From: Clostridiaceae bacterium JG1575
GTDB taxonomy: Bacteria > Bacillota > Clostridia > Clostridiales > Clostridiaceae
DNA length: 64,000 nt
NCBI GenBank assembly: GCA_002838815.1
Contig: LQGW01000052.1
Coordinates: 186,001 to 250,000 of the forward strand
Direction of reading: 5' to 3'
Positions 1 through 64,000 of the stretch are shown in pieces. Numbering within the stretch: position 1 is the stretch's first letter; each line of letters opens with the position of its first letter. The notes under the pieces are model-generated. The model made no database searches. It was not told where the DNA came from and worked only from the letters and a program-made list of their open reading frames with translations. A program made the translations under genes and the position numbers.

Positions 1-382
1 GGTCTCTTAGAAAAAAGAGCATGGTGATGCAGTAGACGAACCCGCCGGAGAAGAGGCCGATGACCTTCATTGTTTCCTTTTTTTGCATGAAATTGGTTAA
101 GATGCGCGGCGTATAATTGTTGAGGTAAATGCCCAGCACCGTCATGATGGTGGAAAAGCCAAAAGTGGTGATGGTCAAGAGCGCCCCGGCTAGGGTGGAG
201 AGGATGTTTTTGGAGAGCCGAAGGGTGGCCGTGAAGATTTCGGGAATGTAGTCGAAGCCTGGAAGAATCCGATAATCAATCAACAAGGTCGCAAGGGCCA
301 AAAGAATGGAAAAAAGGGCGTATTGGATGAGTTTGAGCCAGGGGATGTTTTCCCGAACCGTCAATAAGAGTCGCTGCCACAA
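1..382 (-). CDS. DUF2254 family membrane protein (N-terminal part, cut by window start)
   Basis: The minus strand is open from a TTG at 382 to the window edge, giving about 127 residues. A GGGAGG site lies 8 bases before the TTG. The protein has a hydrophobic segment near residues 12-32, then a stretch reading LSTLAGALLTITTFGFST and a TPRIL motif, then a further membrane segment starting GGFVYC. This order (two membrane segments, a conserved LST-G-T core, an SPRLL-like motif and a GTFVYC-like segment) is what is known of DUF2254 membrane proteins, whose function is unknown. The carboxy-terminal part lies outside the window. The TTG start is an inference from the ribosome site; no ATG fits as well. 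Confidence 0.7.
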   Translation of the reverse strand, partial: MWQRLLLTVRENIPWLKLIQYALFSILLALATLLIDYRILPGFDYIPEIFTATLRLSKNILSTLAGALLTITTFGFSTIMTVLGIYLNNYTPRILTNFMQKKETMKVIGLFSGGFVYCITMLFFLRD

Positions 383-524
383 AATAAAAACCTCCCTTGA
401 GTCTTGGGATTCGGAGCGATAAAAATGCGCCTTCTTTTATTTATGCTACAAAAGAACCGCAAAGATTGTCAATGCAGGGCCGTCTTGAGAAAAGACCCCT
501 GGCTCGGGCCAGCCCGGAGTTTTT

Positions 525-554
525 TTGATTCTTCGTTCCCCTTCATGGTATGAT
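525..554 (+). promoter_or_regulatory. Putative promoter of the methionine gamma-lyase-like gene
   Basis: TTGATT (525-530) and TATGAT (549-554) are separated by 18 bases, 55 bases before the ATG at 610. This is a reasonable sigma-A type match found by eye. Confidence 0.45.
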
Positions 555-609
555 GAGTACTTAATGAATGACCCCTGGGAGTGGGGGCAGTGAAACGATA
601 GGAGCAGCC

Positions 610-1893
610 ATGACGGATCAAACCAGACGCTTTTTACAAGAAAAATATCAGGTCAGTGAGGCGCTTTTGCGTCTGCACGACCAAGCCCTTGCGGATATTC
701 AAGGGGAAATTGCTTATTACGATGAGGTGCGGGAGTACAATCAATTAAAGGTCCTGCATGCCTTTCAAGAGGAGCGCATCAGCGAGTCGATGTTTGGGCT
801 GACCACAGGCTATGGCTATGGAGATTTGGGTCGGGAGAAGCTCGATGCCCTTTATGCGCGAGTATTTGGCGCAAACGCTGCGCTGGTGCGGCCGCATTTT
901 GTCAATGGAACCCACGCCATCAGCTGCGCGCTCTTTGGCAACTTGCGCCCGGGAGATACGCTTTTGACCGTGACGGGGCGTCCCTACGATACACTGCATC
1001 AAGTCATTGGGATCGGCGGCAAAAATCCGGCGGGATCCTTGAAGGATCTGGGGATCTTCTATCAGGAAATTGATCTTTTGGCGGGCGGCTTGGATTTTTC
1101 AGCCATTGCAACGGCGCTGGAGGATCCCAGCATCAAGATGGTGCATCTGCAGCGCTCCACGGGATATTCTTGGCGTCCATCTCTTTCCATTGCCACGCTG
1201 AGGGAGGGCATTGCCTACATCAAATCGCTGCGTAGTGATATCATTGTCTTTGTAGATAACTGTTATGGAGAATTCGTAGAAACGCTGGAGCCCACGCAGG
1301 TGGGCGCAGACCTCATGGCGGGGAGCCTCATCAAAAATCCCGGGGGAAGCATCGCCCCCACGGGAGGCTATATCGCCGGGCGTGAGGATTTGGTGGAGCA
1401 TGCTGCCTACCGTCTGACGGTTCCTGGCATCGGTGGGGAATGCGGGTCCACCTTCGGTGTAACGCGACTGATGTTTCAGGGCTTCTTCCTTTCGCCCCTC
1501 ATCACCATGGAAGCGGTGAAAAGTGCCGTTTTTGCAGCACGACTCATGGAGTGCGCTGGCTTTTGCGTTAAGCCTTCTTCGAAGGAAAAACGCACGGACA
1601 TTATTCAGGCCATCCGTTTTGGGGAAAAAGAGCCCCTCATCCGCTTTGTCAAAGGCATCCAGTATGGCGCTCCGGTGGATTCCTTCGTTTCCTGCGAACC
1701 CTGGGCCATGCCGGGCTATGAGGATCCGGTGATCATGGCTTCGGGCGCTTTCATCCAAGGATCCTCCATCGAACTCTCCTGCGATGCGCCCATTCGGGAG
1801 CCTTATATTGCCTACCTCCAGGGAGGCATCACCTTTGACCATGCCCGCATGGGCATCTTGACGGCCCTTGCCCAAGTCCTGGAAAAACAGTAA
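610..1893 (+). CDS. Methionine gamma-lyase family (aluminium-resistance/YnbB-like) PLP enzyme
   Basis: The 427-residue protein matches the PLP-dependent family annotated as methionine gamma-lyase family or aluminium resistance protein. Visible signatures are the TTGYGYGD segment near the start, the FVNGTHAI segment, FVDNCYGEF and the lysine in GSLIKNPGG, which by family knowledge holds the cofactor. Length is usual for the family, and the true substrate of most members is unproven. The ATG at 610 is preferred over an in-frame start at 568 because AGGAG lies just before it. In many Firmicutes this gene sits close to lexA, as here. A small membrane protein gene follows 26 bases downstream and is probably co-transcribed. 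Confidence 0.85.
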   Translation: MTDQTRRFLQEKYQVSEALLRLHDQALADIQGEIAYYDEVREYNQLKVLHAFQEERISESMFGLTTGYGYGDLGREKLDALYARVFGANAALVRPHFVNGTHAISCALFGNLRPGDTLLTVTGRPYDTLHQVIGIGGKNPAGSLKDLGIFYQEIDLLAGGLDFSAIATALEDPSIKMVHLQRSTGYSWRPSLSIATLREGIAYIKSLRSDIIVFVDNCYGEFVETLEPTQVGADLMAGSLIKNPGGSIAPTGGYIAGREDLVEHAAYRLTVPGIGGECGSTFGVTRLMFQGFFLSPLITMEAVKSAVFAARLMECAGFCVKPSSKEKRTDIIQAIRFGEKEPLIRFVKGIQYGAPVDSFVSCEPWAMPGYEDPVIMASGAFIQGSSIELSCDAPIREPYIAYLQGGITFDHARMGILTALAQVLEKQ

Positions 1894-1919
1894 ACGTCAA
1901 AAAAGGAGGCCTGTGCCTG

Positions 1920-2456
1920 ATGAAACGCTGGATGATGAAATCTAAATCCGCTTTTATATTATTTGCAGCGAGCGTCGCGAACCTACTCTTTGCAGGGCAC
2001 CTTTTGCAGGATGCGTTGGGTCGTTTGGCCCAACGCAAACGCTTTTTCATTTTCGATGAACTTTGGGGGGGCACCCCGAAATTCATTCCGGCTTTGTTGG
2101 CGTTCTCTATGATCTGGGCCTCGCTTCGCATGCTGCGCCATCGCACCAACGGGGGGCTCCTTCATGCTTATATTAATGCCTTTCTTTTTCTGTTGTTTTA
2201 TACGCCGTCGGTTTTCTATTCAGGATCCTCGGAAGGGTACCCCGTTTGGTGGCTGATTTTCCAGTTTGCCATGATGCTGGTGTTGATTTTCCTTTTATAC
2301 ATCACAAGAGAGCCCGTGCTGGAGCTTATGGATTCGCGACCCGATTACACTCGCGGAGTGCAGCAGTACGTACCTGAGGACCGTCCGTTACATCCGTTGC
2401 CCAACAGCCCCAAACCGAACTTTTCGTTTAAAGGCAATGAGCGAACCAAGGGATAA
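1920..2456 (+). CDS. Small membrane protein of unknown function
   Basis: I do not recognise this 178-residue protein. It has four hydrophobic stretches, roughly residues 9-28, 55-72, 83-104 and 111-130, and a polar carboxy-terminal tail of about 45 residues rich in proline and charged residues. An AGGAGG site at 1904-1909 supports the ATG. It follows the PLP enzyme gene by 26 bases and ends at a hairpin shared with the convergent lexA, so it is probably the second gene of a two-gene operon. No motif points to a function. Confidence 0.6.
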   Translation: MKRWMMKSKSAFILFAASVANLLFAGHLLQDALGRLAQRKRFFIFDELWGGTPKFIPALLAFSMIWASLRMLRHRTNGGLLHAYINAFLFLLFYTPSVFYSGSSEGYPVWWLIFQFAMMLVLIFLLYITREPVLELMDSRPDYTRGVQQYVPEDRPLHPLPNSPKPNFSFKGNERTKG

Positions 2457-2459
2457 TAA

Positions 2460-2496
2460 AAAGCCGCAAGACCTATATAAAGGCGCTTGCGGCTTT
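2460..2496. terminator. Terminator between the membrane protein gene and lexA
   Basis: An 11-base perfect stem (AAAGCCGCAAG at 2460-2470, its complement at 2486-2496) is followed on the minus strand by a T-rich run. It is strongest for lexA and probably serves both convergent genes. Confidence 0.8.
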
Positions 2497-2513
2497 GGTA
2501 TGTCCAAAAGGGA

Positions 2514-3119
2514 TTAGCGGTATTTTCGATAGATGCCCACAAGGCGTCCCAAAATACGGCAGTCGGGAACCAAAATTGGATCCATGGTGTCGTTCTCGGG
2601 CTGTAGGCGGATGTGGGTGCGTTCTTTGTAGAAGGTCTTTAGTGTGGCTTCCTCTTCAATGAGCACCACGGCGATTTCTCCATTGGCGCAGGCGTCTGCG
2701 CGCTCAATAATGGCCAGATCCCCGTCATGGATCCCGGCATTGATCATGGATTCTCCTGTGACCTTCAAAATGAAGAGGTCGTGATCGTGCTTAACAAAAT
2801 GCAGGGGCATGAGGAAATGATCCTCGATGTTCTCCTTGGCTAGGATCGGAGCTCCCGCGCTGATCCGTCCCAGGACGGGAATTTGAATCATTTCCGGGCG
2901 ATCGTTGAGCTCCGGGATTTCCAAGGCGCGGGGCTTCGTGGGGTCCCGGCGAATGAGGCCTTGCTTTTCTAAATTTTGCAGGTGATTTTGCACCGAGGAC
3001 GTGGACCGAAGATCCACGGCATCGCAAATTTCACGAACCGAAGGGGGGTACCCTTTGGATTCGGTATAAGTCAGAAGAAACTGATACACTTCGCGTTGTT
3101 TCACGCCTTTTCCGGACAT
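2514..3119 (-). CDS. lexA: SOS repressor LexA
   Basis: This 201-residue protein represses DNA-damage genes and cleaves itself when bound to RecA filaments. The amino-terminal winged helix (about residues 1-65) includes the conserved PPSVREI and STSSVQNHL segments. The latent S24 peptidase domain has the Ala-Gly cleavage site in GRISAGAP, the catalytic serine in TGESM and the lysine in TLKTFY. The ATG at 3119 follows a GAGGTG site. A longer in-frame start at 3173 is rejected because it adds residues absent from the family. An SOS-like operator overlaps its promoter, as expected for autoregulation. Confidence 0.97.
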
Positions 3120-3149
3120 GGGAACACCTCGCTTCCATTGATACTTCCT

Positions 3150-3177
3150 ATTGTAGCATAGGCAGGAGGGCAAGCAA
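3150..3177 (-). promoter_or_regulatory. lexA promoter
   Basis: On the minus strand TTGCTT (3177-3172) and TACAAT (3155-3150) are 16 bases apart, about 30 bases upstream of the lexA ATG. The LexA operator overlaps the -35 element. Confidence 0.6.
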
Positions 3178-3188
3178 ACACCTGTTCA
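3175..3188 (-). promoter_or_regulatory. SOS (LexA) box upstream of lexA
   Basis: The minus strand reads TGAACAGGTGTTTG. It matches the Gram-positive consensus CGAACRNRYGTTYC at 12 of 14 positions (both outer bases differ). It overlaps the lexA -35 element, which suggests autorepression. Confidence 0.7.
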
Positions 3189-3313
3189 AAAAATACGTTC
3201 GTTTTTTTGAGGCTGGGTGCGCCTTCGCGCGTTGGATTCCCTAAAACCTCAAGACTCAGGGCCCGGCTCAGGGACTTCTCATTGTTGCGATCGTCCCTTG
3301 ATGGGATCCGCTC

Positions 3314-3342
3314 TTGGAAAGCGGGGCAACTAAACGTATAAT
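3314..3342 (+). promoter_or_regulatory. deoD promoter
   Basis: TTGGAA (3314-3319) and TATAAT (3337-3342) are 17 bases apart, 68 bases before the deoD ATG. Confidence 0.65.
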
Positions 3343-3410
3343 AGAAGAAACAAAAGCAAAGCGGTAGGGTTTAGACCTTTTCGGGTTGATTCCCCCGCCA
3401 AGGAGGGTTT

Positions 3411-4127
3411 ATGTCCATTCATATCGGAGCCAAGCCAGGCGCCATCGCAAAAACTATTTTACTGCCCGGAGATCCGCTGCGGGCGAAATTCATCGCAGAA
3501 ACCTTTTTGGAGAATCCCGTGCAATACAATGAAGTCCGCGGCATGTTGGGCTACACGGGTACCTATCAGGGCATTCCCGTCTCCGTTCAAGGTACGGGCA
3601 TGGGCATTCCCTCTCACTGCATTTACGTCCATGAGCTGATCCACGATTTTGGGGTGAAAAACCTCATTCGGGTGGGATCGGGCGGCGCCATGGTTCCAGG
3701 AGTTGAATTGCGGGATGTGGTTTTGGCGTCTTCGGCATCCACCACCAACGGATTCAACAAGAACCGCTTCCGTGGGCTGGATTTTGCCCCTACGGCTGAT
3801 TTCACTTTGCTGAGCACGGCCTATCAAAAAGCTCTGGAGCTTGGCATGACGCCCAAGGTCGGCAACGTCTTGTCTTCGGATATATTCTATGACGAAACCA
3901 ACGCCCATGAGCTTTTTGCCAAAGCGGGAACGCTCTGCGTGGAGATGGAAGCTGCCGGACTCTACACCGAAGCGGCGATGGCGAATGTGCGCGCGCTGGC
4001 TATTTTGACCATTTCCGATTCTTTGGTGACGGGAGAGGCCACCTCCAGTGAGGAACGTCAAAAGACCTTTACGGATATGATGAAAATCGCCTTGGAGACC
4101 GCTCGTACTTTAAACGATCTGCCCTAA
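3411..4127 (+). CDS. deoD: Purine-nucleoside phosphorylase, DeoD type
   Basis: This 238-residue cytoplasmic enzyme splits purine (deoxy)nucleosides with phosphate into base and (deoxy)ribose-1-phosphate for purine salvage. Family marks are the phosphate-binding [15 protein letters not shown], the nucleoside-site VEMEAAGLY and the catalytic aspartate in TISDSL. Length is normal for the hexameric DeoD family. An AGGAGG site precedes the ATG and a promoter lies upstream. It appears to be a single-gene unit closed by a hairpin at 4158-4210. Confidence 0.96.
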
Positions 4128-4157
4128 CCCCAAACCCACCCCCCGAGCGCATCAACG

Positions 4158-4210
4158 AACCACGCCCGAACGCTTTCCTTCATAGGAGCGGCTTCGGGCG
4201 TGGTTTGTTT
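4158..4210 (+). terminator. deoD terminator
   Basis: A 13-base perfect stem (4158-4170 with 4193-4205) is followed by TGTTTT. It lies about 30 bases after the deoD stop and in front of the convergent recombinase gene. Confidence 0.8.
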
Positions 4211-4271
4211 TGGGGCGTCTTGAAAAGGCCTCAAGATTGGGCGAAGGGCGCTGCATTCAAGAGGGACGTTT

Positions 4272-5324
4272 CTATTTTTTAGAGGGTTCTTTGTCCAAAG
4301 ATTCCGTGTCCTTGGGCGAAAGGGGCGCCCAACGATCGATGTCGTTGAGGGGGTTTGCAGAGACTGATTCGCGCAACCGCTCGTTGTCCACGTGGGTATA
4401 GATCTGCGTTGTGGAGAGGTTCTCATGGCCAAGGATGGCCTGGAGGGAGCGGATGTCCACGTTGCCGTGTTTGTACATCAAAGTAGCGGCCGTATGGCGT
4501 AGCTTATGGGGGGTATACTGCTCAGCAGAGATTCCTGCATGTTGAATGTGCTTTTTCACCAATCGCTCCACAGTACGCTTGCTGATGGGGCGTTTGTGAC
4601 TGGAGAGAAAAAGATATTCTTTATAGGCTTCGGGCACTTCCTCTAAATCCATGTGGGTCAGATGATCCTCAATGGCGGCTAAGCATGCGGCATTGAGGTA
4701 CACGGTGCGCTCTTTGTTGCCTTTGCCAATGATCCGCATGGTGTCTTCCCGGAGCATGGGCCGACGGATGCTGATCAGTTCAGAGATTCGCAAGCCGCAG
4801 TTGAGAAAAAGGGTCAGCATACAGTAATCCCTGCGAAAATCCGGATGGGTGCGGTCCATGGACTGCAACAAACGTACGGATTCATCCAAGCTCAGATAGA
4901 TGGGGTTGCGTTTGCGGATGCGTGGGGATTCTAAGTCTCCAGTGGGGTCCATGGGCAAAATGCGCGCTTTTCCATGCAAAAACTTGAAAAAGGTTTTCAA
5001 AGAGGCCACCTTTCGAGCACGGGCGGGCGCTGAGTTTTCTCGCATCTCTTCCACATAGGAAAGATACGCATAGAGGTGATTCAAGGTAATTTCCTGCAAA
5101 AAGGCATCATCAATCTGGTCGATGGGAATCTCCTCAAAGGGAATGCTCGAGGGTACCTTGCCTAGGTGCACCTGCATATACCTAAGAAAAAGGGTGAGGT
5201 CATAGGTGTAAGCGGCCACAGTGGCTGGACTCTTCCCTTTAATCGTTTGAAGATAGCTTCTAAATTCCGCCATCCGAGGCGGAAGAAGAGGGGCTTTTTC
5301 TTGAGGGGGACTGTATTTGGCCAT
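4272..5324 (-). CDS. Tyrosine recombinase of the XerC/XerD type
   Basis: The 350-residue protein has an amino-terminal SAM-like core-binding domain (about residues 15-125) and a carboxy-terminal catalytic domain. The catalytic residues are visible: Arg in GLRISEL, Lys in GKGNKER, His and Arg in HKLRHT, His in LGHENL and the nucleophilic Tyr in QIYTHV. It is about 50 residues longer than typical XerC/D, with acidic extras in the linker and a charged tail. It may be the chromosome dimer-resolution enzyme or a related integrase. No att sites or phage genes are nearby. The ATG follows AGGAGA. Confidence 0.9.
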   Translation of the reverse strand: MAKYSPPQEKAPLLPPRMAEFRSYLQTIKGKSPATVAAYTYDLTLFLRYMQVHLGKVPSSIPFEEIPIDQIDDAFLQEITLNHLYAYLSYVEEMRENSAPARARKVASLKTFFKFLHGKARILPMDPTGDLESPRIRKRNPIYLSLDESVRLLQSMDRTHPDFRRDYCMLTLFLNCGLRISELISIRRPMLREDTMRIIGKGNKERTVYLNAACLAAIEDHLTHMDLEEVPEAYKEYLFLSSHKRPISKRTVERLVKKHIQHAGISAEQYTPHKLRHTAATLMYKHGNVDIRSLQAILGHENLSTTQIYTHVDNERLRESVSANPLNDIDRWAPLSPKDTESLDKEPSKK

Positions 5325-6368
5325 GGAATATCTCCTTACTCTTTGGTTCTATGATCGAAAGCGTTGGCGTAAATGGGGGACTTTGACGATGGGTGATTTG
5401 CCCTGAACCCACTACTTCTACCTTATCATGGAGGGCGGGCGACCGACATTGGATCGATTCATCCCCAGATCCTTTTTAGGAATGGTTTTGTTGCAACCAA
5501 GTTTTTTCATCAGGCATCGTCACAGGTGCACAAGGCGTCCTTTTAAGGTGATTCCTCGAGGATTGAATCTTTCGTACTCTTTGATTGACCCGATGCTGAG
5601 GGAATCATTCTCTAGAGCCTTTGAAGGCGACCGTTCCTTCTTCTCATTCATTTTATAAAGATCCATGAGCGAGACTGATAAAAATAATGGAGGAGTATCG
5701 CCGGGCCGCTGTACCCATCAGCTGGCGTCAAAAAATCCCTGAAGTCCGCTCTATCTTATTATAGATCCTTGCAAACCAAAAAGGATGCCATGGGAAGAAT
5801 CAAGGAGTGGAACGGGCGAGGCCGTGCGAATCGATTGGACCAAAGATCCGAAAGGGGATAAGAGCACCTTTCGCTGTATCTAGGGGGCTTTCCATTGTTT
5901 GAAATAGGCGGCCTTGTCTGAGGGGCTCTTAGGGGTCCCCCTAATCTTCTTACTCAGGGAAAGGCTTCTCCCGAGGGATCTTTTGGTGGGGGCGTTCACA
6001 TTCATCGCCTAGGTTCCCCCAGTGACGCATCGTTACCATATCCCAACGAAAAGGGTTCGAAAGACCGCATGTACCTACGATCTCTTCCCTCCCTTTTCTT
6101 GGAGTTTCTTTTTTCTTTACCGATCAAATTCTACGTTGCAGATACGGGTTCACCAATTCGGATTAGGGCTGCCGCTTTATGAATGGAACCGGAGGAATGG
6201 ATGAGTGAATTCTTTGATGAAGAAAGCATTGGAATAGGGCTCCCCAAACCAATACTGACGACGCCATGGGGTTCATGCAGTGTCTTCCTTCCCCCGCCTT
6301 TTATTTGAGTCTAGACCGAAGGGGGGATGAAGTTTTGGTACAATGAAAGCAAAAACGGAGGTTTTTTC
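5325..6368. other. Gene-free segment, about 1 kb
   Basis: All frames on both strands are broken by stops. The two short open frames (5428-5658 and 6022-6204) lack ribosome sites and protein-like composition. The base composition looks less biased than in the flanking genes. It may be decayed coding sequence, but I could not identify a parent gene. Confidence 0.5.
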
Positions 6369-7496
6369 ATGGGCATCGGTCGAAGGACTTTGGAGCTTTT
6401 GGATCCCACCCCGCGTAGTTTCTATGAAAAGAAAGATCCGCGCATCATTCCATTGAGCTTTTTTTATCCTACCCCTGGAGCCACGAAAGGGCATTATGCC
6501 GATCTTTACGCGCCTCGCCAGGATCTTTTGCGATTTATTTACCCTAAAGCGGCTCCCGAATCCTTGGAGGAGCTTCCCGCCCGTTTCCAAAACAATGCGC
6601 CCTTAATCAACCGCGCGCGGCCCTTAGTCGTTTTTTCCCACGGGCTGATGGCGGACCGAGACTTTTACCTTTTTTTGATTGAGCCCCTCGTGGAGGCGGG
6701 CTTTCACGTGCTTTGCACCGGACATCTTTATGATACGGATTGGACGCTTTTGCCCTCAGGTCCCTTAGTTCCTATGAAGGAGGGGCTCTTAGCCGAGGCA
6801 TCTTTGCCCCAGCGCCAGCAACAAATTGCCGCTCGGGTGCTGGATCTTCGTTTTGTATTGGATCATTTGCCTGAAGTCTTTGCCAGGATGGGCCTGGGGG
6901 AGGATTCGTTGCCTGAATCCATCTTTTTGTGTGGGCATTCTCTTGGCGCCATGACGGCGCTTGGGGCCATGGATCATCCGCGGGTCCAAGCTGGGGCGCT
7001 GCTGGACGGCGCTTTTAGGTATCTTCAGCCCGAGAACCTCCCTGTTTTACAAAAACCTTTATTAAATCTTCGCCGAGACGGCATTTCCTATGCCCAGCGT
7101 CTGCAAAAAGCCATCGAGAGGAGCCAAAGAAAAAGCCCTGAAGCCTTTCGCCGCAGCGTGTGGCACGCCCATGAAGAGGGGATGAAAGAGAGGGAATACA
7201 GCAAACGATTGAAGGAGCGTTTTTGCGTTGATCCGCGCTTTTTCTTGAGCCTCAGGGCCAGCGTCCATATGAGCTTTTGCGATTGGTTCCTCCTTTATCC
7301 TCAAGAGTGGACGGAAATGCAGCGCAGCGTCGCTGAAATTCATGAAGAAATCGTCACATTGGTCGGTGGCTTTTTTCTTGCTTGTTTGCACCAGAGATGG
7401 GCGGATTATTTTGAATTGGTGAATAAAAATACATCTTTTGCTTCGCGATTGGAAGAGGGATCAGGCCAAATGGTTGAAAGAGGCCACAAAACTTAA
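6369..7496 (+). CDS. Alpha/beta hydrolase, PAF-acetylhydrolase-like
   Basis: The 375-residue protein has an alpha/beta hydrolase fold. The oxyanion-side motif is VVFSHGL and the nucleophile elbow is GHSLGA, followed by DGAF, which may carry an acid residue. The arrangement, including an RVLDLRFVLD helix before the nucleophile, resembles platelet-activating-factor acetylhydrolase and related plant chlorophyllase-like esterases. No signal peptide is present, so it is likely cytoplasmic. The ATG at 6369 is chosen because GGAGG lies 7 bases upstream. The substrate is unknown. Confidence 0.75.
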   Translation: MGIGRRTLELLDPTPRSFYEKKDPRIIPLSFFYPTPGATKGHYADLYAPRQDLLRFIYPKAAPESLEELPARFQNNAPLINRARPLVVFSHGLMADRDFYLFLIEPLVEAGFHVLCTGHLYDTDWTLLPSGPLVPMKEGLLAEASLPQRQQQIAARVLDLRFVLDHLPEVFARMGLGEDSLPESIFLCGHSLGAMTALGAMDHPRVQAGALLDGAFRYLQPENLPVLQKPLLNLRRDGISYAQRLQKAIERSQRKSPEAFRRSVWHAHEEGMKEREYSKRLKERFCVDPRFFLSLRASVHMSFCDWFLLYPQEWTEMQRSVAEIHEEIVTLVGGFFLACLHQRWADYFELVNKNTSFASRLEEGSGQMVERGHKT

Positions 7497-7507
7497 TCTT
7501 TGGTTCA

Positions 7508-7536
7508 TTGGTGCAAAACCCTATTTTTGGTATAAT
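7508..7536 (+). promoter_or_regulatory. Promoter of the tandem P-II gene
   Basis: TTGGTG (7508-7513) and TATAAT (7531-7536) are 17 bases apart, 64 bases before the ATG at 7601. Confidence 0.6.
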
Positions 7537-7600
7537 GAGGCCAATGACTTCCAAGAAAATATAAATCAATGGATCAAATGAACGAAAGGGGTGTATTGCG

Positions 7601-8242
7601 ATGCCAACCAACATCGAAATGGATCACATCACCATCATTGTGCCGCAGGGAAAAGGCGAAGACGTCTTGCGAACGGCCAAGCAGAAGGGGATCCCAAATG
7701 GGACCGTGAGTCAAGGATACGGTACCGCCAACGAGCAACAAATGAAAGAGTCCGAAGCCCATGGATTGGTGCGGGACATTGTCTCCATCGTCGCTGCCAC
7801 AGACATGGCGGAGATCTTTCTTAAAAAGATTGCCGAAGAATTAGGGCTTGGCAAACCCGGGCACGGAATTGCGTATGCAGTGAACGTCAACGACCTTTAT
7901 ACTGAGCGCCTAGAGAATATGGACGATGCGTCCCGCAATGAGTCCGAGGTGCAGGTCATCACTTCCATCATCCGGCACGGCCACTCTGAGAGCATCATGG
8001 ATGCGGCTCGCTCCGCTGGAGCTCGAGGCGGTACGCTCTTGCGGGATAAGGCCGGTATGGATCCTGAATCCAGTCTCTTTTCCAAGGGAACCGAAGGGGA
8101 CGACGAGATCGTTCTGATCATCAGCCGCAAAGAGACGGTGAAACCCATCATGGAGGCCATTCGGGAACGGTCGGGCATGGATGCCAAAACGGGCGTGATG
8201 TACGTGCAGGATGCGCATTTCGTATATGGCTTGAAAAAGTAG
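7601..8242 (+). CDS. P-II family protein with two P-II-like domains
   Basis: The 213-residue protein contains two copies of a P-II-like ferredoxin fold. The first runs from DHITIIVPQGKGEDVL to about residue 100, and the second from VQVITSIIRHGHSESIMDAA to the end. The second keeps an AARSAGARGGTLLR segment that corresponds to the region before the T-loop in GlnB/GlnK. The canonical T-loop uridylylation tyrosine is not obvious. Single-domain P-II proteins sense ATP/ADP and 2-oxoglutarate. The ligand of this double form is unknown. It stands alone with its own promoter and terminator, with no ammonium transporter nearby. Confidence 0.8.
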   Translation: MPTNIEMDHITIIVPQGKGEDVLRTAKQKGIPNGTVSQGYGTANEQQMKESEAHGLVRDIVSIVAATDMAEIFLKKIAEELGLGKPGHGIAYAVNVNDLYTERLENMDDASRNESEVQVITSIIRHGHSESIMDAARSAGARGGTLLRDKAGMDPESSLFSKGTEGDDEIVLIISRKETVKPIMEAIRERSGMDAKTGVMYVQDAHFVYGLKK

Positions 8243-8264
8243 CGGACGATCCCAAACGAATCAT

Positions 8265-8316
8265 AAAAAAAACAGGGATAAGGGGCCTTCGGGCTCCTTT
8301 TTCTCTGTTTTTTTTC
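8265..8316 (+). terminator. Terminator of the tandem P-II gene
   Basis: A run of A, a GC-rich hairpin (AAACAGGGATAAGGGGCC pairing with the GGCTCC...TCTGTTT side) and a run of eight or more T form a standard intrinsic terminator just after the stop. Confidence 0.8.
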
Positions 8317-8369
8317 AGTAAAATATCGTTCGAGCTCCAAAGGCATCTTGTGGGACGGGGCAAATATGG

Positions 8370-8396
8370 TAAAATGAGATATCGAACAAATGTTCT
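8370..8396 (+). promoter_or_regulatory. SOS box and -10 element upstream of uvrX
   Basis: TAAAAT at 8370-8375 can act as a -10 element. Directly after it, CGAACAAATGTTCT (8383-8396) matches the Gram-positive LexA consensus at 13 of 14 positions. An operator just downstream of the -10 element would block transcription until LexA is cleaved. Confidence 0.85.
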
Positions 8397-8423
8397 TATT
8401 TAGTGGTCGAGGAGGAGAGGACA

Positions 8424-9711
8424 ATGACCATTGATTATGAGCGGCTACCCCTTAGGTATCTTTTATGTGTGGACGTAAAATCCTTTTTTGCAAGCGTTGA
8501 AGCGGTTCGGCGCGGGCTGGACCCTTTGAAGGCGTACGTGATTGTGGTCTCGGACCTGCGGCGGCCGGGGGCGGTGGTTCTTGCCTCCTCTCCCTTGGTG
8601 AAAAAAGAATACGGCATCAAGACCGGCAACCGAAAGTTTGAAATCCCCAAGGATCCGAAGCTTTTGGTGGTCAACCCCTCCATGGGGCTGTACCTCGAGG
8701 TCAACCGACAAATCAACGAGATTTTCCGAAACTTTGCCGCGGATGAAGATATCTTGGTGTATTCCATTGACGAATCCTTTTTGGATCTCACCGCCACGGC
8801 CCATCTGTTTGGGAATCCAGGGAGGGCGGCGCTGCTTTTGAAGGATCAGATTTATGAAAAAACGGGACTTTGCGTCACCATCGGCTTGGGCGACAATCCG
8901 CTTTTGGCCAAGTTGGCCTTGGATAACGCCGCGAAAAAAGCCAAACATCAAGTGGCCTACTGGTCTTATGAACGCATCCCCGAGACGCTCTGGCGCATTC
9001 CAAAGCTCACAGACTTTTGGGGCATCTCCCGCGGCTGGGCCAAGCGCTTGGATAAGCTGGGCATCCGCTCGGTGTATGCCTTGGCCCATTCGGATCCGAT
9101 GCTTTTGAAAGAACGCTTCGGCATCATGGGTTTGCAGCAATACTACCACGCCAACGGGGTGGATTACAGTGTGTTGTCAAAGCCGGCCCGCCCAGGGAGC
9201 CGAGGGTTCTCCAAGGGACAGGTTTTGATGCGCGATTATTTTTTTGAAGAAGAAATTCTCGTGATCTTGGATGAAATTATCGAAGAGGTGGCCCAGCGCC
9301 TACGGGCGCACCATTTGGTATGCCGTCGGGTGCACCTGAGCGTGGGCTACTCCGCAAAGCTCATGGAGACGGGCTTTTCCGTATCGCGGCGCCTAAAAAA
9401 GGACACGGCGGACACGGCAGGGCTGCAAAAGATGGCGCATGGGATTTTTGCCGAGCACTGGCAGGGCGCGCCCGTGCGTCAGATTCAGTTTGCTCTTAAC
9501 GATTTGAGTGAAGATGTGGGACGTCAGCTGAGCTTTTTTTGATGCAGAGCAAGAAAGCGAGCGGGTGGTGGATGAGGTCATGGATGAGCTGCGTCAGCGC
9601 TTTGGCAAAACGTCGATTTTCCGAGGCCACAGCCTTACGCAAAGCTCCACCTTTTTCGAGCGCGCCACTCACGTGGGGGGGCATAAGGGACGAAGCGAGG
9701 TACAGGAATGA
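8424..9711 (+). CDS. uvrX: Y-family DNA polymerase (UvrX/UmuC-like), reading frame interrupted in a T7 tract
   Basis: The protein is a translesion polymerase. It begins with the metal-binding DVKSFFASVEA, and has the second catalytic motif YSIDESFLD and a helix-hairpin-helix region (FWGISRGWAKRL). As written the frame ends at 9542 after 372 residues. Removing one T from the seven-T run at 9534-9540, or shifting +1 there, continues the frame for about 57 residues (FGKTSIFRGHSL, then ERATHVGGHKG). These match the known carboxy-terminal end of UvrX/DinB-type proteins. The extended frame stops at 9709-9711, overlapping the ATG of yolD. The ATG at 8424 follows GGAGGAGAGG. It could be a sequencing error, a mutation or programmed slippage. 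Confidence 0.85.
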
Positions 9712-10079
9712 CGTGGAAAAAACCGCGATCCGTTCCCCTGAAGGATCAGCTGTATGCCGACCGTTGCATGCTCAAATGGCAAGGCATGCTTTTGTCAGAT
9801 CACAACGAGCGCATCGACTATGAAAAGGACTGGGAGCGACAACGGCGCAAAGCGGAAGAAGGCGCGCGGCGATGGGATCTGGACCGATGGGATGAACTGA
9901 TTTTGGACTCTCTACAGGAGAAGACGATTCTTTGCTTTGTCTTGGAAGCGGAAGAAGGCGCCATAGTCTGTGGCTCGGTGCTTCGCTTGGAGGGCCAGGC
10001 GCTTTGGCTCAAAACAGACCGCGGACCGAGGAAGGTCTTGAAACAACAGGTGCGTGGCATTGAGCCCAAGGTCCCCTGA
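9708..10079 (+). CDS. YolD-like protein
   Basis: This 123-residue protein fits the YolD-like family, which is known to accompany UvrX-type polymerases in Firmicutes and their plasmids and phages. The DRCMLKWQGMLLSDH segment near residues 18-32 resembles the family core (R-x-M-x-K-W-x-P). The rest is a small beta-rich domain with an arginine/lysine-rich carboxy terminus. Its ATG overlaps the stop of the reconstructed uvrX frame by ATGA, so the two are translationally coupled and SOS-controlled together. The molecular role of YolD proteins is not established. Confidence 0.8.
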   Translation: MTWKKPRSVPLKDQLYADRCMLKWQGMLLSDHNERIDYEKDWERQRRKAEEGARRWDLDRWDELILDSLQEKTILCFVLEAEEGAIVCGSVLRLEGQALWLKTDRGPRKVLKQQVRGIEPKVP

Positions 10080-10211
10080 AATTGGGAAAAACAGGGATCG
10101 TCTTGGGCTCTAGATGCTTTTTTTTGAGAAACACAGGAAGGCTTTCTGCCATAGAAAACGCTCTTCATGAATCCGGCGTGGTTTCGCTCACGGCCTCTCT
10201 CATAAAGGGCG

Positions 10212-10239
10212 CATGCCCCCTCGGGGGGTTCTTTTTTTT
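10212..10239 (+). terminator. Terminator after the uvrX-yolD operon
   Basis: A short GC stem (CCCC-CTCG-GGGG) near 10216-10227 is followed by a tract of eight T. It lies about 135 bases after the yolD stop and before the fab promoter. Confidence 0.6.
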
Positions 10240-10298
10240 ACGGGTTTTTACCCGAACAGGCCGGCGGAACAAGGGTTGAATAGGAGAACCAATTTACC

Positions 10299-10326
10299 TT
10301 GACAATCAAAGCATTAAGCCTATAAT
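10299..10326 (+). promoter_or_regulatory. Promoter of the fab/acc operon
   Basis: A perfect TTGACA (10299-10304) and a perfect TATAAT (10321-10326) are 16 bases apart, 31 bases before the marR/fabT ATG. This is the strongest promoter seen in the window. Confidence 0.85.
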
Positions 10327-10344
10327 TAGGTCATCAAACTAATT
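10324..10344 (+). promoter_or_regulatory. Candidate FabT operator
   Basis: The inverted repeat AATTAG-N9-CTAATT overlaps the 3' end of the -10 element and the likely transcription start. The spacer contains ATCAAA, similar to half-sites bound by FabT regulators in streptococci. It is a plausible autoregulatory site of the MarR protein encoded immediately downstream. Confidence 0.5.
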
Positions 10345-10357
10345 TAAGGGAGTGGAT

Positions 10358-10837
10358 ATGAGCGATGATTTAGCTCAGCTCAATGAGGGGCCCATCCGCG
10401 TCTATGAAAAAATTGGGCGAGTGGAACAAAAAATGAAGGATCGGAGCCGCTGGAATCTGACGATTCATGAAATCCATGTTTTGGAGAAGATTTATGAAAA
10501 CCCAGCGACCAGCGTTGGCGAGCTTGAACAGCGATTGGGGGTTACGACGGCAACGGCGACCGTTTGCGTGCAAAAGCTTCAGCGCAAGGGATTTGTCCAA
10601 AAGGATCGTTGCGATCGGGATCTGCGGGCTGTAGGCCATTACGTCATCGGGGAAGGCCTAAAGGTGGTTTGGTTGCACCGCTTGTTTCATCGGCGCATGG
10701 TGAAACGCATGACGAAGGAGTTTTCCGAGCAGGAGCGGGAGGCGCTTTTGAGCGGTCTTTTGCAATTGGACGGCCATCTTATCCAAGTCTTGGACGCGCC
10801 CGCAAGTCCCCGGCGGCGCGAAAGGAAAGCACCATGA
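10358..10837 (+). CDS. fabT: MarR-family regulator, probable FabT
   Basis: The 159-residue protein has a MarR winged helix: a dimerisation helix, then TIHEIHVLEKI, the recognition helix around TTATATVCVQKLQRKGF, and a wing with DRCDRDLRAVGHYV. As the first gene of a fab/acc operon it matches FabT, which in streptococci and related bacteria represses fatty-acid synthesis genes in response to acyl-ACP. ATG at 10358 is chosen because AAGGGAG lies 5-6 bases upstream; a GTG two codons earlier is possible. The stop overlaps the fabH ATG (ATGA). Confidence 0.85.
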   Translation: MSDDLAQLNEGPIRVYEKIGRVEQKMKDRSRWNLTIHEIHVLEKIYENPATSVGELEQRLGVTTATATVCVQKLQRKGFVQKDRCDRDLRAVGHYVIGEGLKVVWLHRLFHRRMVKRMTKEFSEQEREALLSGLLQLDGHLIQVLDAPASPRRRERKAP

Positions 10838-11796
10838 GTTTTTACATTGCCGGAACCGGCCGGGCCGAACCGGAATTTATTTTGGACAACGCCATGCTGG
10901 AGGAGCTCGTGGAGACAAGCGATGAGTGGATCACCCAGCGTACGGGCATTAAAGAGCGGCACATCCTTCGGGAAGAAACCATGCGCTCCTTGGCCCATCA
11001 TGCGGCTCAAGAGGCTCTAGCGGATGCCGGAATCATGGCGAGCGAACTGGACCTCATTGTTTTTGCCACGGTGGGCGGCGATTACCGAACGCCCTCCCAG
11101 GCGTCCATTGTCTCCATGGATCTTGGCGTAAAGTGCCCGGCCATGGATCTCAATGCCGCCTGCACGGGTTTTTTATACGCATTAGATGTGGCGGATGCCT
11201 ATTTTCAGGCGGGAAAAGCCTCCTGCATCTTAGTGGTGGCCATGGAGATCATGAGTCGGTTTACCGATTATTCCGATCGACGCACCTGCGTGCTCTTTGG
11301 CGACGGCGGCGGCGCCGTCGTCTTGAAAAAAGGGGAGGGGCTCAAAGCCCTTCATCTTTCAGGAGAGGGCAACATTGAACCGCTATACATCCCCAACCTC
11401 TTCACTCCGACCCCCTGGCGAAAAGAGGCGCCACAAAAAGGAACGGTGGCGATGAAGGGGCCGCAAGTGTATCAATTCGCCGTGGGGGCTTTTTTAAGGG
11501 AGATGGATCAGTGCCTTTCGGCAGCCCACCTCACAGCGAAGGACCTAGATCTCATCATCCCCCATCAAGCCAACGCCCGCATCATTGAAAGCGCTCGGGT
11601 CAAATGGGGCCTGCCCCATGAGGTATTCATCAACGAGGTGGCCCGCAGGGGGAATACCTCCTCGGGGTCCATTCCATTACTTTTGGACGAGCTCAACCGC
11701 AGCGGTCGCTTGAAAGAGGGCATGCTCCTGGCCCTTGTGGCCTTTGGCGGCGGAATGACTTCAGGGGGTGCCATCTTGAAGTGGCAAAAAAACTAG
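10834..11796 (+). CDS. fabH: 3-oxoacyl-ACP synthase III
   Basis: FabH condenses acetyl-CoA or another primer with malonyl-ACP to start fatty-acid synthesis. The 320-residue protein shows the catalytic cysteine in NAACTGF, the histidine in PHQAN and the asparagine in RGNTSSGS. It opens with the substrate-binding region SDEWITQRTGI. Length is normal. The ATG overlaps the stop of the MarR gene by four bases, which implies translational coupling. Confidence 0.96.
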   Translation: MSFYIAGTGRAEPEFILDNAMLEELVETSDEWITQRTGIKERHILREETMRSLAHHAAQEALADAGIMASELDLIVFATVGGDYRTPSQASIVSMDLGVKCPAMDLNAACTGFLYALDVADAYFQAGKASCILVVAMEIMSRFTDYSDRRTCVLFGDGGGAVVLKKGEGLKALHLSGEGNIEPLYIPNLFTPTPWRKEAPQKGTVAMKGPQVYQFAVGAFLREMDQCLSAAHLTAKDLDLIIPHQANARIIESARVKWGLPHEVFINEVARRGNTSSGSIPLLLDELNRSGRLKEGMLLALVAFGGGMTSGGAILKWQKN

Positions 11797-11896
11797 CCGC
11801 GGGATGGGGACGACAAGGTGCCCCCCTCACAAAACCCATCCGTCGCGTTCTAAGAAACGGGGAGTGCAAAAATAAAAAATGTGGAGGATTAAACCA

Positions 11897-12118
11897 ATGG
11901 TATTTGAAAAAGTCGCACAGGCAATCGCACAGTATAAGGAAATGGACACCGCAGCCATCACGCTGCAGACGAGCTTTGAAGAATTGGGGCTGGACTCTTT
12001 GGATATGGTGGAACTGATCATGACGCTAGAAGACTCGGTAGGAGTTCAAGTGGAAATGGAGGAACAGCTGCGCACGGTGGGGGAGGTCGTGTCCCTCATC
12101 GAAGCGGCGCAAAAATAA
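11897..12118 (+). CDS. acpP: Acyl carrier protein
   Basis: This 73-residue acidic protein carries growing fatty acyl chains on a phosphopantetheine arm attached to the serine in LGLDSLDMVEL. The composition and the helix pattern are typical. ATG 11897 is chosen because GGAGG lies about 10 bases upstream; an in-frame ATG at 11879 falls before that site. It lies between fabH and fabD, where Firmicute fab operons usually carry it. Confidence 0.95.
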   Translation: MVFEKVAQAIAQYKEMDTAAITLQTSFEELGLDSLDMVELIMTLEDSVGVQVEMEEQLRTVGEVVSLIEAAQK

Positions 12119-12297
12119 CTCCTCACGCAAAATAAGGATAAGGATTCCCCCGCTTTCAGGAGCCCGCATTACGCAGCGCACTCGAATCCGATCGTTTTAA
12201 GGACATTCTCAACGGACGGGGGAGAGTGCCTTTTCTTATTCCATACCTTAAAATAAGCCCCGCGCGGGCCATTAAGAGACGAAGGAGGAATTGCCTT
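12119..12297 (+). other. Gap between acpP and fabD with possible hairpins
   Basis: This 179-base gap is the largest within the fab operon, and no frame is open across it. In streptococcal operons of the same order, fabK occupies this position. Two pairs of complementary segments are present (a CCCCCG/CGGGGG pair, and GCACTC near 12178 with GAGTGC near 12224). It may hold a regulatory or processing hairpin, but no T-tract marks a terminator. Confidence 0.4.
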
Positions 12298-13227
12298 TTG
12301 AGGAAGACTGCATTTTTATTTCCCGGACAGGGTTCGCAAAAAGTCGGCATGCTAGAAGAGTTCTGGCAGGAACTGTCCCTTCAGGATCAACAATCCTTTG
12401 AGGAGAGCTTTCCTGGATTAAGCGAAACCATTGGGTCGTTGGACCAGGTGCGGATCGATGCGTTTGCCGCACCCTTGGTCTACACCAGTGCCGTATTGAG
12501 CGCTAAGGCGCTTTTGGAAGAAGGCGTGACGCCAGATGCTCTTGCCGGGTTTTCCTTGGGGGAGATTCCGGCGCTGTGGGCCGCGGGAATGATGGAGGAA
12601 GAAGGGAACCGACGTCTGGCGGCGGTGCGAACCCAGGCCATGGTCGAGGCGGCCCAAAAAAGTCCCGGATCTATGGCGGCAATCCTCGGAGTGCCTGCGG
12701 CCCAAGTGAGGGATGTACTCAAGCAGGAGCAGGAGGTTTTTGCCGTGAACTTCAATACGCCCAATCAAACGGTGATCTCTGGGACGCCTTCAAAAGTTCG
12801 GGAGTGGTCGTCGTATTTCAAAACCCAGGGAGGCCGGGTGTTGCCGCTTCCCGTGCAGGGGGCCTTTCATACCCCCGCCATGGCGGAGGGGTCTTGCGCC
12901 ATGGCGCGTTTTTTAGAGGACAACCCCCTGAAGGATCCTCAATTGCCGCTGTGGGCCAACGTCACAGGTAGGCCCTATCCTAAAGGAGCGGGAAAAAAGG
13001 AGTTGCTGCTGCGTCAGGCGCAATCACCGGTGCAGTGGGTCAAGACCATCGAATCGCTTTTTGATCAGGGCGTTCGAACTTTTATCGAAGTCGGTTATGG
13101 AAACACCCTGCGCAACTTGACGGCGCGGATTCTTCCCGCACAACCATTGACCCTCCTTGGGGTCAGCGATCGCCAAAGTGCGCGGGAGGCTGCGGCCGTA
13201 TGGAAAGGAGAAGTGAACAATGGATAA
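12298..13227 (+). CDS. fabD: Malonyl-CoA:ACP transacylase
   Basis: FabD transfers malonyl from CoA to ACP. The 309-residue protein begins with the conserved FPGQGSQ, has the nucleophile serine in GFSLGE, the arginine in AVRTQAM and the catalytic histidine in GAFHTP. The start is inferred to be TTG at 12298 because GGAGG lies 9 bases upstream and the FabD core starts five residues later. The open frame runs back to 12226 but the extra residues are unlike the family. Its end overlaps fabG by 8 bases. Confidence 0.93.
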   Translation: MRKTAFLFPGQGSQKVGMLEEFWQELSLQDQQSFEESFPGLSETIGSLDQVRIDAFAAPLVYTSAVLSAKALLEEGVTPDALAGFSLGEIPALWAAGMMEEEGNRRLAAVRTQAMVEAAQKSPGSMAAILGVPAAQVRDVLKQEQEVFAVNFNTPNQTVISGTPSKVREWSSYFKTQGGRVLPLPVQGAFHTPAMAEGSCAMARFLEDNPLKDPQLPLWANVTGRPYPKGAGKKELLLRQAQSPVQWVKTIESLFDQGVRTFIEVGYGNTLRNLTARILPAQPLTLLGVSDRQSAREAAAVWKGEVNNG

Positions 13228-13945
13228 GCCAATTGTGGTCGTCACCGGAGGGACTCGAGGGATTGGTCGAGCCTGCGCGCTGCGTTTTTTAAAGGGCGGA
13301 GCCCGAGTGGCCCTCATTCATTCGGGAGGCCCCCTTGCCAAAGAATGGGAAGACGCTTTGGGGGAGGATCTAAAAGCCTACCCATGCGATGTGCGCAGCA
13401 AAGAAGCGGTGGATGCTGCCCTCCAAATGATTTTGAAAGACTTTGGTACGGTGGATGTGCTCATCAACTCGGCGGGAATCACCAAAGATCGACTGCTTCT
13501 CTCCATGAAGGAAGAGGACTTTGACGAGGTGATTTCTGTGAATCTTAAAGGAACGTATCTTTGGATGCATGCGGAGTACCCGATCCTAATGCGTAAGAGA
13601 AACGGTGCGATCGTCAATCTTGCGTCCATCGTGGGCCTAACGGGCAATAAGGGACAGGCCAACTATGCGGCGTCCAAAGCGGGGGTCATCGGACTGACCA
13701 AGTCCGTTGCCAAAGAGCTGGCCGGACGTGGGGTGCGGGTCAACGCTGTGGCGCCAGGGTTCATAGAAACCCAGATGACGCAAAAAATGCCCCATGCCGC
13801 AAAACAAGAGCTGCTGGGCGCAATTCCCATGAAACGAGCCGGCCGGCCCGAAGAGGTGGCAGAGCTTTGTTATTTTCTAGCCTCTGAGGCTGCGCAATAC
13901 ATCACCGGACAGGTTTTGGTGGTGGATGGAGGATTGTCGTTATGA
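13220..13945 (+). CDS. fabG: 3-oxoacyl-ACP reductase
   Basis: FabG reduces 3-oxoacyl-ACP with NADPH. The 241-residue short-chain dehydrogenase has the cofactor motif TGGTRGIG, the NSAG motif, the catalytic serine in ASIVG and the YxxxK pair in YAASKAG, plus the PGFIET loop and the C-terminal DGG. It overlaps fabD and fabF by 8 and 4 bases, so the operon is tightly coupled. Confidence 0.96.
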   Translation: MDKPIVVVTGGTRGIGRACALRFLKGGARVALIHSGGPLAKEWEDALGEDLKAYPCDVRSKEAVDAALQMILKDFGTVDVLINSAGITKDRLLLSMKEEDFDEVISVNLKGTYLWMHAEYPILMRKRNGAIVNLASIVGLTGNKGQANYAASKAGVIGLTKSVAKELAGRGVRVNAVAPGFIETQMTQKMPHAAKQELLGAIPMKRAGRPEEVAELCYFLASEAAQYITGQVLVVDGGLSL

Positions 13946-15180
13946 AGCGTGTTGTGGTCACGGGGATGGGCGTCGTCTCTCCCTTGGGCAATAAGGTCCG
14001 CGCCTTTGAAGAAGCGATTTTTGCCGGGCGCCATGGCATCGGCCCCATCACCCGGTTTGATGCCTCGGAGTTTAAGGTAAAAATCGCCGCTCAGGTGAAG
14101 GATTTTGATCCCAAAGAGGTGCTGGAGCCCAAAGTCGCGCGCCGCACCGATTTGTTCTGCCAGTATGCGCTTGTAGCGGCGAAAGAAGCCATGGATATGG
14201 CGGCGTTTCCCGAAGGATCCTTGGATTTGGACCGATGCGGCGTCTATGTGGGCTCCGGCATTGGGGGCCTATTGACCATTGAGGAGGGGGTGCGCACGTT
14301 GGATGCCAAGGGACCGCGAAGAGTGTCCCCCTTTTTGATTCCAACAATGATTGGCAACATGGCCTCGGGCCTCATTGCCATCCGCTATGGATTCGCCGGG
14401 CCGACGTTGCCCATCGTCACGGCCTGTGCGACTTCCACCAATGCCATTGGGGAAGCGTTTCGAGCCATTGCATCGGGGCAGGCCGAGGTTATTGCCGCAG
14501 GGGGGACCGAGAGCTCCATTACGGATTTGGGGGTGGCGGGATTTACCGCGTGCATGGCGCTTTGTGAAAGCAACGATCCCGACCGTTCCTCCATTCCCTT
14601 TGATGGGGACCGCTCGGGTTTTGTCATCGGAGAAGGGGCCGGAGTGCTGATTCTTGAAGAGCTTGAGCACGCCAAGGCCCGCAACGCGGTGATTTATGCG
14701 GAAGTGACTGGGTACGGCAACCGCTGCGATGCCCATCATATGACGGCCCCGGATCCTGAGGCCCGTGGAGCCGCCAGCGCCATTCGTGCGGCCTTAGCCG
14801 AGGCCGGGGGCATTGATGCGAAAACCACATACTATAACGCCCATGGAACCAGCACCCCCCTCAATGATAAGACTGAAACGTTGGCCCTTAAAAAAGCCTT
14901 TGGTGCGGCGGCTCAAGAGTTGGCCATTAGCGCCACCAAGTCCATGACGGGCCACATGCTGGGAGCTGCCGGCGCGGTGGAGGCCATTGCTTCGATTTTG
15001 GCGCTTTTAGCCAATAAAGTGCCGCCCACCATCGGCTATCGGGTGAAAGATCCTGAGTGCGACTTGAACTATACGCCCAATGCGGCCGCATCTCGCCCCT
15101 TAGAGCATGCTGTTTCTGCCTCCTTGGGCTTTGGCGGGCATAACGCCGTGCTTGTATTGAGGAAATATCATGGAAGATAA
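13942..15180 (+). CDS. fabF: 3-oxoacyl-ACP synthase II
   Basis: FabF elongates acyl-ACP with malonyl-ACP. The 412-residue condensing enzyme has the active cysteine in TACATSTNA, the first histidine in NAHGTSTPLND, the lysine in ATKSMTGH and the second histidine in that same segment, and the C-terminal GFGGHNA. Length is typical. Its stop overlaps the accB start by 11 bases. Confidence 0.97.
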   Translation: MKRVVVTGMGVVSPLGNKVRAFEEAIFAGRHGIGPITRFDASEFKVKIAAQVKDFDPKEVLEPKVARRTDLFCQYALVAAKEAMDMAAFPEGSLDLDRCGVYVGSGIGGLLTIEEGVRTLDAKGPRRVSPFLIPTMIGNMASGLIAIRYGFAGPTLPIVTACATSTNAIGEAFRAIASGQAEVIAAGGTESSITDLGVAGFTACMALCESNDPDRSSIPFDGDRSGFVIGEGAGVLILEELEHAKARNAVIYAEVTGYGNRCDAHHMTAPDPEARGAASAIRAALAEAGGIDAKTTYYNAHGTSTPLNDKTETLALKKAFGAAAQELAISATKSMTGHMLGAAGAVEAIASILALLANKVPPTIGYRVKDPECDLNYTPNAAASRPLEHAVSASLGFGGHNAVLVLRKYHGR

Positions 15181-15604
15181 ATTGCGCCTTTTGGCGAAGG
15201 TTTTGAAAGAATACGGATTGACGGGCATCTCCCTGGAAGAAGCAGAGGTGAAAATTCATTTGGAAAAAACACCGCCGGCTAAAGCCCCCGGAGCTTTCTT
15301 CTCATTGCCCCAATCCATTGAGAAGGTCCCGGAAGAAGCTCATGCAGAGCAAGCGACTCAAGAGGCGAGCGAACAAATCCTTGCCCCCTTGGCGGGAATT
15401 TATTACAGCCGCCCTGCCCCCAACGCCCGGCCGTTTGTTCGAGAGGGCGCTTCGGTCAAGGCTGGGGATATCCTTTGCATCATCGAATCCATGAAAATTA
15501 TGAATGAAATCAAGGCGCCCCGGGATCTGACGGTTATAAAGATTCGAAAGCGCGACGAGGAGGTTGCCCAGTACAATGAACCACTCTTTGAGGTGACGCC
15601 ATGA
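15170..15604 (+). CDS. accB: Biotin carboxyl carrier protein of acetyl-CoA carboxylase
   Basis: The 144-residue protein carries biotin on the lysine in ESMKIMNEI (canonical EAMKMMN). That lysine lies within a carboxy-terminal lipoyl-like domain (about residues 65-144), which is preceded by a charged linker. The YYSRPAP segment matches the BCCP thumb region. It sits between fabF and fabZ, and the biotin ligase birA and transporter bioY lie just after the operon. The stop overlaps fabZ by ATGA. Confidence 0.95.
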   Translation: MEDKLRLLAKVLKEYGLTGISLEEAEVKIHLEKTPPAKAPGAFFSLPQSIEKVPEEAHAEQATQEASEQILAPLAGIYYSRPAPNARPFVREGASVKAGDILCIIESMKIMNEIKAPRDLTVIKIRKRDEEVAQYNEPLFEVTP

Positions 15605-16017
15605 ATCGGGAGGCGCTGAAACGAATCATGCCCCATCGGGAGCCCATGCTGCTTTTGGATGAGGCAGTCGTCGTGAATGAAACCACGGCGCACGCAACCG
15701 TGCGACTGCGCGGGGATGAGTTTTTCCTCCAGGGGCATTTTCCCGGCAATCCCGTGTTGCCGGGCGTCATTCAATGCGAGATGATGGCTCAAGCCTGTGC
15801 GGTGCTCCTCGGGGAGGGCGGGAAGAAAATCCCTTACTTTACTGGGATTCGCGAGGCTAAATTTCGTGCGCCCATTCGACCGGGGGATTTACTAAAGATC
15901 GAAGCGGTCCTCACCCGAACCCGCGCGCCCTTCTATTTTGCCAAGGCTCAAATTCGGGTCGCAAATCGCCTAGCCGCTGAAGCTGAGATCTCCTTCGCCC
16001 TTATGGAGGACACCTAA
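15601..16017 (+). CDS. fabZ: 3-hydroxyacyl-ACP dehydratase
   Basis: FabZ removes water from 3-hydroxyacyl-ACP. The 138-residue hot-dog protein has the conserved LPHR-like MPHREPMLL, the catalytic histidine in GHFPGNPVLPGV and the glutamate in QCEMMAQ. Length is normal. It shares one base with the accC start (TAATG). Confidence 0.96.
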   Translation: MNREALKRIMPHREPMLLLDEAVVVNETTAHATVRLRGDEFFLQGHFPGNPVLPGVIQCEMMAQACAVLLGEGGKKIPYFTGIREAKFRAPIRPGDLLKIEAVLTRTRAPFYFAKAQIRVANRLAAEAEISFALMEDT

Positions 16018-17339
16018 TGTTTTCAAAAATACTCGTGGCCAATCGCGGAGAAATTGCCGTGCGGATCATTCGGGCCTGCCGAGAGATGGGCATTGAAACC
16101 GTCTCGGTGTACTCATTGCCCGACAAGGAATCCTTACATGTTTTGATGGCGGATGAGGCATACTGCATCGGACCGGGGCGGGTGAAGGACAGCTATCTTA
16201 ATATGGGGGCGATCCTGGCCATCGCTCAAAAAACCGGATGCCACGCCATTCATCCAGGCTATGGGTTGCTGGCGGAAAATGCCGCCTTCGCCCAGGCGTG
16301 TCGGGAGGAAGGCCTCGTATTCATCGGACCTCGTCCGGAAACCATCACTCGGATGGGAGATAAAGAGGAAGCACGTCGGGTGATGAAGGAAGCGAAGGTC
16401 CCGGTGGTTCCAGGGCTTGAGGATGTGCAGGATCTGGAAGCGGCCAAGGCCTTTGCCCAAAAGGTGGGCTACCCCCTGCTGATTAAAGCTGCTGCTGGCG
16501 GCGGCGGCAAAGGCATCCGCAAAGTTAATGAAGTGGGAGACTGGGAAAGCCAGTGGCAGATGGCCCGCCAAGAAGCGGCATCTTCGTTCATGGACGAGAC
16601 GCTGTACCTTGAAAAATTCTTGCAACACGTCAAGCACGTGGAGGTTCAGGTGCTTTGCGATACCTTGGGTCACTGCCTGATTTTAGGAGAGCGCGACTGC
16701 TCGGTGCAGCGGAAAAACCAAAAACTCTTGGAAGAATCCCCCTGTACTCTGCTTTGTGAACATGAACGGGCCGCTCTTTATGCCCACAGCAAAAAAGCGG
16801 TGGAACGCATTGGCTATGTGGGGGCGGGCACGTTGGAATTTCTCATGGATGAAGAGCGAAACTTCTACTTTATGGAGATGAACACCCGCCTTCAGGTGGA
16901 GCATCCCGTGACGGAAATGGTCACGGATGTGGATTTATTGCAATGGCAGATCCGCATCGCGGCCGGGGCATCCATTGAAAAACTGAACGTTACGGCGCGA
17001 GGGCATGCCATTGAATGCCGTATTTTGGCGGAGAACCCTCAAGAGGGGTATCGCCCAAGCTTTGGCCGGATTGAATTTCTCCACAGCCCCGGGGGACCCA
17101 ACGTCCGGTTTGATACCTTTATTTATTCAGGGTGTACCATCTCGCCCTTCTACGACTCCATGGTGGGGAAACTCATCGTTTGGAGCTCCACACGGGAGGA
17201 ATCCATCCGAAAAATGCGCGCCGCGCTGGGGGAATTGATTATCGAAGGAATTGACACCACCACGGCCTTTCATTTAAATCTTTTAAACCACGAAAAATTC
17301 CTCGAAGGTACCTTCACCACCGGGGATTTGGAGACCTAG
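16017..17339 (+). CDS. accC: Biotin carboxylase subunit of acetyl-CoA carboxylase
   Basis: AccC carboxylates the biotin of AccB with bicarbonate and ATP. The 440-residue ATP-grasp enzyme shows IHPGYGLLAENA, the glycine-rich ATP loop AAAGGGGKG, the metal-binding EMNTRLQVEHPVTE and the LxxxER motif GERDCSVQRK. Length is close to the usual 445-450. The next gene starts 3 bases after its stop. Confidence 0.97.
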   Translation: MFSKILVANRGEIAVRIIRACREMGIETVSVYSLPDKESLHVLMADEAYCIGPGRVKDSYLNMGAILAIAQKTGCHAIHPGYGLLAENAAFAQACREEGLVFIGPRPETITRMGDKEEARRVMKEAKVPVVPGLEDVQDLEAAKAFAQKVGYPLLIKAAAGGGGKGIRKVNEVGDWESQWQMARQEAASSFMDETLYLEKFLQHVKHVEVQVLCDTLGHCLILGERDCSVQRKNQKLLEESPCTLLCEHERAALYAHSKKAVERIGYVGAGTLEFLMDEERNFYFMEMNTRLQVEHPVTEMVTDVDLLQWQIRIAAGASIEKLNVTARGHAIECRILAENPQEGYRPSFGRIEFLHSPGGPNVRFDTFIYSGCTISPFYDSMVGKLIVWSSTREESIRKMRAALGELIIEGIDTTTAFHLNLLNHEKFLEGTFTTGDLET

Positions 17340-17342
17340 CCC

Positions 17343-18230
17343 ATGAATCTTAAAAAACTCTTTCGTAAATCCATCAACTCATTGGAAAAAACCGGATCGA
17401 TGATTTGGCCGCAGCCGCCGGGACCAGGGACCCCAAAAGCGTCCACAGGGCCCATGAGTACCTGCCCGAGCTGCCTTTTGTCGCTGCCCGAGACTGAATT
17501 TCAAAAACACTGGATGGTCTGCTCTGAATGCGGTCAGCACTTACGCCTTCGCGCCAGGGAACGTCTGGCCATCGTATTGGACGAGGGAAGCTTCAACGAG
17601 CAGGATGCATCGCTACGTAGTATTAATTTCCTTTCGTTTCCTCAGTATGATGAAAAGCTGCAAAAAGCGCAGCAAAAAAGTCAGGAGCCTGAGGGAGTGG
17701 TCACGGGAACCGGGGCGGTTTCGGGCGTTCCCTGCGCGGTATTTTTCATGGAACCTGAATTTATTATGGGATCCATGGGTTCGGTGGTGGGGGAGAAAAT
17801 AACCCGAATCTTTGAATATGCCTTGAAGGAGGGCTTGCCCGTTGTGGGGTTTTGCGCCTCTGGAGGCGCACGCATGCAAGAGGGGTTGACCTCACTCATG
17901 CAGATGGCCAAAACCAGCGCGGCGGTGAAGCGCCACAGCCTGGCAGGCCTCTTCTATCTATCCGTTTTGACGGATCCCACCACGGGGGGAGTCACCGCCT
18001 CCTTTGCCATGGAAGCGGATGTGATCATCTCAGAGCCTGGCGCACTCATCGGATTTGCCGGTCCGCGGGTCATTGAAGACACGCTGCGAAAGAAACTTCC
18101 GGAAGGGTTCCAACGAGCCCAAACGGTGATGAATCAAGGGTTTCTGGACAACATTGTCCATCGACGCAACCTAAAAGCATACATCCGACGAATCCTATCG
18201 TTGCATCGAGGTGAGCCATGTCAGCCATAG
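17343..18230 (+). CDS. accD: Acetyl-CoA carboxylase carboxyltransferase beta subunit
   Basis: AccD with AccA transfers the carboxyl group to acetyl-CoA. The 295-residue protein has an amino-terminal zinc ribbon (CPSC...CSEC) and the crotonase-like core with FCASGGARMQEG and GGVTASFAM. The first ~35 residues are a low-complexity lead. Its end overlaps accA by 13 bases. Confidence 0.96.
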   Translation: MNLKKLFRKSINSLEKTGSMIWPQPPGPGTPKASTGPMSTCPSCLLSLPETEFQKHWMVCSECGQHLRLRARERLAIVLDEGSFNEQDASLRSINFLSFPQYDEKLQKAQQKSQEPEGVVTGTGAVSGVPCAVFFMEPEFIMGSMGSVVGEKITRIFEYALKEGLPVVGFCASGGARMQEGLTSLMQMAKTSAAVKRHSLAGLFYLSVLTDPTTGGVTASFAMEADVIISEPGALIGFAGPRVIEDTLRKKLPEGFQRAQTVMNQGFLDNIVHRRNLKAYIRRILSLHRGEPCQP

Positions 18231-19024
18231 AAATTGTCCGAAAAGCCCGGGATACGAATCGTCCCACGGCGATGAAATTTGTGTCGGGAATTTTTCGAGA
18301 CTTCATGGAGCTTCACGGAGACCGAAAATTCGGTGATGACCCGGCCATGGTGACCGGCATTGCTCGGCTAGACGACCTGCCGGTCACTATCATTGCTTTG
18401 GAAAAGGGGAGAAACACCAAAACGCGCATCGCCAGAAACTTTGGCTCTGCGCACCCAGAAGGATACCGAAAAGCGCTACGGCAAATGAAGCAGGCGGAGA
18501 AGTTTAGCCGCCCGATTCTCTGCTTTATCGATACCGCTGGAGCTTACTGCGGCATTGGCGCCGAGGAGCGGGGTCAAGGACCGGCAATTGCGGATTGTCT
18601 TTATGAAATGAGCGCCCTAAAGGTGCCCATTCTATCCATCTTGGTAGGGGAAGGAGGCTCAGGAGGCGCCCTGGCGCTGGGAGTCTGTGATGAGCTTTGG
18701 ATGATGGAGCATTCGTTTTATTCCGTCATCAGCCCCGAGGGCTGCGCCAGCATCTTATGGAAGGACCCCAAAAGGGTTCCCGAGGCGGCGCAGAGTCTAG
18801 GCATTACTCCTCCGGAGCTGTTGCGCTTGGGGTTGTGTGAACAAATAATCGCTGAAGGACGACCTTTTCGAGAAATTACGGCGGAACTTAGAGAACAACT
18901 CAAAAAAACCATTGCGCAGTATCAAGCTCTTTCCCAAGAGGAGCTACTCAAGCATCGCTACGAGCGGTTCCGCCGCATGGGAGTCTTTGAAGAAGGCCCC
19001 TCGCGAAAAAAAAGGAGGGATTAA
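18218..19024 (+). CDS. accA: Acetyl-CoA carboxylase carboxyltransferase alpha subunit
   Basis: The 268-residue protein pairs with AccD. It shows FMELHGDRKFGDDPAMVTG, the FIDTAGAYCGIGAEERGQG segment and the GEGGSGGAL loop that form the carboxybiotin and acetyl-CoA sites. It lacks the longer amino-terminal helix seen in E. coli AccA, as is usual in Firmicutes. It closes the operon, and a bidirectional hairpin follows. Confidence 0.95.
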   Translation: MSAIEIVRKARDTNRPTAMKFVSGIFRDFMELHGDRKFGDDPAMVTGIARLDDLPVTIIALEKGRNTKTRIARNFGSAHPEGYRKALRQMKQAEKFSRPILCFIDTAGAYCGIGAEERGQGPAIADCLYEMSALKVPILSILVGEGGSGGALALGVCDELWMMEHSFYSVISPEGCASILWKDPKRVPEAAQSLGITPPELLRLGLCEQIIAEGRPFREITAELREQLKKTIAQYQALSQEELLKHRYERFRRMGVFEEGPSRKKRRD

Positions 19025-19073
19025 AGAAAACACTGGCCTTTAACAAAGGGCTGCTGCAAATAGGAACACGAAT

Positions 19074-19123
19074 GCAAAAGGAAGCCTGGACTCCCCAATC
19101 CACCGGGAGCGGGCTTCCTTTGC
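19074..19123. terminator. Bidirectional terminator between accA and bioY
   Basis: The arms GCAAAAGGAAGCC (19074-19086) and its near-complement (19112-19123) form a stem with a single bulge. A T-rich flank lies on the minus strand. It lies between two convergent operons. Confidence 0.7.
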
Positions 19124-19137
19124 GTTTGGCCTAGGCA

Positions 19138-19689
19138 TTAGAGACGATGGGGCGCGATGCGACGGGCTAAAATTGAAGCGGCCGCACACCAAAATACATC
19201 CGCAGGCAAAAATACCAAAACGCCCGCGCGCAAGAGCACCCCGAAGGGAATTTGCTGGGCAAGGTACCAGTTGCGGATCCCATAGAGCCATAACAAACCG
19301 AAAAGATAGATGACAAAGAGGCCCAGAAGGCTCGCAAGAAAGTTTTGTGCGATGTTTCGGCTGTGGGATTTGGCTGCAATGGCTCCAGTGATACCAGCCG
19401 CAACGATCATGCCCAAAAGGTAGCCAAAGGTTGGGTGGAGGAGGTAGGCGGGACCGCCACCACTGGTAAAAACAGGAACGCCTAAAAGCCCCATAAGCAC
19501 GTAGAGCGCGACAGCGGCCATGCCGCGAACCGGCCCAAGAAGAAGTCCGGCCAGGAGAACAAAGATCGTCTGTAGCGTCATCGGCACAGGACCAATGGGA
19601 ATTTTCAGAAAGGCACCCACACAGATTAATGCACTAAATAAGGGAATGAGAATAAGATGTTTCGTGGAGATTTTCTTTTTAGCGGTCAT
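19138..19689 (-). CDS. bioY: Biotin transporter substrate-binding subunit
   Basis: BioY is the integral membrane S-component of an ECF biotin importer. The 183-residue protein has about six hydrophobic segments, with the conserved KIPIGPVPMTLQT segment followed by FVLLAGLLLGPVRG, and GGGPAYLLHPTFGYLLG. The ATG lies 3 bases after the birA stop, so the two form one operon. No biotin synthesis genes are seen, which suggests reliance on uptake. Confidence 0.93.
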   Translation of the reverse strand: MTAKKKISTKHLILIPLFSALICVGAFLKIPIGPVPMTLQTIFVLLAGLLLGPVRGMAAVALYVLMGLLGVPVFTSGGGPAYLLHPTFGYLLGMIVAAGITGAIAAKSHSRNIAQNFLASLLGLFVIYLFGLLWLYGIRNWYLAQQIPFGVLLRAGVLVFLPADVFWCAAASILARRIAPHRL

Positions 19690-19692
19690 TGG

Positions 19693-20703
19693 TTAATTAT
19701 CCTTTATCGCAGAGGTAGAGAGGGGTCGCCAGCGGATTTCTCCGCTTTGTAAGGTCTTGACGCCATGAGCGGTTTGGATCCTAAGGGCTCCTTGATCGGT
19801 GATCCCCAAAAGAGTGCCTTTTGTAGGCTGAGCCGATTCGAAGGGACCATACAGGATGGAAGAGCCGACGCCAAATAATCGACTGCGGTATGAGTTCAAA
19901 AGAGCAGGAGGCAAAGAGTCTTGCGGGGAGAAAGAAGAAAAGCTGGATAGTTCATTTAGCATGTGCAAAAGTTCCTCCACGAGGATCACGGCAAAAAGAT
20001 TCAGGGAAAAGCACCGTTGAGTTTCTTGGAGAAGGGAGGTGGCAATCCCATCCAATTCTGAAGGAAAGTCTGAGGTATTGATGTTTAGGCCAATTCCTAG
20101 AATCAAATGAGAATAAGTGTTACATCGCCCCAGGAGTTCTCCTTCTGTTAAGATGCCTCCGAATTTTTTCCCGTTGAGAAAAATATCGTTAACCCATTTA
20201 ATGCTGGGGTGAAGGTTCAATGCTTCCAACACCCGGCAGACGGCAACGGCGGATGCTAAAGTCAAGGCAAACGGAGAAGGAAGAGGGGGCTTTTTTAAAA
20301 GGAGACTCAGGTAAAGGCCCTCGTTTCTAGGAGAGTAAAAAGAACGACCATAACGTCCCCGGCCCTTTGTTTGCTCCTGGGCGAAAAGAAAGGTTCCATG
20401 ACGTAAGGAACGCCAGTAACGCTTGACCCATTCGTTGGTGCTGGAAAGGGACGGGAGAACGTGGAGATGGGGCGCTTTAGCAAGTCGTGCACGAAGAAAG
20501 AGTTCACAAAGAGAATCAGGAGCATCTAGAAAAAGATACCCTTGGGAGGGGGTCCCATCAATTCGGAAGCCAAGGGTTTTCAGGCTTTGGATTCTTTTGC
20601 GGACGCTCCTTCGATCGATGCCCAACGCATCCGCCAGATCTTGTTCTGAGAGAGGCGCATCCGCGAAAATAAGAGCACTGAGGATATATTCTTTGATCAT
20701 CAA
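19693..20703 (-). CDS. birA: Biotin--[acetyl-CoA-carboxylase] ligase with repressor domain
   Basis: BirA attaches biotin to AccB and, in this bifunctional form, can act as a repressor. The 336-residue protein begins with a winged helix (ALGIDRRSVRKRIQSL, about residues 1-65), followed by the ligase core with GRGRYGRSF (biotinyl-AMP loop) and KWVNDIFLNGKKFGGILTE, and a small carboxy-terminal SH3-like domain. It is co-transcribed with bioY and its substrate AccB is encoded in the neighbouring convergent operon. ATG at 20703 or 20700 are both possible. Confidence 0.94.
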   Translation of the reverse strand: MMIKEYILSALIFADAPLSEQDLADALGIDRRSVRKRIQSLKTLGFRIDGTPSQGYLFLDAPDSLCELFLRARLAKAPHLHVLPSLSSTNEWVKRYWRSLRHGTFLFAQEQTKGRGRYGRSFYSPRNEGLYLSLLLKKPPLPSPFALTLASAVAVCRVLEALNLHPSIKWVNDIFLNGKKFGGILTEGELLGRCNTYSHLILGIGLNINTSDFPSELDGIATSLLQETQRCFSLNLFAVILVEELLHMLNELSSFSSFSPQDSLPPALLNSYRSRLFGVGSSILYGPFESAQPTKGTLLGITDQGALRIQTAHGVKTLQSGEIRWRPLSTSAIKDN

Positions 20704-20717
20704 ACATCACCAAAATC

Positions 20718-20746
20718 ATAATAAATTAAAGGGGGGTGATTGTCAA
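20718..20746 (-). promoter_or_regulatory. birA-bioY promoter
   Basis: On the minus strand a perfect TTGACA (20746-20741) and TATTAT (20723-20718) are 17 bases apart, close to the birA ATG. Confidence 0.75.
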
Positions 20747-21107
20747 TTGAAGAAATGAATCGGCGCTCCAATCTCATGAAGGGAATGAAGGAGCCGTCGA
20801 ATAAATAACATAATATGGAATATGTCCCATCTTGGCGCTTTCTTTGCGTTGACCGTTGAACAGCTGGGATCGAAGGAAAAAAAAGATTCATTTTTTTGTA
20901 ACCATTTTAAAGAAGAATGCGCTATTTTAACGGTTCATTGTCCTCTAACGACGGACGTCCAAACGACTTATTGTTGTTAACCATTACAAAAACAATAGCA
21001 TCAACGACGAATGAATCACCAATATAAATAAAAAACAAGTTTATTAATCAATTTTCAAGCAAGATGATAAGATGTTATAAAATTAGAGGTGCGAAAATGA
21101 TTTCCTT

Positions 21108-21136
21108 TTGTAAAGAGGCGATAATGATGGTATATT
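21108..21136 (+). promoter_or_regulatory. Promoter of the S8 protease gene
   Basis: TTGTAA (21108-21113) and TATATT (21131-21136) are 17 bases apart, 38 bases before the ATG, which follows an AGGAGGA site. Confidence 0.65.
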
Positions 21137-21173
21137 AACGTTACAACGATAATTCTACACTTAAGGAGGAATT

Positions 21174-24100
21174 ATGAAGAAAATCAAGTCCATCATCGCT
21201 TCCGCGTTGACTGTGGCCGTCGTCATGACCAGCACTGGTTTCGGCGCGGTTCGTGGATCCAAAGTGGAAGCCAACGCGAACAAACCAGTCACTGCATTGC
21301 CAAAATCTGCGCTCACACAAGAAAAGGCAAAAGCGCCAGCCCGGTACATTGTGAAATTGCGCGGGACCACTGTGGCCGAAGAGCTCATGGGAAAGGGCGA
21401 GGATGTAGCCAAAGTCTCTTTGGCACGCAAACAAGCCTTGGCTAGAGCTCACTACGCTCAGCAGGATCAAGTTCTCTCCCAATTCAAGAATTCAGGAATC
21501 GAAGCGAAAGTCCTCAACCGATTTGCCCTTACTTATAATGGGTTTAGCGTAGAGGCGAAAGGTTTTTCAAAAGAATTAGCGCAGAAAAACGCTATGGTTG
21601 AAAAAATCTACCCTGTTGTAGAATACAATCGTCCTGAACCTGTAGAGGTTCAGATGGTGGAATCCGTCAAAATGATTGGTGCTCCCGCTGTGTGGGATAT
21701 GAAATACAGGGGGCAAGGCCGAGTCGTTGCGGTTATTGACACGGGTATTGATGAAAAGCACAAGGATATGAAATTGTCCGCGGATACCGTCTCAAAGCTT
21801 GATAAAGCCAAAGTCGATGCTTTGAATTTGGATGGAAAATACCTCACAAGTAAAGTTCCCTACGGATACAATTATTATGATAAGAATCATACGGTTCGCG
21901 ACACTGGACCAAGCCAGCACGGAATGCACGTTTCCGGTACGGTTGGTGCAAACGGTAAGATCATCGGTGTTGCACCAGAGAGCCAAATTCTTGCGATGAA
22001 GGTTTTCTCGAATGATGTGTTGTATTCGACAACCTATACTGATATTTACCTCAAAGCAGTGGATGATGCCCTTCTTTTAGGAGCCGATGGCGTCAATATG
22101 AGTCTTGGTTCCTCTGCTGGCAACGAGGAGACGGACGACCCCTTCGTAGAAACCATTAACAAGTTGTATGAAGCTGGCGTTTTGATCTCCATCAGTGCGG
22201 GCAACGAAACGAGCATGTTCGATGGACTTAACACTCCCGGAACCCCTGCAGAATTTGACGATTATGGTGTGGTGGGAAGTCCCTCGGTTCATAAGAACTC
22301 ATTATCGGTCGCTTCGGTGGAAAATTTAGGCCAAAGTGCAGATAAATTGACGTATCAAGTACCGGATGGACAGCCGGTGGAAATAATCATCAATACTCCT
22401 GCCGCTTCTCCCGCTTGGTCCAAGCTTCCAGAAGCAGGGGCTCAGTTCGTCTATGTCAATTTGGCTTCCGTAGAAGATTTGAAGGACAAGGACCTCACTG
22501 GGAAAATTGCTTTGGCCAAAAGAGGACAAATCTCTTTTAGCGAAAAGATTAAAAACGTAACGAAAAAGGGTGCTATCGCCATCCTGATCGCAAACAATGT
22601 CCCAGGCTTGCTCAATATGTCCGTGGAACCGGATACCACGATTCCCAGCGCTTCAATTTTGCAGACTGAGGGAGAGACCCTCATCCCCTTGGAAAACAAT
22701 GCGGTGATTAAATTTGCAGGCCTGGGAACGTTAGTGAATCCCAATGCAGGCCAAATCTCTTCGTTCTCTTCTTTTGGGCCCACCCCCAGTTTGAAGATGA
22801 AGCCTGAAATTTCCGCTCCTGGCGGCGGAATTTATTCCACGCAAAACGACGACACCTACGCAATGATGTCTGGAACCTCCATGGCGGCTCCTCATGTTTC
22901 CGGCGGGCTCGCCATCATGAAGCAGTATTTGGAAGGGGATGGCGTAAGCGTTTTTGGTACGTTGGAAAAAGAAGAAATGTCCAAAATGACCAAAAACCTT
23001 CTAATGAATACAGCAACCAAGGTGAAGGATAAAAATGGCCTTACAGCGCCCATCGTTCAGCAGGGTGCTGGTTTGATGAACCTATATAGAGCGGTCACCA
23101 CGCCCTATACACTCACCGAGAAGAATTCGGGTCTTGCTAAAGTCGAACTAGGATCTTTGGCCGCACCGAATATGAACTTTACGGTAAAACTGCAAAACTT
23201 TGGGAAAAAGAAGGCAACTTTTGAACCCAACGTAGAGTTGATGACTCCCTATCAACTTAAGCAGGCGGGAAGAAATTGGATCGTTCCGATCAACATTCCC
23301 ATTGAAGCAAGACACACGCTGGAGAGCGTTACGCTTGACGCTGGAGAATCCAAAGAAATTCCCATTGCAATCTCCTTTGATCAAATACAAAATATTGAGA
23401 TTAATGGTAGTGTAACGGAAATGGATTTGATGAATGCCATGATGGAAGCGTTTGTGACGTACAAGGTCAAAGACGAAGACAAATCCATTCACATTCCTGT
23501 AATTGGATTTTTAGGCGATTGGGACGCGTTAAGAAACATTGACTATACGAAGGGAATTGATGAAATCTCCTCGTTCCTTGGAGTTCAAGGGCTCTTCACT
23601 TTCGATATGAATCAAGTCACTCCCCCGTATCAAATCAATAAAAAAATCCACGACCAGAAAGGCTTCTTCCCAGTGCTCAGCATTGTGAGAAACTTAAAGG
23701 ATCTCAACTTCAAGATTGTGGATCAAGATGCCGATGATGCGAAGGTTTTGCGGGTCCTCCATGAAGAGGGCAGCGTCCGTAAGATCAACCGGATTCGCAA
23801 AGGGGCGAAACCCTACAAAACCTTCCCTCAAGCCGGCTTTGACGGAACCATAGATGGAAACGTGAAAGAGGGGACCGTCTATATGCAGATCGAGACTCGT
23901 CGATTTGCTGATGATGACTCGGCCAGAATGCAGACCTATCGTTACCCCATCCAAGTGGATGTAACCGCACCATTCCTTAGAGATATCAAAGCTGAAAAGC
24001 TGGAAAATGTTTGGCATTTGAAATTCAAGGTGATGGATCGGGCGCCAGGATTTGGAATGAAATCTGTTACCATCTTGGATAAGGATTCTCAGGAGACCGT

Positions 24101-25787
24101 TGAGCATACATTTGAGACCACTGAGGATTTGAATCAAGAATACATGTTGGATCTTGATGTCACAAAACTAGTCAAAACCGACAAGCTTACGAGACTTCAG
24201 ATCAAGGCCGTGGACCGTTTCAACAATGAGAAAATCTTAGAGGTTTCCCCCAATCTTTTTGTTAAGGAAGAGGGAGAAGCACAGATCGTTCTCTACAAGC
24301 CGGACTTTGCCGAATTCAACCCCAAAAATACCAAAGCCAATGGTTGGGTTCTTGGTTATGAGCACTTGGACAAGGTTTTACTTTCCTTGAATGGAGGAAC
24401 GGAGACCGCAGTGCAATTGACTTTTGTGGAAAATGCAGAAGTTAAAGACAACAATGGCACCGTTATTTACCAAGGGCCTGCTCATAAGTTTGAACATCCT
24501 TTAGGCATTACCAAGGATGGATTCTATGAACTTCGGGTTCGCGCCGTATCTAAAGATGGAACGAACGACAGCGTACTGAGAAGATTCTTCGTGGATGAGA
24601 CCGCTCCCATTATGGATATCAAGGTTCAACCCAGAGCCAACAACAGCGACAAGGTGACCTTTGATATCAAGATGAGAGATCAATTCCCAGAATTGGTGTT
24701 GAAAATCAACGATTCCGTAGCCTTCAAGTATTCCGATTTCAGCTTTGAAATGGGCAATGAATTCACGGAAAAAGAGATTTCCAAAACGTTTGAGTTGAAG
24801 GAAGGGTCCACCCAGTTCACCTTTGAATTGAAGGATATGGCGGGAAATGTTACGGATCGGACGATTACCATTAAGCGAGGGGATTTTGACAACACAATCA
24901 ATGAGAAGTTCAGCGGAAAAGATCGTTTTGAAACATCGGTCTTGATCTCCAAAGAATTGTTCCCCAATGCCCAAACGGTCATTCTGGCATCGGCCCGCAG
25001 TTACCCCGACGCGTTAACGGGAGGTCCTTTAGCCTACCACATGCGTGCCCCCATTCTGATCACTGAAAAGAGTACGGTTCCCAAAGTAATAATGGATGAG
25101 ATCATCCGACTAGGCGCCAAGAAAATAATTATTCTTGGAAGAGAACTGTCCATCGATCAAAAAGTGGTGGAGCAGCTTGAAGATCGCGGCATTAAAACGG
25201 AGCGGATCGGCGGACAAAACCGTTATGAGACTTCTGTTAAAGTTGCTGAAAGAATCATGAATTATGCCCAGCCCCATGAATTCGCAATGGCCAGTGGAGA
25301 ACGGTTCCAAGATGCATTGAGCATTGTCCCGGCTGCATCTATGAATGGGATGCCTGTTCTCTTAACGGGCAGAACCGTATTCCCAGAACCGGTTCAAAAG
25401 TTCTTGGAGAAGCAGATGCCATCCAAAGTCTACATCATCGGGGGATATCGCGTCGTAGATCCCAAGGTGGTAAAAATGATCCCCAGCCAATCCGTAGAGC
25501 GCATTGCTGGAGCAAATCGGTATGAAACCTCTGTTCAAGTTGCTAAGAGATTCTTCAAAGACTCTTCGCACGTAACCGTGGCTTCTGGATTAGACTTCCC
25601 GGATGCTCTGACGGGTGGAGTCTACGCTGCGCATTGGAGAGCTCCTGTACTTCTCGTTGGGACCACGCTGGATCCCATCATGAAGGAGTACATCACCTAC
25701 AACAACATTCATAAAGTGACCTTCTTCGGCGGTAAGGTTGCCATCAACCAAACGGTTCGCACCGCGATCATCAACGTGTTGAAATAG
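21174..25787 (+). CDS. Secreted S8 subtilisin-like protease with three CWB2 cell-wall repeats
   Basis: The 1537-residue protein starts with a signal peptide (residues 1-25), then an I9-type propeptide region (about 55-150). The S8 domain has Asp in VIDTGID (about residue 188), His in HGMHVSG (about 249) and Ser in SGTSMAAPHVSGG (about 568), with a PA domain inserted near 410-510. Central Fn3-like and Ig-like domains follow, as in lactocepin/C5a-peptidase types. Residues 1243-1537 hold three CWB2 repeats (DRFETSV, NRYETSV, NRYETSV). CWB2 modules are known to anchor proteins to clostridial cell walls. The histidine motif has Met where HGTHVAG is usual. Base composition is more AT-rich than in neighbouring genes. 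Confidence 0.95.
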   Translation: MKKIKSIIASALTVAVVMTSTGFGAVRGSKVEANANKPVTALPKSALTQEKAKAPARYIVKLRGTTVAEELMGKGEDVAKVSLARKQALARAHYAQQDQVLSQFKNSGIEAKVLNRFALTYNGFSVEAKGFSKELAQKNAMVEKIYPVVEYNRPEPVEVQMVESVKMIGAPAVWDMKYRGQGRVVAVIDTGIDEKHKDMKLSADTVSKLDKAKVDALNLDGKYLTSKVPYGYNYYDKNHTVRDTGPSQHGMHVSGTVGANGKIIGVAPESQILAMKVFSNDVLYSTTYTDIYLKAVDDALLLGADGVNMSLGSSAGNEETDDPFVETINKLYEAGVLISISAGNETSMFDGLNTPGTPAEFDDYGVVGSPSVHKNSLSVASVENLGQSADKLTYQVPDGQPVEIIINTPAASPAWSKLPEAGAQFVYVNLASVEDLKDKDLTGKIALAKRGQISFSEKIKNVTKKGAIAILIANNVPGLLNMSVEPDTTIPSASILQTEGETLIPLENNAVIKFAGLGTLVNPNAGQISSFSSFGPTPSLKMKPEISAPGGGIYSTQNDDTYAMMSGTSMAAPHVSGGLAIMKQYLEGDGVSVFGTLEKEEMSKMTKNLLMNTATKVKDKNGLTAPIVQQGAGLMNLYRAVTTPYTLTEKNSGLAKVELGSLAAPNMNFTVKLQNFGKKKATFEPNVELMTPYQLKQAGRNWIVPINIPIEARHTLESVTLDAGESKEIPIAISFDQIQNIEINGSVTEMDLMNAMMEAFVTYKVKDEDKSIHIPVIGFLGDWDALRNIDYTKGIDEISSFLGVQGLFTFDMNQVTPPYQINKKIHDQKGFFPVLSIVRNLKDLNFKIVDQDADDAKVLRVLHEEGSVRKINRIRKGAKPYKTFPQAGFDGTIDGNVKEGTVYMQIETRRFADDDSARMQTYRYPIQVDVTAPFLRDIKAEKLENVWHLKFKVMDRAPGFGMKSVTILDKDSQETVEHTFETTEDLNQEYMLDLDVTKLVKTDKLTRLQIKAVDRFNNEKILEVSPNLFVKEEGEAQIVLYKPDFAEFNPKNTKANGWVLGYEHLDKVLLSLNGGTETAVQLTFVENAEVKDNNGTVIYQGPAHKFEHPLGITKDGFYELRVRAVSKDGTNDSVLRRFFVDETAPIMDIKVQPRANNSDKVTFDIKMRDQFPELVLKINDSVAFKYSDFSFEMGNEFTEKEISKTFELKEGSTQFTFELKDMAGNVTDRTITIKRGDFDNTINEKFSGKDRFETSVLISKELFPNAQTVILASARSYPDALTGGPLAYHMRAPILITEKSTVPKVIMDEIIRLGAKKIIILGRELSIDQKVVEQLEDRGIKTERIGGQNRYETSVKVAERIMNYAQPHEFAMASGERFQDALSIVPAASMNGMPVLLTGRTVFPEPVQKFLEKQMPSKVYIIGGYRVVDPKVVKMIPSQSVERIAGANRYETSVQVAKRFFKDSSHVTVASGLDFPDALTGGVYAAHWRAPVLLVGTTLDPIMKEYITYNNIHKVTFFGGKVAINQTVRTAIINVLK

Positions 25788-25822
25788 CCTAGAAGGACCA
25801 CCGAACATTGCGTTCAGAAGGG

Positions 25823-25858
25823 GAGAGGAATTCTACGGAATTCCTCTCTTCTAGTTTT
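25823..25858 (+). terminator. Terminator of the S8 protease gene
   Basis: An 11-base perfect stem (25823-25833 with 25838-25848) is capped by a TACG tetraloop, a known very stable loop. A TTCTAGTTTT tail follows, about 35 bases after the stop. Confidence 0.85.
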
Positions 25859-26005
25859 GAGCGAGTTTTATTTGATTTTAATCCGCCCGATGCGCTTTGT
25901 AACCCAAATGTTTTTTATCTGAGAGAAGAATCCCGTAAAGTTAGAGTAGATGGACTGTTTCCATTCAAGGCAGAATCGAAATCGAAGAAAAAGGAGAACG
26001 ACATC

Positions 26006-26581
26006 ATGAAAGCAACCAAAGTTCTAGCAAGTGCAGCCGTAAGTCTTGTTATGGTCATGGGCTTGACCGCTTGCGGTACCACGAACGGAAAGACCACTAC
26101 AGGCAAGGGACCCATTTCACAAGGGCAAGCAACAACACCGACAACCCCGGGAACCGGAACAAAAACACAGCCGGTAACAGCGCCAACCACTCAGCCTGGG
26201 ACTAAACCAGCACAGTCCCAGCCGGCAAAAAAAGAGGTGAAATATACTGTTATGGAGGCCCCCCAAGGAAATTTCAAGAGCTTGATTGAAGCCATCAAAA
26301 AGCACCGAGGATACTTCTATTTCAAGGAAAATAAAGTTTTGGCGATTTTGATGGGGGAACAAACCACCGGGGGGTATAACATCAGGATCAACAATATTTA
26401 TCAAATGGGCGATCAACTCGTAGTGGAAACCAAAGAAACCATTCCGGGCCCCAACGATACCGTAACCCAGGCCTTCACATATCCCATGGTCTTGATCCAA
26501 CTGGAAGAAGCTCCGAAAAGAATTAAAGTTGTTGACGACAAACAGGGAAAGTACCCAGAGATTCAAGGGAATTTTTATTAA
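26006..26581 (+). CDS. Lipoprotein with PrcB-like domain
   Basis: The 191-residue protein has a lipoprotein signal peptide ending in the lipobox LTAC (Cys near residue 23), a threonine/proline/glutamine-rich linker, and a folded domain from about residue 80. That domain has the pattern TTGGYNIRI...VVETKETIPGPND...YPMVLIQL, as in the PrcB C-terminal family first named for a Treponema protease complex. ATG 26006 follows AAGGAG; an upstream frame from 25808 is not needed. It lies directly after a secreted protease, which suggests but does not prove a partnership. Confidence 0.75.
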   Translation: MKATKVLASAAVSLVMVMGLTACGTTNGKTTTGKGPISQGQATTPTTPGTGTKTQPVTAPTTQPGTKPAQSQPAKKEVKYTVMEAPQGNFKSLIEAIKKHRGYFYFKENKVLAILMGEQTTGGYNIRINNIYQMGDQLVVETKETIPGPNDTVTQAFTYPMVLIQLEEAPKRIKVVDDKQGKYPEIQGNFY

Positions 26582-27673
26582 ACTTCCTTTGGTACGGGAT
26601 CACGGCTCAAACGCAAAAGAAACCATCCGATAAACACGGTGCCTAAAAAATGAATCAAATCCAATGACCCTAACGCGTTGGCCAATAACGGTTCCAACGT
26701 GTAGGGCCATTGATTTGGAACGACAATATGTCGCGAAATGTATATTTAGAGACATATTGATTCGGACGCAGGCTTTCGTTATTCCCCCTCTTTTTCCTTA
26801 TTCGTTGTGCGTGGTGTGGTTTTTTAAGATGGATGAAATCCGGATGTTTGAATTCGGATGTTTGAATCCAAAGACGAGAGAATCAGCGCAAAACGACTTC
26901 CGCTAAATCCGCTATGGAGCCATCCCAGATGCGAATCAATCGTTGGCGGATATTCTTGGCGCTTCGAATTTCAAGGCATGCCATTATTTCGTTGCTCTAG
27001 GTCCCAAACCATTGATCTGGCCAAGTGCTTTGCAACAAGGCCTACATCGCGCGGTCTATTTTTGACGCAGGCTCTATGATCTCAATTCCTTCATTCAGCG
27101 GAACTTCATGAATGATTTGGCTCGATGGGCTTTCGTTTAAAATTCTATTTTTTCTCCTAGAGGGTCTTCAGTACGTTGACCTTCGAAGTGCTTGTTGGAT
27201 TCTCAGTTCCTACAATGAATAAACGCAGCAAAACCGTTGCCCCCAAATCTGTCGCAATTGGTGTGCGGGCTCCGGATGAACGTCATCCTTGGGATGCGCC
27301 AATCCACCAGGACGCGAATCAAAACCACAGAATCGAACGGAATTCAGGCAAGCGTTCCAACCGCTCTTAAAGGACCAGTTCAAAGAGCCCTCAGTACTAA
27401 TGAACTTCCGTTCATGAGGCGCTAAAGAGCTTGCGCGGAAATTTTTGGTCTCTTTTATGAATCAAAATTTACGATGGAGAGTCTTTGGCTTAAGGAGATC
27501 CCATGGGTTTCGCAGCGCTTTGCAGGTTTTGAAGGCTCAAAGCGACGACTCAAGAAGACCCATTCCAAGCAGTTGAATGGAACGGTGGGATCGAAGAAGG
27601 TGCCATTTTGGGAAATGATGATAAAAAAGCTTCTTGCAAAGAGGGTCCCTCTCCTCCCCCACTTTTTCGTCAT
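26582..27673. other. Gene-free segment, about 1.1 kb
   Basis: No convincing gene occurs on either strand. The short open frames lack ribosome sites. A plus-strand stretch near 26908-27065 (reading RYGAIPDANQSLADILG and onward) looks protein-like but has no start and ends at a stop, so this may be decayed coding sequence. A 14-base tandem duplication of CGGATGTTTGAATT/C lies at 26841-26868. Confidence 0.5.
26841..26868 (+). repeat. 14-base tandem repeat, two copies
   Basis: CGGATGTTTGAATT (26841-26854) is followed directly by CGGATGTTTGAATC (26855-26868). It lies in the non-coding segment and may be a chance local duplication. Confidence 0.6.
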
Positions 27674-28984
27674 TTAGGGGGCAATAGCAGGAGGGACCCA
27701 GCCCCGATTGAGATTATCTGCGTCGAAGTAGGTGCTGTTTTGAAGATAGTCGTTGGGGTATTTCCGAAGAAGACGGACTAAGAATTGGCGCAGTGTTTTC
27801 TCACTCAAGCGTCCATTTTTAAAATCGGTCTGTTTTTTTTGCCAATTCTTTTTTTCAGCAGGGCTTGCCTTCTCTTTGAAATAGCCCCAAACATGCAGTG
27901 CGGCGTTTTCAGCGTCGCAGGCATTGGGGGCAAGCTGCCCAAGATGCTCCAGCAAGTGGGCCCACCGGAGGATATCTGGAGGGTCTTCTTTAAAAAGAGC
28001 GCGCACGGCGAGATAGTCCTTGTGGGATTTGGAGAGCATTTCGTATTTGTTTTTTGCCCAAAGAACCTCCGCTCGGCGTTTGTTGTTCTCCAGCACCATA
28101 AGGAGTTTTTCAGCGGAACGATTCTTATCTTTTACCTCCAGCATAAGGTCTGGGATGGTGGCGGGCATTTGCTGCAAATACGTCAAAAAGGGCTCCAATT
28201 CGATGGTTTTCGAGTGGGCGCCTTTTCGCTTGATGGGATCTTCTTGGCTGTAATGGATGATGGGACGACCGTCTCCCCTTCCCCAGGTATTCATGGCGGC
28301 CGTGATGTATTCTCGGTCGCTGGCGGCATTCTTCGGACGATTCAGTCGATGATGGAGGTTGTCGAAGATTACCGGAAGCTTGGTTTTGCGGCTGAGGAAC
28401 AGGACTTCTTCAATGTGGTAGAGGGATTGATCATTTTCCAGCACCAAGTGCTGCAAAATGGACTCAGGCAATCCATTGACGGTCTCGATAAAGCGCTCCA
28501 TGGCCGCTTTGGCATCCCCATAGCGCCCCCCGATGTGCAACACCATTTTATTGGCGGGACCGCCTCCTAGGCTTTTTAACACTCGGGCATGATAGTCTAG
28601 ATCTTCAATGGATTTTCGTACCACATCTGGATTGGGGGAATTAAGCACCGTGTACTGACCGGGGTGCATGGAAAAGCGAATGGGGGCTATTGCCTTGCGA
28701 AGTGAACTGAATTCTTCGGCAAATTCTTCCTCCCAAGGGGTTTTTGGCGCGCACAGCGTGGCCAGGGGGATGAGATCTGAAGACAGGCGCAACATGGGCA
28801 ATTTCGTCGTCAAATGATAGGTCACGATGTCCTTTAGATAGCTCAGATTGGCCCGGGTCTTTTCTCGCCAGCGCTCCTCGGTGAACGAGGACAAGCGAAG
28901 AGTTTGAAACGATCCCGGCACATCAAGGTTCAAGCAGGCATAGCCCACCCGATAAGGAAGAGAGGTCAATGGATTTTTTATCAT
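27674..28984 (-). CDS. uvsE: UV DNA damage endonuclease UvsE
   Basis: UvsE nicks DNA beside UV photoproducts and starts an alternative excision repair. The 436-residue TIM-barrel protein shows VGYACLN at the start, MHPGQYTVLNSP, NKMVLHIGGRYG, VLENDQSL, FDNLHHRLN and LMLEVKDKN. The conserved His/Glu/Asp/Lys residues in these bind metal. The carboxy-terminal ~130 residues extend past the core, as in several Firmicute members. ATG 28984 is chosen because AGGAGA precedes it; a longer frame from 29029 also exists. It overlaps the upstream hydrolase gene by 62 bases. No LexA box was found nearby. Confidence 0.92.
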   Translation of the reverse strand: MIKNPLTSLPYRVGYACLNLDVPGSFQTLRLSSFTEERWREKTRANLSYLKDIVTYHLTTKLPMLRLSSDLIPLATLCAPKTPWEEEFAEEFSSLRKAIAPIRFSMHPGQYTVLNSPNPDVVRKSIEDLDYHARVLKSLGGGPANKMVLHIGGRYGDAKAAMERFIETVNGLPESILQHLVLENDQSLYHIEEVLFLSRKTKLPVIFDNLHHRLNRPKNAASDREYITAAMNTWGRGDGRPIIHYSQEDPIKRKGAHSKTIELEPFLTYLQQMPATIPDLMLEVKDKNRSAEKLLMVLENNKRRAEVLWAKNKYEMLSKSHKDYLAVRALFKEDPPDILRWAHLLEHLGQLAPNACDAENAALHVWGYFKEKASPAEKKNWQKKQTDFKNGRLSEKTLRQFLVRLLRKYPNDYLQNSTYFDADNLNRGWVPPAIAP

Positions 28985-29864
28985 GAGGTCTCCTGGTGAG
29001 TTGATGGAATATGGCGGCCAATTCCTCATAAAGGATCTGACTTTCGGGCAAATGGGTATGGGTGATCATAAATACATGGTTTAAGGGCTTGCGCCAGCGA
29101 AAAGCATGATTCTTAAAGACGTGGGGAATGTTTTGGCGTTTCAATTCCTGAGCTAGGATCGCGGATTCTCGATGAAACATCCAGTCGTTTTTGCTGGTGA
29201 CCAAGAAGACTGGGGGCAGCAGCGGAAGAAGGCTTAAGGGGTTTAATAACGTCTGATGGCAGGCTCCTCCGAGCTCTTTTTCGGGCACTAGGTGTCGGTC
29301 CAAAAACCCCAAAATACCCAAGCGACGGGTGTTCACCATGGGATGAATCATGGCAAGTCCCCGAAGAATGGATTGTTTTGGCACATCAAAAAGCGCCGCG
29401 AGGGGCTCATCGCCTCCGATGGCGCAGCAAAGGGCCGCCAGTAGTGCGCCTCCAGAGTCGCCTTTAAAAAAGAGGTTGCGTCGGTCCCAGCGCAGATCCT
29501 TCCTTTGGAGCAACTGTTGGACGCTCCATAGGACGCTGCGGATCTGATCCTTTAAGGACACATGAGGGATCAAGGGATAGTCTAAGGATACTACGGTGAA
29601 TCCTCGCTGCGAAAGCTCAGCATTGGACCAACGGTTCAACCGGTGGGTGCCGTAGATCAGACCGCCTCCATGAAGATCGATGACCAAAGGAGCAAGGGAG
29701 GCCTTGGCCGCAGAGAAGACATCAGTAGCTACGGAGGGTCCCCACGGCACGGATACGGTGCAAGGGCGCAGGCGAACCGCAGGATAATGAAACGAAAGAC
29801 GGCGAATGCGTCGTTCATCCGCGCTCTTTAGCGCATATCGTATGAGGGGGATGCGTAGATCCAT
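28923..29864 (-). CDS. Alpha/beta hydrolase, hormone-sensitive-lipase-like
   Basis: The 313-residue protein has the HGGG oxyanion motif (DLHGGGLIYG) and the nucleophile in KGDSGGALLAA, with the later FLVTSKNDWM carrying the likely acid and NHAFRW a histidine. These mark the esterase/lipase family related to hormone-sensitive lipase. No signal peptide is present. The start at 29864 follows GAGGAG; a GTG at 29888 is less likely. Its end overlaps the uvsE start by 62 bases. The substrate is unknown. Confidence 0.75.
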   Translation of the reverse strand: MDLRIPLIRYALKSADERRIRRLSFHYPAVRLRPCTVSVPWGPSVATDVFSAAKASLAPLVIDLHGGGLIYGTHRLNRWSNAELSQRGFTVVSLDYPLIPHVSLKDQIRSVLWSVQQLLQRKDLRWDRRNLFFKGDSGGALLAALCCAIGGDEPLAALFDVPKQSILRGLAMIHPMVNTRRLGILGFLDRHLVPEKELGGACHQTLLNPLSLLPLLPPVFLVTSKNDWMFHRESAILAQELKRQNIPHVFKNHAFRWRKPLNHVFMITHTHLPESQILYEELAAIFHQLTRRPHDKKSIDLSSLSGGLCLLEP

Positions 29865-29900
29865 AAAGCGCTTCTCCTCCTTTGGCACCGCACAATAAGA

Positions 29901-31361
29901 TTACGGCACAAGTTTTTTGAAAAATGCCGCCAGATCCTCTAAGACCTGAGAAGGAATGGTTCCGGGGACTGCATAATCTTCGGGAATGGGTTTGCCTTGG
30001 GTTGGCAAAAAAAGGTGGTTGAGTCCGGGATAGGTCTTGAACTCTGCCTTGGGATTTTTCGATAAGGCGGCCTTCCAAGCTTGTTGATCCGCTTCAAAGA
30101 CCTGTTGGTCTGCCGCGCCGCGAAGGATCAGGATGGGCGATTGGAGGGCCTGCGCATTTTCGGTAAGCTTTAACGCATTAAGAGAGCCAAGATAGGCATT
30201 GGGTAGCGTCAGGGTCGTCCCGGAATCCAAGGCGCTGACGCGTTTGCCTTTTTCAATGGTTTCTTGGAGTTGCTTCAAAAGCGCTTCTTTCTGGGCTGGG
30301 TTTCTGGTGGTATCTTGGGCCAAAAGGGCTTTGTTTTGGTCGAAGATGATGTCCAAGAGATGCCGGGGACTTCCCGCGAGGCTAACCCAACCCAAGGTTT
30401 TTGGATGAGCTTTCGCCAAGGCAGGAATCAGCATGCCTCCGAGGCTGTGGCCCAGGTAGCCGATGTAATACCCCTGAAGGTCTTTTTGTTGCAAGAGCCA
30501 TGCCCAAGCGGCCTCCAAGTCCTCCAGGTATTCTTCTTGCACCGTCATTTTCGAGGGATCCAACGATTGTTTCGGCTGGTACGTTCGCTTATCAAAGCGC
30601 AGGGTGGCGATGCCCCGTTCGGCCAATCCATGGGCGAGATCCTTCAAGGGATGATTCGGTCCGAGGGTTTCATTGGCATCCTGTGGGCCCGAGCCCGGCA
30701 CGAGAAGAACCACCACGGGCAGGGCCTTTTCCTTGGCCCCTGAACAAAAATAGCCGCGCAACGCCCAAGGGCCGATGGCCACTTCCCGCTCTTTTATCCC
30801 CGCCGGCAGGACTTCTTTTTTTCCTAAAGCGCCTTGATATTCTTCTATGGAAGCTGGAGCGAGCCAAATGCCGCTAACCTTGGCGGCATCGTTCAAGACA
30901 TAGGTCATGCGCAAGGAGGCCTTTTCATAAGGCGCATAAACCATCCAGTGCTTCCCGTCTTTGAATTCTGCCGCCAAGGCCTCCCCATCCCTGCGAGGAC
31001 CCAGCGTCGAAACGGTGCCCTTCAGTGCGGCCTCCAACGCTTCTTTCGAGAGGGATTTTGCGACGGCCTCGTCAAAAGATGCGATGAGCTCCTCTGGGCA
31101 ACCCTCCAATAACTCCTTGGTCCACAGCAACACCCGTTCCTTTTCCTTAGCGCGGCCTTGCTCTACGGAAGAAGGCGTCGTATCTTTAGAGCGCTTAGGA
31201 GGGCCAGAGGCTCCTTGAGGTCTGCACGCGCCAAGGCCTACGCTCAAAAAGCACAAAAGGCAGAGGAAGGTTGCGCAGAAACCGCGCCGCTTTAAAGGTC
31301 GTAGTGGCTCCTTTGGAGGTTTCAATAAGTCGTTGGGAGCCGTTCTTTGAAAGAATTTCAT
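29901..31361 (-). CDS. Lipoprotein alpha/beta hydrolase with DUF3887-like domain
   Basis: The 486-residue protein has a basic start, a hydrophobic stretch and a lipobox ending at Cys near residue 45 (LGAC). A short helical domain follows (about residues 75-130, resembling DUF3887), and then an alpha/beta hydrolase with VPGSGPQD, the nucleophile in GHSLGG, an acid-bearing ILRGAADQQV and the C-terminal histidine in GLNHLF. It would act outside the membrane. ATG 31361 follows an AGGAGG site; earlier frame is unlike a signal peptide. It lies 36 bases upstream of the second hydrolase gene and is probably co-transcribed. Confidence 0.8.
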   Translation of the reverse strand: MKFFQRTAPNDLLKPPKEPLRPLKRRGFCATFLCLLCFLSVGLGACRPQGASGPPKRSKDTTPSSVEQGRAKEKERVLLWTKELLEGCPEELIASFDEAVAKSLSKEALEAALKGTVSTLGPRRDGEALAAEFKDGKHWMVYAPYEKASLRMTYVLNDAAKVSGIWLAPASIEEYQGALGKKEVLPAGIKEREVAIGPWALRGYFCSGAKEKALPVVVLLVPGSGPQDANETLGPNHPLKDLAHGLAERGIATLRFDKRTYQPKQSLDPSKMTVQEEYLEDLEAAWAWLLQQKDLQGYYIGYLGHSLGGMLIPALAKAHPKTLGWVSLAGSPRHLLDIIFDQNKALLAQDTTRNPAQKEALLKQLQETIEKGKRVSALDSGTTLTLPNAYLGSLNALKLTENAQALQSPILILRGAADQQVFEADQQAWKAALSKNPKAEFKTYPGLNHLFLPTQGKPIPEDYAVPGTIPSQVLEDLAAFFKKLVP

Positions 31362-31459
31362 TCGCTTTTCCTCCTTGTTGGGGGGCTCTCTTGGCCATAA
31401 AGAGCCTTTCTTCTTGTTCACTCTACGCCACAAGCCCGTTCTTTTCAATGGGTAGCAAC

Positions 31460-31500
31460 AGGTCCGATGAATGCTCCTTTGCAAGGGATTCATCGGACCT
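31460..31500. terminator. Strong hairpin after the formate dehydrogenase operon
   Basis: A 13-base perfect stem (31460-31472 with 31488-31500) lies 11 bases after the ferritin-like gene stop. The downstream minus-strand sequence is not T-rich, so it may stabilise RNA or act as a weak terminator. Confidence 0.55.
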
Positions 31501-31511
31501 CTCCGCAGGAA

Positions 31512-32018
31512 TCAGCCGCCCCAAGGCAGGCTTAAGTATTCTTTTTTGAGCCGCTGGTACTCTTTTTTAAAGAGCGCTTCATGGCCGCTTTCCCAGCGAG
31601 AGAGGCGGCCTAAAAGGAGCTTGACCTGCGGATTTTCCACATCGTCCATGGCTTCCTCATAAAATTCCTTGAAATCTCGCTCGATGAGATAGGCCATGCG
31701 AAGTACCGTTAAATCCGGCACATCCGATTCGTTGAGGGTGGTCTCTAAGGCCTCAGAGGTTTCCCGTTGGGCGAAAAATCCGGATTCATCGCGCCTTAGG
31801 ACCTCCTCCCCCGCTTCATAGCCAGAGGGGCCGTCTTGGTATTTTTTTAGCTCTGATTCAATCAACCGATAATGTTCTTCTTCGATGTCCGCTAGGTGCA
31901 AAAATAGCGTGCGGGTCGTGGGATCTTTGAACCGTTCGGCTTTTTCTCGAAAAAACTCCTGTCCGGAGCGTTCCATTTGTAGGGCATAACGAAGAATACC
32001 GATGACGGGATCTGGCAT
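31512..32018 (-). CDS. Ferritin-like diiron protein, cotranscribed with formate dehydrogenase
   Basis: The 168-residue protein is a four-helix ferritin-like/rubrerythrin-type protein without a rubredoxin domain. The first iron motif is in QMERSGQEFF and IEEEHY, and the second in IERDFKEFYEEA and WESGHEALF, giving two E...ExxH sets. Its ATG directly abuts the stop of the formate dehydrogenase gene with no spacer. It could protect the oxygen-sensitive metal centres against peroxide or store iron for their many Fe-S clusters. Both roles are inferred from context. Confidence 0.8.
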   Translation of the reverse strand: MPDPVIGILRYALQMERSGQEFFREKAERFKDPTTRTLFLHLADIEEEHYRLIESELKKYQDGPSGYEAGEEVLRRDESGFFAQRETSEALETTLNESDVPDLTVLRMAYLIERDFKEFYEEAMDDVENPQVKLLLGRLSRWESGHEALFKKEYQRLKKEYLSLPWGG

Positions 32019-34688
32019 TTAAGAGACCTCCTTTTCGATGGATACGGTGCAGACTTTCAACTCCGGTATTTTAGCGATGGCATCCAACGCGGTGTTGGTG
32101 AGCATATTCGCGCCCTGAGCAAAATGAAACGGCATGAATAGCACGTCGTCCTCCAAAATGTCGGTGATGCGGACCGCAGCGGTGGTTTCCCCTCGTCGCG
32201 AGCGAAGACGCAGCCGATCGCCATTTTTAAGGTTGTAGCGAGACGCCGTTTCGCAAGAAACTTCCACATAAGCGTCCCCAGTGAGTTCGTTAAGCGCTGG
32301 CGTTTTCCCCGTCATGCTCATGGTGTGGTACTGATACAGCACCCGACCGGTGGTCAAGACGTAGGGATAGGCAGCATCCGGCACTTCCATGGGCGGCGCG
32401 TAGTCCACGGGAACAAACAACCCCCGTCCCCTTGCGATCCTCGTGCCGTGTAAAAAAGAGGTTCCCGGATGATCCTTCTTTGGGCAAGGCCACTGCAGTC
32501 CCACCGATTCAATGCGCTCATAGCTTACCCCGCGATAGGAGGGCGTCACTTGGGCAATTTCTTCAAATACACTTTTGGCATCGGGATACTCTTTGGGCAT
32601 GCCTAGACGTTGACAGATGTTCAAAAAGACCTGCCAATCCGGACGCGATTCGCCCCGAGGGCTCACCGCTCGACGAATCCGTTGAATCCGTCGTTCCGTG
32701 TTCGTGAAGGTGCCGTCCTTCTCAGCAAAGGAAGCCGCCGGCAAGACCACGTCGGCGTATTCCGCCGTTTCCGTCAAAAATAAATCGCTGACCACCAAGA
32801 ATTCACAATGATCCAAGGCGTGAAGCACGTGGTTGGTGTCGGGGTCTGAGACGGCGGGGTTTTCACCAAAGACCCAAAGCATACGCACTTGATCCTCGGT
32901 GATGGCGTGGAGCACCTCAGAGAGGGTCAGCCCCACTTTCCCCGAGAGCGGCCGCTCCCAAGCTTTTTCAAAGAACTCTCGGATCTCTGGCTTGAGGACC
33001 TTTTGGTAGCCCGGAAAATCGGCCGGCAGGCAACCCATGTCGCAAGCTCCCTGTACGTTGTTTTGCCCGCGCAAGGGGTTGATGCCCGCATGGGCTTTGC
33101 CGATGTTGCCCGTGAGTAGGGCCAGATTGGACAGCGCCATGACGCCATGTGTGCCCGTGCTGTGCTGAGTGATGCCCATGGCGTAATAGATGCCGGCGCA
33201 ATCTGCCTCGGCGTAAAGATGAGCCGCTGCCTCAATTTCTTCGGCACGAACGCCCACCACGGACGCCATGCGTTCGGGGGGATAGTCCTTCAGGAATTCA
33301 GCCAATTCTTCAAAATCCTCGGTTTGCGCTTTGATGAAGGCTTGATCCGTGAGCCCATCGCGAACGATGACATGGCACATGGCGTTGATGAGGGCGATAT
33401 TGCTGCCGGGCTTGATCTGTAGGTATCGATCCGCCCGCTGGGCCATTTCGATGCGCCTTGGGTCGGCCACGAGGATCTTCGCTCCGTTTCGCTGGGCCCG
33501 TTTCATCAGCGTCGCGATGACGGGATGATTTTCTGTCGTGTTGGTTCCGATTAAAAACAAGGCATCATTGAATTCGGTGTCGCCAATGGCATTGGTCATG
33601 GCGCCCGAACCTAAGGTTGTTGCAAGACCTGCAACCGTGGAACTGTGTCAGAGCCGGGCGCAGTGGTCGACATTGTTGGTGCCGATTCCTGCGCGCAACA
33701 TTTTCTGAAACATGTAGTTGTCTTCGTTGGAGCTTCTTGCGGAAGAAAATCCAGCGATGGCGTCTGGACCGCTTTCTTTGCGAATGGTTGTTATCTTCTC
33801 TGTGATGAGGGTCAGGGCCTCCTCCCAAGAAGCTTCCACCAATTGTCCCTCTCGGCGGATCAAGGGTTTTTTCAGGCGGTGGTTGTGGTTGATGAAATGG
33901 TAGGCAAAGCGTCCTTTGACACACAACAAACCGTCGTTGGGCACGGTGCCAAAGGCAGGGCGTACCCCCACCACTTGATCTTCATGGGTCAAAAGATCCA
34001 ATTGGCATCCTACCCCGCAAAAGCCGCAGGTCGTTCTGGTTTTTTCCAGCGCCCAGATGCGGGCCTTTTGGTGCTTTTCCGTCAACGCCCCTGTGGGACA
34101 AACGGCGACGCAGTTGCCACAAGAAACGCATGGAGAATCGATCAGAGCCTCTCCCCCAGCGGCGGCGACCTTCACGCCAAAACCACGGTCCTTCCAACCG
34201 ATGGCATCGGAGCATTGCAACTCCTGACAGACCCGCACGCACTTGCCGCAGAGAATGCACTTATCCGGATCAAAATCATAAAACTTATTGGAGGTGTCTT
34301 TGGGGGCATGGCGCCGAGCCCCTTGGCGATAACTGCCCATGGGCACATCGTATTCGTAGCAATAGTCTTGCAAACGACAACGCCCCGAGGCGCTGCAGGT
34401 TAAGCAATCGTTGGGATGATTTGAAAAGAGCAGATCCAAAACATTGCGCCGCGCATTGCGAACTCTTTGAGTATTGGTGGCCACCACCATCCCTTCTCGC
34501 ACCGGCACGGTGCAGGCTGTATCCAATCGGCCCCCCACCTCCACAAGGCAGAGACGGCAGGAGCCTGAAGGACGAAGACGCTCATCGTGGCAAAGAGTGG
34601 GAATGGGAATCCCTGAGCGTTGGCATATGGAAAGAATCGTCTCTTTGGCCTCGGCTTCCACAGGCTGCCCATTAATGGTTAGCTTCAT
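32019..34688 (-). CDS. fdhF: Selenocysteine-containing NAD-linked formate dehydrogenase catalytic subunit
   Basis: This 889-residue protein oxidises formate or reduces CO2 at a molybdenum or tungsten bis-pterin centre. The amino-terminal part holds a 2Fe-2S domain, a His/Cys 4Fe-4S site, a ferredoxin-like pair (CILCGKCVRVC and CVSCGNCVAVC), and the Mo-family 4Fe-4S motif CGFCGVGC. The UGA at 33650-33648 falls in DHCARL-U-HSSTVAG, exactly where formate dehydrogenases carry selenocysteine (residue 347), and the frame continues to the normal end. Read as a stop, it would give two halves of 346 and 526 residues. A SECIS-like hairpin follows the codon. It is preceded by nuoE/nuoF-like genes. Confidence 0.95.
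33613..33650 (-). promoter_or_regulatory. UGA selenocysteine codon and SECIS element
   Basis: On the minus strand, UGA (33650-33648) is followed 12 bases later by GUUGCA-GGUCU-UGCAAC (33635-33619). This is a six-base perfect stem with a GGUCU loop. From memory the bases CGGUUGCAGGUCU match the E. coli fdhF SECIS, at the same distance from the UGA. Confidence 0.92.
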
Positions 34689-34697
34689 AGTATCCCC

Positions 34698-35654
34698 CTA
34701 TTTTGGATCGGATTCCTGCATCAGCACCCGCTGGAGCACTTCATCGAGCTCCAGGGCCTTCGACCAGGGAACGGCCTTGAATCTTCGCCCCTCGCTGGTT
34801 TGAACCTTTTGGTAGGCGGTGGGAAGCTCCGAGTTGTTTCGAGCCTCTGTGAAAAGCCGACCGCGCAGACATAGCGGACGTCCATTGGTGGGCCGACGAG
34901 GCCGCACCACTTTTTTGCCGTCTTTTTCCATGAGGATGAAGTTGCAGCCGTAATCGCAGGATTTGCACTTGATGGTGGTTTGTCTTCCTTCCCAGGAGCG
35001 GATGCGGGCTTCGTAGGTGCGTCGGTCAATGAGGGCCCCCACGGGACAGACGACCACACAGCGGCTGCAGGAAACACAGGTGGATTCTTCCAAGGTGGTG
35101 TTGTCGTCGGCGGAGATTTTCACATGAAAACCGCGACCGGCATAGCCCAGAACGTGGCGGTCGGGAATGGCGGCACAGGTGCGCACGCATTTGCCACATA
35201 AAATGCACTTGGATTCATCCCGAAGGATATAGGGACTGGACGTATCCGTCCATCCCGCCAGGCCGTTTCCACGCCGTGCTCCATCGTGCTCGCGGAATTT
35301 GACGTCGTAGCGGTAGGCGTATTCCTGCAATAGGCAGCTGCCGGCTTTTTCACAGGTTAGGCAGTCGTTGGGATGATTGTCCAAATACAGCCGCAGGATG
35401 CTGCGACGCGTCTTCACCACACGCTCGGATTCGGTGTGCACCTTCATGCCTTGGCGCACTTGGGTGGCGCAACTGGCCGCCAGACCATGACTGCCCTCAA
35501 TCTCCACAACGCACATGCGGCAAGAGCCATCAATGGGCAGATCCTTATCATAACAAAGGGCTGGGACGTCGATGCCTTCTCGGCGACAGACTTCCATCAA
35601 GAGCTCGCCCGGCTCGGCCAGGACTTTCTTTTCATTGATCGTAAGTTCTATCAT
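34698..35654 (-). CDS. Fe-S protein of the formate dehydrogenase complex (NuoG amino-terminal type)
   Basis: The 318-residue protein has a plant-type 2Fe-2S domain (CYDKDLP...CRMC), a Cys3-His 4Fe-4S region (DCLTCEKAGSC), two ferredoxin clusters (CILCGKC, CVSCSRC) and a final CKSCDYGC motif, which is the 4Fe-4S site of Mo oxidoreductases. It stops before any molybdopterin domain. This mirrors the amino-terminal half of the formate dehydrogenase itself. It probably wires electrons between the NuoF-like subunit and the catalytic subunit, as do HylA/HydA-like subunits of bifurcating enzymes. It lies 9 bases before fdhF. Confidence 0.88.
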   Translation of the reverse strand: MIELTINEKKVLAEPGELLMEVCRREGIDVPALCYDKDLPIDGSCRMCVVEIEGSHGLAASCATQVRQGMKVHTESERVVKTRRSILRLYLDNHPNDCLTCEKAGSCLLQEYAYRYDVKFREHDGARRGNGLAGWTDTSSPYILRDESKCILCGKCVRTCAAIPDRHVLGYAGRGFHVKISADDNTTLEESTCVSCSRCVVVCPVGALIDRRTYEARIRSWEGRQTTIKCKSCDYGCNFILMEKDGKKVVRPRRPTNGRPLCLRGRLFTEARNNSELPTAYQKVQTSEGRRFKAVPWSKALELDEVLQRVLMQESDPK

Positions 35655-35663
35655 GACAGCCTC

Positions 35664-37532
35664 CTATCGGCGGACCACGGCGGATACCGGGCACACTTCT
35701 TCACAGGTTCCGCACTTGATGCATTGGGCCGCATCGATGACGTGACGTTCTTTTACGGCGCCCTGGATGCAAGAGACCGGGCAGTTGCGAGCGCACTTGG
35801 TGCAGCCGATGCACGTATCGTTGATGAAGTATTCCGTCAGATTCGTGCAGACGCCGGCGGGACACTGATGGTCTTTGATGTGGGCCAAATATTCGTCGGG
35901 GAAATTGGCGATGGTGGAAAAAACGGGGTTGGGGGCGCTTTCCCCGAGGCCGCAAAGCGACGCATGGGCCACGGTGTCGGCCAAATCCTTCAAGTGATCC
36001 AAGTCCTCCAAGCTGGCCTCCCCTTCCGTGATTTTTTCTAAAATTTCCAGCATGCGCTTGGTGCCTTCCCGGCAGGGGGTGCACTTGCCGCAGGACTCTT
36101 CCACAATGAAGTCCATGTAGAACCGAGCCACATCCACCATGCAGGTGTGGTCATCCATGACGATCATGCCACCCGAACCCATCATGGAACCGATGGCGTG
36201 TAGGTTGTCAAAGTCGATGGGCGTATCGAAGTGCTCTGCGGTGATGCATCCCCCCGAAGGGCCACCGGTCTGCACCGCTTTAAATTCGCGCCCATGGGGA
36301 ATGCCGCCGCCGATGTCGTAGATCATTTGGCGAAGCGTGGTCCCCATGGGCACCTCCACAAGGCCCACGTTATTGATGTTGCCGCCCAGGGCAAACACCT
36401 TAGTGCCGGGGCTGTCTTGGGTACCGATGGAGCGGAACCAGTCCGGCCCTTTTAAAAGAATGGGGGCAATGTTGGCGTAGGTTTCCACGTTGTTTAGGAC
36501 CGTGGGTTTCAGCCACAGCCCTTTTTGCGCCATGCGCGGCGGTTTGACTCGGGGCATGCCTCGTTTGCCTTCAATGGATTGAACAAGAGCCGTGCCTTCT
36601 CCGCAGACAAAGGCGCCGGCCCCCAAGCGTAAGGAGAGGTTAAAGGAGAAGTCGGTGCCGAAAAGATGTTCGCCCAAAAGCCCATAGGCTTTGGCGGCTG
36701 CAATGGCCTCGTTGAGGCGGTGCACTGCGCCGGGATACTCCGCGCGGATGTAAATGTAGCCTTCATCCGCACCTACCGCATATCCGTTGATGATCATCGC
36801 CTCTATGACCGAATGAGGATCCCCTTCGAGCACTGAGCGGTCCATAAAGGCCCCTGGATCCCCTTCGTCGGCGTTGCATACGACGTATTTCTTTTCGCCC
36901 GGAGCTTCCCGGGTGTACTTCCATTTAAGGCCTGTGGGGAAGCCCGCGCCGCCCCGTCCCCGTAGGCCCGAAGCTTGAACCTCGGCAATAACTTCATCTG
37001 GAGTCATGGTGGTCAGCACTTTATACAAGGCCTGATACCCGTCCATGGCGATGTATTCGTCCAAGGACTCGGGGTTGATCCGTCCTGCGTTGCGCAGCAC
37101 GATTTTTTTCTGCAAGCGGTAGAAAGGGGCCTCATGATACGGCAGATAGCGATCCTCAAGAATGTTTTCCGGATGAATCAAGTCACTCACCGGCATCCCG
37201 CCTTTTAAATGCTCCTCATAGAGGCGATCCACATCCTCAAGTTTCATACGTGAGTAGAAAATGCCGCCAGGATACACGACGACGATGGGCCCCACCGCGC
37301 AAAAGCCAAAGCACCCCGTGCGCTGGATGCGGATTTGATCCTCCAGTCCATCGCGCGCCACCAATGAGCGCAAGCGGTCCATAATCTGATCGCCCTTGGA
37401 GGAGGAGCAACCGGTATCTCGACAAACCAAGACCTCGTATTGGAGCGAGGATTGCGACGATTCGCCCCGACGAAGGGCCATTTCTGCCAAGGATCGTTGT
37501 TGAATTTCCTTCAGCCGTTCCAACGTCATCAT
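35664..37532 (-). CDS. NuoF/HylB-like NADH- and FMN-binding subunit
   Basis: The 622-residue protein has an amino-terminal thioredoxin-like 2Fe-2S domain (CRDTGCSSSKG...CFGFC), the NADH/FMN domain with GRGGAGFPTG and CNADEGDPGAF, a SLBB region, the 4Fe-4S motif CGKCTPCREG, and two carboxy-terminal ferredoxin clusters (CIGCTKCARNCP, CIKCGTCEEVCP). This domain set is characteristic of HydB/HylB subunits of NAD-dependent, electron-bifurcating hydrogenases and formate dehydrogenases. It overlaps the upstream nuoE-like gene by four bases. Confidence 0.92.
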   Translation of the reverse strand: MMTLERLKEIQQRSLAEMALRRGESSQSSLQYEVLVCRDTGCSSSKGDQIMDRLRSLVARDGLEDQIRIQRTGCFGFCAVGPIVVVYPGGIFYSRMKLEDVDRLYEEHLKGGMPVSDLIHPENILEDRYLPYHEAPFYRLQKKIVLRNAGRINPESLDEYIAMDGYQALYKVLTTMTPDEVIAEVQASGLRGRGGAGFPTGLKWKYTREAPGEKKYVVCNADEGDPGAFMDRSVLEGDPHSVIEAMIINGYAVGADEGYIYIRAEYPGAVHRLNEAIAAAKAYGLLGEHLFGTDFSFNLSLRLGAGAFVCGEGTALVQSIEGKRGMPRVKPPRMAQKGLWLKPTVLNNVETYANIAPILLKGPDWFRSIGTQDSPGTKVFALGGNINNVGLVEVPMGTTLRQMIYDIGGGIPHGREFKAVQTGGPSGGCITAEHFDTPIDFDNLHAIGSMMGSGGMIVMDDHTCMVDVARFYMDFIVEESCGKCTPCREGTKRMLEILEKITEGEASLEDLDHLKDLADTVAHASLCGLGESAPNPVFSTIANFPDEYLAHIKDHQCPAGVCTNLTEYFINDTCIGCTKCARNCPVSCIQGAVKERHVIDAAQCIKCGTCEEVCPVSAVVRR

Positions 37533-38074
37533 ACGGATTCCCCTGCCTTTTCCAAGTGTTTTTGGGCTTCTTCCATCGCTTTCGGGTCTTCCTTCAGGTG
37601 ATCCAAAAGGGCGATGACATCCTTGGGATGGAGTCGGCCATGCACCTGCGTGCCTTCCGTCAAGACCGGTGCCATACCGCAGGCACCCAGACAGCGCGTG
37701 GTGGATACGGAGACGCGTCCGTCCTCACTGGTAGTGCCGGCTTTGACTCCGGTGATGGTCTCCACTTCCTGAAGAATCTTCACCGCGCCCTTAACATAGC
37801 AGGCGGTCCCCATGCAAACGGAAATCTGCTTTTTTCCCTTGGGAATCTCGGTAAAGCGGGAATAAAAGGTGATGACGCCATAGACTTCCGTCATGGGAAT
37901 GGAGAGCTCCGCAGCAATGAGCTCCTGAGCTTCCTTTGGGATGAATCCCAATTCATCCTGAACGTGATGCAAGGCGCCCATGAGCATCCCAGGTTGCCCC
38001 TTCAAGGGCTGCAGGTACCGTTTGAGGGCCTTCAGATCGTCTTCCCGCGAAACGGGATCAAAGTATTTTGACAT
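37529..38074 (-). CDS. NuoE/HylC-like 2Fe-2S subunit
   Basis: The 181-residue protein has a helical amino terminus and a thioredoxin-like 2Fe-2S domain with cysteines in CMGTACYVKG and CLGACGMAP. It is the first gene of the formate dehydrogenase operon, following a promoter and a GGGAG site. With the NuoF-like subunit it forms the NAD(H) module. Confidence 0.92.
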   Translation of the reverse strand: MSKYFDPVSREDDLKALKRYLQPLKGQPGMLMGALHHVQDELGFIPKEAQELIAAELSIPMTEVYGVITFYSRFTEIPKGKKQISVCMGTACYVKGAVKILQEVETITGVKAGTTSEDGRVSVSTTRCLGACGMAPVLTEGTQVHGRLHPKDVIALLDHLKEDPKAMEEAQKHLEKAGESV

Positions 38075-38161
38075 GTGTTTCTCCCTTTGACCTACGTTAT
38101 ATTTATGTCAGGCCGTTCGACACGATTCGTCTCGTTTGCTTCACAAACGACTTCATACCCC

Positions 38162-38189
38162 ATTATAGCCTATTTGGCCGTGATTCAAA
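38162..38189 (-). promoter_or_regulatory. Promoter of the formate dehydrogenase operon
   Basis: On the minus strand TTTGAA (38189-38184) and TATAAT (38167-38162) are 16 bases apart, about 90 bases before the nuoE-like ATG and directly after the terminator of the cofactor operon. Confidence 0.6.
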
Positions 38190-38216
38190 AGAGAAAAAAG
38201 AGGCCCTGAAGGCCTC
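38190..38216 (-). terminator. Terminator of the molybdenum-cofactor operon
   Basis: A GAGGCC/GGCCTC stem (38200-38216) is followed on the minus strand by CTTTTTTCTC. It lies about 110 bases after the small MOSC gene. Confidence 0.75.
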
Positions 38217-38325
38217 CTGTTATGCATCTAAATAGCTGTATGTATTCTTTTATTCCCCCAAAAGAAATGCATAAAATCCCGACAAATATGCATGGATATC
38301 GACTGTTTATGGATTGTTCCAAGGA

Positions 38326-38688
38326 TCAGTCCTTTGGCAGAGGCTCCAGCCGGTCGCCAACATGAAGCCAAAGCGGTTCCGGTGCATGGATAAAATAAAC
38401 CGAAGAATGCAGGGGACAATCCTTGGGAAACAAGGGGCAACCGGGGTGGCATCTTTTGCCCTTCGCCGCCACCGTAAAAATCCAGTCTTGAAGCCTCAGG
38501 CGATCCCCCGTTTGCAATTCGGGGGTCCCAAAAGCTAGGACATCCGGAACAAAGCGCCGAAGGCAAAGCCCCTCCCCTCTTCTCTTAGCCGCCAGCCAAA
38601 GCGCCTCTTCCATGAGCGTAAAGCATCCATCGGATCCTGTGGGCACCTTCAGAAAAGCACCCCCTTTGGGCCATTGTTTTAGGATCAT
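38326..38688 (-). CDS. Small MOSC-like protein
   Basis: The 120-residue protein has the core TGDRLRLQDWIFTVAAKGKRCHPGC followed by a second Cys, which parallels the GxLLEIG...TQIGKECHKGC...GDC segment of the MOSC domain in the preceding fusion protein. MOSC domains are known to handle sulfur or the Moco ligand, using a conserved cysteine. The gene starts at 38688 with ATGA overlap to the moaC-MOSC stop, so it is the last gene of the operon. It looks like a shortened MOSC domain and its exact role is unknown. Confidence 0.65.
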   Translation of the reverse strand: MILKQWPKGGAFLKVPTGSDGCFTLMEEALWLAAKRRGEGLCLRRFVPDVLAFGTPELQTGDRLRLQDWIFTVAAKGKRCHPGCPLFPKDCPLHSSVYFIHAPEPLWLHVGDRLEPLPKD

Positions 38689-39629
38689 GACTGCGGCAAA
38701 AAGACGCGGATGGCATCCCCTGGGTGAATGGTGCCGCCTCGACGCACCCTTGTGAAGATTCCTTCTCGGGGCATTACGCAATCCCCCACCAACGAACGGA
38801 TTTCACAGCCCTTATGGCATTCCTTTCCGATTTGAGTGACCTCTTGTAGGGTTTCGCCAATTTCCAAGAGGGTGCCCACGGGGAGTGTATGCAGTACAAG
38901 CCCTTGCGTGGTGAGGTTTTCGGCAAAGGAGCCGATGGGCAGGTCTTTGGTTTGCGCACGTTTGGCGTAGCTCTCAATGGCCAAAAGGGAAACCATGCGG
39001 TGCCAGTTGCCCGCATGAGCATCCCCTTCTAACCCGACGCCCTCCAAAAAAAGCCCCTTCGCCACGGGTTCCTTCACCGTCCCTTTGGCTTGGCTGAAAT
39101 TGACGCTCACAACCGTCCCCGTTGTTGGGCCTTGGGAAGATGAAAGGCTCCGCTCCATGGCTTCTGGGAAGAAGAAGGGGCCGGACTTGCCGCCCTCTTT
39201 GCTCAACAGGTGGATCTCTCCCAACACCATGGCCTTATCCACAGCCTTGCACATATCATAGATGCTCAAAAGGGCGGCGCATACGGCGGTGAGGGCCTCC
39301 ATTTCTACTCCCGTGGGGCCATAGGTGGAAACTTCCGATGTGACCTGCACGCTGGTTTCTTGTACGTCAAAAGACAAATCCACCCCCCGCAGCGGGATGT
39401 TGTGGCAAAGGAGTATGAGCTCTGAGGTTTTTTTCGCCGCCGAAATGCCGGCAAGTTGCGCCACGGCCAAGACATCGCCCTTTTCAATGCGGCCTTGGCG
39501 GATGCGTTCCATGGTTTCTTTTCGACCGTGGATGGTTCCTTGGGCCACCGCTCGTCGGTGGCTTTCTTTTTTGTCCCTCAGGTCCACCATGCGTCCCCGC
39601 CCCTCTTCATTCAAATGTGTGAATTCCAT
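38685..39629 (-). CDS. MoaC fused to a MOSC domain
   Basis: The 314-residue protein joins MoaC (residues 1-155), which converts GTP-derived 3',8-cyclo-GTP into cyclic pyranopterin monophosphate, to a MOSC domain (about 165-314). MoaC motifs are MVDLRDK, LCHNIPL, MEALTAVC and MCKAVDK. The MOSC part has GLEGDAHAGNWHR, the cysteines in GKECHKGC and a PREGIFTRV end. The ATG at 39629 follows TTGGAGG, 1 base after the moaA stop. Confidence 0.88.
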   Translation of the reverse strand: MEFTHLNEEGRGRMVDLRDKKESHRRAVAQGTIHGRKETMERIRQGRIEKGDVLAVAQLAGISAAKKTSELILLCHNIPLRGVDLSFDVQETSVQVTSEVSTYGPTGVEMEALTAVCAALLSIYDMCKAVDKAMVLGEIHLLSKEGGKSGPFFFPEAMERSLSSSQGPTTGTVVSVNFSQAKGTVKEPVAKGLFLEGVGLEGDAHAGNWHRMVSLLAIESYAKRAQTKDLPIGSFAENLTTQGLVLHTLPVGTLLEIGETLQEVTQIGKECHKGCEIRSLVGDCVMPREGIFTRVRRGGTIHPGDAIRVFLPQS

Positions 39630-39630
39630 G

Positions 39631-40590
39631 CTATCCTCCAATTTCATTCATGGTTGCCCCCGAGTGGCTCGCCTCTTCCAGCTGATGCCTTTTGGGCTTA
39701 TGTTTCACGGCCTCCAAGATGAGCGGTTTTAAGTCCCGCCCCTGCCGCAGGGCCAAGCGAAGATCCACGCCTGTCTCATGGTGCAAGCAAAGCCTCAGCT
39801 TGCCGGTGGCGGAGAGCCTCAGGCGGCTGCACGTATCGCAAAAGCTGCAGGAGATGGGATCGATGAATCCAATGGTTCCTTTATAGCCCGGGAGGCGATA
39901 AAGAGAGGCCACACCGCCCCGCTCTTGGGGCAGCGGCTGGAGCTCGGGATGTTCGTTTAAAATCGTTTGGGCGCTGTAAAACCGGAAGATTCCATGCAGG
40001 GCCTCCCCCATGGGCATTAGTTCAATAAACCGGACGCTGAGCGCCTCATGATGCGTCAGCTCCATGAGGGCGTCCACCTCAATTTCATTGAAGCCGCCTA
40101 AAAGTACGGTATTGATTTTGAGAGGGGTCAGGCCCGAACGTTTGGCTGCCTCCAGTCCTTCAAGGACCTTTGAGAGGGCCCCGCCCCTTGTGATGCTCAA
40201 ATACTTCACGGGATCTAAGGTGTCTAGGCTGACGTTCACTCGGTCCAAACCGGCGTCCTTTAACGGTTGCGCAAGATCCTTAAGCAAAAGCCCATTGGTG
40301 GTCAACGCAAGTTCTTCAATGCCCAGGTCCTTGAGCCCGCGGACGATGGGCAAAAGATCCCCGCGCAAAAGCGGCTCGCCCCCCGTTAGGCGAATCTTAC
40401 GGATGCCCAGTTCGTGAAAGACGCGGGCCAAGGCCAAAATTTCCTCACACGTCATGGGGGATTCCTCCCCTTGGGAGGGCTGCCAGCCCATGGGCATGCA
40501 ATAGGTACAGCGCAGGTTGCAAGCGCAGGTCAGGGAAATGCGCAGATAATCCAAGCGTCGGCCCTGTCCGTCCAACAAATCCGCCTTCAA
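39631..40590 (-). CDS. moaA: GTP 3',8-cyclase MoaA
   Basis: MoaA is a radical SAM enzyme that performs the first step of molybdenum-cofactor synthesis. The 319-residue protein has the SAM cluster CNLRCTYC, the carboxy-terminal cluster cysteines (CSFCDTCSRLRL...CLH), and the MNEIGG tail. It overlaps the upstream moeA-PBP fusion by four bases. Confidence 0.95.
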   Translation of the reverse strand: MKADLLDGQGRRLDYLRISLTCACNLRCTYCMPMGWQPSQGEESPMTCEEILALARVFHELGIRKIRLTGGEPLLRGDLLPIVRGLKDLGIEELALTTNGLLLKDLAQPLKDAGLDRVNVSLDTLDPVKYLSITRGGALSKVLEGLEAAKRSGLTPLKINTVLLGGFNEIEVDALMELTHHEALSVRFIELMPMGEALHGIFRFYSAQTILNEHPELQPLPQERGGVASLYRLPGYKGTIGFIDPISCSFCDTCSRLRLSATGKLRLCLHHETGVDLRLALRQGRDLKPLILEAVKHKPKRHQLEEASHSGATMNEIGG

Positions 40591-42464
40591 GAGATCACCT
40601 CCCCCAGATCCTCCAGGCGGTAGCCACCACGCGCTCGAAGTGCGTTTTGGAAGGACTCCGATTGAAGAGAGGCGATGAATTTTTGCACCCGTTCATCGTC
40701 AAGGTCCGCTTTGGCTACGAGAAAGTCGTAGGATTCTTCGCCCAGGGGTATGAAGTCCAGATCCAAGGCGCGGGCCGCGGACAACACCCCGGCGCCACAG
40801 GTGGCGGAGCCTTCTTTGACGGCGGCCGCCACCGTGGTATGGGTTGTGGCTTCCCGATCATAGCCTTGAATGGCAGCGGCATCGATCTTTGCTGCGCGCA
40901 GGCGATCGTCAAGGAAAATCCTGGTGCCCGAGCCCCGCTGTCGGTTGATGAAACGCACCCCCGGCCGCGTCAAATCGGCGATGCCTTGGATCCCTTGGGG
41001 ATTGCCCTTGGGCACCATGAGCCCTTGGGTGCGTCCGGGTCCTCGCAAGAGTGCATGGGTTCCCTCGGGGAAATATTGAGCCAGCAGCGGGAGGTTGTAG
41101 GTGCGCGTGGCCTCATCGAGCACATGCACGGGGGCCAACACGGCCTCGCCATCCAAAAGAGCCAACACGCCACCCATGGAGCCCACGTGGGTGGATTGCA
41201 GGGGGCAACGATCGCGCAAAAGATCCAAACAGATGTCGTGGCTTCCAATGACGGGTAATCGATCTTGAATTTCCGATGCGTCCCGCAAAAGCCGCACCAG
41301 CAGCGTTTCCCTGCGGTGCAACCCTTCGCGGTTTCTCGGAATCTCCCCGATGCCGTCGGCCCGAACAAGGCTCATGGAGACCCCGGCGCCCTGCCCGCTG
41401 GGCGTGGCGTGATAAGTTCCGTCGATATAAGCGAGGCTGACCCGGAGAAACTCTTGATTTTTTAAAGAAGAGTGGATGGGCTGGGCCATCTTGGCCGTGA
41501 CGTAGGTTTCTTTCTGCTTTTGGCCCGAGAGCACGGAGAGGATGGGGTCGCAAAATTCATGAAAACTTAGGTAGGCGGATACGGGATAGCCGGGGATGCC
41601 CAGCACGGGGGTCGCACCAATTTTCCCCAAGATTACGGGTTTGCCCGGCTTCATGGCAACGCCATGAACCACGACCTCTCCTAAGTCCGCCAAGGTCTGG
41701 GCCGTATAGTCCTTGGTTCCTGCAGAAGATCCCGCCCCCACCAAAACCACATCAAAGCGTTCTGCGGCGCTCTGAAGGGCCTGCCTTAAAAGATGCGGAT
41801 CGTCGGGGCAAACGGGCAGGCACTGAGCCTTAGCTCCAGCCTCTTGACAAAGGGCCCGAAGCATCGTGGAATTGGAATCCGTAATGCGCCCCCTTTGATC
41901 CGGCGCCCCCGGAGGGAGCAGTTCCGACCCTGTGGGTAAAATGGCGACGCTGGGCTGGGTATAGACCTCCACCTCGGAGACGCCACCGGCTAAGAGCGAC
42001 CCCAAATCAAAGGGACGAATGCGATGTCTTGAGGCGAGGATCATCTCCGTGGCCACAAGGTCCTCCCCCACCGGGCGAACGTGTTGCCACGCAATGGCGG
42101 CAGCACGGATCGTCAGCCCAGTGGGGCCGACCACCACCTCCTCTTTCATGATCACGGCATCAAAAGGGGGATCGATGGGATTTCCAGTGTTTACCACCTG
42201 ATAATCGTTGCCTTCTTGCAAAATTAGCGGATTCAGCGGACGGGCATCGGCGGTTTTTTGAGCGCAGACGGCAATCCCGTCCATGGCGGCGCAGGGATAA
42301 CTGGGTGAGGAGCGCTGGGCATAGACGGGGGCAAAACTCACCCGTCCCAAGGCCTCCTCGCAGGGGATCCGCTCGCTGCGAGGGGTCAAGGAAAGCGCCT
42401 TTTGATAAAGAGCCTTGGCCTTCTTAAGATCCATATTGCCGATATAGCGAGTTTCCTGATTCAT
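40587..42464 (-). CDS. Molybdopterin molybdotransferase fused to a periplasmic-binding-like domain
   Basis: The 625-residue protein has a MoeA part (residues 1-400; PCAAMDGIA, GAGSSAGTKD, MKPGKPVILG, GIPGYPVSAY) joined to a PBP-like domain (about 415-625; SHDICLDLL, FINRQRGSGTRIFLDD) as in MoeA/LysR-substrate fusions. MoeA inserts molybdate into adenylylated molybdopterin. The fused domain, in other proteins, binds molybdate or a related oxyanion, so it may sense or deliver metal. It overlaps its neighbours by four bases on each side. Confidence 0.9.
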   Translation of the reverse strand: MNQETRYIGNMDLKKAKALYQKALSLTPRSERIPCEEALGRVSFAPVYAQRSSPSYPCAAMDGIAVCAQKTADARPLNPLILQEGNDYQVVNTGNPIDPPFDAVIMKEEVVVGPTGLTIRAAAIAWQHVRPVGEDLVATEMILASRHRIRPFDLGSLLAGGVSEVEVYTQPSVAILPTGSELLPPGAPDQRGRITDSNSTMLRALCQEAGAKAQCLPVCPDDPHLLRQALQSAAERFDVVLVGAGSSAGTKDYTAQTLADLGEVVVHGVAMKPGKPVILGKIGATPVLGIPGYPVSAYLSFHEFCDPILSVLSGQKQKETYVTAKMAQPIHSSLKNQEFLRVSLAYIDGTYHATPSGQGAGVSMSLVRADGIGEIPRNREGLHRRETLLVRLLRDASEIQDRLPVIGSHDICLDLLRDRCPLQSTHVGSMGGVLALLDGEAVLAPVHVLDEATRTYNLPLLAQYFPEGTHALLRGPGRTQGLMVPKGNPQGIQGIADLTRPGVRFINRQRGSGTRIFLDDRLRAAKIDAAAIQGYDREATTHTTVAAAVKEGSATCGAGVLSAARALDLDFIPLGEESYDFLVAKADLDDERVQKFIASLQSESFQNALRARGGYRLEDLGEVIS

Positions 42465-43678
42465 CGAAGCACCACCTCAATCTTTGCGCCCTCATCGAGG
42501 CCTTCACAGGCCTCCGGGAGCAGAACATAACCCGAGGCCTTGCGCCACTGGGATAAAAGAGCCGACTGTTGGGGAATGGGTGTGGCCCAAAGCCCCTCCT
42601 CTCCTTTCGAGAGCGTCACAAACAAACAGGTCAAGCGCCCTGGAGAGGACGCCACATTTTCACGAAGGCGCGCAGGCACGCAGCGTCGCACCGATTGAAT
42701 CCCTAAGGATTGCTCGATGTATGGGATCCCCAAAAGTTCAAAGGCCATGAGGGCGGACAGGGGGTGCCCGGGAAGACCCAGGACCGGGACCTCGCCCAAA
42801 CGAGCCGCAAGGGTTGGCTTGCCGGGTTTGAGACGAAGTCCGTGGAATAAAATCTCTGCGCCGGCCTCCTCCATCATGCGCCTTGTGAAATCCCGAGCCC
42901 CTGCAGAGCTCCCGGCCGTCACTAAAATCAAGTCTGCGGCCTGCTGTGCCTCCCATAACGCAAGCTTTTGCGCCTCAGGATCATCGGGCAATAGACGGGA
43001 ATACGTCTCTACGGTGCAGCTTTTAGGGAGACGGGCGGCCAAAAGGATGCGGTTGATGTCCCGGACGCAGCCTAGAGGCAGCGCCTCTCCCGGCTCGATT
43101 AGCTCATCCCCTGTGGATAAAAGCGCTACACGCAGCGGGGCAATGCACGGGATTTGGGCATAACCCACCGAGGCCAGAGCCGCTAAATCCTCGCCCGTAA
43201 GGACGGTGCCTTGTTCCACCACAGGGGCCCCACAGCGAAGATCGTCCCCGGGAAAGATCAGGTGTTCGTGGATGCGGGCGGGGCGCTCCACCAAAACATG
43301 GGGCCCCAGGCGGCGAGCATCCTCCATCATCACCATGGCGTCGGCCCCTTTCGGCAACATGCCCCCCGTGGGCACGGCCACGGTTTGAAGTTCATGGATG
43401 CTCCAGGGATTCCTCTCGCCCATGGTACATTCCCCCAATAAAAGCAGAGGAACAGGTCCCTGGGGCGAAGCTCCCTGCGTGCCCCGGGCGCAAACCGCAA
43501 AGCCATCCACCGTGCTGCGTAAAAACGCCGGCACGTCTTCTTGGGCCAATAGAGTTTCCCCGGCCACTTTACCCAGGGCGTCCAAAAGAGACGCCTCTTC
43601 CAGACGCCGGGGCAGGGTCGTATGCGTTAAGAGGCACTCCAAGGCCTCATTTAGGGAAACGGTGTTTAAATAATGCAT
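42461..43678 (-). CDS. moeA: Molybdopterin molybdotransferase MoeA
   Basis: This second MoeA of 405 residues has STVDGFAV near the start, VAVPTGGMLPKGADAMV, GSSAGARDFT, LKPGKPTLA and GLPGHPLSA. The start at 43678 follows AAAGGAAG; an open frame extends to 43888 but overlaps a long hairpin and is not expected to be translated. Two MoeA copies in one organism often differ in whether they insert molybdenum or tungsten, but this cannot be told here. Confidence 0.93.
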   Translation of the reverse strand: MHYLNTVSLNEALECLLTHTTLPRRLEEASLLDALGKVAGETLLAQEDVPAFLRSTVDGFAVCARGTQGASPQGPVPLLLLGECTMGERNPWSIHELQTVAVPTGGMLPKGADAMVMMEDARRLGPHVLVERPARIHEHLIFPGDDLRCGAPVVEQGTVLTGEDLAALASVGYAQIPCIAPLRVALLSTGDELIEPGEALPLGCVRDINRILLAARLPKSCTVETYSRLLPDDPEAQKLALWEAQQAADLILVTAGSSAGARDFTRRMMEEAGAEILFHGLRLKPGKPTLAARLGEVPVLGLPGHPLSALMAFELLGIPYIEQSLGIQSVRRCVPARLRENVASSPGRLTCLFVTLSKGEEGLWATPIPQQSALLSQWRKASGYVLLPEACEGLDEGAKIEVVLR

Positions 43679-43755
43679 GGGCTTCCTTTCTCGTTGGTCG
43701 AGGGTCAAGTTGGGACTTGACGTTCCGTCCCTTCGTCTTAATATTATACAATAAG

Positions 43756-43810
43756 AACGGGCAAGGAGTGCCGAGGTTATGCGATTGAACCTCGGCACTC
43801 CTTGCCCGTT
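43756..43810 (-). terminator. Long perfect inverted repeat after mobA-fdhD
   Basis: A 23-base perfect stem (43756-43778 with 43788-43810) with a 9-base loop lies 30 bases after the mobA-fdhD stop. On the minus strand a partly T-rich stretch and TATAAT (43748-43743) follow. It is probably a terminator, with the moeA promoter next. Confidence 0.7.
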
Positions 43811-43839
43811 TGAAAGGGATCTTTTCGGTCCAAGAATCC

Positions 43840-45195
43840 CTAATCCGTTGGGAGCACCCAAACATGTGCGGGGTTTAGATGATAACAATTGAGGCGCCGC
43901 CCGCGAATAAAACCAGCTAAGGTCAGGTCCACTCGCCGGGCCAGTTCAATGGAGGAGCGTGAAGGCGCGGAGCGCGATAAAAGACAAGGGACCTCGGTTC
44001 GGGCGACTTTTTGCGTCATCTCCAGCGCCATTCGGCCCGAGAGGAGAATGGCGCATTGGGAAAGATCTAGGCGCTGGCGCAGGGCGGCCCCGATGAGCTT
44101 ATCCAACGCATTGTGACGTCCGATGTCCTCGCGGACCAAAAGGAGCTCCCCGTAGGCCAAGAGAGCGCACGAATGTGCGGCACCGCTTCGTACAAAAAGC
44201 TCGGAGCGGTGTTCAAACGCCTGCACGGCCTGAAAAATTTCCTCAAGGCCCAGCCGAAGCGGCCGCCGAGGCCGAAGGGCCCGAGCTTCATCCAGAGGCT
44301 GATCCCTTCGCAAGGTCCAGTCCATCGTTGGACAATGCACCCTCACCCGCCACGCCCTTGGCCCCTCTTTGGGCTCCTCCTGCAACAGAAGTTGTGGCAA
44401 GGGGTCCCCAGGTTGCAGCACCCCTTGGGTGAAGAGGTGCCCGAGGACGAGATCCCCAAGGTCAGTAGGCGTGGCCCACAAGGTGGTCCAGGGCGTCTGC
44501 TCTAAGAAGATGGCGATGGGCTCCTCTTGCATGACTTCATCCGTGAGGGATTGAAAGCCGCTCCCCTCAAAGCGAGTGATCATCACTGGAGCGAGCCCTT
44601 CGGGCAAGTGCTTGGGATGCTGCGCCAAATCCTTCGGGGTATTGAGGTTTGCAAAGAGCTCGCCCCTGGCGTAAGAGAGTTGCAAGAATCCTGCCCTTTG
44701 GATTAGGCGCGTCAAGGACCCCTCGCCTCGCGTCAACGATTCCTGAACCAAAGGCAATAGGGAGCGGGCATAAAACGCAAAGAAGGGCTGTAAGGCCTCG
44801 GGAACCGCTGTTTTAAGGACCAGTCCGTCTTCTTGGGTCAAGTGGTCCACTTGCATCTTGAGGCGGATCAGGAGGTCTTCGTCCCAGTTTGGCATATCGC
44901 AAGCCAAAAAAAAGACATACTCCGACTGAGCCGCTAAAAGGCCAGCGTGCAAGCCCACCAGGGGACCGCGCCCCGGCCATTGATCCGCTACATAATGAAC
45001 CTTCTTGTAGGCGCTCAGCCCCTTGGGGGGCAACGGATCGTGCCCCACCAAAAGGATGCGTTCAAAAACGGCGCTCAACCGCTGGATCTGGAGGTGCAAA
45101 AGGGAGCGACCGTCCAGGGTGAGCGTGGATTTGTCGAAGCCCATGCGGCGGCTTTCGCCACCGATTAAGAGGATGGCGTCCCCCGTCTTACTCAT
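43840..45195 (-). CDS. MobA-FdhD fusion: molybdopterin guanylyltransferase plus sulfur carrier
   Basis: The 451-residue protein joins MobA (1-195; GGESRRMGFDKSTL, DMPNWDED, NLNTPKDL), which makes the guanine dinucleotide cofactor, to FdhD (about 205-451; REDIGRHNALDKLIG, LSGRMALEM, GFIRGRRLNCYH). FdhD transfers sulfur to formate dehydrogenase cofactor in E. coli. The SSCGxCG-type cysteine pair of FdhD is absent: the aligned stretch reads EARALRPRRPLRLGLEE. The gene overlaps mogA by eight bases and precedes moeA. Confidence 0.88.
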   Translation of the reverse strand: MSKTGDAILLIGGESRRMGFDKSTLTLDGRSLLHLQIQRLSAVFERILLVGHDPLPPKGLSAYKKVHYVADQWPGRGPLVGLHAGLLAAQSEYVFFLACDMPNWDEDLLIRLKMQVDHLTQEDGLVLKTAVPEALQPFFAFYARSLLPLVQESLTRGEGSLTRLIQRAGFLQLSYARGELFANLNTPKDLAQHPKHLPEGLAPVMITRFEGSGFQSLTDEVMQEEPIAIFLEQTPWTTLWATPTDLGDLVLGHLFTQGVLQPGDPLPQLLLQEEPKEGPRAWRVRVHCPTMDWTLRRDQPLDEARALRPRRPLRLGLEEIFQAVQAFEHRSELFVRSGAAHSCALLAYGELLLVREDIGRHNALDKLIGAALRQRLDLSQCAILLSGRMALEMTQKVARTEVPCLLSRSAPSRSSIELARRVDLTLAGFIRGRRLNCYHLNPAHVWVLPTD

Positions 45196-45715
45196 GCTTA
45201 TATCCCGGGACTTCTTTCGTTAACTCCGGGGCCGCGCACTCCACAGCTTCCCCCCACAAGATGTCCAAGCCATGGGCCAAGGGTTCAATGACGGCCTCAA
45301 GGTTTTCTCGGCAAGCTTTAGGGGAGCCGGGTAAGTTGATGATGAGGCTACGGCCGCGAAGTCCGGCAATTCCTCGGGAGAGCATGGCCCGAGGGGTGAC
45401 TTCGAGACTCCTAGCGCGCATCACTTCGGCGATGCCCGGAACCCGACGATCCAAAAGCTCCGCCGTAGCCTCCGGAGTGATGTCTCGCAAAGAAAATCCG
45501 GTGCCGCCCGTGGTCAGCACCAAGGGCAGATGGGCCTCGTCGCAAAAGTCACGAAGGGCTTGTTGGATCTCTTTTTTTTCATCGGGGACGATGCGGTAGG
45601 CGGCGCTTTGATACCCATGAGCCCGTAATACTTCTTCAATGACGTCCTTGGAGCGGTCCAGACGCTCGCCCCGAGCGCCTTTATCGCTCACCGTGATGAT
45701 GCCGACTAAATACAT
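45188..45715 (-). CDS. mogA: Molybdopterin adenylyltransferase (MogA/MoaB type)
   Basis: MogA adenylylates molybdopterin before metal insertion. The protein has 175 residues from the ATG at 45715, with ITVSDKGARGERLD, TTGGTGFSLRDITPEAT and INLPGSPKAC. The start is chosen because AAAGGAG precedes it; an upstream ATG-like start at 45730 lacks that support. It lies 22 bases after the TIR-propeller gene and overlaps mobA-fdhD by eight bases. Confidence 0.92.
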   Translation of the reverse strand: MYLVGIITVSDKGARGERLDRSKDVIEEVLRAHGYQSAAYRIVPDEKKEIQQALRDFCDEAHLPLVLTTGGTGFSLRDITPEATAELLDRRVPGIAEVMRARSLEVTPRAMLSRGIAGLRGRSLIINLPGSPKACRENLEAVIEPLAHGLDILWGEAVECAAPELTKEVPGYKHE

Positions 45716-45737
45716 GATTCTCCTTTCCAAGGGCCTC

Positions 45738-48700
45738 TTAAGGCCGCTCTAAGCCATAGCGCATGCGCTCTTGGTCGGTGAGCTCACGATCCCCTAAAAG
45801 ATCCTTGACGCGCTGGGGCGCAACCTCTTTGCGCTCTAGACTGTAATATTGCAACTGAACAAATTTTCGGGCGATTTCTCGTCCTTCTCCCGCTCCTTGA
45901 GTGGTCTCCCGGTGGATGGTGTCCCATATAACGCCCTTGCCGTCCGGGGTCAAAAAGCCCCGCCCTTGGTTGAAGCTGACGTCCATGAGCAGCCGTTTGA
46001 GCAAAAGCCCCGAGCGTAAGTCAAAAAGGGCGCCTTCGGAGCGGCTGCCCGAATTGACGATGGTCAATAGGACGCCGGCGTCGGGGTTGATGTCGTAGAG
46101 ATTGCCTTGGAAGACGCCCATCTGATTGCGCGCTTCATCCAAGGGGGTGGTGCGTTCTTTCTGGGTCGTCAGGGAATAGCAGAACAGATCGTTGGCACGT
46201 ATGCCGTAGAGCAGATCCTCTTTTTCAGCGCTCGAAAGGGCCAAAACCCGCCCCACTCCTTCGTAAAGAACGGCGCCCGTTTCATAATCCAAAAGCTGTC
46301 CAGACCCTTCATAGGGGAAATTAACCAACAGCTTTTTGCCGTCTTTAGAGAAGCGAAGATCCTCTGGGAACCCTTCAAGAATGGGGAAGCGCCGCAGCTC
46401 TTGGAAGGTTTTGGTGGAGTAGACGTACGCTTGACCCAGGGAACTTAGGAATAAGACCTCCTCCTTCAAGGGGTGAAACACCGGCGTGACTTTCTTAAAA
46501 TCTACGTTGAAAGATGCGACCACTCGCCCGCTCTTTGTGTCGTAAAACACATTTTGCGATTCATTTTTTCCCGAGGCGCTGGTCCGTTGCTGGTTGGGCG
46601 CGAGAATCAGCGCGCCATCGGCGCTGAGGTAGAGATTCCTATAAAAGAAGGATTCGGACACGTTCAGACCGGCCATGGGTGGGATCTTACGAATCACCGC
46701 TCGCGTCGCGGTCTTTGCGAGGACATAGGCGCCATCTTGGTAGGCCAAAAACAGCGACCCATCGGGAGAGGTTCGGATGAGGTTCATGGGGTAGCGCTTT
46801 TTGCGCGAGGGGTTTTTCAGGTTGTAGATGGCGATGAACTGACCTTCGTTGGAGAAGCCCGTCAACCAATGATCGTCCTTGGTCAGCATCAGGCGGCCGT
46901 ACTTAAACGACTCCGGATCAAGGTCCAAAGAGACCAGGACGCCCTTTTCCAGCCAGGCCACATTGCCCTTGCTGTCCGATAAGAGAACGCGAGACCCCTC
47001 TTGATTGACCACCATGTGGTCCGTGGATCGATCCCCCGAGAGAGTACTGATGCTAAAAGAATTGGTTTGCAACAACGCCCCGGTTTGAGGGTCTAAGGTT
47101 TCAATGCGTCCCGCGGGTCGGGTAATGAGTTTTTTGCCGTCCCCCGATTCCATAAGGTAGGCGCCTTTGACAAAGTAGCTGGAATATTCGGCGGCTTTTC
47201 CCTTCTCGGCGATGCGCCGTCCCCCCAGCGAAAAGACCAAGGACTGGTCCTTCACACGGACTTTTTTGAGGGTTTGACCGTTCATCAGGTAGACGGCCTC
47301 CCCATCCCGGCTAAAGCGCCCCTCCAAGGACAAGGCAGGATCCTTCAGCGTCTTTTGAGGATCCTTGGGATCCACGCGCAGCAAGGGGTCTGCGGGGAAT
47401 GAAGCGATTTTTTTGCCGTCTTGTACGGAGAAAATTTCCAAAAGCGAGGTATCGGCGTACTCCAGCATCAAAAGACCGCGCCCGGCATGAAATTCTGCAT
47501 TGCGGATGCCACGGCTGGCCAAGGGCACGGTGAGCTTTGGGGTCCAGTCGGCGCTGTTTAACACCATAAGGGTAAAAGACGTGCTGTTTTTGCTCAGCAC
47601 CACTGCCAGGGAGGCCCCATCTTCGGTGAAGCGGGTCATGACGGGACGCTGTTCGAGCTTTTTGCGTCGGATCGCCTGACGCTTTTGCACATCCCAAAGC
47701 GCCAATTCGTTGTCGGCGGAGGTGGAAATTAGGGTTTTACCATCGGGAGCAAAGACCAGGTTCATCACAGCACGATCGTGCGCCGGGGCGGTCCCCAAGC
47801 GTTTGCCTGTGGCGATGTCCAAAAATGCCAGGTGGTTTTCCTGATATTTCGTGACCAACAGCCGGCTGTCGGGAGAGGTATCGAGGATGATGTTGTCGGA
47901 GGCGAGGTTGATCTTCGTCATGAGCGCCACCTCATCCCCATCGGCCAAGTCATTCAAAAGAGCCTGCTGCTTGGTTTTCAGCTCGCTATAGGCCTTCATG
48001 TCCAAAGTGACCTTCTCCATGGCTTCTTTGGCTAAAAGACTGGTGAGAATCCGATCCCCGGTGTTTTGGACTCGGGCGGCCTCTTGCAACGTCAGGCGGG
48101 CCTGGCCTTCCTTGGCCAAGCGCTCTTGTTCCACCGCACGGCTCCACTGCAGGTACATAAAAAGACCGAAAAAGAGCAAAAGAACCGCAGAAAAGGCCGA
48201 AACGGTCAAGATTCGGCGTTGGCGGCGCTCCTTGTCGCGCTGTTTCAAGTCCCCAAAGGAAACCCCTAGGAGTCCGGCCATGATCCGGTATTTTTCCTGA
48301 GCCAAGAGCGCGGCGCTCTGGGCCGTCAGCTCCTTAACCCGGCGAGGATCCGAAACCTCCAAGGCCGCATAGCCCGGGAAGGCCGCATCTTTCACGGCGG
48401 CGGGCCGCATCTCGGCCGCCAGCACTTCTTTGGGTTCATAGGTAATGGAGCCGTCTTCTTGAATCTTTTTTTCTTTAAGCTCCAAGAGCTGGTGGGGGAA
48501 GGCGTCTTTAGGCTCCCCTTCCAGCAGGATGGGAATGATGTGATCGTCTCCGTGGAAGCGGCGGAACAAATCAATCTCGCGCAGGCACCAAGGGGATTCC
48601 TTGAATCGGCGTGAGCAGATGACGATGAGGGTTCTTGAGGCGCGTAGGGCTTCCTCCAAAGCGCCTCCAAGGCCGGCAGCCCCCAGCTCCTCCCGGTCGC

Positions 48701-49076
48701 GAAAGACTCGGAACGGCTTGGCATTGCCTTCTCGCTGGAATTCCTTGGGCAACGGAAAGGTTTCGATCATTTCATGAATTTTACGGGCCACCGTGGCATC
48801 AGGCTCCAAATGACGATAGCTGATGAAGGCCTCATATTTGTACGATTCTTTTTCTCGTCCCTGGGCCGCCTGCGAGATGGTCTGAGCCGTGGTATTGTCT
48901 GAAGATAGGTTCGCCCCCTCTTCACTCGGATCTTTTTCTTTTGGCGCCTTTGTCTTTTGAGGGGGGCATTCGTCTTTTAACTGCTGCGAGTCATTCAAAG
49001 CCTCTTTCTCACCGGGGCGGGAAGGATGGGGATCCTTGGGGTCCCCGTAGGAGTCCGTGGGGTCATAATTGCTCAT
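45738..49076 (-). CDS. TIR domain - transmembrane - beta-propeller protein
   Basis: The 1112-residue protein has a low-complexity acidic/proline-rich lead (1-75), a TIR domain (about 81-210) with AFISYRH at its start and the WCxxE motif SPWCLREI (W163-E167), a membrane segment at about 289-310 with basic residues before it, and a long carboxy-terminal region of WD40/propeller-like repeats (VMNLVFAPDGKTLISTSADNELALWD and others). TIR domains with this glutamate can cleave NAD+ or make signalling molecules, and several act in phage defence. No phage-defence partner gene is adjacent. The promoter has TATAAT near 49105-49110. Function unknown. Confidence 0.85.
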   Translation of the reverse strand: MSNYDPTDSYGDPKDPHPSRPGEKEALNDSQQLKDECPPQKTKAPKEKDPSEEGANLSSDNTTAQTISQAAQGREKESYKYEAFISYRHLEPDATVARKIHEMIETFPLPKEFQREGNAKPFRVFRDREELGAAGLGGALEEALRASRTLIVICSRRFKESPWCLREIDLFRRFHGDDHIIPILLEGEPKDAFPHQLLELKEKKIQEDGSITYEPKEVLAAEMRPAAVKDAAFPGYAALEVSDPRRVKELTAQSAALLAQEKYRIMAGLLGVSFGDLKQRDKERRQRRILTVSAFSAVLLLFFGLFMYLQWSRAVEQERLAKEGQARLTLQEAARVQNTGDRILTSLLAKEAMEKVTLDMKAYSELKTKQQALLNDLADGDEVALMTKINLASDNIILDTSPDSRLLVTKYQENHLAFLDIATGKRLGTAPAHDRAVMNLVFAPDGKTLISTSADNELALWDVQKRQAIRRKKLEQRPVMTRFTEDGASLAVVLSKNSTSFTLMVLNSADWTPKLTVPLASRGIRNAEFHAGRGLLMLEYADTSLLEIFSVQDGKKIASFPADPLLRVDPKDPQKTLKDPALSLEGRFSRDGEAVYLMNGQTLKKVRVKDQSLVFSLGGRRIAEKGKAAEYSSYFVKGAYLMESGDGKKLITRPAGRIETLDPQTGALLQTNSFSISTLSGDRSTDHMVVNQEGSRVLLSDSKGNVAWLEKGVLVSLDLDPESFKYGRLMLTKDDHWLTGFSNEGQFIAIYNLKNPSRKKRYPMNLIRTSPDGSLFLAYQDGAYVLAKTATRAVIRKIPPMAGLNVSESFFYRNLYLSADGALILAPNQQRTSASGKNESQNVFYDTKSGRVVASFNVDFKKVTPVFHPLKEEVLFLSSLGQAYVYSTKTFQELRRFPILEGFPEDLRFSKDGKKLLVNFPYEGSGQLLDYETGAVLYEGVGRVLALSSAEKEDLLYGIRANDLFCYSLTTQKERTTPLDEARNQMGVFQGNLYDINPDAGVLLTIVNSGSRSEGALFDLRSGLLLKRLLMDVSFNQGRGFLTPDGKGVIWDTIHRETTQGAGEGREIARKFVQLQYYSLERKEVAPQRVKDLLGDRELTDQERMRYGLERP

Positions 49077-49341
49077 AATGAATTTCCTCCGTTTAGTCTC
49101 TTTTATTATAAAGGATTCCAGAGTGGAAAGTGGAAGGGATTCTCATTCTTGCCGTTTTCGCCGCACAGTCTTTTAAAAAACAGCCCAGTGTATCGGAAAT
49201 TCTGTATGTGCCTGAAGAGAATCTGTGGTTATGGTTAAAGCGTGTTCTCACAAGAGTGCTATAGTTAAGCTACGCGGCCCACCCTCATCGATGGGCCCTA
49301 TGCCGTGTCCCCACGTACTCTTTGAAGGAGCAGCTCATCCC

Positions 49342-50730
49342 ATGCGTACCATAGCCAAAAACAAAACCGAACTTATTTTATCCGGACCGCTTTTACGGGT
49401 CATTTGGGTGATCTCCTTACCCCTGATGCTCAACAACCTCATCATGACACTCTACCACATGGCGGACGCGGTTTGGGTGGGCCAGGTGGGTACTACGGAA
49501 TTCGCGGCTGTGGGCTTTGTGAGCCCCGTTTTATTCCTCTTTCGAGCACTGGGCATGGGCATACAGATCGCCGGCACCAGTATTTTCGCACAGCACATCG
49601 GGCGTGGACAAAAAGAGGAGGCGCAAAAAGACGCCGTCCATCTGTTGCTGCTTACCGCAGGATTGGGGATTTTTTTGGGGCTCTTGGGCGGCCTCATCAC
49701 CCCGAATATTTTGCGCTTCATGGGCGCCAAGGGCGATTTTTATGAATTGGCCCGGCAATATCTGGGACTGCTTTTTTGGGGAATGCCGTTTCAAATTTTC
49801 TTCATGGGCACCCAAGCCATTTTAAACGCCCAAGGCAACACAAAGATGACCACCTGGGTTAACGCCATGGCGGCGCTATTGAATATGGTGCTGGACCCTT
49901 TTTTCATTTTGCCCATTGTGCCGATTTTGGCTCTTCCGGGTCTTGGCGCAGGGGTTCGGGGCGCAGCTCTTGCCACAGTCCTCTCCCAGGTCCTTTTGGC
50001 CTTTGTGGGGTTCATCGTCTTAAAGCGTAGCTCCCAAGGGATTCCCATTGTCTTTCAAGGCAAACGCTTAGATCCCCGGCGCATCGCGCGGATCCTTCGA
50101 GTGGCCATTCCCAGCGCCGCAGGCCATGCGGGAGCCACCGTGGGCTTCATCCTCCTAAACTCTTTTATTGTCTCCTACGGGACCCATACCATGGCCGCCT
50201 TCAGCCTCGTCAACCGCATCAATGACGTGGTGATGATGCCAGCCATGGGCATCGGCGCGGCCCTGACCGCCATTGTGGGCCAAAACATCGGCGCCGGGGC
50301 CATCTCCCGGGTTAAACGTGCATTTCGTGGGGCCATCGGCCTCTCCAGCGCCATTGCGATCACGGGGGCGGTCCTCATTTATTGGTTCCGATTCCCCCTC
50401 ATCTACCTATTTACACCGGGGGCTCCCGAGAATATGGTGCAACAGTGTTTGGAATACATGATCTACATTCTGCCCACCCTCCCCCTCATGGGCCTTTTCT
50501 CCATCCTCCAAGGCCTTTTCCAAGGCACCGGAAAAACCGATTACGCTCTTTATATGGCCATCGGGCGACTTTGGGTGATCCGACTGCCCATGATCCTCTT
50601 TTTCAATCGATTTTTTACTCTTGGCGCCAGGGGCATTTGGATTGCCATGACCGCCTCCAACGTCTTAATCATCCTCTACGGATTCTTCCTCTACCGACAG
50701 GAAAAGTGGGTGCGGGGCGTCGTGTTGTAG
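49342..50730 (+). CDS. MATE-family efflux transporter
   Basis: The 462-residue membrane protein has twelve hydrophobic segments in two related halves. Conserved MATE features include PLMLNNLIMTLYHMAD at the first helix, QAILNAQGN in helix 6 and NRINDVVMMPAMGIG in helix 8. It exports drugs or cations using Na+ or H+ gradients. ATG 49342 follows AAGGAG at 11 bases; a much longer frame from 49225 adds a polar extension not seen in the family. Confidence 0.9.
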   Translation: MRTIAKNKTELILSGPLLRVIWVISLPLMLNNLIMTLYHMADAVWVGQVGTTEFAAVGFVSPVLFLFRALGMGIQIAGTSIFAQHIGRGQKEEAQKDAVHLLLLTAGLGIFLGLLGGLITPNILRFMGAKGDFYELARQYLGLLFWGMPFQIFFMGTQAILNAQGNTKMTTWVNAMAALLNMVLDPFFILPIVPILALPGLGAGVRGAALATVLSQVLLAFVGFIVLKRSSQGIPIVFQGKRLDPRRIARILRVAIPSAAGHAGATVGFILLNSFIVSYGTHTMAAFSLVNRINDVVMMPAMGIGAALTAIVGQNIGAGAISRVKRAFRGAIGLSSAIAITGAVLIYWFRFPLIYLFTPGAPENMVQQCLEYMIYILPTLPLMGLFSILQGLFQGTGKTDYALYMAIGRLWVIRLPMILFFNRFFTLGARGIWIAMTASNVLIILYGFFLYRQEKWVRGVVL

Positions 50731-50753
50731 CTGTTTCCCAAAAGAAAAAATGG

Positions 50754-50797
50754 AAAAAAGCCCCAAGACCGGGTCAGCGAGGTCTTAGGGCTTTTTG
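50754..50797. terminator. Bidirectional terminator between MATE and lipoprotein genes
   Basis: A near-perfect stem (AAAAAGCCCC AAGACC with GGTCTT AGGGCTTTTT) has A and T runs on its outer sides, between convergent genes. Confidence 0.8.
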
Positions 50798-50849
50798 GGG
50801 GGCTTGAATCCACCGCTCGCATCCTTGATAAATCCTAATGAAACTACCG

Positions 50850-51989
50850 TTAGGTTGAGAGCTTTTCCCGTCGCACCAGGAGGACTTGTCCGCCCCCTGT
50901 CACCGTGTAATAGTGGCGGTAGCGGATCTGCTGCGGTTTGGGATCTTTTTGACGTTCCGTCTTGAATTCGAACGTAGCGTCCACGTACCCGCTGGTTCCG
51001 GTCAGCTGGGTGGTTCGGGTATCCAAAAGATTGAGCAGGGTGTGGGCCGTCCCGCCGGCGGAAACCACCTCTTCGCGAAGCTCTCGATCCAGGGGCGAGC
51101 CGGGTTCCACCAACGCTGTGAGGGTCTTATAGTAGCCCGTGCTCATATCCTGACTCCAGGCTTTGGCAAAGGTTGAGAGCGCCTCCAAAGGGGTACGCTG
51201 CAAAACCACTGGGCGGTGCGGCAAGGAGGTGGCGGGGGTCGGTGGCGTCGGCACGGAGGATGCGCCTCCAGCGCTTTGGCGTTGCAGCGCCAAGCGCACT
51301 TCCTTTGCTTGGGGATCTAAGGGAACAACGGGACTCACTTTGTCCGGGCCCGCCAAGGAGACACTCTGCAAGGTCAAGGGAACACCGGGCACGTTTTTAA
51401 TCACCGTGGTTCCTTTGGTGAGGGCTTGGTATTCATGGCCGTTGATGCGCAGCATGGCTTCGGGATCCTCGGTGCGCACCTTAAGGGTGCGAAAGCGAAA
51501 TCCCGACTGTACGTGGATTTCCCGGCCGCTGGATTCATTGGCTTCTAAGGACAGCACGCGTTGGTCTTTTAAATAGCTTGTGGTCAAGTCAAAGACCAAT
51601 TGATTCTCTCCAGGTTTCAAGACCACGCTGACGCCGTCCAGCGTTTTCGCCTTGGGCAGTTCTTCCCCATTGACAACGACCGTGACGTCGGAAGACAAGT
51701 CCCCCAAAACAGCCCGATAAGGCGTGATGATGAGACGGTCTTTTCGGCGGTCCAAGACGACGCCCGGAGCAGATCCCTCTCGAACCGCCCGAACGATCTC
51801 TTCTTGATAGGCCGAAAACACCTCACGGGAGAGGATTTCCTTGTCGCCAGCAAGGAAGCTTGCGTGGCGAAGGGTTTCCATATTCCCCTGTTCCAAGGCA
51901 TTTTTTAGTGAAGATGTGCGGCAGGCGGCGAGGCAGAACAGACTGCAACCAATGAGCAACCAAGGCCGAATTCGGGATCGGATTGACAA
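50850..51989 (-). CDS. Lipoprotein, possible TcaA-like
   Basis: The 379-residue protein has a signal peptide with lipobox LAAC (Cys near residue 23), and repeated beta-domains containing VVVNGEELP and MLRINGHEY segments, followed by a proline/serine-rich linker and a carboxy-terminal NTF2-like domain (LEALSTFAKAWSQDMSTGYY, RYRHYYTV). This order resembles the extracellular domains of TcaA/YvbJ-type proteins but without the zinc ribbon. The start is taken as TTG at 51989 because GGAGG lies 8 bases upstream; TTG at 52004 is the alternative. The role is unknown. Confidence 0.65.
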   Translation of the reverse strand: MSIRSRIRPWLLIGCSLFCLAACRTSSLKNALEQGNMETLRHASFLAGDKEILSREVFSAYQEEIVRAVREGSAPGVVLDRRKDRLIITPYRAVLGDLSSDVTVVVNGEELPKAKTLDGVSVVLKPGENQLVFDLTTSYLKDQRVLSLEANESSGREIHVQSGFRFRTLKVRTEDPEAMLRINGHEYQALTKGTTVIKNVPGVPLTLQSVSLAGPDKVSPVVPLDPQAKEVRLALQRQSAGGASSVPTPPTPATSLPHRPVVLQRTPLEALSTFAKAWSQDMSTGYYKTLTALVEPGSPLDRELREEVVSAGGTAHTLLNLLDTRTTQLTGTSGYVDATFEFKTERQKDPKPQQIRYRHYYTVTGGGQVLLVRREKLST

Positions 51990-52302
51990 AAGGGACACCT
52001 CCAAGAGCTTGATGAAACACCGGGGTCCTTGGCATAAAGCAAGGATCCTCCTTTGGGCCTATTATAGCCCATGGAACGAGCAATGAGAACAAAGGACGCT
52101 TCTTTTTCAAGACCAGAGCCTCCTGGGATCGGATCGGTTCTCCATCTGCAGGGAGGGCAAAAAATAAAAAAGGGAAGCAATGTAGCGGTTGCTTCCCGGG
52201 GAGTATATTAATGAACACTCAACACGCTGCTGAATTCATTGATACGATCTCATTATACCCTTTTTCCCCGCATTTGGCCCCCTACCAATTGTGGCAAAGT
52301 TG

Positions 52303-52329
52303 CAAGAAATGGAATGGATCCATTTCTTG
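52303..52329. repeat. Perfect inverted repeat with five-base loop
   Basis: CAAGAAATGGA (52303-52313) and its complement (52319-52329) form an 11-base stem. No T-tract follows on the plus strand. Confidence 0.65.
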
Positions 52330-52416
52330 AAGGGAAATCCCTCATGAGGCACGCGGTATTCTCCCTTTCGTGGCTTTTTTGTAAAAGATGCGCTCCATCC
52401 TTGAAATTCAGCGGGT

Positions 52417-52445
52417 TTGCACTCGCACTTTAGACTCCTTATAAT
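52417..52445 (+). promoter_or_regulatory. Promoter of the 331-residue membrane protein gene
   Basis: TTGCAC (52417-52422) and TATAAT (52440-52445) are 17 bases apart, 37 bases before the ATG at 52482, which follows AAAGGAG. Confidence 0.65.
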
Positions 52446-52481
52446 GAAGAAAGCAATGAATCAAAGGAGTCCGTTTCAACC

Positions 52482-53477
52482 ATGTATTTGCCCTCGCTCT
52501 TCAGCTTCATCATTTACATCCTATTAAGTCTTATTATCGTCCTGTCGGGACTTTATAATGCATTGATCCACCAAAACCTCCCCTTCGCTTTTTTGCTCTT
52601 GGTCGTCTTGGTGGGCCTCATCACGGGGCATTTTCGAGAATACCAGCTGGTGCTTATGCAGCGCAGGGAGGAATTGAAAAAAGACCGATTGGGCCGATTC
52701 GACCTCCAGGTGGTGCTGGCGGTCTCCTTGGCCACGGTTTTAACCTTCCACCTCAACAACGAACTGCACTTGGGGGGCGTCGTGGCTTCCTGCCTTGTGG
52801 GGCTTTTGGGTCCAGTGCTCTGGCCGAAGCAACAGCGGGCTATTTTCTGCGGCTCCTTTGCCGGCATGGCCACCACGGTGATCTTTACGCATTACGCTTG
52901 GGTATTGCTCTCAGGCCTTCTTGCAGGCCTCCTTTTGGCCTTCTCCCGGGAAATCTATGAGGGTTTTGGCGGAAAGCTCGGCGCTTCTGGCCTCTTTGGC
53001 ACTGCGACGGCCGCCCTTTTGGCCCAGCGCTTCATATTCTTTGCCGACAACTCTCAGATACCCACGGATTACTTCTTGCCCCTATACTTTATTTTGGGGG
53101 CCGTCTTGACCTACCACATCAACAAAATCAACCATACCGGCACCATCTTGGCGTCCTCCGTCGTGGGTCTATTCGCCGGGCTGCTTTTGCCGCTCCTCCA
53201 TGAGCCTTCTGGCGCCGGTTATGCCGTGGCCGCCTTTTGCGGAAGCTTTGTGGGCATGACCATCATCCACCGCCTAACCAATGAAGCGTACTTATTCACG
53301 GCCTCGGTCATGGGCTCAGTCATCTTTCTCTCCTCCCAGGTGAATTTTGTGGGGTTGGGTGGGAAACTGGGCACCACAGCCTTCGCCGCCGTCATCTCCT
53401 GGTGGGGTCTGATGTTCCTCTACGATATGGCGCTAGAGCCGGGTCGCCATGAGCCCAAAAGGCCCCCCTCGCCTTAA
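52482..53477 (+). CDS. Polytopic membrane protein with an internal duplication
   Basis: I do not recognise this 331-residue protein. It has nine or ten hydrophobic segments. Two halves are clearly related: TFHLNNELHLGGVVASCLVG and TYHINKINHTGTILASSVVG; AIFCGSFAGM and AAFCGSFVGM; GGKLGASG and GGKLGTTA. The repeated HLN/HIN and FCGSF-GM segments sit within or next to membrane helices and could line a permeation path, which is an inference. It stands alone between a promoter and a terminator. No partner gene suggests a substrate. Confidence 0.7.
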   Translation: MYLPSLFSFIIYILLSLIIVLSGLYNALIHQNLPFAFLLLVVLVGLITGHFREYQLVLMQRREELKKDRLGRFDLQVVLAVSLATVLTFHLNNELHLGGVVASCLVGLLGPVLWPKQQRAIFCGSFAGMATTVIFTHYAWVLLSGLLAGLLLAFSREIYEGFGGKLGASGLFGTATAALLAQRFIFFADNSQIPTDYFLPLYFILGAVLTYHINKINHTGTILASSVVGLFAGLLLPLLHEPSGAGYAVAAFCGSFVGMTIIHRLTNEAYLFTASVMGSVIFLSSQVNFVGLGGKLGTTAFAAVISWWGLMFLYDMALEPGRHEPKRPPSP

Positions 53478-53522
53478 GTATTTTTGAAAACCGCAACCAA
53501 AAGGACTCTAAGCCTTTTCCAA

Positions 53523-53570
53523 AAACGGCCGCCAAGCTCCCTCATTATAAAGGGCTTGGCGGCCGTTTGG
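53523..53570. terminator. Bidirectional terminator between the membrane protein gene and purB
   Basis: A 14-base perfect GC-rich stem (53523-53536 with 53555-53568) is flanked by A runs on the plus strand and a T run on the minus strand. Confidence 0.85.
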
Positions 53571-53618
53571 TCGCTGGGGTTTCCAAAGGGGTTGCAGGAT
53601 CCGACGATGCCTTGCTGC

Positions 53619-55058
<1,440 letters not shown>

Positions 55059-55074
55059 AGTATTTCCTCCACTT

Positions 55075-55110
55075 AAAAAACCCTGACGGCAAGGGCGTAT
55101 CAGGGTTTTT
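55075..55110 (-). terminator. Terminator of the HPr gene
   Basis: An 11-base stem with AAAAACCCTGA and its complement, GC loop and a minus-strand T-run lies 60 bases after the HPr stop. Confidence 0.85.
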
Positions 55111-55169
55111 GATTTTCGTTTGTTCATGAGGTGATGGATCCAGCCGCGCCGGCCCATCGATGCGCTGAA

Positions 55170-55430
55170 TTATTCCTCGAGATTTTTGATGAGGTTTACT
55201 AGTTCATTCATGGCAACTTCTTCGTCTTCGCCGGAGGTCATGACCGTTATGGTGGAACCTTTTACCACCCCGAGGGACAATACACCGATGAGACTTTTTA
55301 CGTTGGCTCGCTTGCCGTTAAATTCAATGCTGACGTCGGACCGGAAGGCCGAGGCGCGCTTCACCAGCAACGTGGCGGGTCGAGCATGCAATCCGGTGGG
55401 GTTATTCACTACCACTTCTTTTTTTACCAT
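55170..55430 (-). CDS. ptsH: HPr phosphocarrier protein
   Basis: HPr passes phosphate from enzyme I to sugar-specific IIA proteins and, when phosphorylated on serine, regulates carbon use in Firmicutes. The 86-residue protein has the phosphorylated histidine in GLHARPA (residue 15) and the regulatory serine in VKSLIGVLSLG (about residue 46). ATG 55430 follows GAGGTGAGAG; the frame from 55460 is not needed. Confidence 0.95.
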   Translation of the reverse strand: MVKKEVVVNNPTGLHARPATLLVKRASAFRSDVSIEFNGKRANVKSLIGVLSLGVVKGSTITVMTSGEDEEVAMNELVNLIKNLEE

Positions 55431-55467
55431 TCTCTCACCTCTTTTCAAACGGATTTCCACTGGTTTT

Positions 55468-55496
55468 ATTATACATCACGAAAACCGACTATGTCA
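55468..55496 (-). promoter_or_regulatory. HPr promoter
   Basis: On the minus strand TGACAT (55496-55491) and TATAAT (55473-55468) are 17 bases apart, just upstream of the HPr ATG. Confidence 0.55.
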
Positions 55497-55519
55497 TGAC
55501 AGTTGATCAAACAACGGCC

Positions 55520-55978
55520 CTATTTTAAATGAATTTCCATGAATTTTTGAAAGATATCCGTCACTGAATAATCGATGTTCACATGGCGGACGCCGGTTCG
55601 GTTGGAAATGATCAAGGGTGTTGTGGGATCCCCATGGTTGGACACGTAGTCCCGATCCATATAAAGGAGCTTATCCCCCAACGTCACTTGATCCCCTACG
55701 CGCACATAGCTTGAAAAGCCTCGGCCTTCAAGCCCCTCGCAGTGGATGCCGCAGTGCAACAGGATGGTCAGCTCTGGAGTGACGGCGATGCCCACCACGT
55801 TGTGGTTCTCCCCCACCAAGACCACTTCACCGGATACGGGGGCATAAAAGAGATCTTCCTGAGGCAGGATCCCCACGCCTAAGCCATCCACCGAATCCTC
55901 AGCCAGATAGTTGTTGACTTCGTTAAGGGGGAGTAGCTCCCCCCGTACGGGCATGTAAAGATCGACCTTTTGGGCCAT
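55520..55978 (-). CDS. Glucose-type PTS IIA protein
   Basis: The 152-residue protein has the beta-rich fold of EIIA-Glc, with the pocket histidine in GENHNVVGIAV and the phosphorylated histidine in TILLHCGIHCEGL, and the GFSSYVRVGDQVTLGD segment. It stands as a free IIA domain without IIB or IIC nearby, so it could serve several permeases or act as a regulator. It lies 11 bases after the aspartate aminotransferase gene in the same direction. Confidence 0.9.
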   Translation of the reverse strand: MAQKVDLYMPVRGELLPLNEVNNYLAEDSVDGLGVGILPQEDLFYAPVSGEVVLVGENHNVVGIAVTPELTILLHCGIHCEGLEGRGFSSYVRVGDQVTLGDKLLYMDRDYVSNHGDPTTPLIISNRTGVRHVNIDYSVTDIFQKFMEIHLK

Positions 55979-55989
55979 AATTGAGCCTC

Positions 55990-57183
55990 CTATTCCAGTT
56001 CTTGAAGAAAGGCTTTGATACGCTTCATTCCCTTTTCGATGTTCGCCCGGCTCGTCGCATAGGACAATCGCACGAAGCCTTCAATGCCGAACCCTTCCCC
56101 GGGAACCACGGCTACCAACTTATCAGAAAGCAGTTCGTCCGAAAAATCCATGGCGTTTGCGATGGGGCGGCCTCGGTAGGTTTTCCCCAAAACGCTCCGA
56201 ATGTCCATCATAACGTAGAAGGCGCCCTCAGGCCGGATGCATTCGATGCCGTCCAAGGCCTCGATCTCAGAGACCAAAAGATCTCTGCGCGCGCTGAATT
56301 CCTGAATCATAGAATCCACACTATCTTGAGGGCCCTGAATGGCCTCCAAGGCAGCATACTGCGAGATGGAGCAAGGATTGGACGTGGTGTGGCTTTGCAC
56401 CGAGCCCATCATTTTGATCAAAGGAGCAGGTCCTGCCGCGTATCCGATGCGCCAGCCGGTCATGGCATAGGCTTTGCTGACCCCATTGATGGTCAGGGTG
56501 CGAGAATACGCATCCTCGCTGAGGGAGGCGATGGATACGTGCCGGGCAGATCCGTAGATCAGCTTTTCGTACATCTCATCGCTGAGGATGAAGAGATCGT
56601 GCTTTTTGCAGACTTCAGCGATGGCCATGAGTTCTTCCCTAGAATAGATGGTTCCCGTGGGGTTGTTGGGGCTGTTGAGTACCAGGACCTTGCTTTTGGG
56701 GGTGATGTGCTCTTCAATGAGGGCTGCCGTGAGCTTGTATTGGTTGGTGGGGTCTCCATGAATAAAGAGGGAACGTCCACCGGCGAGTGTTACAAGCTCT
56801 GGATAGCTGACCCAATAGGGAGCCGCCATCAGGACCTCATCCCCTTCGTTTAAGAGGGCCAAAAAGGCATTGGCCAAGCACTGCTTTGCCCCCGTGGAGA
56901 CGATGATCTGGCTGGCGTCATAGGTCAGAGCGTTGTCTTGCTTTAGTTTACGGGCAATGGCTTCCTTCAATGGAAGAATACCGGATGCGGGCGTATATTT
57001 GGTCTTGCCCTCCTTCATGGCGGTGCAGGCGGCGTCCATAATGTGCTGCGGGGTATTAAAATCCGGCTCCCCGGCCCCAAAGCCCACGACGTCCTGACCT
57101 TCTTCTTTCAAACGCCCCGCCTTGGCGGTGATGGCCAAGGTCACGGAAGGGGCAATGCTGGATACGCGTTCAGAATACTTCAT
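55990..57183 (-). CDS. Aspartate/aromatic aminotransferase, class I
   Basis: The 397-residue PLP enzyme has SPNNPTGT, the cofactor lysine in NGVSKAYAMTGWRIGY and the arginine in FVRLSYA that binds the substrate carboxylate. The overall pattern (ARISPSVTLAI-like start, GAGEPDF) matches the AspC/PatA subgroup. The exact amino acid substrate cannot be told from sequence alone. The ATG follows AAAGGAG and lies 11 bases before the PTS gene. Confidence 0.93.
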   Translation of the reverse strand: MKYSERVSSIAPSVTLAITAKAGRLKEEGQDVVGFGAGEPDFNTPQHIMDAACTAMKEGKTKYTPASGILPLKEAIARKLKQDNALTYDASQIIVSTGAKQCLANAFLALLNEGDEVLMAAPYWVSYPELVTLAGGRSLFIHGDPTNQYKLTAALIEEHITPKSKVLVLNSPNNPTGTIYSREELMAIAEVCKKHDLFILSDEMYEKLIYGSARHVSIASLSEDAYSRTLTINGVSKAYAMTGWRIGYAAGPAPLIKMMGSVQSHTTSNPCSISQYAALEAIQGPQDSVDSMIQEFSARRDLLVSEIEALDGIECIRPEGAFYVMMDIRSVLGKTYRGRPIANAMDFSDELLSDKLVAVVPGEGFGIEGFVRLSYATSRANIEKGMKRIKAFLQELE

Positions 57184-57332
57184 AAGAAAAGAATAGCTCC
57201 TTTTGCTTTAGTGATGATCTATCCCTAATATAGCACAATTCCCTTTTGCGCAAGGGGAAAACTGAAACCATTTACGAACCCGCAGACGATCCTTTTATCT
57301 CTTACAAGAAATGCCATGGGGTCTTCCCGTCA

Positions 57333-58559
57333 TTAACTGTTTGATAATCCGTGAATCACCGTTTCAATCCGGCGAGCCAGTCCTTGCCAAGTGCGGTCGG
57401 ATAAATCCGCCGCTCCTAGGGTGCGAACCTTGGGCAATAGGGTGCGGGCCGCTTCGGCGATGTCCCTCACGAAGGCTTCCCGCCCCTTGGGCGTCGGCTC
57501 GTCCACCGCGGCCATTTCCGGGCGAGGAATGAGGGCTACGCGATCGCTGTAAGGTGAAAGCCAGGCCCCAAAGCCCGGAAGGTTTGTAACGCAGACCCCC
57601 AAACCACAGGCCAGCGCTTCAGGCACCACCAAGGGCATTCCCTCGTAATAGGACGGGAGAAGGAACAGATCGCTGTTTCGATAGATGCGTGCCACCTCTT
57701 CTTGGCGCAAAGGACCCGTCAGGACCACGGGATAAGGCTTCCCTGCTGCAGCTTCCTCAATCTCCAAAGCCTCCATGGGATCTGCGCTGCCGCCGATGAG
57801 GGTTAGGTGCACCTCCATGTCTTGAGCCAAGAGATCACAGGCACGAAGGAGCTCCGGCACACCCTTGGCGCGGGCGATTTTTCCGGTGTACACCAAGCGG
57901 AAGGCTCCTTTGGGGCGCTCCTCCAAAAGATCGTGGAAGATCCGACCGTTGAATCCGGAGCCTAGGACATGGATGCGCTTGGGGGCCACGCCGTAGCTTT
58001 GCGCGATGACCTCGGCCTGTTCGCTGTGCGTTGAAATGACGGCATCCAAGGCCCGAATCCCCGTGAGGACGTCGTCTTGGAAAAAGCGTGGCGTGCTCAA
58101 CTGCCGAAGCTCCGAGCCGTGGCAAAAGCCCACGACAGGAAGATCCTTCGTGGATGGATGGGCCTTAAGCCGCTGAGCTACCCCTGCGGTGAGCAGGTAG
58201 AGGTGATGGCAAAGGACGACATCTGGGCAAAAATACTCAATGGCCTCATCCAGCTGGATGTAAAACGCGTCCAACAGCGCCTGAGCCTTCTCTTTTGTCA
58301 ACGCGCCATAGCGGGTGGCACGATAGGGCATGACATCGCTCATCCCCGGTACCGGAAAGTCCAAGGTGCCTCGCTCGAAGGTAACTGGCGACACACTAAG
58401 GGGGGCCGTACCGATGGGAAATGAGGCTTCGTCATCGGCATTGAGCCCACAGATGAGATATTGAGGGTGTTCTCTCCCCCATTCAGCCATGAGCCCTGAA
58501 AGGTAGGTGCCCGAGCCGGTGGCAAAAGGCTTTTGCGTGATTACGTGTAAGATGCGCAC
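57333..58559 (-). CDS. GT4-family glycosyltransferase
   Basis: The 408-residue protein has two Rossmann-like halves, with YTGKIARAKGVPELL marking the donor-binding half and EGMPLVVPEALACGLGV holding the ExxxxxxxE motif of GT4 retaining enzymes. It opens with ILHVITQKPFATGSGTYLSG, an acceptor-side motif. The start is GTG at 58559, after AAAGGAG. The acceptor sugar is unknown. It is preceded by a promoter with an inverted repeat. Confidence 0.88.
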   Translation of the reverse strand: MRILHVITQKPFATGSGTYLSGLMAEWGREHPQYLICGLNADDEASFPIGTAPLSVSPVTFERGTLDFPVPGMSDVMPYRATRYGALTKEKAQALLDAFYIQLDEAIEYFCPDVVLCHHLYLLTAGVAQRLKAHPSTKDLPVVGFCHGSELRQLSTPRFFQDDVLTGIRALDAVISTHSEQAEVIAQSYGVAPKRIHVLGSGFNGRIFHDLLEERPKGAFRLVYTGKIARAKGVPELLRACDLLAQDMEVHLTLIGGSADPMEALEIEEAAAGKPYPVVLTGPLRQEEVARIYRNSDLFLLPSYYEGMPLVVPEALACGLGVCVTNLPGFGAWLSPYSDRVALIPRPEMAAVDEPTPKGREAFVRDIAEAARTLLPKVRTLGAADLSDRTWQGLARRIETVIHGLSNS

Positions 58560-58641
58560 AATAAAGCGTCTCCTTTGATCAAAAAATTAGCAAGAACGAG
58601 GAATTAGACCGCCCCCGAATGGACGGATCGCCTCGACCCCT

Positions 58642-58670
58642 ATTATAGCGGGCGAGGCGATCCTTGACAA
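58642..58670 (-). promoter_or_regulatory. Promoter of the glycosyltransferase gene
   Basis: On the minus strand TTGTCA (58670-58665) and TATAAT (58647-58642) are 17 bases apart. An 11-base perfect inverted repeat (58625-58635 and 58653-58663) brackets the -10 element, an arrangement typical of an operator. Confidence 0.65.
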
Positions 58671-58703
58671 AAAGAGCACCCAGGCGCTTTGGCCTGAATG
58701 CTC
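58668..58703 (-). terminator. Terminator of the RNase Y gene
   Basis: A twelve-base stem with two mismatches (58674-58685 with 58692-58703) is followed on the minus strand by TTTTTG, about 15 bases after the stop. Confidence 0.8.
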
Positions 58704-58717
58704 CTTGGATCTCGAAA

Positions 58718-60313
58718 CTATTTTGCGTAATCCACCGCGCGGGTTTCCCGGATCACGTTGACTTTGATCTGTCCTGGATATTCCAGTTCTTCTTCCACCC
58801 GCTTGACGATGTCTTTCGCCATTTGGGCAGCCCCCAGATCATCCACGATTTCCGGTTTCACGACGATGCGGATTTCACGTCCAGCCTGGATGGCGAAGGA
58901 TTTCTCCACGCCCTGGTAAGAGTTTGCTATTTCTTCCAGTTTTTCCAGTCTTCTGATGTAGGTTTCCAGCGTTTCCCGTCTGGCACCGGGTCTTGCGGCG
59001 GAAATGGCGTCGGCGGCCTGTACAAGCACGGCCTCCAAGCTTTCCATTTCAAAATCCCCATGATGGGCCCCGATGGCATTCACCACCACGGAGGATTCAT
59101 GGTATTTTTTCGCCAAATCGGCTCCAATGAGGGCGTGGGATCCTTCCACCTCGTGGTCTACGGCTTTTCCAATATCATGCAAAAGTCCGGCTCGCTTGGC
59201 AATGGTGGGATCCAATCCAAGCTCCGTGGCCATGAGGCCGCAAAGATTGGACACTTCAATGGAGTGCTTCAGGACGTTCTGCCCGTAGCTGGTTCTGAAT
59301 TTCAGACGACCCACGAGCTTTTGCAGTTCAGGATGAAGGTTGTGAATGCCGGTTTCAAAAGCTGCCTGTTCCCCTTCTTCCTTAATGCCGTTTTCAACAT
59401 CCTTTTTCGATTTTTCCACCATTTCTTCAATGCGGGCCGGGTGGATGCGGCCGTCCACGATGAGCTTTTCCAAAGCGTTCTTGGCAATTTCTCTACGAAT
59501 GGGATCGAAAGAAGACAAGATGACGGCTTCAGGGGTGTCGTCAATGATGAGGTCCACACCAGTGAGGGTTTCCAGGGTTCGAATGTTTCGGCCCTCGCGC
59601 CCGATGATGCGGCCTTTCATCTCGTCGTTGGGAAGAGATACCACATGGACCGTGGTCTCAGACACATGGTCGGAAGCACAGCGCTGAATGGCTTGGGTGA
59701 CGATCTCCCGAGCTCGTTTGTCGCCTTCTTCCCGCGCACGGGTCTCAATTTCTTTGACGAGGATAGCGGCTTCGTGCTTGGCATCGGAGCTGATCTCATC
59801 CATCAAAACCTTCTTGGCCTCGTCGCAGGTGTACCCCGAGACGCGTTCCAGTTCCGATTTGCGCTGGGCAAAAAGATCCTGGGCGTCCTTTTCCTTGGCC
59901 GCGATGTCGTTGAGTTTTCCGTTGAGGGATTCTTCCTTGCGCTCCATCTGATCGATCTTGCGGTCCAAAGATTCTTCCTTTTGGATGGTTCGTTTTTCCA
60001 GTCGAGCGATTTCGGAACGGCGATCTTTGATCTCCCGGTCCAATTCCACTCTCAGCCTATGATTTTCATCTTTTGCCTCCAGCAAGGCTTCTTTCTTGAG
60101 GCTCTCAGCTTTCTCTTTTGCAGAAACTAGGTTGCTTTGGATCGTTTGATCCGCTTGCTTGACCAGGTCCTCTGCCTGTCTTATTTTATTTCTCGAAACA
60201 ATGCTTGCAGCAACGATGGCTGCAACAGCCAGCACCGCCAAGCCGATGGATACGCCATTTTGAACCCCGAGGCTCAAAAGGGGCAGGGCCGATGCTGTAA
60301 AAATGCCGTTCAT
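58718..60313 (-). CDS. rny: Ribonuclease Y
   Basis: RNase Y is a membrane-anchored endoribonuclease that starts mRNA decay in many Firmicutes. The 531-residue protein has an amino-terminal membrane segment (about 19-38), a long coiled coil (about 45-200) rich in K/E/D, a KH domain with [10 protein letters not shown], and an HD domain with LLHDIGKA. The ATG follows GGGAGG. Single-gene unit. Confidence 0.96.
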
Positions 60314-60514
60314 TGTAGTTCCTCCCGATTTTTGTATGCTTTAGGCCAAAACGGGGAGAAGTTCGCGAATCAAGACTGGATGGTGCTAAAATAGTTCCAT
60401 TTCAGTTTACAGGGGCTAAGGGGTTCCGTCAATCAAATGTTGCACGGGCGAATAAATGTAAAGGGATACAGCTTTTGGGTTTTCCCAAAGGAGCGCCGCC
60501 CGAATCCTCCCCCG

Positions 60515-60543
60515 TTGGATTCCTTTTCATTCCATGGTATAAG
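60515..60543 (+). promoter_or_regulatory. Promoter for the ABC transporter operon
   Basis: TTGGAT (60515-60520) and TATAAG (60538-60543) are 17 bases apart, about 215 bases before the ABC transporter ATG. Confidence 0.6.
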
Positions 60544-60629
60544 AAAAGCATTTAGGTCGAGCGCCCCTATCTTTTGAAGGGAAATAAGCGACCGCGCCTT
60601 GACCCCTTCGGGGCGCTTAGGAGGAACGC

Positions 60630-60662
60630 GTGACCACCTGCGACAATTATTCAACCATTTAG
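60630..60662 (+). CDS. Possible ten-codon leader peptide
   Basis: A GTG at 60630, six bases after a strong AGGAGG site, opens a ten-codon frame (VTTCDNYSTI) that stops at 60662. It sits just after GC hairpins in the leader of the ABC transporter gene. It could be a regulatory leader peptide or a chance frame, and no experiment supports translation. Confidence 0.3.
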   Translation: MTTCDNYSTI

Positions 60663-60759
60663 GACACTTTGCCCGTTTTTAGATCGCACCAATGCTAGGA
60701 TAAGCCATACGCTCCCCCTTTAGCCGATGCCTCCGAGTCCTTCTCGGGAAAGGAACGCG

Positions 60760-62604
60760 ATGAAAAAAACCTTCGAAATTGCCGAACACCAACGAAGCCT
60801 TGCATCGAACGTGTGCTTTTTGATGCGCTACGCTGCAAGGATCATTCCCCATTACTACCTCCTCCAAGTGCTTCATCTCATCGCGGCCGTCTCCTTATAC
60901 TACCTCACTGTGTGGATTCCCCAGCAGGCCGTTGCCCTAGTTCAACAAGAACCGAGCTTTTCTGGCTACCTTATGGGCCTCTTTGGTCCCTTGGCGCTCT
61001 TCTTTTTTAGCAATACCGGGCGGGATTGGTTGCGCCTTTATTTGGAAGGCCGCTCCGAAGGGTCCTTTTCACTGATCTCCTATGACCTGCACCGCCGAAT
61101 TTTGGAAACCGATTATGAAAACATCGACGGGGCTGCAGGCCAGATGAAGGTCCGTCAAGCGCTAGCCTACATTAGTGAGAACAACCGGATCTTCGAGACC
61201 CTTCATTTGCTGCTGCCCTCCCTCGTCATCTTTCTACTCTTTGCCGTGCAGTTGTTTCGGGTGGACGTTTGGATTCTCCTGTCCATCTTGCTCACCTCCT
61301 TTTTGGTGTGGCAAATGGGCCAGCGCAGCAATCAGGCCATCTTTCAAAAAGAGCAGAAGATTCAAGAGACCCTGCGCAAAGGGCAATATCTCTCGGATAA
61401 AGGAGCGGACTACAGCTACGGCAAAGATGCTCGCTTTTATTCCATCCCTCGTTGGTTTTCCACCCTCTATGAGGAGATTTTGGCCAAGGTTCGACGCTTA
61501 GCGGCTCAGATATTCCTACATAAGCTAAGATACCTCACGGGGGTCGAGCTTTTGAACGTAGCGAGAAACCTTTTGGCCTATTTCCTGGTGCTTCGCCGCT
61601 TTTATGCTGGGGCGATGAGTCTGCCGGAATTCATCTTTTACATGGGCGTCGTCCATAAGCTCTCCGAGTCCTTTGACACGATTTTGACTTCGTTGAAAAG
61701 TTTGCAACTGGCTTCCCGTAAAGTGGACCAGATTCGAGACCTTTTGGCGCTTAACGATCACACACGCCGCGACGGGACGACCTTTCCTGAGGGCTTTTTT
61801 CAAAAACCTTTAGCGCTTATTTTGGAGCACGTCAGCTACACCTACCCCGGCGCCGAGCACCCCACCATCGATGACGTGAGCCTAAGAATTCCCATGGGGC
61901 AAAAGCTTGCCCTTGTGGGTCTTAACGGCGCTGGAAAAACTACCCTCATCAAACTCATCTGCGGCCTTTACACCCAAGATTCGGGAACAATCCGAGTGGG
62001 CGGACTCTCCCGCGACGAGGTGGATCTCAACCAATGGTTTTCCTTATTCGCAGTGGTGTTCCAGGACGTATACGCCCTGCCCTTATCCCTCAAAGAAAAC
62101 ATTACGGCAGGAGCGGCCTTGGACGAGGACAAGCTTGAGCACGCCCTACAGAGCGCGGATCTTTCGGCTCTTACCCGTCGTCTTAGCGCAGGGCTTGAAA
62201 CCAAACTAGTGAAAAGCGTCTACGACGATGCCGTGGACTTATCGGGCGGAGAAATGCAAAAGCTCATGCTGGCCCGCGCCATCTACCGTGACGCCCCGTT
62301 CCTGATCTTGGACGAGCCCACCGCGAGTTTGGATGCCTTGTCCGAAGAGCGCATTTACCGCGCTTACCACGAAATCAGCGCGCAAAAAACAGCCCTTTTC
62401 ATCTCCCACCGCTTGGCCAGCACTCAATTCACCGATCGGGTGATCCTCTTTGAAGACGGTAAGATCCGACAAGACGGCACCCATGAAGCCCTCATGCAGC
62501 AAAAAGGACCCTATCGCACCATGTACCAAGCCCAAAGCCATTATTATTCCAGTGATGCCGTATCGAAAACCCCACCTGCGGAGGACCCTTGCCATGACTT
62601 TTAA
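60760..62604 (+). CDS. ABC transporter half-transporter, ATP-binding and permease in one chain
   Basis: The 614-residue protein has about six membrane helices in its first 320 residues and an ATP-binding domain after about 365, with Walker A GLNGAGKTT, signature LSGGEMQKL, Walker B FLILDEPTASLDA and the switch histidine in FISHRLA. ATG 60760 follows GGAAAGGA. It overlaps the second half-transporter by 11 bases. The pair would form a heterodimeric exporter; substrate unknown. Confidence 0.9.
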   Translation: MKKTFEIAEHQRSLASNVCFLMRYAARIIPHYYLLQVLHLIAAVSLYYLTVWIPQQAVALVQQEPSFSGYLMGLFGPLALFFFSNTGRDWLRLYLEGRSEGSFSLISYDLHRRILETDYENIDGAAGQMKVRQALAYISENNRIFETLHLLLPSLVIFLLFAVQLFRVDVWILLSILLTSFLVWQMGQRSNQAIFQKEQKIQETLRKGQYLSDKGADYSYGKDARFYSIPRWFSTLYEEILAKVRRLAAQIFLHKLRYLTGVELLNVARNLLAYFLVLRRFYAGAMSLPEFIFYMGVVHKLSESFDTILTSLKSLQLASRKVDQIRDLLALNDHTRRDGTTFPEGFFQKPLALILEHVSYTYPGAEHPTIDDVSLRIPMGQKLALVGLNGAGKTTLIKLICGLYTQDSGTIRVGGLSRDEVDLNQWFSLFAVVFQDVYALPLSLKENITAGAALDEDKLEHALQSADLSALTRRLSAGLETKLVKSVYDDAVDLSGGEMQKLMLARAIYRDAPFLILDEPTASLDALSEERIYRAYHEISAQKTALFISHRLASTQFTDRVILFEDGKIRQDGTHEALMQQKGPYRTMYQAQSHYYSSDAVSKTPPAEDPCHDF

Positions 62605-64000
62605 AAATCGCTGGAGCATTTACGGCCAAAGCCTGAAAATTCTTTGGCAGACCGATAAAAAAACAGTGTTTCTTAGTTTAATCGTTTCCTTCATCGAAGC
62701 GTTGCCCGTTATTTTCGGCGTGGTTCTTCTCGCCCAGGTGGTGGCAGGGCTCTCGGCAGGACTCCCCTTTCAAGCCGTCTTTCTTCGAACGCTTTTTTGG
62801 AGCGCCTTGATTTTCCTTTTGGAGCTTTTGAAATCCGGGGATGCCTATAAAACCTATCTTTTGGAAAACCTCTCCCTTAAGCTAAAGCGCAACATTTGCG
62901 AGAAGTCGCTGACGATGGATTTTGAAACGCTGGAGCACCCTTCGACCTACAATCTCTATCGAGAAATGGAGGAGCGGCAGAACTTCACCGGTCGCGGCAT
63001 CCTCTCGTTTGCTTACAGCTTACTCTCCTATACGACTGAAAGTTTTTTCACCTTATTGATTACCGGAGTTTCTTTTGTCGTCTTCTTTTTTAAGAACACG
63101 CCGGATGCCGCGCATGCCGGGATGAATTACGTCCCCTGGAATCTTTTGGTCTTGGGGACGCTGATTCTCACCTTAATTTCCGGAGCCTACGGGTTACTGA
63201 AAATCCTCGACTACGAGGGCAAGATGATTGAAGAAGTGACGCCGGGCTCCCGCTTTGGCTCCTATGTAATGAACCAGGTGCTCAATTATCAAAAAACCAA
63301 AAGCCTGCGCCTTTTCAACCAAACGCCCAGTTTCTTAAGCGAAATTCGCAGGGTCCTAAAGTCCTATCAAACCATCGCCGAAAAAACCGGCATCCTTTTG
63401 GGTCAAGCGGGCATCTTCTTTGGTTTAGGGGATTTTATCCTCCTTGCGGCCCTTTTAATCGCCTGCGGCATCAAAGTGCAGACGGGGGCCATCACCCTCT
63501 CGGAGATGGTGTATTATCTGGGGCTCTACCGCCTCTTCAATTCCTCGGGAATCATGTTCGTTCAAGGAGTGGCCCGAACCTATGCCTTAACGCCGGAGCT
63601 GGCCCTTTACCAACAATATCTCGCCTTGCCCGATCCCAAAAGCCAAACCCACATCCCCATCGAAAAGCGCCAGGATCGCGCATACGCTCTATCTCTTCGC
63701 GACGTTTCCTTCACTTACCCCAACACCAATCGCGAAGCGCTGCACCACTTATCCTTGGACCTACCCATGGGTAAAAAAATTGCCATCGTGGGCGAAAATG
63801 GTTCGGGAAAAACCACCTTCATCAAGCTCTTGACCCGTCTTTACGACCCCTCAGAGGGGGAAATCCGCTTAAATGGCTTTGACATCAAAAAATACGACTA
63901 CGAAGAATATCGCAGCCTCTTTTCCGTGGTGTTTCAGGACTTTAAGCTCTTTTGCTTGCCCTTGGACGAAAACGTCGCCTGCAGCAAAGAGGTGGATTCC
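62594..64000 (+). CDS. Second ABC half-transporter (cut by window end)
   Basis: The frame starts at ATG 62594 and is open to the window end, about 469 residues. It has membrane helices in the first ~320 residues, then an ATP-binding domain with YALSLRDVSFTYP, Walker A GENGSGKTTF and the Q-loop FSVVFQDFKLF. The signature motif and Walker B lie beyond the window. The overlap with the preceding gene indicates a heterodimer. Confidence 0.88.
   Translation, partial: MTFKNRWSIYGQSLKILWQTDKKTVFLSLIVSFIEALPVIFGVVLLAQVVAGLSAGLPFQAVFLRTLFWSALIFLLELLKSGDAYKTYLLENLSLKLKRNICEKSLTMDFETLEHPSTYNLYREMEERQNFTGRGILSFAYSLLSYTTESFFTLLITGVSFVVFFFKNTPDAAHAGMNYVPWNLLVLGTLILTLISGAYGLLKILDYEGKMIEEVTPGSRFGSYVMNQVLNYQKTKSLRLFNQTPSFLSEIRRVLKSYQTIAEKTGILLGQAGIFFGLGDFILLAALLIACGIKVQTGAITLSEMVYYLGLYRLFNSSGIMFVQGVARTYALTPELALYQQYLALPDPKSQTHIPIEKRQDRAYALSLRDVSFTYPNTNREALHHLSLDLPMGKKIAIVGENGSGKTTFIKLLTRLYDPSEGEIRLNGFDIKKYDYEEYRSLFSVVFQDFKLFCLPLDENVACSKEVDS

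What the first reader, a model, noticed from the sequence alone, without database searches (positions are those of the whole stretch)
45738..49076. TIR-transmembrane-propeller protein directly upstream of the cofactor operon
The 1112-residue protein keeps the catalytic-looking WCxxE motif of TIR domains, has a membrane segment and a large beta-propeller sensor-like region, and ends 22 bases from mogA. TIR enzymes often consume NAD+ on stimulation. An NAD-cleaving, membrane-tethered sensor near an NAD-linked formate dehydrogenase operon is a possible new signalling or defence device. The link could be chance.
Basis: partly seen in the sequence, partly recalled or inferred. Interest (0 to 1): 0.65.

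Follow-up and report, generated by a model that had tools for sequence, protein, structure and literature searches.

The report
TIR sensor paired with ion channel
The gene encodes a membrane-anchored immune-type enzyme whose close relatives sit next to a gene for a predicted ion channel carrying a ryanodine-receptor domain, which suggests that bacteria use an NAD-derived messenger to gate a channel, while its position beside cofactor genes looks accidental.

Summary
Observation confirmed: window 45738-49076 (-) encodes 1112 aa with a TIR domain (over Pfam's cut-off), one membrane helix and a tandem propeller, ending 22 bp before mogA. The proposed tie to the cofactor/formate dehydrogenase genes is not supported: two congeners have no ORF of 120 aa or more between MATE and mogA. 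The real association is another gene. In 15 of 15 relatives of its clade, from three phyla, the TIR gene lies beside a ~620-aa gene, in either order. That partner is predicted to be a two-helix pore with tandem RCK domains (closest folds GsuK, CASTOR/DMI1, Slo1) plus a C-terminal ryanodine-receptor (RyR) domain with the residues by which phage RyR proteins bind cyclic ADP-ribose (PMC13232231). The window gene falls in this clade (100/96), but the genome's copy of the partner lies on another contig. Best reading: half of a Thoeris-like TIR-to-RyR-channel signalling system, split in this genome. Enzymatic activity, ligand, gating and anti-phage role are inferred; no regular defence-island setting was seen.

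The parts
45738..49076 (-). TIR-TM-double propeller gene, 1112 aa
48351..48845 (-). TIR domain with following helices (about residues 78-242), predicted cytosolic
   Evidence: TIR_2/TIR Pfam matches lie at residues 118-203; model strands and helices from residue 81
48576..48590 (-). W163-C-L-R-E167 motif; E167 is the candidate NADase glutamate
   Evidence: invariant W163/E167 in 27 of 27; aligned with WCLME of L6
48144..48212 (-). membrane helix, about residues 289-311, inside one long predicted helix 274-338
   Evidence: hydropathy peak in 27 of 27 relatives, more K/R on the N side in 27 of 27 (L047 has a second weaker peak); model
45840..47927 (-). tandem beta-propeller region, residues 384-1079, predicted outside the cytoplasm
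   Evidence: model and Foldseek; WD40-type Pfam matches
45741..45824 (-). C-terminal helical tail, residues 1085-1112 (..GDRELTDQERMRYGLERP); the Fusobacterium relative ends ..GRQLTESELNSIGRRE
49105..49110 (-). TATAAT box upstream of the start; possible promoter of the TIR gene
   Evidence: sequence; not reported by the promoter scan, so weak
45716..45737 (-). 22-bp spacer between TIR stop and mogA ATG, no terminator-like site in it
45188..45715 (-). mogA-type gene, first gene of the cofactor cluster; a neighbour, not part of the system
   Evidence: synteny in congeners

Best explanation
The gene is the sensor/enzyme half of a two-gene TIR-to-channel signalling system. Proposed mechanism: the outer propeller senses an unknown cue; TIR domains on the inner face of the membrane assemble and cleave NAD+ to an ADP-ribose-type messenger; the messenger binds the RyR domain of the partner, an RCK-ring channel (presumably a tetramer), and gates its pore, so that ion flux stops growth or kills the cell (abortive-infection logic, as in Thoeris but with a channel as effector). 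Shown by computation: TIR with aligned Glu, membrane segment, propeller, gene pairing, RyR domain with conserved ligand residues, channel-like fold, lineage-specific position beside mogA. Inferred: enzymatic activity, nature of the messenger, gating, outer location of the propeller, physiological role, and that the unlinked partner in this genome is the working mate.
For: (1) Pairing: 15 of 15 loci of the clade (L002, L032-L045) carry the partner next to the TIR gene, twelve before it and three after it; of 14 gaps measured, 10 lie within -4 to +22 bp, the others are -35, -35, -119 and +162. The RyR profile scan found an RyR protein in 15 of 86 loci: 14 of the clade plus L003; L044's partner was displaced in that gene set and is known. 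(2) Clade: window + 15 partner-bearing rows, support 100/96; the other 71 rows lie outside. (3) The partner is uncommon yet present here: own genome E=4.9e-107; one full-length match in 57 relatives (G016); in 397 further genomes of the phylum none over the whole length, only two shorter relatives, G181 and G199, the latter missed by the profile and found with another query. (4) G016 and G181 have it beside a different kind of TIR protein. (5) RyR: the profile A6 hits 56 distinct PDB sequences, every one named ryanodine receptor or RyR-domain protein, best 2.4e-19 (many are near-copies of RyR1-3); the G181 partner scores 33.3 bits over Pfam's 27.4. H, W at +3 and H at +25, the spacings of RyDEP H75/W78/H100 (PMC13232231, sections 4 and 5 read), occur in 15 of 17 partners checked, the window genome's own included; an Asp follows. 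(6) Channel: M1-short helix-M2-RCK-RCK model, pLDDT 87.6; GsuK 1.1e-5; MtDMI1 Z 16.3 (rmsd 5.3, 339 aligned), CASTOR Z 15.8 (5.2, 286), GsuK Z 14.4 (10.2, 350). (7) TIR and partner distances correlate, Mantel r 0.93, n 14, 0 of 5000 permutations.
Against: The genome's own partner is unlinked (contigs C28 and C33), 20-25% identical to the 13 others compared, on a long branch outside them, and its distances track those of the TIR protein poorly (row r 0.32), so it may not be the true mate. G199 has an RyR/RCK protein without a TIR neighbour. 70 of the 71 other TIR-TM rows show no RyR protein in the ORFs held, so the TIR-TM-propeller plan also works without one. The own partner gave no Pfam match at E<=0.05. 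No partner of 17 has a TVGYG-like filter, so conduction is not assured. The fold searches list no RyR structure; that domain rests on sequence. No regular defence neighbourhood. Mantel r partly reflects shared ancestry. PMC13232231 concerns phage RyR proteins that degrade or sequester, not gate.
Confidence: 0.62

Rival explanations
1. A stand-alone TIR NADase: on sensing a stimulus it simply depletes NAD+; the RyR/RCK partner is a sink or regulator, or irrelevant in this genome where it is unlinked.
For: TIR Glu conserved; 71 of 86 relatives lack this partner next to them; the window copy is alone in its locus.
Against: The window gene belongs to the subclade in which all 15 others have the partner, and an uncommon partner homologue is present in the genome.
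Confidence: 0.18
2. A membrane signalling device for envelope or ion homeostasis rather than immunity: the same two proteins, but the cue is osmotic or envelope stress and the channel adjusts ion balance.
For: Outward propeller predicted; the neighbour families shown are mostly housekeeping; RCK channels normally serve ion homeostasis (recalled).
Against: Spread over three phyla and not found in either congener, as horizontally spread, dispensable systems are; TIR and RyR proteins both take part in phage-host nucleotide signalling (PMC13232231).
Confidence: 0.15
3. One reading: the TIR protein is functionally tied to the cofactor/formate dehydrogenase operon.
For: 22-bp spacing without terminator, so co-transcription is likely.
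Against: Both congeners lack it at the same spot; none of 1243 neighbour ORFs in 86 loci of relatives resembles the six cofactor proteins (flanks of at most 10 kb, many cut by contig ends).
Confidence: 0.03
4. TIR is a non-enzymatic assembly module that contacts the channel directly, without a diffusible messenger.
For: Tight gene coupling and correlated distances also fit a complex.
Against: Invariant E167 and conserved nucleotide-pocket residues of the RyR domain would be unexplained.
Confidence: 0.08

Closest known systems
Thoeris anti-phage systems (ThsB TIR + ThsA effector)
   Same: Two genes; a TIR enzyme makes an ADP-ribose-type signal that a separate effector protein senses (PMC13232231 abstract; PMC11204291 search listing only).
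   Different: Here TIR is membrane-anchored with a propeller; the effector is an RyR/RCK channel-like protein, not SIR2-SLOG or macro-domain ThsA; no PADLOC model matched the five partners scanned.
RCK-gated ion channels: GsuK, MthK, CASTOR/DMI1, Slo1
   Same: M1-short helix-M2 followed by tandem Rossmann/RCK domains.
   Different: Carries a C-terminal RyR domain; no TVGYG-like filter in 17 of 17; paired with a TIR gene.
RyR Repeat12 domain proteins (PF02026), including phage RyDEP and animal ryanodine receptors
   Same: Domain by sequence and ligand residues (PMC13232231).
   Different: Phage RyDEP proteins are hydrolases or sponges (PMC13232231); animal RyRs have another kind of pore (recalled). 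Here the domain is on a bacterial RCK channel-like protein.
Other TIR-TM-propeller proteins of Clostridia and Bacilli
   Same: Same TIR-TM part, and propeller-like length.
   Different: Sister branch of 67 rows, nearly all Bacillota, without this partner; in 22 loci a protein cluster whose one scanned member is DHH/DHHA1-type lies close by.

Membership tests
TIR domain, NADase type | TIR fold recognised over curated cut-off | tested here: met
   TIR_2 35.6 bits vs 28; TIR 32.1 vs 21.3
TIR domain, NADase type | Catalytic Glu in WxxxE position | tested here: met
   E167 aligned with WCLME of L6 (that this Glu is catalytic is recalled); invariant in 27 of 27
TIR domain, NADase type | NAD+ cleavage or cyclisation | not testable with these tools
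   needs an assay
Thoeris | ThsB-type TIR | tested here: inconclusive
   window protein: PF08937 ThsB_TIR 17.2 bits under its 21.2 cut-off, no PADLOC ThsB hit at E<=10; but the Fusobacterium relative reaches 32 bits for PF08937, and the TIR beside the G181 partner matches PADLOC ThsB at 1.2e-5
Thoeris | ThsA-type effector next to the TIR gene | tested here: not met
   neighbours are mogA and MATE; relatives have the RyR/RCK gene, without PADLOC match
Thoeris | 2'cADPR/3'cADPR or related signal | not testable with these tools
   needs an assay
RyR (PF02026) domain, partner | Domain recognised | tested here: met
   33.3 bits over 27.4 in the G181 partner; below the cut-off in 5 of 7 clade partners and no match in the other 2, none in the window genome's own copy, which aligns with the rest; all 56 PDB sequences hit by the profile are RyR
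RyR (PF02026) domain, partner | Ligand residues H, W, H, D of RyDEP | tested here: met
   H and W in 17 of 17, H at +25 in 15 of 17 (L045 ends early, L117 differs); Asp in at least 90% of the 11 rows of A6
RCK K+ channels (GsuK/MthK) | M1-P-M2 plus RCK fold | tested here: met
   (model of the Lachnoanaerobaculum copy, not of the window genome's)
RCK K+ channels (GsuK/MthK) | TVGYG selectivity filter | tested here: not met
   absent from 17 of 17 partners; the own copy reads PTVGPG in that stretch
Known PADLOC defence system | Match of system proteins | tested here: not met
   only weak PDC-S66 (3.3e-4) for the window protein, 5.5e-8 for the L033 relative; five partners none

The most novel reading that the evidence does not exclude
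A bacterial TIR enzyme makes a (cyclic) ADP-ribose messenger that opens an RCK-ring ion channel through an RyR domain: a prokaryotic counterpart of the cyclic-ADP-ribose/ryanodine-receptor axis, serving as a channel-effector branch of TIR immunity, and spread across Bacillota, Fusobacteriota and Actinomycetota.
Probability: 0.45. Interest if true: 0.9.

Novelty: new variant of a known kind. Interest (0 to 1): 0.72.

Why it matters
If true, it names the missing output of a class of membrane TIR proteins, adds an ion channel to the known effectors of TIR nucleotide signalling, and gives a small bacterial system in which the idea that cyclic ADP-ribose acts on RyR domains of channels can be tested directly. 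It also suggests a natural counterpart for phage RyR decoys: the host's own sensor.

Tried and rejected
Cofactor link: rejected by synteny and by the absence of cofactor genes near relatives. Phage or plasmid carriage: no match among phages; in viral contigs the pattern scans confirmed none; of 30 plasmid records matched, the 15 shown are a 2.1-Mb Fusobacterium record that looks like a chromosome plus weaker TIR or WD40 proteins, and the partner was found only in that Fusobacterium record. A pattern scan of genome contigs with the full protein confirmed no relative; the TIR-part alignment did (139 relatives, best 80 kept, so the family was not sampled in full). The 50 rows shown of 1999 for the full model hold no TIR chain, because propellers fill the list. 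Promoter and terminator scans gave about as many sites as shuffles. Rfam: nothing at gathering threshold in the window. The 2015 nucleotide-conflict-systems paper (doi 10.1093/nar/gkv1267), which by recall proposed RyR domains as nucleotide sensors in bacteria, is not held. Two other papers were looked into by word search only: PMC9503650, no passage, and PMC7159879, nine passages, none on RyR. The statement that I saw no TIR + RyR-channel pairing in print rests on the titles and abstract starts listed by ten searches of the open-access library, several of which listed only part of what they found.

Two script faults: one search used a concatenated query (repeated correctly); one search did not find two files (done again).
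Full report
Window 45738-49076 (-) is an intact 1112-codon ORF with ATG and GGAGG. Pfam finds TIR_2 and TIR over their cut-offs and WD40-type matches from residue 374 on, most of these below their own cut-offs. The stop is 22 bp from the mogA ATG at 45715. The gene has no second copy in its genome and is the only TIR_2 match there. The NAD-linked formate dehydrogenase genes lie at about 32.0-38.1 kb, beyond the cofactor genes.

The glutamate. A profile of three TIR-TM parts aligns E167 of W163-C-L-R-E167 with the Glu of WCLME in flax L6; that this residue is catalytic E135 of L6 is recalled. W163 and E167 are invariant in 27 of 27 relatives. Activity was not tested.

The cofactor link looks like an accident of position. 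In both congeners held, G002 and G001, the divergent MATE gene faces mogA and mobA-fdhD, with no ORF of 120 aa or more between MATE and mogA. Neither has a match to the TIR protein or to TIR_2; G001 is 87% complete. The gene entered the MATE-mogA spacer in this lineage, or was lost from both others. None of the 1243 ORFs around 86 relatives resembles the six cofactor proteins. With a 22-bp spacer and no terminator in it the cofactor genes are probably read from the TIR side, but that is inference.

The conserved neighbour is a channel-like protein. A pattern scan of 84,980 species' contigs with the TIR part confirmed 139 relatives, of which 80 were kept. Fourteen of these, L032-L045, and Fusobacterium L002 from the plasmid collection form one clade with the window gene. 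By BLAST eleven of them, L033-L043, match at 27-32% over 712-1083 columns, L045 at 27% over 975, and L032, L002 and L044 at 30-44% over the first 400-500. All 15 have the same kind of partner gene next to the TIR gene: first in twelve, second in L002, L044 and L045. Of 14 gaps measured, 10 are within -4 to +22 bp (ORFs start at the first possible start codon, so overlaps may be overstated). L032's partner is cut by the contig end, L038's is split in two ORFs, L042's TIR protein is broken in two (second piece 53% identical to the end of L041's), and L045's partner ends within the RyR domain. The lineages are fewer than 15: Lachnoanaerobaculum and its kin supply six.

The window gene belongs there. 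In a tree of 87 TIR-TM parts the window and the 15 form one set (100/96) and the 71 others lie outside; the tool warns of long branches, among them the window's.

The partner in this genome. A profile of ten partners finds E=4.9e-107 on contig C28 and the same protein on C33 (same surroundings, perhaps an assembly duplicate). The contig fits the organism: its cardiolipin-synthase-like gene is 72% identical to G002's, where no partner lies beside it. The only TIR_2 match of the genome is the window's, so no TIR lies beside the partner. Partners of this kind are uncommon. In 57 relatives one matched over the whole length, G016, and four more only in the RyR part. In 397 further genomes of the phylum none matched over the whole length and G181 did in part; G199 was missed there and found with the G181 protein, 2 of 398 genomes matching in that search. 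G181 and G016 each have a different TIR_2 protein directly next to the partner. G199 is a counterexample: an RyR/RCK protein without a TIR neighbour, although four TIR_2 matches lie elsewhere in it, three of them in long proteins whose first part resembles the TIR-TM part at 29-30% identity. The Butyrivibrio plasmid L003 has another RyR-domain protein (A6 profile 7.5e-9) about 320 bp from its TIR gene.

What the partner is. The model of the Lachnoanaerobaculum copy (pLDDT 87.6) shows helices 5-33, 39-54 and 68-104, two Rossmann domains and a helical end. Foldseek ranks GsuK first (1.1e-5), then the CASTOR gating ring and Slo1; the second aligner gives MtDMI1 Z 16.3 (rmsd 5.3, 339 aligned), CASTOR 15.8 (5.2, 286) and GsuK 14.4 (10.2, 350, over 5..450). 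No TVGYG-like filter is seen in 17 of 17 partners. The C-terminal part is an RyR domain by sequence: all 56 distinct PDB sequences hit by its profile are ryanodine receptors or RyR-domain proteins. A 2026 preprint (PMC13232231; [quoted passage not shown] The partners have H and W at +3 in 17 of 17 and H at +25 in 15 of 17, the window genome's own included, and a later Asp.

Mechanism proposed. K/R residues are more numerous before than after the membrane helix in 27 of 27, so TIR should be inside and the propeller outside. An outer cue would cluster TIR domains, NAD+ would be turned into an ADP-ribose-type messenger, and this would gate the RCK/RyR channel. Domain content, pairing and conserved residues are shown; every functional step is inferred.

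Results against. The own partner is 20-25% identical to the 13 others compared, sits on a long branch, and its distances track those of the TIR protein poorly (row r 0.32), although the whole set correlates (Mantel r 0.93, n = 14, 0 of 5000). Among 76 neighbour proteins of 11 of the 15 clade loci (84 from 12 loci had been listed; L002's eight left out) the 25 Pfam families shown of 82 are mostly housekeeping, with N6-methylase in two proteins; of 130 PADLOC models matched the 25 shown are type I restriction and MADS models with two or three members each. A methylase-type NPPF motif places one such gene in L040. So some loci hold restriction genes, but there is no regular defence island.

Known or new. 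It works like Thoeris but is not filed as Thoeris: the ThsA-type effector is missing, and the window protein does not reach ThsB models, although its Fusobacterium relative does reach Pfam's ThsB_TIR cut-off. Ten searches of the open-access library listed no report of such a pairing (listings only); the 2015 paper most likely to have foreseen parts of it is not held.

Noticed in passing
window 32019-34688 (-), TGA at codon 347: The formate dehydrogenase alpha gene is open over 889 codons if one in-frame TGA is read as selenocysteine (..CARLU-HSST..), so it is probably a selenoprotein.
   Followed up: partly
window 43840-45195 (-): MobA and FdhD domains are fused in one protein; fused in G002 too, adjacent but in two ORFs in G001.
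   Followed up: partly
22 loci, e.g. L048, L050, L052, L053, L055, L057, L064, L066: A protein cluster of about 505-535 aa, whose one scanned member (L052) is DHH/DHHA1-type, is a near neighbour of the other TIR-TM-propeller branch; possibly a second, different pairing.
   Followed up: no
L057, L095, L048: Two or three TIR-TM-propeller genes in tandem.
   Followed up: no
L047:6296-8986: A TIR-trypsin fusion protein directly before a TIR-TM-propeller gene.
   Followed up: no
L118 1-1761 (+): A protein that by eye looks like an ATPase with an RyR-like C-terminus; RyR-only matches occur in four genomes of the family.
   Followed up: no
G000 contigs C28 and C33: The two contigs share the partner gene and its surroundings (same ORFs, shifted by 121 bases); assembly duplicate or real repeat.
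   Followed up: no
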